This document shows, piece after piece, positions 1-33,253 of a stretch of DNA of 33,253 nt. This DNA is from Paenibacillaceae bacterium (GTDB lineage Bacteria; Bacillota; Clostridia; Lachnospirales; Lachnospiraceae). Numbering within the stretch: position 1 is the stretch's first letter; each line of letters starts with the position of its first letter. The notes below the pieces were generated by a model that was not told the origin of the DNA, made no database searches, and worked only from the letters and a program-made list of their open reading frames with translations. The DNA is taken from assembly GCA_015057775.1 (NCBI GenBank), contig SVDT01000016.1, forward strand, positions 1 to 33,253, given 5' to 3'. The translations under genes and the position numbers were made by a program.

Positions 1-2
1 AT

Positions 3-1169
3 ATTATCGTATCGGGGAAGCTGGGGCTTTCTGAGCTGCTTCGAAAAGGTCAGGAGCACAATCTTTCTTTATCTGCCCCTATGTACAATCTCATTTTGTT
101 TCAGGCAAAAGGAGCGGAGAGCCAGGATCAGTACTCGGATGAGAATGTGCTGTTTGATAAGAGGCTGAAGGAAGAACTGGAGGGAAGAGCCGACATTATC
201 GGATTTAACCGGCTTTCGGAAGGATATGGCTTTCTGATTATGGGAGAAGAATCCGATATGGAGCGGAAGGTATCATATTATTCGGAAATTCTCATACGGC
301 TGGCGGAATCATTTCCTGAGATGGAGTATTTTGGTGGGATCGGAACTCCGGTGTGCAGACTCAGTGAGATCCGAACTTCCTTTAAAGCAGCAAGCAGGGC
401 TTATGCCTGCCGTTATATGTTGGACCGCAACCAGATTTTAACGGCGGAGGCAGCGGTGCGGATTCATAACGATACCGGAAGTATCAGCCTGGAGGGAATT
501 GATATCACCAAGTTAAGCCGTGACATTATTCCCAACTTCTTAAAGAACGGATCAGTCCCTGAGGTGAAGTATTTCGTTGAGGAATATATGGAGGCCTGCG
601 GGAATAATATTAATTCACTGATTTTCAGACAATACATCCTGATGGATGTGTATCTGGCAGTTATCGGGTTTGTGTCTCAGCTCGGTTTTGAGCCGGAACA
701 GGTTTTAAAGGAGTTTGGAGATGCAAAGACCATGCAGCCCTGTGTGAATTCCATGGAATCCGCGGTTAAGTATACCAGGGAGATTCTTGCAAAGGCCATT
801 GGTTTTCGAACCACCTGTTCCCAGAAAAAGTACCGGCTGGTTCTTGAAAAGGCAGTGGATTATATAGGAGCCCACTATCAGGACGAAGATATTTCATTAA
901 ATGCTGTGGCGTCGGCGGTAAATATCAGCCCCAATCATTTCAGTACCATTTTCAGCCAGGAGATGGAGATTACATTTGTGGAATACCTGACAAAAGTACG
1001 CATGGATGCTGCCAGGGAATTACTGCTGAAAACGGATTTGAGGACTTCAGAAATCGGATATCAGGTGGGATATAAGGATCCCCATTATTTCAGTTACCTG
1101 TTTAAGAAGATTCACGGAATCACACCGAAGTCGTTTCGGTCAGGGGGAGAAAATGAAATACAAAAGTGA
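3..1169 (+). CDS. YesN-like response regulator, AraC-type output (5' partial)
   Basis: The reading frame is open to the window's left edge, so the gene starts upstream; 388 residues are visible. The C-terminal ~100 residues form a double helix-turn-helix AraC/XylS DNA-binding domain (segment with SLNAVASAVNISPNHFS, then TSEIGYQVGYKDPHYFSYLF and KKIHGITPKSFR). The middle matches the poorly conserved linker of YesN-type regulators; the N-terminal receiver domain with its phosphorylated Asp would lie outside the window. It overlaps the kinase gene that follows by 17 bp, so the two are co-translated and very probably form a two-component pair. In this family the regulator normally activates an adjacent sugar ABC importer, here the ytfQ-like operon. 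The first in-frame ATG at 81 is not the real start because the frame upstream of it is coding-like and uninterrupted. Family assignment is secure; the target is inferred. Confidence 0.88.
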   Translation: MIVSGKLGLSELLRKGQEHNLSLSAPMYNLILFQAKGAESQDQYSDENVLFDKRLKEELEGRADIIGFNRLSEGYGFLIMGEESDMERKVSYYSEILIRLAESFPEMEYFGGIGTPVCRLSEIRTSFKAASRAYACRYMLDRNQILTAEAAVRIHNDTGSISLEGIDITKLSRDIIPNFLKNGSVPEVKYFVEEYMEACGNNINSLIFRQYILMDVYLAVIGFVSQLGFEPEQVLKEFGDAKTMQPCVNSMESAVKYTREILAKAIGFRTTCSQKKYRLVLEKAVDYIGAHYQDEDISLNAVASAVNISPNHFSTIFSQEMEITFVEYLTKVRMDAARELLLKTDLRTSEIGYQVGYKDPHYFSYLFKKIHGITPKSFRSGGENEIQK

Positions 1170-2595
1170 TTCAATTAAAGCCAAAATAAAAAACATGCAG
1201 GCAATCGTCTTTATCCCGGTCATCATTATGATTGGGATATTGCTATATACCATGGAATGGCAGAATCAACAGTACCGTCAGAGCATACGTAACCTTACAA
1301 TGGCAACGGAGTTTAATTTTGATTTTAAGTCCAACATTGACCATAAGATGTACCGGATTGTTATCGGAGCAGACACCTTTGAATCCTTAAACCCGTATGA
1401 AGATCTGGAAAATTCCAAAAAGATTTTTTTGGAGCTGAAAGACACCACCCCTCAGGAAACCAGCAAAAAGGGGTTGGATGGAATCGTAGTTTTAATTGGA
1501 ATGCTGGAAAAACGAATTGAGGATATTCACACCAGCAACATTATCGGGGATTATGACCGGAATATGGTACGTCTTGACCAGGATATTTATGCCATTACTG
1601 ATTTAATCCAGGAGTCCATGTCTGACTATATCTATAATGAGACAAAGACCCTGGAGTCTGTACGCCAGAAGCTTGACACCCAGACAAGGCAGGTCATTGC
1701 TCTTTGCATTGTAATTGCTTCTTATCTCATTGTATTTTTACTTGCTTCCTTTTCATCCTTTGGAAAAAGAATTACAAAACCCATTGAGGAACTGTGTGAA
1801 TATACCATGAAGCTGGCGGACGGGAACTTGGAAGTCAGTGCACCAAAAAGCAATATCAGAGAGATAAAGGTTTTAGGGGAACAGTATGACCAGATGGTAA
1901 TCCGGATCGGAGAGCTGATCCGACATATCAAGGAAGAACAGGAGTTAAAGAGGAAAACAGAACTAAAGCTTTTGCAGGCTCAGATCAATCCTCATTTTTT
2001 ATATAATACGTTAGATACCATTGTCTGGCTGGCCGAGGGAAAGCAGCATCAGGAGGTGGTAGAGATGATTACTGCACTGTCTTCTTTTTTACGGATTGGT
2101 TTGAACAACGGGCGGGATTTTATTACGATTAAAGAGGAAGCAGAGCATATAAAAAGTTATCTTTTAATCCAGCATTTCCGCTATGAGGACATTATGGATT
2201 ATGAGATTGATTTTGAAGAGCGGATCCGGGATTATTCCATATTAAAACTTACCCTGCAGCCCATTGTGGAAAATGCACTTTATCATGGAATAAAGAATTG
2301 CAGAAAAAAAGGATTCTTACGGATCAGCGGCTGGCAGGAGAATGAAGATATTCTTTTAAAGGTAGAGGATAACGGAATTGGAATGAAACCGGACGAGGTA
2401 AGAAAGATGGAGCATCAGATCGCCGGCGGCAGCAAAGCGGATTTTCATGTAGGGGAAGGCTTTGGAATTGCCAATGTGGCAGAGCGGATCCGGCTGAATT
2501 TTGGTGAGGCGTATGGACTTACCATTGAAAGCGAGTACGGAGTCGGAACGGCTGTTACGGTGAGGATTCCGGCAGTAAGATGGGGAAATATATAA
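1153..2595 (+). CDS. YesM-like sensor histidine kinase
   Basis: 480 aa membrane sensor kinase of the LytS/YesM class. One membrane helix lies at about residues 15-33, an extracellular sensor segment at about 35-178, a second helix at about 180-202, then a HAMP linker to about 255. The His_kinase domain carries the phosphoacceptor His281 in INPHFLYNTLD, followed by the ATPase domain with N-box PIVENALYHGI, G1 VEDNGIGM and G2 GEGFGIANV. The ATG at 1153 sits within the end of the response regulator gene, preceded by GGGGGAG. It probably senses a sugar, directly or through a binding protein, and phosphorylates the upstream YesN-like regulator. No unusual residues were seen in the catalytic motifs. 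Confidence 0.92.
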   Translation: MKYKSDSIKAKIKNMQAIVFIPVIIMIGILLYTMEWQNQQYRQSIRNLTMATEFNFDFKSNIDHKMYRIVIGADTFESLNPYEDLENSKKIFLELKDTTPQETSKKGLDGIVVLIGMLEKRIEDIHTSNIIGDYDRNMVRLDQDIYAITDLIQESMSDYIYNETKTLESVRQKLDTQTRQVIALCIVIASYLIVFLLASFSSFGKRITKPIEELCEYTMKLADGNLEVSAPKSNIREIKVLGEQYDQMVIRIGELIRHIKEEQELKRKTELKLLQAQINPHFLYNTLDTIVWLAEGKQHQEVVEMITALSSFLRIGLNNGRDFITIKEEAEHIKSYLLIQHFRYEDIMDYEIDFEERIRDYSILKLTLQPIVENALYHGIKNCRKKGFLRISGWQENEDILLKVEDNGIGMKPDEVRKMEHQIAGGSKADFHVGEGFGIANVAERIRLNFGEAYGLTIESEYGVGTAVTVRIPAVRWGNI

Positions 2596-2628
2596 AAAAA
2601 TCAACTTTTATCCGAAAAAAATCAACTT
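2594..2628 (+). promoter_or_regulatory. 14-bp direct repeat, candidate response-regulator operator
   Basis: Two perfect copies of AAAAAAATCAACTT lie at 2594-2607 and 2615-2628, start-to-start 21 bp, i.e. two helical turns. They begin at the kinase stop codon and end 59 bp before the -35 box of the ytfQ promoter. Same-face direct repeats upstream of a promoter are typical binding sites for AraC-type activators, so the YesN-like regulator next door is the obvious candidate. The repeat is seen directly; the protein assignment is inference. Confidence 0.55.
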
Positions 2629-2687
2629 AATTTATGGAATATATGGAAATAGCGTAAGAAACTCAACCCTTTGCAAAAGATATTGTA

Positions 2688-2716
2688 TTGAGAAATCAGG
2701 GGGATGGGTCTATGAT
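2688..2716 (+). promoter_or_regulatory. Sigma-A-type promoter of the ytfQ operon
   Basis: TTGAGA (2688-2693), 17-bp spacer, TATGAT (2711-2716); both boxes match the consensus at 5 of 6 positions. The start would fall near 2723, giving a leader of about 40 nt with GGAGG at 2751-2755. Confidence 0.6.
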
Positions 2717-2763
2717 ACAGGTAGTTACTTAATAGTGAGTTATTCTTATTGGAGGGAACGGAT

Positions 2764-3846
2764 ATGAAGAAAAGAGTTTTAAGCTTTTTGACAGCTGCGG
2801 TTATGACAACCGCCATGATTTTATCTGGTTGCAGCGGATCTCAGACAGCCGCAACGACAGCAGCACCTGCTGCTACAGAAAAAAAAGCAGAGACAACGGA
2901 AGCAGCAAAAACAGAAGCAGCAACCACCACAGCAGCACCTGCAGAGAAAAAGGAGATCGTAGTAGGATTTTCTCAGGTTGGTGCAGAGTCTGACTGGAGA
3001 ACGGCCAATACCGAATCCATGAAGTCAACGTTTACAGAAGCAAACGGTTACAAGCTGATTTTTGATGATGCACAGCAGAAACAGGAAAATCAGTTAAAGG
3101 CAGTTCGTAACTTTATTCAGCAGGATGTTGATTATATCGTTATCGCACCAGTTACAGAAACTGGCTGGGATACCGTTTTACAGGAAGCTAAGGACGCAGG
3201 AATTCCGGTTATCATCGTTGACCGTATGATTAATGTATCTGATGATTCCTTATATACTGCATGGGTTGGTTCCAACTTCCTTCAGGAAGGTTATGATGCA
3301 GTAGCATGGCTTGATGAGTATTTAAAGAAGAATAACAAAGCAGACAGTGATATCAATATCGTTACTCTTCAGGGTACCATCGGTTCTTCCGCACAGATCG
3401 GACGTACCAACGGCGTGGAAGAGAAGATGAAAGATCACCCGAAGTGGAAGATGTTAGAGCGTCAGACTGGTGAATTTACACAGGCAAAGGGTCAGGAAGT
3501 TATGGAATCCTTCTTAAAGACCTATAAAGATATTAATGTTGTAATTGCTGAGAACGACAACATGGCATTTGGTGCGATTGATGCAATCAAGGCAGCAGGA
3601 AAGACTTGCGGACCGAAGGGCGATATCATCATCATTTCCTTTGATGCAGTTTCTGCAGCATTTGACTCCATGATCGCAGGAGATATGAACGTTTCCGTAG
3701 AGTGTAATCCTCTTCACGGTCCTCGTGTAGCTGAGATCATTCAGAAGCTGGAGAAGGGCGAAAAAGTTGATAAGATTGCATATGTAAAGGAAGGCGTATT
3801 CCCGGCAGATACAGCAGCAGCTGAAAAACCAAAGAGACAGTATTAA
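2764..3846 (+). CDS. ytfQ: Galactofuranose-type sugar ABC transporter, substrate-binding lipoprotein
   Basis: 360 aa. A signal peptide MKKRVLSFLTAAVMTTAMIL is followed by lipobox LSGC, with Cys23 as the lipid anchor; a Thr/Ala/Glu-rich linker runs to about residue 62. The mature part is a periplasmic-binding-protein type 1 fold (ribose/galactose class). Segments VVGFSQVGAES, AQQKQENQLKAVRNF, IAPVTETGW and EVMESF closely follow E. coli YtfQ, the galactofuranose-binding protein. The ATG at 2764 was chosen because GGAGG at 2751-2755 is well spaced and the signal peptide begins there; an upstream TTG at 2749 would put the ribosome site inside the gene. First gene of the ytfQ-ytfR-ytfT-yjfF unit, followed by a hairpin (3893-3942) expected to raise its share of transcript. 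Related hexoses or arabinose remain possible substrates. Confidence 0.9.
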   Translation: MKKRVLSFLTAAVMTTAMILSGCSGSQTAATTAAPAATEKKAETTEAAKTEAATTTAAPAEKKEIVVGFSQVGAESDWRTANTESMKSTFTEANGYKLIFDDAQQKQENQLKAVRNFIQQDVDYIVIAPVTETGWDTVLQEAKDAGIPVIIVDRMINVSDDSLYTAWVGSNFLQEGYDAVAWLDEYLKKNNKADSDINIVTLQGTIGSSAQIGRTNGVEEKMKDHPKWKMLERQTGEFTQAKGQEVMESFLKTYKDINVVIAENDNMAFGAIDAIKAAGKTCGPKGDIIIISFDAVSAAFDSMIAGDMNVSVECNPLHGPRVAEIIQKLEKGEKVDKIAYVKEGVFPADTAAAEKPKRQY

Positions 3847-3892
3847 TTGGTTGGGACTAAGGCGCTGAAAGCAGAATGATAGCCAGAGAAAC

Positions 3893-3942
3893 AGGTGCAG
3901 GGAATGGAGGACGGGGTCAGTCCTCCTCCAGGCACCTTTTTT
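3893..3942 (+). terminator. Intra-operon terminator-like hairpin after ytfQ
   Basis: Outer stem AGGTGC (3893-3898) with GCACCT (3932-3937) and inner stem GGAGGAC (3906-3912) with GTCCTCC (3920-3926), followed by a T-run 3937-3942. It lies between the binding-protein gene and the ATPase gene, so partial termination would give excess binding protein. The same arrangement recurs at 17787 and 26800. Confidence 0.7.
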
Positions 3943-3996
3943 AATCTCCTGACATGCAGTGAAAAGCAGAAAAAGTGGAGAAAAAGGAGGGATCTT

Positions 3997-5517
3997 ATGC
4001 CCAATGAGATAGTACTTAGCATGAAAAACATATCGAAGACATTTCCCGGGGTGCGTGCCTTAGACCATGTGGATTTTACCTTAAGAAGCGGGGAGATCCA
4101 TGCTCTTATGGGAGAAAACGGAGCAGGTAAATCAACGCTCATAAAGGTTTTGACCGGGGTAGAAGAATTTGAATCAGGTGAGATAAAAATTGAAGGCGAA
4201 AGCCAGATGATTATTAACCATTCTCCCCAGGAAGCCCAGGAGCATGGGATCAGTACCGTATATCAGGAAGTAAATCTCTGCCCCAATTTATCGGTGGCTG
4301 AGAACCTGTTTATCGGAAGGGAACCAAAGCGGGCAGGTCTCATTGACTGGAAGACCATGAACCGGAAAGCGGCAGAGCTTCTTTCCAAACTTGATATGAA
4401 CATAGATGTAACAAAGGCACTGGAGAATTACTCCATTGCGCTGCAGCAGATGATAGCCATAGCAAGAGCTGTGGATATGTCAGCAAAAGTTCTGATTCTT
4501 GATGAACCCACCTCTTCCCTGGATGACAATGAGGTAGAAAAGCTGTTCCGGTTAATGAAGCGTCTGAAAGCTGACGGAGTGGGAATTATCTTTGTTACTC
4601 ATTTTCTGGAGCAGGTTTATGAAGTCTGCGATAAGATAACCGTACTTAGAAACGGCGGTCTGGTAGGTGAATATGAAGTAGAAAAGCTTCCCAGAGTACA
4701 GCTGGTGGCTAAGATGATGGGTAAGGATTTTGATGATCTGGAAGCCATTAAAAAAGAAGGAAAAACTGCCGGAAAATCCAGTGAGGCAGTCATTGATGCC
4801 AAAGGAATCGGCAGGCAGGGAACCATAAAACCCTATGATTTGCAGATTCATAAGGGAGAAGTGATCGGTCTGACCGGACTCCTGGGTTCCGGACGTTCAG
4901 AACTTGCAAGAAGTCTTTATGGGGCTGATAAACCGGATAGCGGGGAGTTAAAGGTCAATGGAAAGACTGTAGTTCTCCATACTCCACTTGATGCCATGAT
5001 GGCTGGTATGGCATATCTTCCGGAGAATCGGAAAGAGGAAGGAATTGTTGCCGATTTATCGGTAAGGGAGAATTTAATTCTGGCTCTTCAGGCTAAGAGA
5101 GGCATGTTCCACCCAATTGGAAGCAAAGAGCAGGAGGAACTGGCTAACAAGTATGTGAAGCTGCTTCAGATTAAGACCGCAAGCCTGGATACTCCCATAA
5201 GAAGTTTAAGCGGAGGAAACCAGCAGAAGGTGATTCTGGGAAGATGGCTTCTCACAGATCCTGATTTTCTGATTCTTGATGAACCCACCAGAGGAATTGA
5301 TGTTGGTACCAAGACTGAGATTCAGAAACTGGTGGTCCAGCTGGCAAAAGAGGGCGTTACTGTTATGTTTATCTCCTCTGAAATTGAGGAGATGATCCGT
5401 ACCTGCAGCCGGATGGCAGTTTTAAGAGACCGGGAAAAGGTTTCTGAACTTATGGAGGATGAACTTGATCAGAACCATATCATGAAGGCAATTGCAGGAG
5501 GTGGAACAGATGAATAA
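3997..5517 (+). CDS. ytfR: Sugar ABC transporter ATP-binding protein, duplicated ATPase
   Basis: 506 aa with two fused ABC ATPase domains, as in RbsA/MglA/YtfR. Domain 1 has Walker A GENGAGKST (39-47), a divergent signature region (SIALQQMIAIARA) and Walker B LILDEPTSSL. Domain 2 has the degenerate P-loop usual for this class (GLLGSGRSEL), a proper signature LSGGNQQKVILGRWL and LILDEPTRGIDVG. It energises uptake through the two permeases encoded next. The start at 3997 follows AAGGAGG (3984-3990); an in-frame GTG at 3895 falls inside the terminator hairpin and is rejected. Its stop overlaps the next start by 8 bp. The YtfR assignment rests mainly on neighbours ytfQ, ytfT and yjfF. Confidence 0.9.
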   Translation: MPNEIVLSMKNISKTFPGVRALDHVDFTLRSGEIHALMGENGAGKSTLIKVLTGVEEFESGEIKIEGESQMIINHSPQEAQEHGISTVYQEVNLCPNLSVAENLFIGREPKRAGLIDWKTMNRKAAELLSKLDMNIDVTKALENYSIALQQMIAIARAVDMSAKVLILDEPTSSLDDNEVEKLFRLMKRLKADGVGIIFVTHFLEQVYEVCDKITVLRNGGLVGEYEVEKLPRVQLVAKMMGKDFDDLEAIKKEGKTAGKSSEAVIDAKGIGRQGTIKPYDLQIHKGEVIGLTGLLGSGRSELARSLYGADKPDSGELKVNGKTVVLHTPLDAMMAGMAYLPENRKEEGIVADLSVRENLILALQAKRGMFHPIGSKEQEELANKYVKLLQIKTASLDTPIRSLSGGNQQKVILGRWLLTDPDFLILDEPTRGIDVGTKTEIQKLVVQLAKEGVTVMFISSEIEEMIRTCSRMAVLRDREKVSELMEDELDQNHIMKAIAGGGTDE

Positions 5518-6565
5518 GGGAAAGGCATTTATAAAAAGACTGACAGGATATCGCTTGTTTCTGCCCCTCTTCTGTCTGGTGCTTGTTCTGTTTTCCAATT
5601 TGATAAAGACTCCCAGCTTCTTTGAGGTAACCATTAAAAACGGCGTTCTCTATGGATATATTATTGACGTAATTAACCGTGCCAGCGATCTGGTTATTCT
5701 GTCTGTTGGAATGACATTGGTAGTTGCTGCATCAGGTGGTACAGATATCTCAGTGGGGGCTGTTATGTCTGTGGCAGGAGCGGTGTGCTGCTTCATTCTT
5801 TCAGGGGGACAGCAGTCTGTAAATGAGTTTGTGAATCCTTATATTCTGGGCGTACTGGCTGCCATTCTTGCAGGAATTTTATGCGGCTGCTTTAATGGTT
5901 TCCTTGTTGCAAAGCTTAAGATCCAGCCCATGGTGGCGACGTTAATTTTATTTACCGCCGGACGAGGGATTGCTCAGCTGATTACAAAAGGCCAGATCAC
6001 CTATATCCGTGTGGAATCCTATAAGATGCTGGGATCCAGCATTCCAGGCATCCCCATTCCCACTCCCGTGTTCGTGGCTCTGATCGTGGTGCTGCTCACC
6101 TACGTTCTGTTAAAGAAGACCACACTGGGACTTTATATTCAGACTGTGGGAATTAATGCAAAGGCTTCCAAACTGATGGGAATTAAGTCTGCAATGATTA
6201 TTTTCCTTTCTTATGTTTTCTGCGGTCTATGCGCCGGTATATCCGGACTTGTGGCCTCTTCCAGAATCTATTCTGCCGATGCCAACAACATTGGACTGAA
6301 TCTGGAATTAGATGCCATTCTTGCAGTGGCACTTGGAGGAAACAGCCTTGCAGGCGGAAAATTTTCACTGTTAGGAAGTGTCATCGGAGCTTACACCATT
6401 CAGGCACTGAGCACCACCCTTTATGCCATGGGTGTTTCTCCAGACCAGATTCCGGTATATAAAGCGGTTGTAGTTGTTGTAATTGTAGCGTTACAGTCAA
6501 CCGAGTTAAAGCGTATGGTGAGTAAACTGCAGATGAACGTTAAGTCAGGAAAGAAGGTGGCATAA
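5510..6565 (+). CDS. ytfT: Sugar ABC transporter permease (YtfT-like)
   Basis: 351 aa integral membrane permease of the ribose/galactofuranose (BPD_transp_2) family, with many hydrophobic helices. Conserved features include GMTLVVAASGGTDISVGAVM near residues 67-86, the segment AKLKIQPMVATLILFTAGRG and, near the C-terminus, LAVALGGNSLAGGKFSLLGS, all typical of RbsC/YtfT. The ATG at 5510 lies inside the end of the ATPase gene with GGAGG at 5497-5501; a TTG at 5492 would precede that ribosome site. The next permease gene begins directly after its stop codon, indicating translational coupling. Probably a heterodimer with YjfF. Confidence 0.88.
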   Translation: MNKGKAFIKRLTGYRLFLPLFCLVLVLFSNLIKTPSFFEVTIKNGVLYGYIIDVINRASDLVILSVGMTLVVAASGGTDISVGAVMSVAGAVCCFILSGGQQSVNEFVNPYILGVLAAILAGILCGCFNGFLVAKLKIQPMVATLILFTAGRGIAQLITKGQITYIRVESYKMLGSSIPGIPIPTPVFVALIVVLLTYVLLKKTTLGLYIQTVGINAKASKLMGIKSAMIIFLSYVFCGLCAGISGLVASSRIYSADANNIGLNLELDAILAVALGGNSLAGGKFSLLGSVIGAYTIQALSTTLYAMGVSPDQIPVYKAVVVVVIVALQSTELKRMVSKLQMNVKSGKKVA

Positions 6566-7582
6566 ATGAAGAAGAGAGAAAAAATTGATGGAAAGGTATT
6601 TTTACTGATTATCACCATCCTTCTCTTTTTGGTGATGTATGCAGCCGGTCTGATCATATTCAAAAGCAAAGGGTTTGCAAAGCCTCAGGTATTTTTAAAC
6701 CTGTTTATTTCCAACGCCGGTCTGATTGTAATTGCAGCGGGTATGACAATGGTTATGATAACTGGTGGAATTGATATTTCGGTTGGTTCCATTGTAGCCC
6801 TGACCTGCATGATGCTTGCATGGATGATGGAAATTAAGGGAATGGGAGCTGTTCCTGCTCTTGTAATCGTTCTGATTATGGGAATTGTATTTGGTCTGGT
6901 ACAGGGATTTTTAATTGCATATCTAAAGATCCAGCCATTTATTGTTACCCTGGCCGGAATGTTCTTTGCAAGAGGTCTTACTGCGATTATCAGTCAGGAA
7001 ATGATCAGTATTAAAAATGAGCTGTTTTTAAAATGGGCAAAGAGCAAAATTAACTTAACCTTTTTAGGCGGTACTGTAAACAAAAAAGGTATGGTGAATT
7101 ATTCATTTATTTATCCCAGTGTAATCATTGCACTGATTGTTCTGATCGGTATATTTGTTCTTTTAAAGTTTACCAAGTTTGGAAGAACCATTTATGCGGT
7201 AGGCGGAAACGAACAGTCAGCGCTGATGATGGGATTAAATGTCAGGCGGACCAAGCTGCTTGTATATGTGATTAATGGCTTCTTATGTTCGTTGGGAGGT
7301 TTCTTATTTGCATTAAACACCTGCGCAGGCTTTGTTGAACAGGCAAAGGGCTTTGAAATGGAAGCCATTGCATCAGCAGTTATCGGAGGAACCCTGCTAA
7401 CTGGAGGTGTGGGCAATGTGTTTGGCAGTCTGTTTGGAGTTCTGATTAAGGGAACTATTGAGACCTTTATTACGTTCCAGGGAACACTGTCTTCCTGGTG
7501 GACCAAGATTACCATTGCAGCACTGCTCGCATTCTTTATCATTCTTCAGAGTTTATTTGCAAAGGCAAAGGAAAAGAAATAA
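6566..7582 (+). CDS. yjfF: Sugar ABC transporter permease (YjfF-like)
   Basis: 338 aa, second permease of the importer, same family as its neighbour but divergent from it. Motifs: GMTMVMITGGIDISVGSIVA, YLKIQPFIVTLAGMFFARGL, and VIGGTLLTGGVGNVFGSLFG near the end. Having two different permease genes rather than one is characteristic of the YtfQRT-YjfF galactofuranose system and separates it from ribose (RbsC) systems. Its ATG directly follows the ytfT stop codon with no gap; the AAGAAGG within the end of ytfT serves as ribosome site. Last gene of the operon, followed by a perfect terminator. Confidence 0.9.
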   Translation: MKKREKIDGKVFLLIITILLFLVMYAAGLIIFKSKGFAKPQVFLNLFISNAGLIVIAAGMTMVMITGGIDISVGSIVALTCMMLAWMMEIKGMGAVPALVIVLIMGIVFGLVQGFLIAYLKIQPFIVTLAGMFFARGLTAIISQEMISIKNELFLKWAKSKINLTFLGGTVNKKGMVNYSFIYPSVIIALIVLIGIFVLLKFTKFGRTIYAVGGNEQSALMMGLNVRRTKLLVYVINGFLCSLGGFLFALNTCAGFVEQAKGFEMEAIASAVIGGTLLTGGVGNVFGSLFGVLIKGTIETFITFQGTLSSWWTKITIAALLAFFIILQSLFAKAKEKK

Positions 7583-7595
7583 AACGTGAATGAAA

Positions 7596-7637
7596 GAAAA
7601 GCCGGGGGATTTGCCTTCCCCCGGCTTTTCTTTTTTC
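7596..7637 (+). terminator. Rho-independent terminator of the ytf operon
   Basis: Perfect 13-bp stem GAAAAGCCGGGGG (7596-7608) with CCCCCGGCTTTTC (7618-7630), 9-nt loop, then a T-run. The A-run on the left arm may let it act on the other strand too. Confidence 0.93.
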
Positions 7638-7724
7638 TAATCACTGGCCGTTTTTTTCTGGTTTTCCGGTAATTCTCAGTTAATGGTAATATCCTGATTT
7701 GTAGAAATTATGTAGAAGTTTTGA

Positions 7725-7753
7725 TTGCCTTTGGGGGTTATATTTATTATAAT
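7725..7753 (+). promoter_or_regulatory. Promoter of the MATE-esterase unit
   Basis: TTGCCT (7725-7730), 17-bp spacer, perfect TATAAT (7748-7753). It lies after the ytf terminator and just ahead of the MATE gene, with a short leader. Confidence 0.6.
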
Positions 7754-7841
7754 CGAGGAAACCTGCTTTTTTAAAGTGTGGGAATGAAATTTGGAAAAAA
7801 CGGAGGTAGCACAGAAAAAGTACGCTTTTACTGTTATAAGT

Positions 7842-9230
7842 ATGAAAAAATTTATTGGAAACAAAGCGTTTTATAGTATGGTACTGGCCATTGCAATTCC
7901 TATTATGATCCAGAACGGAATTACCAATTTTGTCAGTCTTCTCGATAACATCATGGTGGGAATGGTGGGTACCGGGGAGATGTCCGGAGTTGCGATTGTA
8001 AACCAGCTGATATTTGTTTTTAATGTCAGTGTGTTTGGAATCGTCTCTGGTGCGGGAATCTTTGGAGCCCAGTTTTATGGCTGTGGAAAGCATGAAGGAG
8101 TAAGGCACACCTTCCGGTTTAAGTTTTTGTGCTGCCTGTTCCTGGCAGCCGTAGCGGCGGTCATATTCTATTTTTACGGAGAGAACTTGATTTACATGTA
8201 CCTTCATGGAGAAGAAAGCAGCGGAGATCTTACAATTGCTCTTACCAATGGCCGCAAATACATGCTTGTTATGATGGTGGGGCTCTTGCCCTTTGCCATT
8301 GAGCAGGCATATACCAGTACTCTTCGTGAGTGCGGGGAAACCGTAATCCCCATGAAGGCAGGAATCGTTGCAGTGCTGGTTAATCTGGTCCTTAACTATA
8401 TTCTTATCTTTGGTAAATTCGGAGCACCGGTTCTTGGCGTGGTGGGCGCAGGAATTGCAACTGTTGTGGCAAGGTATATTGAGACCATAATTGTTATAGT
8501 CTGGACTCATAAGCACAAGAAACGCTTTCCATTTATTGAGAATGCATATAAGAGCATGCATATACCAGCGAGCCTGGTGGGCAGAATCTTTGTGAAGGGT
8601 ACCCCTTTAATTGTAAACGAAGCTTTGTGGGCAAGCGGAGTGGCAATGTTAATGCAATGTTACTCTATCAGGGGACTGACTGCTGTGGCTGGATTAAATA
8701 TTTCCAATACCATTGGCAATGTGTTTAATGTGGTTTATCTGGCTCTTGGAGTGTCTGTTTCCATTATTGTAGGACAGCTCCTGGGTGCTGGTAAGATGGA
8801 GGAAGCCAGAGATACAGATACCAAAATGATCGTATTTTCCGTTGCATCCTGCGCAGTAATGGGTACAATCCTGGCAATAGTAGCACCTCTGTTCCCTATG
8901 ATTTACAATACAACCGATGAGGTAAAGCACTTAGCAGTTCAGTTTATCCGGATTCTGGCCTTTATTATGCCGATGAATGCATTTATGAATGTATCTTATT
9001 TTACATTGCGTTCCGGAGGAAAGACGGTTGTAACCTTTTTCTTTGACAGCGTGTTTATGTGGGTGGCAAGTATTCCGGCAGCGTATCTGCTAAGCCGATA
9101 CACCCAGATCCCCATTGTTCCGCTTTATTTTATGTGCCAGATGGTAGATATTATTAAATGTATCATCGGTTTTGTTCTGGTAAAGAAAGGGGTATGGATT
9201 CAGAATATCGTTATGGATCACGAGGCATAA
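7842..9230 (+). CDS. MATE family efflux transporter
   Basis: 462 aa from this start; about 12 membrane helices in two related halves, each with the family's opening pattern (first half VLAIAIPIMIQNGITNFVSLLDNIMVG, second half FVKGTPLIVNEALWASGVAM). MATE proteins export cationic drugs or metabolites in exchange for Na+ or H+; this one belongs to the NorM/DinF-like group common in gut clostridia, and its substrate cannot be read. The start is uncertain: ATG 7842 fits where homologues usually begin (MKKFIGNKAFY) but lacks a ribosome site, whereas an in-frame TTG at 7791 adds 17 residues with only a weak GGGA upstream. An esterase gene follows after 13 bp, so the two are probably co-transcribed. 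Confidence 0.88.
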   Translation: MKKFIGNKAFYSMVLAIAIPIMIQNGITNFVSLLDNIMVGMVGTGEMSGVAIVNQLIFVFNVSVFGIVSGAGIFGAQFYGCGKHEGVRHTFRFKFLCCLFLAAVAAVIFYFYGENLIYMYLHGEESSGDLTIALTNGRKYMLVMMVGLLPFAIEQAYTSTLRECGETVIPMKAGIVAVLVNLVLNYILIFGKFGAPVLGVVGAGIATVVARYIETIIVIVWTHKHKKRFPFIENAYKSMHIPASLVGRIFVKGTPLIVNEALWASGVAMLMQCYSIRGLTAVAGLNISNTIGNVFNVVYLALGVSVSIIVGQLLGAGKMEEARDTDTKMIVFSVASCAVMGTILAIVAPLFPMIYNTTDEVKHLAVQFIRILAFIMPMNAFMNVSYFTLRSGGKTVVTFFFDSVFMWVASIPAAYLLSRYTQIPIVPLYFMCQMVDIIKCIIGFVLVKKGVWIQNIVMDHEA

Positions 9231-9243
9231 GAGAGGAGAAGGT

Positions 9244-10245
9244 ATGATGTTTGAGTCGGTTTCCGTTGATACAACCATTGAAGAACTTTGTACAAAAAAA
9301 GAGCTCTCCCAGTTTTCTGATTATTTTTTTACTCATATGACAGAGGATGTATGGAAGCGCAGAATTGGTGATTATGGAAATGAACAGTGTGGGATACTGC
9401 CTGCGATCAAGCGGATTTATGAGGTAATGGAAGAAAACAGCCAGGTAATCTACGATGTTTATCCAAAAGAGGCATGGGAAAAAGAACCGGATAAGGAACA
9501 GGTGAAACTGATTCATATGCCGGGAGACCCGGATAAGCCCTTTGTACTTGTGTGTCCCGGCGGGGGGTATGCAAGGGAATGGGTACTGGTTGAAGGCTAT
9601 CCCATCGCCGAGCAGTTAAACCGAATGGGGTATTCTGCATTTATCTTAATTTACCGGACAGGTCAGAAGAACCTTCTTCCCAAACCTATGGAAGATACAG
9701 CGGCGGCTCTTAAATTTCTTGATGCCAATCGGGATAAGTTTCAAATCAGAATGGAAGGCTATGCAATGGCGGGATTTTCCGCTGGAGGCCATCTGGCAGC
9801 TGTATGGGGAACGAAAGAGAAGGGATATGCGGCCTATGATATTCATAAGCCGGGTGCCCTGTTTCTTGGTTATCCCAGCATCTCGACGGTTCAGTTTTTA
9901 AAAGATATGGAGCGGGCTTCTGATTCTGAGCGGGCAGCAGCCGTGAAGTATTTAGAACGGATCGGAGGGGAGAATTTTACAGAAGAAGGGCTGGCGGAGT
10001 ACAGTGTGGAATACCTTATGGATCAGGATTATCCTCCCTGCTATCTGATTCACAGCAAAGATGATCCTGTCGTTAATATTGAAGCCAGCTACTTAATGGA
10101 AGAACAGCTAAAGCGCTTAAATGTTCCTCACAGAGTGCGGTTTATGGAGCATGGGGGACACAGCTTCGGTCTTGGAAACGGGACGGAACTTGATGGCTGG
10201 CTAACAGACGCCGTCAGTTTCTGGGAAGCTGTTTGCGGTTTTTAG
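9244..10245 (+). CDS. Alpha/beta hydrolase, probable acetyl/carbohydrate esterase
   Basis: 333 aa, no signal peptide, cytoplasmic. The oxyanion segment CPGGGYA lies near residue 104; the nucleophile elbow is GFSAGG with Ser179; Asp274 (SKDDPVV) and His306 (EHGGHSFG) complete the catalytic triad. The pattern belongs to the Aes/BD-FAE esterase group, whose members remove acetyl or related acyl groups from small esters and carbohydrates. Start ATG 9244 follows GAGAGGAGAAG. Probably co-transcribed with the MATE gene. Its 3' end overlaps the converging AraC gene by 32 bp (10214-10245). Catalytic class is well supported, substrate unknown; with the nearby GH31 and second esterase, work on imported acylated sugars is a reasonable guess. 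Confidence 0.85.
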   Translation: MMFESVSVDTTIEELCTKKELSQFSDYFFTHMTEDVWKRRIGDYGNEQCGILPAIKRIYEVMEENSQVIYDVYPKEAWEKEPDKEQVKLIHMPGDPDKPFVLVCPGGGYAREWVLVEGYPIAEQLNRMGYSAFILIYRTGQKNLLPKPMEDTAAALKFLDANRDKFQIRMEGYAMAGFSAGGHLAAVWGTKEKGYAAYDIHKPGALFLGYPSISTVQFLKDMERASDSERAAAVKYLERIGGENFTEEGLAEYSVEYLMDQDYPPCYLIHSKDDPVVNIEASYLMEEQLKRLNVPHRVRFMEHGGHSFGLGNGTELDGWLTDAVSFWEAVCGF

Positions 10246-11029
10246 AAGGTGACATGCCGATTATGGACTTAAATACACGGTTAAAATGGGTTACATTGGA
10301 AAAGCCCACCTCTTTGCTGATATCTGTGATTGTCCGGTTTGTCTCCATAAAAAGCCTTTGAGCATGGATAATACGAATGTTATTGATATACTGGATAATG
10401 GTGCTGTTTGTGTAGCGCTTAAACTCCCGGCATAAGTAATAAGGACTTAAATAAAAGCGGGAGGCCAGATCTTCCAGTGTGATATTTTCCGAAGAATGGC
10501 TGTGAAGGTAGTGAAGAATTTCCGTAATGCGGCTCCGGTTTTCCGGGGCTGCTTTTTCATCCGCTCTTCTGGCAATTTTAATTAAAAGGAGATTGAGCAG
10601 CATCTTCATGGCATCAGAATGAAACCCTTCTCCTTCTCCCTGCTCTTTTAAAATATCGTTTAACAGAAGATGAACGGACTGGCTGGCTTTTGTATCAAAC
10701 CGGTATACTCCGGCTGACTGGCTGAGGGTGTGGAGAACTTCCGGCACAATGACTGTTTCTGGGGAAAAATAGACCAGAACCCGTTTAAAGGGCACGTCAT
10801 TATCTCCATAGGAATGGTGCATGGAGTAGGGAGGAAAGATAATAAATTCCCCTGAGTTTAAGGAATAAATATTATCGTTCACCATATGATATCGTTTTCC
10901 GTATTCCAGATAATATAATTCAAAATATTCGTGATAATGGGATTTGGCCATGTTATCGTTTACACCCTGAATCCGCTCAGTGGCGATCATCTGGCCTCCT
11001 GCCATAATGAAACTTGCTGTATCAATCAA
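10214..11029 (-). CDS. AraC family transcriptional regulator with cupin sensor domain
   Basis: 271 aa. The N-terminal half is an AraC-type cupin (HYHEYFELYYLEYGKRYHMV, then LNSGEFIIFPPYSMHHS) expected to bind a sugar-like effector. The C-terminal ~100 residues are a double helix-turn-helix (ITLEDLASRFYLSPYYLCREF, then TITDISKEVGFSNVTHFNRVF). The start is TTG at 11029, chosen because GGAGGT lies 7 nt upstream; the first in-frame ATG is 8 codons further in and lacks such a site. It has its own strong promoter (11060-11088). It is the best local candidate to act on the divergent GH31/esterase promoters, or on the MATE/esterase unit; neither is shown. The 3' end overlaps the converging esterase gene. 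Confidence 0.9.
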   Translation of the reverse strand: MIDTASFIMAGGQMIATERIQGVNDNMAKSHYHEYFELYYLEYGKRYHMVNDNIYSLNSGEFIIFPPYSMHHSYGDNDVPFKRVLVYFSPETVIVPEVLHTLSQSAGVYRFDTKASQSVHLLLNDILKEQGEGEGFHSDAMKMLLNLLLIKIARRADEKAAPENRSRITEILHYLHSHSSENITLEDLASRFYLSPYYLCREFKRYTNSTIIQYINNIRIIHAQRLFMETNRTITDISKEVGFSNVTHFNRVFKSIIGMSPSKNRKQLPRN

Positions 11030-11059
11030 GATCGTACCTCCATGGGTATAACTGGCTTC

Positions 11060-11088
11060 ATTATAACGTTTTAATGACCGGATATCAA
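11060..11088 (-). promoter_or_regulatory. Promoter of the AraC gene
   Basis: On the minus strand: TTGATA (plus-strand 11083-11088), 17-bp spacer, TATAAT (11060-11065). It lies back to back with the promoter of small RNA copy 1, the two -35 boxes about 36 bp apart. Confidence 0.7.
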
Positions 11089-11124
11089 TATAGGATTAAT
11101 GAGAAATGATATCAGTAAATGTTC

Positions 11125-11153
11125 TTGCTTTTTGTCACTTCTTGTGATATCAT
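11125..11153 (+). promoter_or_regulatory. Promoter of small RNA copy 1
   Basis: TTGCTT (11125-11130), 17-bp spacer, TATCAT (11148-11153). The predicted start near 11160 coincides with the base of the first RNA hairpin. The equivalent promoter with identical spacing stands before copy 2. Confidence 0.6.
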
Positions 11154-11159
11154 GAGCTT

Positions 11160-11297
11160 AGTTAGCAATAACTAACTACATGTGAATATTCTATACATCA
11201 GACTAACCCTCTGAGATTATCCTTCATTGACCCGTGAGGGATCATGACTCCTACAAAAAACCCGCCCCTGTAACCGCATGACAGGGACGGGCTTTTT
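11160..11297 (+). ncRNA. Structured small RNA, copy 1 (family not recognised)
   Basis: About 138 nt, no sensible ORF. Hairpin 1 AGTTAG/CTAACT (11160-11177); hairpin 2 TCAGA/TCTGA (11198-11214) with C-rich loop CTAACCC; hairpin 3 TGACCC-GTGA-GGG-A-TCA with a GNRA loop and one bulged A (about 11228-11244); then a terminator hairpin whose loop ACCGCATG is shared with copy 2. The next gene downstream is on the opposite strand, so this cannot be a 5' leader and must act as a free RNA. The loop CUAACCC can pair with GAGGG-type ribosome sites, suggesting antisense regulation, though this is inference. A paralogue lies at 14936-15073. Confidence 0.75.
11255..11297. terminator. Bidirectional terminator shared by small RNA 1 and GH31 gene
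   Basis: Stem CCCGCCCCTGT (11261-11271) with ACAGGGACGGG (11281-11291), one mismatch; T-run 11293-11297 on the plus strand and the A-run 11255-11260 gives a U-run on the minus strand. It ends the small RNA and, from the other side, the GH31 transcript whose stop codon is at 11305. Confidence 0.85.
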
Positions 11298-11304
11298 GGT
11301 TTTG

Positions 11305-13806
11305 TTACATACCAATCATATCAAACTGCTGGAATGAGATCACAAGTCTGCAGTCTTTTTTAGGATTCGGATATTTAATCTGAACGGACTTTAATGTCTG
11401 GCTGTAATACCAGCCGCAGTCTGCTGCTTCGAATTTTTTACGATACAGGAAATGAGGAAGTTCCCTGCCGTCTAATGTAATCCAGAACGGCGCCTTGTCT
11501 CTGCGGATTACATCTAAATAAATATTCTCAACCGTGGTCTGATAGCTGCCTTCCTGCTTGAATTCCACGACGGTCTGTTCACCAGAAGTCATTGTGATTT
11601 CAGTCTTTAAATAATCTCCGTTCTGATAATTTAATGTAGTGCCATCATCCTCGTAGAGTGTAAATGAATTGTCTTTACCAGCAGCAAGCAGCAGGTGGAT
11701 TCCCGTAACAGTCTCGGTGGTTAAGTTATTCATCTGGTTGGCTGCCATAGGAATGATTGCACCTTCCCTTACAAAGAGAGGGATACTTGCCATTGTTACT
11801 GGGAACTCAAGGGTTTGTCCGCCCTCGAATCTTTCTCTGGTATAGAAATCATAGAACGTCTCACCCTCAGGGAGGTAAACCTTTCTTGTAAGAGCACCTT
11901 TTTCCACAACATTAGCTACCAGCAGAGAATCACCGATCATAAAATCAATGCCTTCTTCATAACAGGCAGGATCATTCTGGAATGCGCTGCACATGGGTTC
12001 CATAATAGGCAATCCGGTTTCGTGGGCACGTTCCATAAGAGAGTACAGATAAGGGATCAGTCTGTAGCGGAACTTGATGGCATCCCGGATATATCCGGTG
12101 TGATTTCCGTACATCCAGGGTTCTGTAACCGTATTATCTGTATTTACGGAGTGCACGGAAAATCTCGGCTGGAAAATACCGTTTTGAATCCAGCGGACCA
12201 TCAGCTCTGCTTCCGGAGATGTACCGTAAAATCCGCCGATGTCACAGCCCTGATTTGCCACGCCGCTTAAACTCATGCCCAGTATGGTTGCAATGTTGTA
12301 TTTCAGTGAATCCCAGCAGGTTAAGTTATCTCCAGCCCAGGTCTGAGCGTAGCGCTGAATTCCGCTGTGTCCGGACCGGCATACAATAAAAGGTCTGGTG
12401 TTGTCAAAGGTCTCATGAATGGCCTCATCAGTGATCTGGCACATGATATTGGACATTACGGATTTCAGCTGGCCGATTGTACCGCCTTTTCCTTCAAAAT
12501 CACAGCGGCAGTCTTTATCCACCATGCTGTCATATTCACAGTTATCGTTCCACACCGAGCAGGTTCCCATTTCCAGGACATTTTCCTTTAACATTTCTTT
12601 CCACACGCTGCGGGTTACGGGCTTGGTGAAATCGGCGAAAACTCCCTTGCCGCCCCACCAGGTACCAATGCCGGGCTCGTCGCTCTGACTGTCTTTTACA
12701 AAGATATCTTTTGCTTTCATCTGTTCCAGATTGGGGTGGGAAAGAAGAATTCCGGGTTTTACGTTTGGAGATACGGTAATTCCTCTTTTCTTCATCTGTG
12801 CAAAAAAGTCTCTTGGATTTTTAAAGCGTTTTTCATTCCAGGTAAATACACAGCGTTTTACACCCTGCTCCGTGTCCTGAGAGGTGTAACCGGAGGAAAG
12901 CTGGAAACCATCGACCGGGATATCCTCTTCTTTGGTTGTATCAATAAATTCTGTAATTGCGTCATCACAGTCGGCCTCCAGCTCGGGATAATACATGGAC
13001 GAGCCAAGATATCCAAGTGCATACCGGGGAAGCATGGCGGATTTACCGGTAAGATCGGTATAACCGGAAACAACCTCACGAATAGAAGGACCGGCAATCA
13101 GGAATAAATCAATATCACCGCCGTCGGTACGATACCGGCTGTGAGGTTTCCAGTAATTGCTCTTTTCTCTCCCCATATCAAAATCGCATTCATAAGTATT
13201 ATGATAGAAATATCCCACTGCTTTTTTTGAATCGCGGTTCAATTTAATGTAAAACGGAATGTGCTTATACAGGGAATCTGTTTCCTTTGGGTTATAACCC
13301 ATGGCATCCTTGGGACTCATGGATAGGAACTTCTGTGCTTTATTCCACTGCCCGCTTTTCTCACCAAATCCGTAGAAGCAGTCCTGGGGTGAGATCTCAC
13401 TGGTATGAATCCGGCGATGATTGCTGTCCTCTAAATATCCAAGGTCTACAATATCAGAATGAAGACAGGTGCCTTCTTTATCATAAACGCAGATACGGAA
13501 TGGATCTTTATCAATAATAACCTTTAACTGGGACCCGGTCAGAATGGCCTGTTCTTCGGTCTGGCTGAGATCTGCATTGGCTGGAACTACCCGCTTTCTC
13601 TGCCCTTTTAAAAGCCCGTCCATGCGGTCCTCCCATGCAGTCATAACCAGACTGTAGGATTCTTCCGCAAAATCACCGTCAAATCCGGCGCGGATTCTTA
13701 AAATGGTTTCTGTTAAAAACTGTACCCGGATCTCGATGGAATTGGTAATTATTTTAAAATAACCATCCATCTCCTTTACTTCATTCACGTTTGTACATAG
13801 CTTCAT
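11305..13806 (-). CDS. Glycoside hydrolase family 31 (alpha-glucosidase/alpha-xylosidase-like)
   Basis: 833 aa, no signal peptide, so it acts on imported oligosaccharides. Order: N-terminal beta-sandwich (about 1-250), TIM barrel (about 255-600), C-terminal beta domains. The catalytic nucleophile is Asp421 in SVWNDNCEYD and the acid/base is Asp493 in WAGDNLTCWD, the two GH31 signatures; RPFIVCRSGHSGIQRYA precedes the latter. The usual WNDMNE is altered to WNDNCE: the nucleophile stays, the Met-Asn pair is Asn-Cys. GH31 covers alpha-glucosidases, alpha-xylosidases, sulfoquinovosidases and others, so the substrate cannot be fixed. ATG 13806 follows AAAGGAG. It is transcribed divergently from an esterase across a control region with mirrored operators, which suggests coordinated expression. 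Confidence 0.9.
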   Translation of the reverse strand: MKLCTNVNEVKEMDGYFKIITNSIEIRVQFLTETILRIRAGFDGDFAEESYSLVMTAWEDRMDGLLKGQRKRVVPANADLSQTEEQAILTGSQLKVIIDKDPFRICVYDKEGTCLHSDIVDLGYLEDSNHRRIHTSEISPQDCFYGFGEKSGQWNKAQKFLSMSPKDAMGYNPKETDSLYKHIPFYIKLNRDSKKAVGYFYHNTYECDFDMGREKSNYWKPHSRYRTDGGDIDLFLIAGPSIREVVSGYTDLTGKSAMLPRYALGYLGSSMYYPELEADCDDAITEFIDTTKEEDIPVDGFQLSSGYTSQDTEQGVKRCVFTWNEKRFKNPRDFFAQMKKRGITVSPNVKPGILLSHPNLEQMKAKDIFVKDSQSDEPGIGTWWGGKGVFADFTKPVTRSVWKEMLKENVLEMGTCSVWNDNCEYDSMVDKDCRCDFEGKGGTIGQLKSVMSNIMCQITDEAIHETFDNTRPFIVCRSGHSGIQRYAQTWAGDNLTCWDSLKYNIATILGMSLSGVANQGCDIGGFYGTSPEAELMVRWIQNGIFQPRFSVHSVNTDNTVTEPWMYGNHTGYIRDAIKFRYRLIPYLYSLMERAHETGLPIMEPMCSAFQNDPACYEEGIDFMIGDSLLVANVVEKGALTRKVYLPEGETFYDFYTRERFEGGQTLEFPVTMASIPLFVREGAIIPMAANQMNNLTTETVTGIHLLLAAGKDNSFTLYEDDGTTLNYQNGDYLKTEITMTSGEQTVVEFKQEGSYQTTVENIYLDVIRRDKAPFWITLDGRELPHFLYRKKFEAADCGWYYSQTLKSVQIKYPNPKKDCRLVISFQQFDMIGM

Positions 13807-13847
13807 AAGGCATATACTCCTTTACTGTAATTCTTAAACAGGTTTGT

Positions 13848-13876
13848 GATATAATCATAAAGAAAACGGCAATCAA
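13848..13876 (-). promoter_or_regulatory. Candidate GH31 promoter
   Basis: Minus strand TTGATT (plus-strand 13871-13876), 17-bp spacer, TATATC (13848-13853). Both boxes are imperfect, 4 of 6 at the -10, which fits an activator-dependent promoter. The 18-bp operator copy at 13878-13895 abuts the -35 box. Confidence 0.45.
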
Positions 13877-13877
13877 A

Positions 13878-13895
13878 TACTAGACTAAAATTGCA
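13878..13895 (-). promoter_or_regulatory. Mirrored operator, GH31 side
   Basis: TACTAGACTAAAATTGCA, the inverted counterpart of 14009-14026 with 17 of 18 positions matching. It stands one base upstream of the GH31 -35 box. Confidence 0.55.
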
Positions 13896-14008
13896 GACTG
13901 TCAGTCAAAACTATACATATCTTGCACTCTTTCAGAAGGAAATATCCCGGATAAAGACGCAAACCTGAGGATAAAAGAGCAAAATAGGTATAGGATATAT
14001 CAAAAAAG

Positions 14009-14026
14009 TGCAATTTTTGTCTAGTA
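14009..14026 (+). promoter_or_regulatory. Mirrored operator, esterase side
   Basis: TGCAATTTTTGTCTAGTA. A good -10 box TATAAT lies at 14045-14050, but the position where its -35 should be (14022-14027, TAGTAC) has no consensus and falls on the end of this operator. That is the expected layout for an activator replacing a missing -35 contact. Confidence 0.55.
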
Positions 14027-14073
14027 CTATAAAAGGAAGACGAATATAATGGAGAAAAAAGGAGGTTTCAACC

Positions 14074-14874
14074 ATGGCCAGTATGAATTGTCATTATTAT
14101 AGTTATTCTTTGGGACATACCGTGGACGTCAATGTATTTGTACCAACACCAGAGGGAAATGAGCAGATCACCAGTGAATCAGCAAAGAAAGCATTTCCTT
14201 ATGAAAAAGGTCTGCCAGTCCTGTATCTGCTTCATGGAGCGTTTGGTGATTACAGCTCATGGATGCGTTTTTCCAACATCGAGCGTTATGCTCAAAAGCA
14301 TTGCTGTGTGGTAGTTATGGCTTCAGCGGAAAATAGCTTTTATCAGGATATGTATCATGGAAACCGTTACTTCACCTTCTTTTCAGAAGAACTTCCTGGA
14401 TTTATTAAAAGTATTTTTCCAGTTTCTAAAAGACGGGAGGATACCTTTGTAGCAGGACTGTCCATGGGAGGCTATGGAGCATGGTTTCTGGGATTGTCAA
14501 AACCGGAGCAGTATGCCAAGGCTGCCAGTATGTCTGGTGCGCTTAATATTGTAAAAACCTTTGAGCAAATTAAAAATGGATCCATTGATGGTCCGTTCCC
14601 CTGGAAAAATATTTTTGAAAATCCGGAGGAACTTACTGGAAGCAGTTCAGATCTGATGACTCTGTATGACCGCTGCGTAAATGAAGGAATCGTACCGGAG
14701 CTTTATCAGGCCTGCGGAACGGAAGATTTCCTTTATGAAATGAATAAAGAAGTAAAGAAAATAATGGAAGAAAAGGGTGCTCATGTTATTTATGAGGAAG
14801 GACCGGGCAATCATAACTGGGATTTCTGGGATCAGTATATCAAGAATGTCCTGCAATGGATGCTTCCGGTATAA
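14074..14874 (+). CDS. Esterase D/putative esterase family hydrolase
   Basis: 266 aa, cytoplasmic (no signal peptide). Alpha/beta hydrolase of the Esterase_phd type (tributyrin esterase EstA, acetylxylan/feruloyl esterase relatives): LLHGAFGDYSSWMRFSNIERYA near 52-73, nucleophile elbow GLSMGGYGA with Ser130, probable Asp218 (GTEDFLY) and His247 (GNHNWDFW). ATG 14074 follows AAAGGAGGT. It is divergent from GH31 across 267 bp, with matching operators, so both probably respond to the same signal; an esterase removing acyl groups from sugars before glycosidase action is plausible. No clear terminator is seen after it; the small RNA copy 2 promoter follows at 14902. Confidence 0.87.
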   Translation: MASMNCHYYSYSLGHTVDVNVFVPTPEGNEQITSESAKKAFPYEKGLPVLYLLHGAFGDYSSWMRFSNIERYAQKHCCVVVMASAENSFYQDMYHGNRYFTFFSEELPGFIKSIFPVSKRREDTFVAGLSMGGYGAWFLGLSKPEQYAKAASMSGALNIVKTFEQIKNGSIDGPFPWKNIFENPEELTGSSSDLMTLYDRCVNEGIVPELYQACGTEDFLYEMNKEVKKIMEEKGAHVIYEEGPGNHNWDFWDQYIKNVLQWMLPV

Positions 14875-14901
14875 TTGAGAATTCTTTCTTATAAAGAGGG
14901 C

Positions 14902-14930
14902 TTGTTTTTTAAGAAACCTTATGATATTAT
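14902..14930 (+). promoter_or_regulatory. Promoter of small RNA copy 2
   Basis: TTGTTT (14902-14907), 17-bp spacer, TATTAT (14925-14930), same geometry as copy 1. Confidence 0.6.
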
Positions 14931-14935
14931 TATGA

Positions 14936-15073
14936 CAGTTAGTTAATCCTAACTGCGTGTGAATATTCTAACATCAGACTAACCCTCTGATTGCATCCTT
15001 CATTTGACCCGTGAGGGATCATGACTCCTACGAAAAAGCCGTACCTGTTACCGCATGACAGTACGGCTTTTTT
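14936..15073 (+). ncRNA. Structured small RNA, copy 2 (family not recognised)
   Basis: Paralogue of 11160-11297 on the same strand. Hairpin 1 CAGTTAG/CTAACTG (14936-14955) keeps the stem while its loop differs from copy 1 (TTAATC instead of CAATAA). Hairpin 2 ATCAGA/TCTGAT (14973-14991) has the identical loop CTAACCC; hairpin 3 TGACCC-GTGA-GGG-A-TCA is identical. The terminator stem (15033-15073) has quite different bases but still pairs, GCCGTAC with GTACGGC, and keeps the ACCGCATG loop. Stem change with pairing maintained is good evidence for a selected RNA structure. It ends 41 bp before the LysR gene; on its own it could be mistaken for a leader, but copy 1 shows that it stands alone. Confidence 0.75.
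15033..15073 (+). terminator. Terminator of small RNA copy 2
   Basis: AAAAAGCCGTAC (15033-15044) pairs with GTACGGCTTTTTT (15061-15073); the conserved loop region CTGTTACCGCATGACA lies between. U-run on the plus strand and A-run on the left arm. Confidence 0.85.
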
Positions 15074-15114
15074 GGTTAAGAAAAAGAAGAAAAATATGGT
15101 GAAAGGAGTAATAA

Positions 15115-16041
15115 ATGGAGATAAAACAACTGGAATACTTTGTGGCGACTGCAGACCATGGAAGTTTAAATAAGGCGGCTGAACAGCTTTATACTTCTCA
15201 GCCTAATGTCAGTAAAGTGATAGCTAATTTGGAAAAAGACTTAGGTGTAGCATTGTTTGAGAGGAACAGCAGAGGGATGCGAATGACAGAGCAGGGAAAG
15301 ATGCTCTACGGTCATGCCCTTTCCATATTGAAAAATTCCAATATGATCCGGTCTCTTGTTCAGAAAAAGACTGGTAATTATTTTTCTGTTTCAGGGTATC
15401 AGAGCAGCATTCTTGCAAAGCTGATCGCGGATATTTATGAGACACAAAAGGGGCAGAATATTACCTTTGGATTCAGGGAAGGGACCGTAGAGGAAATCAC
15501 GGACGATGTGTCTGAGCATATATCGGAGATTGGAATTGTCTATCTGGCACATTCTCAGCTACAGTGCTTTAAGCACATTATCTGGCATAAAAAACTGGAA
15601 TTTTTCCCTCTGGCTGAGCTTTCCATCTGTGTTTATTTAGGGAGCCATCACCCTTGGTATGACAGGGGATCTGTGGAACTTAGAGAACTTTCCCAACTTA
15701 AATTCATAGAGGGTACCAAGGATTTTTTTGCAATGGAGCATCATATTGAACGGATCAGTGTAGGTGCGGTTCAGATGGAAAATTTAAATAACGCAGTCTG
15801 CACCAACAGTGACTATCTGATTACCAGTATGTTAAAACATACGGATGTCTGCTGCCTTGGTATCGATTTTGTGTCCGGAGAATATGAAGGACAGGGAATA
15901 CGGGCACTGAAGGTGAGGGACTGTGAGAAGTTTCTGACTCTGGGATATGTAAAGCAGAAGAAAAAGGATCTGTCTTCAGAGGCCCGGTTTTACATAGAAG
16001 GATTAAAAAAAGCGCTGGCTGCCTATAACGGTTTGTTATAA
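15115..16041 (+). CDS. LysR family transcriptional regulator
   Basis: 308 aa. Winged helix-turn-helix at residues 1-60 (EIKQLEYFVATADHGSLNKAAEQLYTSQPNVSKVIANLEKDLGVALFERN) is a textbook LysR N-terminus; the rest is the periplasmic-binding-like effector domain. ATG 15115 follows AAAGGAG. It is read in the same direction as the nik-like operon 80 bp downstream, where a palindrome overlaps the probable nikA promoter, so it is the likely regulator of that importer. LysR control is unusual for nickel import, where NikR is common, and suggests an organic co-inducer. The gene may be transcribed by a weak promoter in 15070-15100 or by readthrough from the small RNA. Confidence 0.92.
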   Translation: MEIKQLEYFVATADHGSLNKAAEQLYTSQPNVSKVIANLEKDLGVALFERNSRGMRMTEQGKMLYGHALSILKNSNMIRSLVQKKTGNYFSVSGYQSSILAKLIADIYETQKGQNITFGFREGTVEEITDDVSEHISEIGIVYLAHSQLQCFKHIIWHKKLEFFPLAELSICVYLGSHHPWYDRGSVELRELSQLKFIEGTKDFFAMEHHIERISVGAVQMENLNNAVCTNSDYLITSMLKHTDVCCLGIDFVSGEYEGQGIRALKVRDCEKFLTLGYVKQKKKDLSSEARFYIEGLKKALAAYNGLL

Positions 16042-16050
16042 CCGGCTCTT

Positions 16051-16111
16051 CCTGATTTGTATTAGTAAGTCATCACTAACTATGCTATAGTTAACACCAT
16101 AGCAAATCAGG
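16051..16111 (+). promoter_or_regulatory. nikA control region: palindrome and Shine-Dalgarno inverted repeat
   Basis: TAACTAT-GCT-ATAGTTA (16077-16093) is a perfect 7+3+7 palindrome overlapping a possible -10 (TATGCT 16081-16086, 18 bp after TTGTAT 16057-16062). Around it, CCTGATTTG (16051-16059) is perfectly repeated inverted as CAAATCAGG (16103-16111), whose right end overlaps the nikA ribosome site AGGAGG (16109-16114). The palindrome is a likely operator. The outer repeat could mask the ribosome site only in transcripts starting upstream, for example readthrough from lysR. Confidence 0.5.
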
Positions 16112-16121
16112 AGGAGCAATT

Positions 16122-17756
16122 ATGAAAAAAAGATTATTATATACCTGCCTGGCAGGTGTTATTTCTGCAGCACTTTTAGCAGGGTGCCAGAAGCAGGGCA
16201 GCAAAGAAGCTGCAGCAACCGGTAAAGAACAGGCGAACACAGAAGCAACGAAAGTATCTGAGGGGGCGCCAAAGGATGAACTGGTATTTGTAAATTTCCG
16301 GGATATCAGAGATTTAAATCCCCATCTGTATGCCGGAGAGATGTATGCCCAGGAAATGCTTTACGAGACTCTTGTCACAATAACTGCTGACGGTTATGCC
16401 CCCTGCCTGGCAGAGAGCTGGAACATAAGTGAAGACGGAAAGACCTATACATTTAAAATCAGAAAGGGCGTTACCTTCTCTGACGGTGAGGTGTGTGATG
16501 CCAATGCCATTAAGGCAAATTTTGATGCTATTATTGAAAACAAGGAACGTCATACATGGCTGGAAATGATGAATCTGCTGGTGGGAGTATCCGCTCCTGA
16601 TGCAGAAACATTTGTCATTGAGCTATCACAGCCATATTACCCCATGCTGACAGAACTGGGGGTTACAAGACCATTTGCAATGATTTCACCTAAGGCCATG
16701 AAAAACGGAAGCACAAAGGACGGTGTGGAAGCTTATATCGGAACTGGTGCTTATGTGCTGAAGGAATCTGTTACAGATGAATATGCTGTATTTGAGGCAA
16801 ATGAAAACTACTGGGGCGAAAAACCAAAGGTGAAAAAGATCACTGTTAAGGTGATCCCGGACAACCAGACCCGTATTCTTGCGCTGGAAAAAGGTGAGAT
16901 TGATTTAATCTTCGGTAAGAATATGATCGATGCTGATGCAGTGAACAAATATAAGGAAAGTGATAAGTTTTCCGTAGCATTGTCTGATCCCACGTCAACC
17001 AGACAGATCGTAATTAATACGACCAATGATATTTTAAAGGATAAGGCAGTGCGTCAGGCAATCCAGCACGCTACCAACCGCCAGGCGATCTCAGACGGTA
17101 TTTTCTATGGTCTGGAAGCACCTGCTGATACACTGTTTTCCAAGACAGTTCCTTACTGTAATATTGAATTAACTCCCTATGAGTTCAGCCAGGAAAAGGC
17201 TGCTAAGATGTTAGATGAGGACGGCTGGGTTATGGGCAGTCAGAATATAAGAGAAAAAGATGGAACACCTCTGAAACTGACTCTTTTATATAACAGCGAC
17301 AGCGTTACTGAAAAGACCATTGCAGAATATCTTCAGTCTGAATATGGCAAGCTTGGAATCGGACTGGAGATCAAGGGGGAAGAAGAACAGTCTTACCGAG
17401 ACAATATGAAAACAGGAAACTTTGACATGGTGTTCAACATCTGCTGGGGAACGCCCTATGATCCACAGTCTTCTCTGGCTGCCATGAGACAGCGGGTATA
17501 CGGAGATTACGCAGCACAGCTGGGGCTTGAGGATAAGGCAGAGATTGATCAGGCAATTACGGAAATACTGGTATCTACACAGGAAGAAAAGCGCCAGGAG
17601 CTGTACCGCTTCGTTCTGACCAGACTTCATGAGGATGCGGTATACATCCCTCTTACCTATGAATGCAATAAGGCAATCTACGGGTCAGATTTAAAAGGGG
17701 TAGGATTTACCCAGACTCAGTATGAAGTACCTTTTGCTCAGATGTATTTTGAATAA
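16122..17756 (+). CDS. nikA: NikA-like ABC transporter substrate-binding lipoprotein (family 5)
   Basis: 544 aa; signal peptide with lipobox LLAGC (Cys22), then an SBP family 5 fold. Long stretches follow E. coli NikA: LNPHLYAGEMYAQEMLYE, LAESWNISEDGKTYTF, NENYWGEKPKVKKIT, LTRLHEDAVYIPLTY. Arg183 (VTRPF) matches the NikA arginine that holds the carboxylates of the metal chelate. The NikA metal ligand His416 (MIFHRTWG) is replaced by Asn439 (MVFNICWG), so direct nickel binding in the E. coli manner is doubtful; a metallophore, opine or peptide-like ligand is an alternative. ATG 16122 follows AGGAGG. First gene of nikABCDE-M14, after the LysR regulator, and followed by a hairpin at 17787. Confidence 0.85.
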   Translation: MKKRLLYTCLAGVISAALLAGCQKQGSKEAAATGKEQANTEATKVSEGAPKDELVFVNFRDIRDLNPHLYAGEMYAQEMLYETLVTITADGYAPCLAESWNISEDGKTYTFKIRKGVTFSDGEVCDANAIKANFDAIIENKERHTWLEMMNLLVGVSAPDAETFVIELSQPYYPMLTELGVTRPFAMISPKAMKNGSTKDGVEAYIGTGAYVLKESVTDEYAVFEANENYWGEKPKVKKITVKVIPDNQTRILALEKGEIDLIFGKNMIDADAVNKYKESDKFSVALSDPTSTRQIVINTTNDILKDKAVRQAIQHATNRQAISDGIFYGLEAPADTLFSKTVPYCNIELTPYEFSQEKAAKMLDEDGWVMGSQNIREKDGTPLKLTLLYNSDSVTEKTIAEYLQSEYGKLGIGLEIKGEEEQSYRDNMKTGNFDMVFNICWGTPYDPQSSLAAMRQRVYGDYAAQLGLEDKAEIDQAITEILVSTQEEKRQELYRFVLTRLHEDAVYIPLTYECNKAIYGSDLKGVGFTQTQYEVPFAQMYFE

Positions 17757-17786
17757 TTTCAGGAAGGGATTTAAAACATGGGAAAT

Positions 17787-17818
17787 ACCGGCTGTCTGTA
17801 TGTCAGGCTGCCGGTTTT
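17787..17818 (+). terminator. Intra-operon terminator-like hairpin after nikA
   Basis: ACCGGC (17787-17792) pairs with GCCGGT (17810-17815), continued inside by GTCTG/CAGGC with one wobble, loop about 5 nt, followed by a short T-run. It sits between binding protein and first permease, as in the other two importers of the window. Confidence 0.6.
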
Positions 17819-17861
17819 CCGTGTTTTTCCATACCTTTTCCCATAAGATGGAGGCGTAATT

Positions 17862-18803
17862 ATGAAGACTTATATAGTGAAACGAATTCTGTCAGCAATT
17901 CCTCTGCTGCTCATGATTTCATTTTTGTGCTTTGTGTTTATCAATATGATTCCTTCCGACCCGGCAGAGGTGGCACTTAGAGTCCGCCAGACACCGGTAA
18001 TTACGGAAGATGCCATTTTACAGGTCAGGGAAGAGCTGGGATTAAATGATCCCTATCTGATCCGTTATCTGCGCTGGGTGGGCAACTGTCTGAGGCTGGA
18101 TTTTGGTGTCAGCTATACCAATCCTTCAAGAACAGTGTTGGGAGAGATATCCAGATGCTTTCCTGCAACATTTATACTTGCCATGTCTTCTCTGGTGATT
18201 GTAATTGTCCTAAGTCTCCCTATTGGTTTCTTTTGTGCTGTTTATAAGGACAGCCTGTTTGACCGGATTGTGAGAGGGATTGTATTTATGACAACGGCCA
18301 TGCCGGCATACTGGGTGGGTCTTCTTTTGATCTGGCTGGTCAGCATTCGGTGGGATCTGCTTCCTACCAGCGGAAGCGGAAGCATAAAGCATTTAATTCT
18401 GCCTTCCATTACAGTGGCACTCACCTATATTTCCACTTATATCCGACTGATCCGCAACAACATGCTGGAAAATATGAAAGAAGATTACGTTTTGTATGCC
18501 AATGTACGAGGATTAAAGCAGAGTACCATTCTGGTAAGACATATTTTAAAAAATTCCCTCCATACCTGTATTGTGGCAATTGGTATGAGTGTGCCCCAGC
18601 TGATGGCAGGAACCATTGTAGTGGAAAATGTTTTCGCCTGGCCAGGGCTTGGAAAGCTGTGTATTGCCTCCATATTCAACCGGGATTATCCGGTAATTCA
18701 GACCTATGTGCTTTTAATCGGAACGCTGTTTGTGGTATTTAACCTTTTGTTTGACATTATTCAGAGCATTGCAGATCCAAGATTGAGAAGGGAGGTATCC
18801 TAA
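17862..18803 (+). CDS. nikB: NikB-like ABC transporter permease
   Basis: 313 aa, six predicted membrane helices, opening MKTYIVKRILSAIPLLLMIS typical of DppB/NikB permeases. The TSGSGSIKHLILPS segment and the EAA-type loop (DYVLYANVRGLKQSTILVRHILKN) that docks to the ATPase are present, as is VVENVFAWPGLGKL near the end. ATG 17862 follows GGAGG. Forms the membrane channel with the NikC-like protein encoded directly downstream (1-bp gap). Family-level call is secure; sequence alone does not distinguish nickel from peptide transport. Confidence 0.88.
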   Translation: MKTYIVKRILSAIPLLLMISFLCFVFINMIPSDPAEVALRVRQTPVITEDAILQVREELGLNDPYLIRYLRWVGNCLRLDFGVSYTNPSRTVLGEISRCFPATFILAMSSLVIVIVLSLPIGFFCAVYKDSLFDRIVRGIVFMTTAMPAYWVGLLLIWLVSIRWDLLPTSGSGSIKHLILPSITVALTYISTYIRLIRNNMLENMKEDYVLYANVRGLKQSTILVRHILKNSLHTCIVAIGMSVPQLMAGTIVVENVFAWPGLGKLCIASIFNRDYPVIQTYVLLIGTLFVVFNLLFDIIQSIADPRLRREVS

Positions 18804-18804
18804 G

Positions 18805-19629
18805 ATGTGGAGACGTTTCCTGAAAAATAAGATGGCTGTCATCATGCTGGCATTTCTGGCCACAATTGCATTGGCGGGTGTATTTGCTCCCATACTGGCC
18901 CCCAATGATCCTTATGCCAACGATATTTTAAATAAATTTGCAGGCTTTAGCCTTCAGTATCCATTAGGAACGGATCAGCTGGGGCGGTGCATCCTCTCCA
19001 GAATGATCTACGGCATCCGGCCTACCTTGTTTTTATCTCTGCTCACCATGACCGGAACCATCGGACTAGGCTGTATCTTAGGGCTGCTTGCCGGATATTT
19101 CAGAGGGCCGGTGGAGGAAATTATTATGAGAGCAGTAGATGTGATGATGTCATTTCCCAGTCAGATCATGGTATTTGCCGTAGTGGCTCTTTTGGGAGTG
19201 GACGTACGCAACGTGATACTTGCCAATGTGCTGATAAAATGGGCATGGTATGCCAGAATGATCCGTACCAATGTTATGAAGTACAGGGATAAAAATTTTG
19301 TTTTATTTTCCAGGTGTGTGGGGAGCGGAGAGGCGTTTATCCTTTTTCGCCATCTTCTTCCCAGCATTGCATCGGAAATGGCTGTTTTGGCGACTCTGGA
19401 TATCGGCTGGGCCATTTTAAATATCTCTACTCTTTCTTTTCTGGGACTTGGTGTTCAGGCACCAATACCGGAATGGGGTGCTATGCTGAACGAAGCTAAA
19501 AATGTTATGACAACAAATCCGGTCCAGATGATCGCACCTGGACTGGCTATAGTGATTGTAGTGGCAGCTTTTAACTTACTGGGAGATGCACTGCGGGATG
19601 CTCTGGATCCGAAGGAGGTGGAAGTCTAA
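18805..19629 (+). CDS. nikC: NikC-like ABC transporter permease
   Basis: 274 aa, DppC/NikC family. Features: MWRRFLKNKMAVIMLAFLATIAL first helix, PLGTDQLGRCILSRMIYGIR (family hallmark near residue 53), an EAA-type loop (RDKNFVLFSRCVGSGEAFILFRHLLP) and STLSFLGLGVQAPIPEWGAML. ATG 18805 starts after the nikB stop with GGGAGG inside the end of nikB; its own stop shares one base with the next start, so translation is coupled. Confidence 0.88.
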   Translation: MWRRFLKNKMAVIMLAFLATIALAGVFAPILAPNDPYANDILNKFAGFSLQYPLGTDQLGRCILSRMIYGIRPTLFLSLLTMTGTIGLGCILGLLAGYFRGPVEEIIMRAVDVMMSFPSQIMVFAVVALLGVDVRNVILANVLIKWAWYARMIRTNVMKYRDKNFVLFSRCVGSGEAFILFRHLLPSIASEMAVLATLDIGWAILNISTLSFLGLGVQAPIPEWGAMLNEAKNVMTTNPVQMIAPGLAIVIVVAAFNLLGDALRDALDPKEVEV

Positions 19630-20447
19630 TGGAGCCTGTTTTAGACGTAAATAACCTGGTGGTGGACCACTGCAGGAAGAAACAGAGGCAGACCATTATC
19701 AAAGGAATTGATTTTAAGGTCTTTCCGGGGCAGTGCCTTGGAATTTTAGGAGAGAGTGGAAGCGGGAAAAGTATGAGTTTAAAAGCGGTAATGGGGCTTT
19801 TGGGGACTGACTTTTCCGTAACAGGAGAAGCCTTTTTCGGGGGAGAAAATTTAATCGGAAAAACCAGGGAACAGCTACGCCAGATCAGAGGGAAAAGGGT
19901 TGCCATGATTCTGCAAAATCCCATGACCTGCTTTGATCCCCTATACCGGATTGAGGATCAGCTGTCAGAAACCTACAGAGAACACACGGAGCTGACAAAG
20001 AAGGAAATATATGAAAAGTCAATGGCAGTACTTACCGCCATGCAGATAAAAAATCCGGAAGAGGTTGTTAAGAAATATCCTCATCAGTTAAGCGGAGGAA
20101 TGCTTCAGCGGATTATGATTGGTCTTGCCATGTCTATGGAGCCGGATCTTTTGATTGCCGATGAGCCGACTACCGCCATTGATGCAATCACCCAGTTTGA
20201 AATCATGAAGGAATTTATCCGGATAAAAAAAGAGTCCAATACAGCCATGATCTTCATCAGCCACGACCTTGGTGTGATTTCTGCTATATCCGATGAGGTT
20301 CTTGTACTCAATAAAGGGAAAATGGCAGATCAGGGTACCTTCCGGCAGATTTATGAACAGCCAAAGGATCCATACACGCGGCTTCTGGTGGAAAAAAAGA
20401 AAGCGGTTATGGATCAATATCAAAGAGCGCTTAAAAGAAAGGAGTGA
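19629..20447 (+). CDS. nikD: NikD-like ABC transporter ATP-binding protein
   Basis: 272 aa ATPase of the dipeptide/nickel class: Walker A GESGSGKS near residues 42-49, Q-loop MILQNPMTCFDP, signature LSGGMLQRIMIGLAMSM, Walker B LLIADEPTTAID, switch His in FISHDLGVIS. ATG 19629 overlaps the nikC stop by one base and is preceded by GGAGGTGG. It works as a pair with the second ATPase encoded next, each carrying one composite site. The AMILQNPMTCFDP motif resembles NikD. Confidence 0.9.
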   Translation: MEPVLDVNNLVVDHCRKKQRQTIIKGIDFKVFPGQCLGILGESGSGKSMSLKAVMGLLGTDFSVTGEAFFGGENLIGKTREQLRQIRGKRVAMILQNPMTCFDPLYRIEDQLSETYREHTELTKKEIYEKSMAVLTAMQIKNPEEVVKKYPHQLSGGMLQRIMIGLAMSMEPDLLIADEPTTAIDAITQFEIMKEFIRIKKESNTAMIFISHDLGVISAISDEVLVLNKGKMADQGTFRQIYEQPKDPYTRLLVEKKKAVMDQYQRALKRKE

Positions 20448-20454
20448 GGAAGGT

Positions 20455-21240
20455 ATGATAAAAGCAGAACATATAGACGTCAGCTTTAAAAAAGAGAACC
20501 AGACAACTCTTTTTGGCAGGGAGCGTCAGCAGGTACTGTTTGATGTATCTTTTGAGGTTAAAAAAGGGCAGTGTCTTGGTATTCTGGGAGAGAGCGGAAG
20601 CGGGAAAAGCACGTTGGGAAGAGTTTTGTGCGGATTATTAAAGCCTGATAAAGGAAGTGTCCGCTTTGAAGGGGACAAAAAAGCGGTGATAAGTGTAGTG
20701 TTTCAGGATTACTCCACATCCGCCAATCCCAGATTTACGGTAAAAACCCTGATTGGAGAAGGGCTGATGGTAAAGGAAAAAAGGGAGAAAAAGGCGTTAA
20801 ACCGAATGGAAGAGACCAACCGGCTTTTAAAGCTGGTGGGGCTTGATGAAAGCTACTTACACAGACTTCCCCATGAACTCAGCGGTGGCCAGCTCCAGCG
20901 TGTCTGCATAGCCAGGGCACTGGCTGTAAATCCTGAGGTAATCTTGTTTGATGAGGCCATCAGCTCCTTAGATGCACATACCCAGGTACAGATTATGGAT
21001 CTGCTAAAGGTAATACAGAAGGAGAAAGGACTGACCTATATTTTTATCACCCACGACTTAACTTCTGTTACTTATTTGTGCAGTCATGTATTATTTCTTT
21101 ATAAAGGAAAAGCCGTGGAAGTGAGAGAAACAGATACCATCAGTGAAGTGAGTCACCCTTATGCTAAAAAACTTCTGAGTGCAATACTCAATGTGGGTGA
21201 GTGCAATGAAACAAAGGTTCCCGATCAGGCTGTTTCATAA
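20455..21240 (+). CDS. nikE: NikE-like ABC transporter ATP-binding protein
   Basis: 261 aa. Walker A GESGSGKST, Q-loop VFQDYSTSANPRFTV, signature LSGGQLQRVCIARAL, Walker B ILFDEAISSLDA, switch His in FITHDLTSV. The ATG at 20455 follows GGAGTGAGGAAGG and is where homologues begin (MIKAEHIDVSF); the frame runs open upstream to 20293 inside nikD but that part is not coding. Walker B carries DEAISSLD rather than DEPTSALD, a variation also known in NikE. The gene begins 7 bp after nikD ends. Confidence 0.9.
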   Translation: MIKAEHIDVSFKKENQTTLFGRERQQVLFDVSFEVKKGQCLGILGESGSGKSTLGRVLCGLLKPDKGSVRFEGDKKAVISVVFQDYSTSANPRFTVKTLIGEGLMVKEKREKKALNRMEETNRLLKLVGLDESYLHRLPHELSGGQLQRVCIARALAVNPEVILFDEAISSLDAHTQVQIMDLLKVIQKEKGLTYIFITHDLTSVTYLCSHVLFLYKGKAVEVRETDTISEVSHPYAKKLLSAILNVGECNETKVPDQAVS

Positions 21241-21258
21241 TAAGAGAGGAGAAAGAAC

Positions 21259-22218
21259 ATGCTTCAGACAAAAACCATAAAGCTTCAATCAGGAAAGCGG
21301 ATTCAAGGAATGCTGCAGGTGGAAAATCATGATTTAGAACTGCCATTTTGTGCTGTGTGCGGCAGCAAAGAAGGGCCGGTAGTTCTTATTACAGCCGGAA
21401 TACATGGTGCAGAATACATTGGAATACAAACGGCCAGAGAATTGTCAACGGAGCTTGATCCGTTAAAGATAAATGGAACTATTGTGTTTCTCCTTGTTGC
21501 AAATCCCCAGGCAGCATTTTCTTATACCCGTCTTTTTGTGCCAGAAGATGGGAAGAATCTAAACCGGGCTTTTCCAGGAAAAAAAGATGGCAGTCTTTCC
21601 GAAAAAATTGCTTATACCATAGAGCATGAGCTTCACAGTCAGGCAGACTATTATATAGATCTCCATGCAGGAGATATCCACGAACAGGTAATGCCATTTG
21701 TGTATTATCCTGGAATTGCCAGAGAAGAGGTTATTGAAAAATCCAGAATAATGGCCGAGGCAACAGGAATGGAGATTCGTGTTAAATCCTCCGCAACCAC
21801 TGGTTCCTACAATTATGCAGCAATTCAGGGAGTCCCCTCAATCCTGATGGAACGGGGAGGGGGAGGAAGTTTTACTAACCAACAGCTAATTTCTTATAAA
21901 CAGGATGTACTAAACGTTCTTTCGGTTCTTGGTGTTGTAAGCAAAGACCGGAGGGAGGAAAAAGATAATATTCAGAATGAAGTGATAAATGCAGTCTACA
22001 CGGATTCTCTTGCAGAAGGATTCTGGCGTCCGTTGAAGCAGCCTGGTGAGCGGATTTTAAAAGGAGATCTTTTGGGAATAGTGGAGGATGTGTGGGGAAA
22101 CCCTCTCCAGCGGTGTCATGCTGAATTTGATGGGATCGTATTATATGAAACAACAGCCATGGGAGTGATGGAAGGAGATTCCCTGATTGCTTATGGAGAG
22201 TACCGCCAGTTGTCATAA
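21259..22218 (+). CDS. M14/succinylglutamate desuccinylase-aspartoacylase family zinc hydrolase
   Basis: 319 aa, no signal peptide, cytoplasmic. Zinc site His49 and Glu52 (AGIHGAEY) plus His136 (YIDLHAGD); the NLNRAFPG segment (100-107) binds substrate carboxylate in this family; catalytic Glu198 is in ILMERGGGG. The C-terminal ~90 residues form a beta-rich lid domain as in aspartoacylase. Members cleave N-acyl amino acids or short amide-linked compounds. It starts 18 bp after nikE with GAGAGGAGAAAG and is the last gene of the operon, so the natural reading is that it processes what the importer brings in. Exact substrate unknown; the enzyme class is well supported. Confidence 0.85.
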   Translation: MLQTKTIKLQSGKRIQGMLQVENHDLELPFCAVCGSKEGPVVLITAGIHGAEYIGIQTARELSTELDPLKINGTIVFLLVANPQAAFSYTRLFVPEDGKNLNRAFPGKKDGSLSEKIAYTIEHELHSQADYYIDLHAGDIHEQVMPFVYYPGIAREEVIEKSRIMAEATGMEIRVKSSATTGSYNYAAIQGVPSILMERGGGGSFTNQQLISYKQDVLNVLSVLGVVSKDRREEKDNIQNEVINAVYTDSLAEGFWRPLKQPGERILKGDLLGIVEDVWGNPLQRCHAEFDGIVLYETTAMGVMEGDSLIAYGEYRQLS

Positions 22219-22238
22219 TCCGACCAATGAGCTATAAT
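22210..22238 (+). promoter_or_regulatory. Promoter of topB
   Basis: TTGTCA (22210-22215), 17-bp spacer, perfect TATAAT (22233-22238). The -35 box overlaps the last codons and stop of the preceding hydrolase gene, so topB is uncoupled from the nik operon. Confidence 0.7.
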
Positions 22239-22267
22239 ATACACAGAAATGCCATTGGAGGAATAAA

Positions 22268-24475
22268 ATGAAATCTTTAATTATAGCAGAGAAACCATCC
22301 GTCGCCCGGGATATTGCCCGGGTGCTTCACTGTACAAAGAATCAGGGAGGTGTTCTGGAAGGAAACGCCTATGTGATTACCTGGGGGTTAGGCCATTTGG
22401 TCACCCTGGCAGACCCGGAGGATTACGATCCTAAATATAAGGAATGGAAGATGGAAGATCTTCCTATGATGCCCGATCAGTTCCGGCTTGAGGTAATCAA
22501 ACAGACTGGAAAGCAGTACAGTGTGGTAAAAAAGCAGATTCACAGAAGTGATGTGGGAGAAATCATCATTGCAACCGATGCGGGAAGGGAAGGGGAACTG
22601 GTAGCCCGCCTGATACTGGAAAAGGCAGGAAATAAAAAGCCAATAAAACGGCTCTGGATCTCTTCTGTTACAGATAAAGCCATTACAGAAGGTTTTTCCC
22701 GACTAAAGAACGGACATGAATACGATAATCTCTACGATGCAGCCATGTGCCGTGCAGAAGCAGACTGGCTGGTGGGAATTAATGCAACCAGAGCTCTGAC
22801 CTGCAAATACAATGCCCAGTTAAGCTGCGGACGTGTTCAGACTCCTACCTTAGCCATGATTGCAAGGAGAGAAGAAGAGATTAAAAATTTTGTACCAAAG
22901 TCCTATTATGGTATAACAGCAAAGGCTTCCCAGCCGGCATTGACATTTATCTGGCGGGATGAAAAGTCCAAAAGTTACCGTTCTTTTGACCGGGAACGTT
23001 TAGAAGGTCTGGTTAAGCAGATGGATAACGGGAAAGACGGGATAATTACCGAGGTAAAAAGCACTCCGAAAAAGAGCTTTGCTCCCCAGCTGTATGACTT
23101 AACAGAACTTCAAAGAGAGGCGAACCGGAAATTTAATTATTCTGCAAAAGAAACCCTGAATATTATGCAGAGGCTGTACGAGAATCATAAAGTTCTCACC
23201 TACCCAAGAACAGATTCCCGGTACTTAAGCTCCGATATCGTCCCCTCGATCAAAGAAAGGCTGGAAGCCTGTGGCGTGGGGCCTTACAGAAAGCTTGCAG
23301 GGAAATTGCACAATGTGAAAATTGAAGCAAAGCCCTATTTTGTAGATGATAAAAAGGTATCCGATCATCATGCTATCATACCAACAGAACAGTTTGTGCA
23401 GCTGGATCATATGACCATTGATGAGAGAAGGGTCTATGACCTGGTAGTCAGAAGATTTCTGGCAGTTTTATATCCTCCATTTGAGTATGAACAGACGGAA
23501 CTGGAGGTTCTGATCGGGGGAGAAAACCTGGTTGCAAGAGGAAAAACGGTAAAGGCATCCGGCTGGAAAGAAGTCTATGAATCCCCGGACGAAGACGAGG
23601 ATGAGGAATCGGAAGTAAAAGAGCAGAATCTTCCATCTGTGAAAAAGGGCGATCCGGTAAAAGGCTTTACTCTGCTGCTGACGGAAGGAAAGACAAAGCC
23701 ACCGGCTCCATTTAATGAGGCAACCCTCCTCTCAGCCATGGAAAATCCGGTATCCTATCTGGAGACAAAGGACCGGGATATGGCAAAGACTCTGGGAGAA
23801 ACCGGAGGTCTGGGAACTGTAGCAACCAGAGCGGATATTATAGAAAAACTATTTTCCAGCTTTCTTCTTGAGAAAAAAGGAAAAGACATTTACCTGACAT
23901 CAAAGGCAAAACAGCTTCTGACTCTGGTTCCGGAGGATTTAAAAAAGCCGGAGCTGACTGCAGACTGGGAGATGAAACTGTCTTCTATTGCAGCCGGAAA
24001 ACTGAAGCGCGGCTCTTTTATGAAGGATATCAGACTGTATTCAGAAGAATTAATTCAGATGATCAAAACCGGGGAAGGAAATTTCCGTCATGATAATCTG
24101 ACCAATACCAAATGTCCCGTTTGCGGAAAGCGGATGCTTTCTGTCAAAGGAAAAAACAGTGAGATGTTAGTCTGTCAGGACCGTGAATGCGGACACCGGG
24201 AAGTGATTTCAAGAACCAGCAATGCCAGATGTCCGGTCTGCCATAAAAAGCTGGAACTGAAAGGAAAAGGGGACGGACAGATCTTTGTCTGCAGATGCGG
24301 TTATAAAGAAAAACTGACTGCCTTTAAAGAACGCCGGACGAAAGAAGGGGCCGGAGTCTCTAAAAAAGATGTGGCGAAATATTTAAATAAGCAGAAAAAT
24401 GAGGTCGCTGAGCCGATTAATTCTCCTTTTGCGGATGCGTTTGCAAAGCTGAATTTAGGGGGAGAAAAAGACTGA
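22268..24475 (+). CDS. topB: DNA topoisomerase III
   Basis: 735 aa type IA topoisomerase, which passes single strands through a transient break and decatenates DNA. TOPRIM domain at the N-terminus (MKSLIIAEKPSVA, Glu8; IATDAGREGE, Asp104), then the decatenating fold with active-site Tyr312 in LTYPRTDSRYL. An acidic insert DEDEDEESEVKEQ lies near 440. The C-terminus has two Cys4-type zinc ribbons (CPVCGKRM...CQDRECG and CPVCHKKL...CRCG), an extended version common in Firmicutes. ATG 22268 follows GGAGGAA. It is a housekeeping or accessory gene unrelated in function to its neighbours and has its own promoter. Length and motifs are complete. Confidence 0.95.
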   Translation: MKSLIIAEKPSVARDIARVLHCTKNQGGVLEGNAYVITWGLGHLVTLADPEDYDPKYKEWKMEDLPMMPDQFRLEVIKQTGKQYSVVKKQIHRSDVGEIIIATDAGREGELVARLILEKAGNKKPIKRLWISSVTDKAITEGFSRLKNGHEYDNLYDAAMCRAEADWLVGINATRALTCKYNAQLSCGRVQTPTLAMIARREEEIKNFVPKSYYGITAKASQPALTFIWRDEKSKSYRSFDRERLEGLVKQMDNGKDGIITEVKSTPKKSFAPQLYDLTELQREANRKFNYSAKETLNIMQRLYENHKVLTYPRTDSRYLSSDIVPSIKERLEACGVGPYRKLAGKLHNVKIEAKPYFVDDKKVSDHHAIIPTEQFVQLDHMTIDERRVYDLVVRRFLAVLYPPFEYEQTELEVLIGGENLVARGKTVKASGWKEVYESPDEDEDEESEVKEQNLPSVKKGDPVKGFTLLLTEGKTKPPAPFNEATLLSAMENPVSYLETKDRDMAKTLGETGGLGTVATRADIIEKLFSSFLLEKKGKDIYLTSKAKQLLTLVPEDLKKPELTADWEMKLSSIAAGKLKRGSFMKDIRLYSEELIQMIKTGEGNFRHDNLTNTKCPVCGKRMLSVKGKNSEMLVCQDRECGHREVISRTSNARCPVCHKKLELKGKGDGQIFVCRCGYKEKLTAFKERRTKEGAGVSKKDVAKYLNKQKNEVAEPINSPFADAFAKLNLGGEKD

Positions 24476-24490
24476 CAGGGTACCTGGATG

Positions 24491-24523
24491 CCGGAAGGAA
24501 ACTTTAATTTCTTTCCGGTATTT
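24491..24523 (+). terminator. Probable terminator of topB
   Basis: CCGGAAGGAAA (24491-24501) pairs with TTTCTTTCCGG (24507-24517), 11 bp with one G-T wobble, 5-6 nt loop. The following TATTTCT is a weak U-tract, so termination strength is uncertain. Confidence 0.6.
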
Positions 24524-24562
24524 CTAATTATGAAAAGTTTTTGATATACTTTGGTAAAAGTT

Positions 24563-24578
24563 TAGTAAAAATTTACTA
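24563..24578 (+). promoter_or_regulatory. Palindromic operator of the LacI regulator
   Basis: TAGTAAA-AA-TTTACTA, perfect 7-bp arms, ending 6 bp before the -35 box of the lacI-phn promoter. LacI-family proteins bind short palindromes of about this size, so autoregulation of the lacI-phn unit is likely. Confidence 0.6.
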
Positions 24579-24584
24579 TTTAGA

Positions 24585-24613
24585 TTGACGGTGGCATGGA
24601 CTGTTATTATAAT
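24585..24613 (+). promoter_or_regulatory. Promoter of the lacI-phn operon
   Basis: TTGACG (24585-24590), 17-bp spacer, perfect TATAAT (24608-24613); the closest consensus promoter in the window. Confidence 0.8.
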
Positions 24614-24639
24614 GAATTTGAAAGGTGAGGATATAGATT

Positions 24640-25614
24640 ATGGCTACGATTAAAGAGATTTCAAAGCTTGCGGGTGTTTCAGCCGCTGCAGTGTCCCGGG
24701 TACTGAACCAGGACGATACCATTGCGGTGAGCCCGGAGGTAAAAAAGAGGATATTTAAAATTGCCCACGAATTAAAATATGTCCCACCCAGAATGCGTCA
24801 CGCGCAGAAAAAGAAGGAAATTGTCATAGGAGTGGCTGACTGGCACATTATCCGTACGGACAGAACCAACATCAGGCTTTCATCCCTGGATTTAATTGTA
24901 AAGTCCATGTCTGGAAAGCAGGAAGTAAAATTCTGCCGCCTTGATAAGAATCAGCCGGGGCAGTATGACGGGATTATGGCTTTCGGTGTTTTTTCCCAGG
25001 AAGAGATGGAGTTTTTAAGAATGCAGAGCTATAGCATTGTATTTATTAACTCAGATCCCAAGAATTATGAGTATGACAGCATTGTTATGGATTTTACAAA
25101 GGGAATCTGTGAGATGCTTGATTATCTTATGGTGCGGAAAAAGTACCGTTCTGTCGGCTTTATAGGCGGTCTTTATGAAGAAGGACAGGTAAAGATCGGT
25201 TACCGGAGACTGGAAGGAATCCGGGATTCCTTTATGGAAAGCGGATATTATGTGGAAGAGAATTTCTACATAGGCGAAATCAGCCGGGAAAGCGGCTATG
25301 AGCTGGCAAAGAAAGCCATTTTATCGGGTCATCTTCCCGAAGCGGTTCTTTTAGGAAGTGAAGAAGTTGCAGAAGGAGCTTTGGAAGCATTTCAGGATGC
25401 AGGACTCCGTGTGCCAAAGGATATTGCGGTAGTGATCTACAAGGATATTGAGACCATTGAGTCCAAATGGCCCACCTACACCAAAGTCCGAATGTTCCCT
25501 GATATTGTATGGCAGACTGCCATCAAGCTTTTACTGGAACAGATTACAGAAGGCCGGAAAGACAATATGACAATTTATCTTCCCACCAAGCTGGAGGTGG
25601 GAGACAGCGCGTAA
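24640..25614 (+). CDS. LacI family transcriptional regulator
   Basis: 324 aa. N-terminal LacI helix-turn-helix (TIKEISKLAGVSAAAVSRVLN) and hinge, then a periplasmic-binding-protein-like effector domain resembling the EbgR group (ends KLEVGDSA). ATG 24640 is preceded by GGTGAGG. It is the first gene of a unit reading into phnD 52 bp downstream with no terminator between, and has a palindromic operator at its own promoter. LacI proteins usually sense sugars or nucleosides; control of a phosphonate-type importer by one, rather than by a Pho system, is unusual and hints at a carbon- or nucleoside-containing substrate. Confidence 0.92.
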   Translation: MATIKEISKLAGVSAAAVSRVLNQDDTIAVSPEVKKRIFKIAHELKYVPPRMRHAQKKKEIVIGVADWHIIRTDRTNIRLSSLDLIVKSMSGKQEVKFCRLDKNQPGQYDGIMAFGVFSQEEMEFLRMQSYSIVFINSDPKNYEYDSIVMDFTKGICEMLDYLMVRKKYRSVGFIGGLYEEGQVKIGYRRLEGIRDSFMESGYYVEENFYIGEISRESGYELAKKAILSGHLPEAVLLGSEEVAEGALEAFQDAGLRVPKDIAVVIYKDIETIESKWPTYTKVRMFPDIVWQTAIKLLLEQITEGRKDNMTIYLPTKLEVGDSA

Positions 25615-25666
25615 TGCCTCATGATCCCAAGAAAAAACCGATGAATCACACGAAAAGGAGAGCAGT

Positions 25667-26782
25667 ATGAAAAAATCAGTTTCTGTATTAATGGCAGCAG
25701 CACTCTGTGCATCAATGATTGGCGGATGTTCTGGCGCGGGTAAGACCGGAGCACCGGCAGAGACAACCGCAGCAGGGACAGAAAGCACTTCTTCTGCAGC
25801 AGGAGCAACAACCGCAGCGGAGACAAAGGCAGAGAATAAGAAGATTGATAAGCTGAATGTTTATTTTGTACCTTCCAGAGAGCCACAGGAAATTGTCACC
25901 GCTACAGAGCCTTTAAAAGGTCTGTTAAAGACAGAACTGGGCAAAGAGGGCTATGATATTGGTGAAGTGGTAATTACGGTTGGAACCAGCTATGAAGCAG
26001 TGGGCGAAGCTCTTTCTGCAGGTACTGCAGACATCGGTTTTATTCCAGGAGGAACTTACGTCCTTTATGATGATGGAGCAGAAGTACTTCTCACTGCAAC
26101 CAGAGATGGTCTGAGCAAGAATTCCGATAGTGCAAAGGATTGGAATGACGGCAAGGCAACTGAGGCAGCCACAAATCAGGCAACTTCTTACCGGGCTCTG
26201 ATCATTGCAGGACCTTCTGAAAAGGGAAAAGCGCTGGCAGCTAAGATTAATGGCGGTGAAAAACTTACCTTTGAAGATTTAGACGGTGTAAACTGGAGCG
26301 TAATGTCCTCTTCCTCATCAGCAGGATACATTTACCCATCTTTATGGCTTCAGAAGAACTTTGAGAAGAATATTTTAAATCTTTCCCATGCAGTTCAGTC
26401 CGATTCTTACGGCAGCGCATTTGCCAGACTGGCTTCCGGTCAGGTAGATGTTTTATGTACATATGCAGATGCACGCAGGGATTATGAGGAAAAATGGAAA
26501 TCTGAATACGGCAGAACTGGTTCCATCTGGGAAGAGACCAATGTTATTGGTGTAACCCCTCCAATCTTCAATGATACAGTCAGTGTAAGCAAGACCTCCA
26601 AGATCATGGATGACAGTTTCAAGAAAGCGGTTCAGACTGCTATGATCAACATCGGAAATACGGATGAAGGTAAGAAAGTCATTGCTATTTACAGCCACAA
26701 GGGTTATCAGGCTGCTAAGAGCTCCGATTACGATGATGAACGTGCAGCACAGAAGATGATCAAGGAATTAAATGCTAAATAA
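25667..26782 (+). CDS. phnD: PhnD-like phosphate/phosphonate ABC transporter binding lipoprotein
   Basis: 371 aa; signal peptide with lipobox IGGC (Cys21), an Ala/Thr-rich linker to about residue 60, then a type 2 periplasmic-binding fold of the PhnD/PtxB class (LNVYFVPSREPQEIV, GTADIGFIPGGTYVLY, SVMSSSSSAGYIYPSLWL, SGQVDVLCTYADARRDYE). The SSSSAGYIYPS segment corresponds to the Ser/Thr-rich phosph(on)ate-binding loop of the family. ATG 25667 follows AAAAGGAG. It is separated from phnC by a terminator-like hairpin. No C-P lyase or phosphonatase genes lie nearby, so the ligand may not be a phosphonate. Confidence 0.9.
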   Translation: MKKSVSVLMAAALCASMIGGCSGAGKTGAPAETTAAGTESTSSAAGATTAAETKAENKKIDKLNVYFVPSREPQEIVTATEPLKGLLKTELGKEGYDIGEVVITVGTSYEAVGEALSAGTADIGFIPGGTYVLYDDGAEVLLTATRDGLSKNSDSAKDWNDGKATEAATNQATSYRALIIAGPSEKGKALAAKINGGEKLTFEDLDGVNWSVMSSSSSAGYIYPSLWLQKNFEKNILNLSHAVQSDSYGSAFARLASGQVDVLCTYADARRDYEEKWKSEYGRTGSIWEETNVIGVTPPIFNDTVSVSKTSKIMDDSFKKAVQTAMINIGNTDEGKKVIAIYSHKGYQAAKSSDYDDERAAQKMIKELNAK

Positions 26783-26799
26783 ATAATATAAAACAGGCT

Positions 26800-26845
26800 G
26801 CGGAGGCGACGTGATCGAAAAGAAAAAGCGCGCCTCCGCTTTTTT
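26800..26845 (+). terminator. Intra-operon terminator-like hairpin after phnD
   Basis: GCGGAGGCG (26800-26808) pairs perfectly with CGCCTCCGC (26831-26839), followed by TTTTTT (26840-26845). Third occurrence of the binding protein-hairpin-transporter arrangement. Confidence 0.8.
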
Positions 26846-26864
26846 CTGGGAAATGAGGATATGT

Positions 26865-27623
26865 ATGATTGAATTTAATCAGGTGGGCAAAACCTATTCC
26901 AACGGCTTTCAGGCTTTAAAAGACGTTAATTTAAAGATTGAGCAGGGAGAATTTGTGGCCATAATCGGTTTATCCGGCGCAGGAAAATCCACTCTTTTAA
27001 GAACCATTAACCGAATGCATGACATAACAGAAGGGACTCTTACTGTAGATGGAGTCAATGTTATGGAATTAAGGGGAAAGGCGCTGCGTCGTTTTCGCCG
27101 CAGAATCGGTATGATCTTCCAGTCCTTTAATCTGGTGACCAGAACCCGGGTCATTAACAACGTTCTCATGTCAAAGGTACCGGATCTTCCGTTTTTTAAG
27201 GCTCTCTTTGGAATCTTTCCCAAGAAGGATAAGCTGGAAGCGTTAGAGGCACTTGATAAAGTGGGAATCTTAGACAAGGCTTTTGTCCGGGCGGACCAGC
27301 TCTCCGGAGGGCAGCAGCAGCGGGTTGCCCTTGCAAGAACTCTGGCTCAGAACCCTCAGATTCTTCTGGCCGATGAGCCGGTCGCTTCTCTGGACCCGGT
27401 TACGGCAAAGCAGGTCATGGGAGACTTTCTAAGAATTAACAAGGAGATGAACATTACCATTCTCTTAAACATTCATCATGTGGATCTGGCACTGCAATAT
27501 GCGGGACGTGTGGTAGGAATCCGGGCAGGCAGGATTGTATATGATGGTCCGGCTACAGAAGTTACTCAGGAGATTCTTGATGAAATCTATGAAGGTAAAA
27601 CGGAAGAGGAGGCAGTGGGATGA
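26865..27623 (+). CDS. phnC: Phosphonate-type ABC transporter ATP-binding protein
   Basis: 252 aa. Walker A GLSGAGKST, Q-loop MIFQSFNLV, signature LSGGQQQRVALARTL, Walker B ILLADEPVASLDP and switch His in NIHHVDLALQYA, where His-Val replaces the more usual His-Asp, as normal for PhnC. The start chosen is ATG 26865 (MIEFNQVGKTYSNG) with GAGGA just upstream; ATG 26853 is possible, and GTG 26811 falls within the terminator loop. The stop overlaps the next start (ATGA). Confidence 0.92.
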   Translation: MIEFNQVGKTYSNGFQALKDVNLKIEQGEFVAIIGLSGAGKSTLLRTINRMHDITEGTLTVDGVNVMELRGKALRRFRRRIGMIFQSFNLVTRTRVINNVLMSKVPDLPFFKALFGIFPKKDKLEALEALDKVGILDKAFVRADQLSGGQQQRVALARTLAQNPQILLADEPVASLDPVTAKQVMGDFLRINKEMNITILLNIHHVDLALQYAGRVVGIRAGRIVYDGPATEVTQEILDEIYEGKTEEEAVG

Positions 27624-28441
27624 GCATTTATGACAAGATATTTCCGCCGAAAAAAATGGTTCTTTCAAACGGAAAAACAGTCTTAAAGCCAGCTTCCAGA
27701 CTCCCTCTTATTGCACTGATTCTGGTACTTTTCACTGCATTATCCGTTAAGATTACAGGGTTTGATTTAGATGTTTTACGGGAAAGGGGAAGCCAGTTTT
27801 TTGTTATACTTGGAATGATGGCCCCTCCGGAATGGGGCTACAGTGCCCAGGTCTGGAAACCATTATTTGATACCTTAAAGATGTCACTTCTTGGAACGGT
27901 GATTGGTGCTGTCACTGTGATCCCATTTGCCATGGTAGCTTCCACAAATATTGTTAAAAACAACGCAGCAGTTGGTATTATGAGGCTGTTTTTAAGTATT
28001 GTGAGAACGCTCCCCACTCTGGTAACTGCGCTGATAGCCACCTACGTTTTTGGACTGGGTACTCTGGCAGGAACCACCGCTATTGCCGTGTTCACATTTG
28101 CTTATATGGGAAAGATTCTTTACGAAGAAATTGAGACAGCTGATATGGGTGCATTTGAAGCAATGGAAGCCATTGGAGCGACCAAGGTCCGGGCATTTGT
28201 CCGTGCTATTATTCCCCAGGTACTCCCATCCTATCTATCAAACGGGCTATTCTGCTTTGAGGGAAATGTACGTTATGCTGCAATTCTCGGTTATGTGGGG
28301 GCAGGCGGTCTGGGATTGATTTTAAATGAGAAGCTGGGCTGGAGAGAGTATCCCAGTGTAGGTATGATACTCATCATGCTGTTTGTTACTGTATTTTTCA
28401 TAGAAACGGTGAGCCGCTACTGCCGCCGGAAACTGGTATAG
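27620..28441 (+). CDS. phnE: PhnE-like ABC transporter permease 1
   Basis: 273 aa, about six membrane helices. The ATPase-docking loop is EAMEAIGATKVRAFVRAIIPQVLP, followed by FEGNVRYAAILGYVGAGGLGLIL, both standard for PhnE. The start overlaps phnC by 4 bp. Two different PhnE-like genes in tandem imply a heterodimeric channel. Confidence 0.9.
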   Translation: MSIYDKIFPPKKMVLSNGKTVLKPASRLPLIALILVLFTALSVKITGFDLDVLRERGSQFFVILGMMAPPEWGYSAQVWKPLFDTLKMSLLGTVIGAVTVIPFAMVASTNIVKNNAAVGIMRLFLSIVRTLPTLVTALIATYVFGLGTLAGTTAIAVFTFAYMGKILYEEIETADMGAFEAMEAIGATKVRAFVRAIIPQVLPSYLSNGLFCFEGNVRYAAILGYVGAGGLGLILNEKLGWREYPSVGMILIMLFVTVFFIETVSRYCRRKLV

Positions 28442-28454
28442 GAGGTGGCAAACT

Positions 28455-29264
28455 ATGAATAAACAGATTGAAAAGGCTTATGAAGAACGTCCCAGGAACA
28501 CCGTGTATCAGGTTACGGTCTCTGTCATTGTCCTTGCTTTGCTTATCTGGTCAGGATCCGCAGTGGACGTATCCAAAACCGGTCTTTCCGGAGTACAGAT
28601 TGCCGGAAATATTTTAAGTGGTATCTTTCATCCCGACGGGAAGCTTTTGTTTAATTTGACCCTTCAGGGAGTGCCTTATCTGCTTTTGGAGACTGTCTGC
28701 ATTGCATTTTTAGGTACGATTGTGGGAGCGTTTCTGGCAATTCCCCTGTCTTTTTTATCCGCATCTAATTTAATGCCGGCTCCCGTTGCTTATGTGACGC
28801 GTCTGGTGATTATGGCAGTGCGGACCATTCCTGCTTTTGTATATGGACTGATGTTTATCCGCGTCAGCGGGCCGGGAGCATTTACAGGTCTTCTTACCAT
28901 GTCGGTCTGTTCCATCGGAATGGTTTCCAAGATGTACATAGAGGCCATAGAGGATCTGGATACCAGAATTCTGGAATCTTTAGATGCATGTGGATGCAAC
29001 ACGTTTCAGAAGATCCGGTATGGAATTTTGCCTCAGCTGATTCCAAATTTTGCATCAACGGTGATATACCGGTTTGATATTAACTTAAGAGATGCCACAG
29101 TTCTTGGTCTGGTTGGAGCAGGAGGTATTGGAGCTCCATTAATCTTTGCCATGAATGCCTACCGGTGGAATGAGGCAGGTGCTATTCTGGTAGGGCTCAT
29201 CCTTCTGGTTCTGATCGTGGAATATATTTCCACCAGAATCCGGGTGAAGCTGGCAAGGGGGTAA
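28455..29264 (+). CDS. phnE: PhnE-like ABC transporter permease 2
   Basis: 269 aa paralogue of the preceding permease. Docking loop ESLDACGCNTFQKIRYGILPQLIPN and the closing FDINLRDATVLGLVGAGGIGAPL are clear. ATG 28455 follows AGGAGGTGG. The next gene starts 5 bp after its stop, extending the operon. Confidence 0.9.
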   Translation: MNKQIEKAYEERPRNTVYQVTVSVIVLALLIWSGSAVDVSKTGLSGVQIAGNILSGIFHPDGKLLFNLTLQGVPYLLLETVCIAFLGTIVGAFLAIPLSFLSASNLMPAPVAYVTRLVIMAVRTIPAFVYGLMFIRVSGPGAFTGLLTMSVCSIGMVSKMYIEAIEDLDTRILESLDACGCNTFQKIRYGILPQLIPNFASTVIYRFDINLRDATVLGLVGAGGIGAPLIFAMNAYRWNEAGAILVGLILLVLIVEYISTRIRVKLARG

Positions 29265-29268
29265 ATGA

Positions 29269-30798
29269 TTGAAAAGAAATGCAAAAATTTATTATACTTC
29301 GGATGTTCATGGCTATCTGTTTCCCACCAGTTATGGGGATAAGACGGAACGTCCCATGGGACTTTTAAACTGTATTTCCAATTTTGAAAAAGATGGGAAT
29401 ACGCTGATTTTCGATGGGGGAGACACCATATCCGGCTCCCCTATGGCGGCTTTTATTACAGAACAGGCTGGAGAACTGTTAGAAAGTGAGCCGTTGGCGC
29501 AGGTGTACAATGCGGCTTTCTATGACGCAGTTGTTCCTGGAAATCACGATTTTAACTTTGGTTATGACCGGCTTGCGGGTTATATGAAAAAACTGAATGC
29601 AGTATGCCTTTGTGCCAATGCAGATGATTTAAAAGGGGATACAGGAATTACTTCCAGTTATATCTTTACCTTGGAAAACGGGCTTCGTCTGGGAGTTGCC
29701 GGTATTGTTACAGACTACGTAAATGTATGGGAAAACCCCAAACACCTGGAACAAATAAAGATTACCGATGCATTTGTGGCAGCGAAGAAAGAACTGGAAC
29801 ATCTGAAAATGGAATCAGACATTACGGTCTGCATCTATCATGGCGGTTATGAATGTGACTTAGAGACCGGAGCCGTGCTGACATCCGGCAATGAAAATAT
29901 CGGATACCGGATTTTAAAAGAGCTTGATTACGATATTTTGTTAACGGCTCACCAGCATATGACGGTTAAGGGGAGAGACTGTTTTGGAACCCATACACTG
30001 CAGGTGACTGCCAATGCTGTTCAATATGCCTGCATTGAAATGGAGTATGAAGATGGCACCTGTACGGTTTCTTCCTCCATATTGCCAGCAGGTACCCGCC
30101 ACAACAGGGAACCATATGAATCATTGCTTCCATTGGAGGGGCAGGTACAAAATTGGCTGGATCTTGAAATCGGGAGCTTAAAGGAACCCATACCTGAAAA
30201 AGAGAAGCTTGATATGGCTCTTAGCGGAAGTCAGGTGGCAGACTTTTTTAATCAGATACAGATGGAATATACCAAAGCTGATATTTCCTGCATCGGACTT
30301 GGCAATAATCCCATTGCACTTCCGGCACATGTCACCATGCGGGATCTTGTAAGAGTCTATCCTTTCTCCAATACTCTGGTGGTACTGGAGGTTACCCAGG
30401 AAGTTTTAAAGCAGGCGCTGGAACGTTGTGGAGAATATTTCACTTTGAATCATGGAATGGTTGAGATATCAGAAGTATTCCTAAAGCCTAAGGTGGAGCA
30501 TTATAATTATGATTATTTTGCCGGGATTACATATGAGATTGATCTGGAGAGACCGGTAGGAGACAGAGTGGTAAGCATTCTTTTTGATGGCAAACCAATT
30601 GAGGACCGGAAGCTGAAGCTGTGTATGAGCGATTACCGTGCAAGCGGAACAGGAGGCTATGAAGTTTACAAACAGTGTCCTGTGTTAGAACGATTTGGCA
30701 CAGATGTTCCCCAACTTGCCCTGGAGTATTTAAAGAATCATCCCCATACGGAGATAAGGCAATGTGGCGGTATGAACTTATATAACCACAGGTTATAA
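29269..30798 (+). CDS. 5'-nucleotidase/2',3'-cyclic phosphodiesterase-like metallophosphoesterase
   Basis: 509 aa of the UshA/CpdB/YfkN class. Metallophosphatase motifs in order: DVH (12-14), GGDTISG with Asp52, GNHDFNFG (91-98), a metal-ligand His in IYHGGYE and the AHQH pair. The C-terminal half is the 5'-nucleotidase substrate domain (LGNNPIALPAHVTMRDLVRVYPF, then DYRASGTGGY), which selects nucleotide-like substrates. Most relatives are exported; this one has no signal peptide (MKRNAKIYYTSDVHGY), so it is cytoplasmic and can act on imported compounds. The start is TTG 29269 with AAGGGGG upstream; an ATG four bases earlier is out of frame. Last gene of the lacI-phnDCEE unit; no clear terminator seen. 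Confidence 0.87.
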   Translation: MKRNAKIYYTSDVHGYLFPTSYGDKTERPMGLLNCISNFEKDGNTLIFDGGDTISGSPMAAFITEQAGELLESEPLAQVYNAAFYDAVVPGNHDFNFGYDRLAGYMKKLNAVCLCANADDLKGDTGITSSYIFTLENGLRLGVAGIVTDYVNVWENPKHLEQIKITDAFVAAKKELEHLKMESDITVCIYHGGYECDLETGAVLTSGNENIGYRILKELDYDILLTAHQHMTVKGRDCFGTHTLQVTANAVQYACIEMEYEDGTCTVSSSILPAGTRHNREPYESLLPLEGQVQNWLDLEIGSLKEPIPEKEKLDMALSGSQVADFFNQIQMEYTKADISCIGLGNNPIALPAHVTMRDLVRVYPFSNTLVVLEVTQEVLKQALERCGEYFTLNHGMVEISEVFLKPKVEHYNYDYFAGITYEIDLERPVGDRVVSILFDGKPIEDRKLKLCMSDYRASGTGGYEVYKQCPVLERFGTDVPQLALEYLKNHPHTEIRQCGGMNLYNHRL

Positions 30799-30838
30799 AT
30801 GATATAGATATTACGTATGTTCTTGTTGAGAAAAGGTA

Positions 30839-30867
30839 TTGAATTTCTCACTGTAAAGTGGTAAACT
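30839..30867 (+). promoter_or_regulatory. Candidate promoter of the cstA T-box transcript
   Basis: TTGAAT (30839-30844), 17-bp spacer, TAAACT (30862-30867), each 4 of 6. A start near 30874 leaves the T-box stem I complete. Confidence 0.45.
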
Positions 30868-30889
30868 CCATTTCAGCAAATGTGATATC

Positions 30890-31172
30890 GAAAAAGCAAT
30901 GACTGGGATACAGTCTGATTCCCCACATTCCTTTACAGAGAGCAGCTCGTCAGATGGAAAGGGCGCAAAGGAAGGAACAGGCCATCACCCAGGAGTTCCG
31001 AACTGAAAGACCTCCCGACAGGAGGATTGATTAAGTAAGGACGGGTCTTTCCGTTAGCAAAGAGCCGCTGCCCGACAGGCGGCGGATTTAAGCGGCTGCA
31101 ATTTGCAGCAAACAGAGTGGTAACGCGGATTGGTTCATTCGTCTCTGCATCTTTTGATGCAGGGACTTTTTT
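30890..31172 (+). ncRNA. T-box leader riboswitch, specifier read as AUC (isoleucine)
   Basis: Transcription-attenuating tRNA sensor filling most of the 429-bp gap before cstA. Stem I: CTGGG (30903-30907) with CCCAG (30988-30992); CTG-A-TTCC (30915-30922) with GGAACAG (30974-30980); TTCCTTT (30928-30934) with AAAGGAA (30967-30973); distal part with AGAGAGC and loop GTCAGATGG. The 7-nt strand GCCATCA between the helices gives specifier AUC (30984-30986) followed by the expected purine. A GACGG...CCGTTA element follows, then the T-box AGAGTGGTAACGCGG (31114-31128), whose TGGT pairs with a tRNA ending ACCA, as tRNA-Ile does. Terminator GTCTCTGCATC/GATGCAGGGAC (31141-31166) plus TTTTTT. T-box class is certain; the amino acid is a moderate-confidence reading. 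Confidence 0.88.
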
Positions 31173-31227
31173 CGTTATCTGGGACAAATGTATGTGGCTT
31201 TTGTCTGAGTATGAAAGGAGAGATTCT

Positions 31228-32934
31228 ATGAATGGTTTAACTATGATGGTTCTTGCAATTGTATTTCTTGGGGGAGCGTATTTCATTTACGGAAGATATC
31301 TTGCAAAGACCTGGGGGATTGACCCGGAGGCAAAAACTCCGGCTTTTGAGCTGGAGGATGGGGTAGATTATGTTCCTGCAGATACCAATGTTGTATTCGG
31401 TCATCAGTTTGCTTCCATAGCCGGAGCCGGGCCTATTAACGGGCCGATTCAGGCAGCCATGTTTGGCTGGCTTCCGGTTTTACTCTGGATCCTGCTTGGT
31501 GGAGTATTTTTTGGTGCTGTACAGGATTTTTCCGCCATGTATGCCTCTGTAAAAAACAAGGGTCGTTCCATTGGATATATCATTGAGCTTTACATAGGGA
31601 AAATGGGAAAGCGGCTGTTTCTTTTATTTACCTGGCTGTTTTCCATTCTGGTAGTGGCGGCGTTTGCAGATATTGTGGCGGGTACATTTAACGGTTTTTC
31701 AGCTGAGGGAGCTCCGGTGACTGCCAATGGAGCAGTGGCAACCACGTCAATGCTGTTTATTGTGTTTGCAGTAGTTCTTGGATTTTTCTTAAAGTACAGC
31801 AAATTTGGCAAAATGGTTAATACGCTGACAGCAATTGGTCTTCTTGTATTATCTGTAGGGCTTGGGCTGCTTTTTCCAATTTACATCCCTCAGAATATCT
31901 GGCTTATTTTTGTGTTTATTTATGTAATAGTTGCTTGTGTAACTCCGGTATGGGCACTGCTTCAGCCCAGAGATTATTTAAACAGCTATCTTTTAATAGC
32001 CATGATCGTGGGATCGGTAATTGGAATCATTGTGTATAATCCTACCATGAATCTTCCATCCTTTACCGGATTTAAACTGGTAAGTGCAGGCGGAAGCATT
32101 TCTTATCTGTTTCCTACCCTTTTTGTTACCATTGCCTGCGGCGCAGTTTCCGGTTTTCATTCCCTGGTGGCGTCTGGTACAGCATCAAAACAGATTAAGA
32201 ACGAAAAGAATATGCTGCCGGTTTCCTTTGGCGCAATGCTGCTTGAGAGCCTCCTTGCAATTGCAGCCCTGATCGCGGCGGGATTTGTTGCCACAAAGGA
32301 AGGACTTCCTGCTGGAACACCGCCCCAGCTTTTTGCAAAGGCAATCGCTGTTTTTTTAACAACAATCGGACTTCCGGAAACGTTGTGTTACACACTTATA
32401 ACCCTGTCTATTTCTGCATTTGCCATGACAAGTCTTGATTCTGTAGCCAGGGTTGGGCGAATTGCTTTCCAGGAATTTTTTGCTGATGATACGCCGCAGG
32501 AGGAAAGAAGCTCCTTAAATAAGCTCCTGACCAATAAGTACTTTGCAACAATTATTACCCTGATCTTATGTTATGCATTATCAAGAGCTGGTTACAGCAG
32601 TATCTGGCCGTTATTTGGTTCCGCAAATCAGCTGCTTTCCGCATTGGCGTTAATTGCATGTGCCGTGTTCTTAAAGAAAACCAGCCGGAAGGGCTTTATG
32701 CTGTGGGGACCTATGGTTATTATGCTGGGAGTTACTTTTACCGCTTTGGGTTTAAAAATTAAGGACTTAGTTTCGTCTCTGTCGGGTAAATTTGTATTTG
32801 GCAATGCACTTCAGCTTGTTTTTGCAGTATTGCTGCTTGTATTAGGAGTGGTTGTTGCCATAGAAGGTTTAAAAAAATTAGTTGGAAAAGAAACCGAAAA
32901 TGACGCAAGTACTGGAGAAAATGTATTAGCTTAG
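31228..32934 (+). CDS. cstA: CstA-family carbon starvation/amino acid-peptide transporter
   Basis: 568 aa, roughly 14-16 membrane helices. The CstA N-terminal signature is present: FIYGRYLAKTWGIDP, then YVPADTNVVFGHQFASIAGAGPINGPIQAAMFGWLP and FFGAVQDFSAMYASVKNKGRSIG. E. coli CstA and BtsT are linked to peptide and pyruvate uptake. ATG 31228 follows AAAGGAGAG; an in-frame GTG at 31117 lies inside the T-box itself and is rejected. Expression is controlled by tRNA charging through the upstream T-box, so this member probably imports an amino acid or peptides that relieve that shortage. A single-gene unit: the amt promoter begins soon after, and no clear terminator is seen. Confidence 0.92.
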   Translation: MNGLTMMVLAIVFLGGAYFIYGRYLAKTWGIDPEAKTPAFELEDGVDYVPADTNVVFGHQFASIAGAGPINGPIQAAMFGWLPVLLWILLGGVFFGAVQDFSAMYASVKNKGRSIGYIIELYIGKMGKRLFLLFTWLFSILVVAAFADIVAGTFNGFSAEGAPVTANGAVATTSMLFIVFAVVLGFFLKYSKFGKMVNTLTAIGLLVLSVGLGLLFPIYIPQNIWLIFVFIYVIVACVTPVWALLQPRDYLNSYLLIAMIVGSVIGIIVYNPTMNLPSFTGFKLVSAGGSISYLFPTLFVTIACGAVSGFHSLVASGTASKQIKNEKNMLPVSFGAMLLESLLAIAALIAAGFVATKEGLPAGTPPQLFAKAIAVFLTTIGLPETLCYTLITLSISAFAMTSLDSVARVGRIAFQEFFADDTPQEERSSLNKLLTNKYFATIITLILCYALSRAGYSSIWPLFGSANQLLSALALIACAVFLKKTSRKGFMLWGPMVIMLGVTFTALGLKIKDLVSSLSGKFVFGNALQLVFAVLLLVLGVVVAIEGLKKLVGKETENDASTGENVLA

Positions 32935-32975
32935 AAACACTTCATAAAAATACCAATCCAACTTTAATAATTTAC

Positions 32976-33004
32976 TTGACAAAACTAAAATCATGTATTA
33001 GTCT
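32976..33004 (+). promoter_or_regulatory. Candidate promoter of amt
   Basis: Perfect -35 TTGACA (32976-32981), 17-bp spacer, poor -10 TAGTCT (32999-33004). The start would be near 33011, upstream of the dual hairpins. Confidence 0.5.
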
Positions 33005-33030
33005 AGCAATGTAATTTATATAATTAACTC

Positions 33031-33088
33031 TAAGGCAAAGAAGCCATAATCAGTGCAGAGACGCACACGATTATGGCTTAATTTTTTT
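33031..33088 (+). promoter_or_regulatory. ANTAR-type dual-hexaloop antiterminator and terminator
   Basis: P1: GGC-AAAGAA-GCC (33034-33045). P2: GTGC-AGAGAC-GCAC (33053-33066). Both loops are six bases with A at position 1 and G at position 4, the signature bound by ANTAR-domain antiterminators (NasR, EutV). A terminator AAGCCATAATC (33041-33051) with GATTATGGCTT (33069-33079) plus a seven-T run encloses P2, and its left arm overlaps the loop and right arm of P1, so P1 and terminator exclude each other. This is the known EutV-type switch, placed ahead of an ammonium transporter. Confidence 0.8.
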
Positions 33089-33116
33089 GCTCAAAATTAA
33101 CGGAAGAGGTGTTTTT

Positions 33117-33253
33117 ATGGATCATGGAGATATTTCTTGGATGCTGATTAGCTCCGCTCTTGTACTTTTAATGACCCCGGGACTTGCATTTTTTTATGGG
33201 GGTATGGTAAAACGGAAAAGTGTTGTAAACATGATCATGTCTTCTGCTATTAT
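33117..33253 (+). CDS. amt: Ammonium transporter (3' partial)
   Basis: Only 45 full codons lie in the window. The N-terminus [18 protein letters not shown], then [18 protein letters not shown], matches the first helix of Amt/AmtB proteins, including the family motif [11 protein letters not shown]. The channel conducts ammonia/ammonium across the membrane; a GlnK-like PII gene often follows but is outside the window. ATG 33117 follows GGAAGAGG. Its leader holds an ANTAR-type antitermination switch, indicating control by nitrogen status through an RNA-binding regulator not encoded here. Confidence 0.92.

Follow-up and report, generated by a model that had tools for sequence, protein, structure and literature searches.

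The stretch of DNA analysed here (the window, 33,253 nt) belongs to Lacrimispora (Lachnospiraceae) and contains two units of ~140 nt, at about 11158-11298 (copy 1) and 14935-15075 (copy 2), which have a promoter, hairpins and a terminator in common and show 87% identity across 131 nt. All features described below lie on the + strand, and the ends of both units are predicted, those of copy 1 from its promoter and terminator. The promoters, TTGCTT-17-TATCAT (11125-11153) in copy 1 and TTGTTT-17-TATTAT (14902-14930) in copy 2, were read from the sequence and could be aligned across homologues. Copy 1 then presents hairpin 1, formed by the dyad AGTTAGCAATAACTAACT that doubles as an operator (11160-11177; AGTTAGTTAATCCTAACT at 14937-14954 in copy 2), a nearly invariant single strand ATGTGAATATTCTATACA (11180-11197), hairpin 2 with the loop CTAACCC (11198-11214), hairpin 3 with the stem TCCTTCA/TGAGGGA and the open loop TTGACCCG (11220-11241), a linker TCATGACTCCTAC with the anti-Shine-Dalgarno-like ACTCCT (11242-11254), and a terminator with a conserved loop ACCGCATG and a T run (11261-11297). 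Predicted folds were more stable than those of dinucleotide shuffles (z -4.4 for copy 1 and -5.5 for copy 2; 0 of 200 shuffles as good). An earlier note on this DNA had proposed two paralogous structured small RNAs with their own promoters and terminators, and this proposal is supported here: both copies lie where it placed them, the hairpin 2 loop CTAACCC, the run GGGATCATGACTCCTAC and the terminator loop ACCGCATG occur in both, and their terminator stems differ in sequence and both pair. Its list of shared features omitted hairpin 1 (AGTTAG-N6-CTAACT). As judged by sequence, each unit has a promoter and an intrinsic terminator of its own and is independent of its neighbours, as expected of an iron-repressed trans-acting small RNA.

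Searches of Lachnospiraceae genomes, which the same note had called for, revealed homologues beyond this locus. The RNA was matched in all 25 Lacrimispora genomes searched and was intact in 24 of them, and 10 of 397 genomes of the family had a match at E<=0.01. Seven of these ten, all outside Lacrimispora and spread over six other genera, are credible divergent homologues; one match (L070 in genome G395, E 0.004) was left out of this count, with little beyond the first hairpin, and the match in G039 consisted of the operator alone. No match was found in plasmid and phage collections. With Rfam 15, the window and 10 homologue loci gave no match at gathering threshold, which rules out membership of an Rfam family at that threshold and bears out the view that the RNA is absent from known families; hits below threshold fell mainly on the terminator. 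A small RNA family of ~140 nt is thereby predicted in Lachnospiraceae, with no counterpart among the catalogued families.

In the homologue alignment, 18 of 29 pairs showed double-sided change, a level reached in 0 of 500 shuffles. Six of the seven pairs of hairpin 1 never vary, whereas hairpin 3 and the terminator covary strongly. For hairpin 3 drawn as TCCTTCA/TGAGGGA, double-sided changes were found at 6 of 7 pairs and 98.9% of cells pair; the pairing proposed earlier, TGACCC-GTGA-GGG-A-TCA, fits less well and was not supported beyond shuffles, and it could represent a second form of this hairpin. The hairpin 2 loop CTAACCC is a Lacrimispora trait and the hairpin 2 region is reshaped in distant homologues; because the loop is not kept outside Lacrimispora, CUAACCC was rejected as a universal seed. 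The linker motif ACTCCT is invariant in the alignment and was also found in L069, the most distant credible homologue, and one copy in G007 has a hairpin 3 loop without ACCC. The suggestion that C-rich open elements of the RNA could pair with Shine-Dalgarno sequences is supported as a possibility.

It should be noted that two other functions of the transcript were weighed. The bases around the start of the nearly invariant strand can pair with the terminator loop, and a protein-binding or sequestering RNA, in which the strand UGUGAAUAUUCUA and a pseudoknot with the terminator loop would form a protein site, appears distinctly unlikely. The strand ranks with the best-preserved segments of the RNA, even in L069, where one base differs, and 99.0% of cells in the Lacrimispora alignment preserve the six pairs between it and the terminator loop; however, these pairs hardly vary and so cannot be proved by covariation, the partner loop is missing from L069, and the pairing is partly broken in L065-L067. 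The strand might also act as DNA: a search of 12 genomes for TGTGAATATTC gave 68 matches, of which 19 fell in small RNA copies, and the other 49 compare with 19 for the reversed control; UGUGAAUAUUC, to which the same counts apply, is a possible second DNA operator. A small mRNA whose peptide would begin at the ATG within TCATGACTCC is scarcely credible: in almost every alignment row this ATG is preceded by GAGGGATC or GAAGGATC, but L035 and L058 have lost it, and the frame enters the terminator stem with its insertions and deletions. The peptide-coding reading was ruled out, as the ATG is not kept.

Genomic context provided further information on how the RNA might act. The genes downstream differ between species (TopA, LysR, GH31 and others), with no gene common to all as would be expected for a cis-regulatory leader, and this variation argues for action in trans. 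A leader or attenuator of the downstream gene is therefore very improbable and largely refuted, in agreement with the earlier reading: copy 2 and some single copies do sit just upstream of a co-directional gene, but copy 1 faces GH31 on the opposite strand and the terminator is strong. The further suggestion that the RNA controls the sugar and peptide genes next to it was not supported, and 8 of the 24 genomes with an intact copy lack adjacent GH31, esterase and AraC genes (G001, G002, G006, G008, G009, G014, G015 and G022). A variant operator AGTAAGTCATCACTAACT (16064-16081) lies 58 nt upstream of an SBP_bac_5 transporter operon whose first gene encodes a family-5 solute-binding protein (16122-17756). 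Of 12 loci tried, 11 returned a row, and 8 of these rows conserve 11 of the 12 operator positions. Because it is preceded by a variant of the small RNA's operator, this peptide-type ABC operon looks co-regulated with the small RNA, of which it is a putative co-regulated neighbour.

The dyad itself is far from confined to the small RNA. AGTTAG-N6-CTAACT occurred 112 times in 19 Lacrimispora genomes versus 3 times for the reversed control, and 24 versus 2 times in six genomes of other genera; two of the sites sit within an ORF (L141 and L146). The invariance of hairpin 1 would be explained by the same sequence also serving as a DNA operator, so that its role as an RNA hairpin comes second to its role in the DNA. 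That an invariant 'RNA hairpin' may prove to be a DNA operator is a caution for conservation-based RNA discovery.

The key context, overlooked in the earlier reading, is that this operator is common to iron-uptake genes. FeoB, FecCD or siderophore-binding-type genes adjoined 26 of 57 dyad loci versus 1 of 70 control loci, and 31 of the 57 had no recognised iron-uptake ORF. When the query loci were removed, iron-uptake genes were found at 12 of 43 dyad loci versus 1 of 70 controls (p 2.9e-5), and after further cleaning, in which one small RNA locus and repeated or small RNA control loci were also dropped, at 12 of 42 versus 1 of 53 (p 1.8e-4). A domain scan of 50 proteins at dyad loci identified Peripla_BP_2 (L117, L122, L126, L127, L129, L135, L139 and L147), FecCD (L121, L275 and L281), FeoB (L272, L282, L283 and L285), ZIP (L277 and L287) and SOD (L155), and in the window's own genome FeoB lies behind a dyad (L116). 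The FecCD and Peripla_BP_2 families serve vitamin B12 too. On the basis of this enrichment, the RNA looks like part of the iron-uptake regulon, a membership that we consider well supported. The small RNA and iron-uptake genes share an operator, as expected of an iron-repressed trans-acting small RNA class, and since the RNA starts with the same DNA switch as these genes, it is probably made under iron shortage. Both DtxR-type and Fur-type proteins are present as candidate regulators.

A second conserved dyad, Fur-box-like and possibly regulatory, lies upstream of the promoter: TGAGAAATGATATCA (11100-11114) starts 60 nt before the operator of copy 1, and TGAGAATTCTTTCTT (14876-14890) is aligned with it in copy 2. 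Fifty distinct upstream regions, some of them nearly identical to one another, were scored against a Fur consensus, and in 41 of them the best match fell at -59 to -61; the mean score was 9.7 of 14 versus 8.5 in shuffles, and 27 of the 50 regions scored at least 10 of 14 near -60 versus about 12% of shuffles. In copy 2, the best match was at -27 and none scored near -60, and the Fur resemblance of TGAGAATTCTTTCTT is therefore weak.

Lachnospiraceae are abundant anaerobes of the gut, where iron is contested, and they rely on Fe-S enzymes. We favor, with a probability of about 0.6, an iron-repressed trans-acting small RNA that is made together with uptake systems and probably covers the Shine-Dalgarno sequences of iron-spending mRNAs. 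The RNA family with its structure, the dyad and the sharing of this dyad with iron-uptake genes are evident at the sequence level; iron would be the signal, the dyad-bound protein would act as a repressor, and the RNA would spare iron by base pairing on iron-using mRNAs. The RNA would be transcribed from its own promoter. With plentiful iron, a putative iron-sensing repressor would bind AGTTAG-N6-CTAACT over the transcription start and keep the RNA off, and under iron shortage the RNA would be made along with FeoB and siderophore-type uptake systems. The UGACCC loop of hairpin 3 and the ACUCCU linker would then probably cover the Shine-Dalgarno sequences of iron-spending mRNAs, like IsrR and FsrA.

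PrrF1 and PrrF2 lie close together, and MrsI is controlled by the DtxR-type IdeR. The likeness of the small RNA to IsrR, PrrF and MrsI is drawn from described features. According to the available part of the source (PMC9410917), IsrR of Staphylococcus has an iron-linked operator, three hairpins and a terminator, open C-rich regions at three places in its loops and linker, and some stems with little covariation, and it is trans-acting and conserved within its genus; in all these respects the small RNA is alike. However, IsrR is described there as Fur-controlled, whereas here the main operator overlaps the start and becomes hairpin 1 of the transcript. FsrA of Bacillus subtilis is likewise iron-responsive and its C-rich motif binds Shine-Dalgarno sequences (PMC9410917, same part), but no Rfam link of the small RNA to FsrA was found. 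PrrF1 and PrrF2 of Pseudomonas are also two paralogous iron-linked small RNAs, but depend on Hfq, and MrsI of Mycobacterium is an iron-sparing small RNA (PMC9410917, same part); the small RNA here may similarly be under a DtxR-type regulator, whereas the host of MrsI belongs to another phylum. No title on an iron-responsive small RNA of Lachnospiraceae appeared among the literature matches listed. At slightly less than even odds, this is an iron-sparing small RNA family new in Lachnospiraceae, compact and distinct from RyhB, FsrA and IsrR, with the site of a so far undescribed iron repressor transcribed as hairpin 1 and a nearly invariant strand that locks the terminator loop. With the RNA and its operator defined and likely co-regulated genes listed, the regulator and the RNA targets can be tested directly.

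Target searches bear on whether an RNA of the iron regulon need spare iron at all. The exact linker complement GGAGTCATGA had 136 matches in ten genomes, small RNA copies included, and lay at no ORF start in the 54 distinct non-sRNA places examined among them, so that it was ruled out as a target signature; with a looser choice of starts, one place (L218) was at a possible internal start. Start regions of the aconitase family (30 loci) gave no consistent pairing signal, and genes with Fe-S or radical-SAM motifs (11 of 534 genes in 40 stretches of G002, an underpowered sample) did not differ from the rest. The strongest hairpin 3 pairing among these 534 genes was at the start region of what is presumably a spoIIAB-like gene. 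These results and the operator evidence, which holds either way, would suit a role in another process (envelope, sporulation or carbon use) or in tuning of the uptake genes, which we consider somewhat unlikely: the spoIIAB pairing relies on the loop sequence of G002, unlike the common one, and IsrR, FsrA, RyhB, PrrF and MrsI all target mRNAs of iron-sulfur enzymes in the available part of PMC9410917. Among single candidates, a DtxR-family gene showed good pairing around its start in G009, which was only partly kept in G002 and not kept in G000. In one genome, the 5' strand scored best against the start region of an IspG-like gene.

The window carries two copies of a ~140-nt sRNA (11158-11298 and 14935-15075, both on the forward strand), and rechecking their positions confirmed the places at which the earlier note had put them. 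Both are preceded by a sigma-A-like promoter whose spacer is 17 nt long, probably start ~6 nt 3' of this promoter and end with an intrinsic terminator. The folding energy of each copy was better than that of all 200 shuffles. Rfam returned no match at gathering thresholds, which agrees with the earlier suggestion that this RNA belongs to no known family; weak matches of copy 1 (E ~0.06 or worse) lay mainly on the terminator. In addition, no iron-responsive or other sRNA of these bacteria was found by title among the literature matches listed. We consider the sRNA to represent a new RNA family whose functional type is already known, with a well-supported regulon link to iron uptake.

The secondary structure was examined in 25 sequences, including six distant ones. 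In the alignment fitted to the model, a procedure that favours the structure, 96.7% of cells were paired and double-sided changes occurred in 18 of 29 pairs. None of 500 shuffles matched the observed pairing and double-sided changes, and sliding the structure reduced the paired share to 31-46%. An unfitted MAFFT alignment gave 93.4% pairing and double changes in nine pairs, with all five measures exceeding all shuffles. Covariation was observed in six of the seven pairs of hairpin 3, whose UGACCC loop was largely retained, and in 9 of the 10 terminator pairs. A different pairing of hairpin 3, proposed previously from the sequence, received no support when tested. Hairpin 2 was reshaped in homologues outside Lacrimispora. 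Hairpin 1 was the exception, as six of its seven pairs were invariant across all 25 sequences, both near and distant.

Lacrimispora is a member of Lachnospiraceae, and all 25 genomes of the genus had an sRNA match, two copies being present in the genome of the window. The sRNA was intact in 24 of them; the exception (G012, L047:6917-7062) had the 3' half alone, without the operator, and is apparently a decaying copy. The named records returned by a pattern scan were Lacrimispora species, relatives bearing the name Clostridium, and bins labelled differently. The covariance-model search of Lachnospiraceae suggested in the earlier note was carried out with a model built from 32 sequences and matched 10 of 397 family genomes (E<=0.01): two Lacrimispora, seven credible homologues from six other genera (G088, G101, G187, G204, G227, G308 and G415) and G395, which was discounted since the common part hardly extended beyond the first hairpin. 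Order-wide, 7 of 392 genomes matched at E<=0.001, all of them Lachnospiraceae: five Lacrimispora genomes, G227 and, with a weak match, G711. These counts are lower bounds because of the strict search filters. Some copies were unusual: G007 had a third, diverged copy, G022 had two copies in tandem ~200 nt apart (L057:6978-7326) and a third, diverged one at a separate place (L058), and in the G415 sRNA (L068:1402-1631) nearly 90 additional nt separated hairpin 3 from the 5' strand.

The sequence of hairpin 1, the dyad AGTTAG-N6-CTAACT, is an operator. This dyad occurred 112 times in the 19 Lacrimispora genomes searched (3-12 per genome, of which the sRNA copies contribute a part, usually one to three), compared with three occurrences of the reversed pattern. 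The corresponding numbers in six sRNA-bearing genomes of other genera were 24 and 2, and 12 order-level genomes had zero or one dyad each. Each of the seven distant homologues had a further dyad, of the form GTTAG-N6-CTAA, overlapping the -10 region. About 60 nt before the operator lies another dyad (11100-11114 for copy 1, where it is Fur-box-like; 14876-14890 for copy 2), and 41 of 50 upstream regions had their Fur-like match at this position; it is possibly a second metal-responsive site, with weaker evidence than for the main operator. In G101 (L279:2501-2560), an operator is directly followed by a putative terminator hairpin and T run, perhaps another short iron-regulon RNA. The invariant 5' strand TGTGAATATTC was also observed outside sRNA copies, for example at L345 (G009:C1:4878003), with 49 such occurrences in 12 genomes versus 19 for a reversed control.

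Which genes accompany the operator was analyzed at 57 loci fetched around further dyad sites, including L123, the third G007 copy. Among 50 proteins scanned, which were part of the genes there, we found eight siderophore-type binding proteins, three FecCD permeases and four FeoB, as well as two ZIP transporters, one superoxide dismutase and two peroxiredoxins; others were AraC regulators, ABC exporters and unrelated proteins such as enolase. BLAST with 14 query proteins identified an iron-uptake ORF at 26 of the 57 dyad loci versus 1 of 70 control loci surrounding an unrelated 10-mer. With the 14 query loci removed, the values were 12/43 versus 1/70, each counted within 1.5 kb (p 2.9e-5) and 5/43 versus 1/70 within 500 bases (p 0.03), and without L123 and the seven sRNA loci and 10 repeats of another locus in the control set they were 12/42 versus 1/53 (p 1.8e-4), all these p values being optimistic because some dyad loci are orthologous to one another. 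In the genome of the window, feoB lies behind a dyad (L116), and a NifH/frxC-family gene immediately follows an operator site (L118). A DUF2325-type gene has a dyad in front of it at both L132 and L150, and further on is what we take to be a flavodoxin-like protein (start MSKIAVVYWSGTGNTE), whose gene near a dyad would fit the expectation for iron starvation.

Sequence comparison thus shows an RNA whose structure is conserved and whose operator also occurs at iron-uptake genes. It would be repressed when iron is plentiful and induced by iron starvation, and its UGACCC and ACUCCU elements might pair with Shine-Dalgarno sequences. DtxR-type and Fur-type proteins are both present as candidate regulators, and the half-sites loosely resemble DtxR boxes. 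IsrR is the best model: its C-rich regions are located in loops and adjoining a stem, and pairing over the Shine-Dalgarno sequence and AUG was proposed (PMC9410917). Target searches in partial gene sets yielded no convincing target, a weak negative result. Hairpin 3 of G002 could pair at -20.8 kcal/mol with a gene start region (L366:2351, minus strand); this gene is presumably spoIIAB.

Antisense control of the neighbouring genes had been proposed before as a possibility. A variant operator, AGTAAG-N6-CTAACT (16064-16081), lies 58 nt before the first gene of a family-5 solute-binding protein ABC operon, which adjoins copy 2. In related species, 8 of 11 rows retained 11 of the 12 operator positions. 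Because this conserved variant dyad precedes its first gene, the operon looks co-regulated with the sRNA, and this would link the two more economically than antisense control does; the substrate of the operon may be iron- or heme-related. The AraC/GH31/esterase and LysR/ABC-transporter genes next to the sRNA varied between loci. The two copies flanked a GH31 and an esterase gene in 13 loci, including the window, and in five loci (L035, L043, L047, L049 and L050) the sRNA had a MATE transporter gene on one side and topA on the other.
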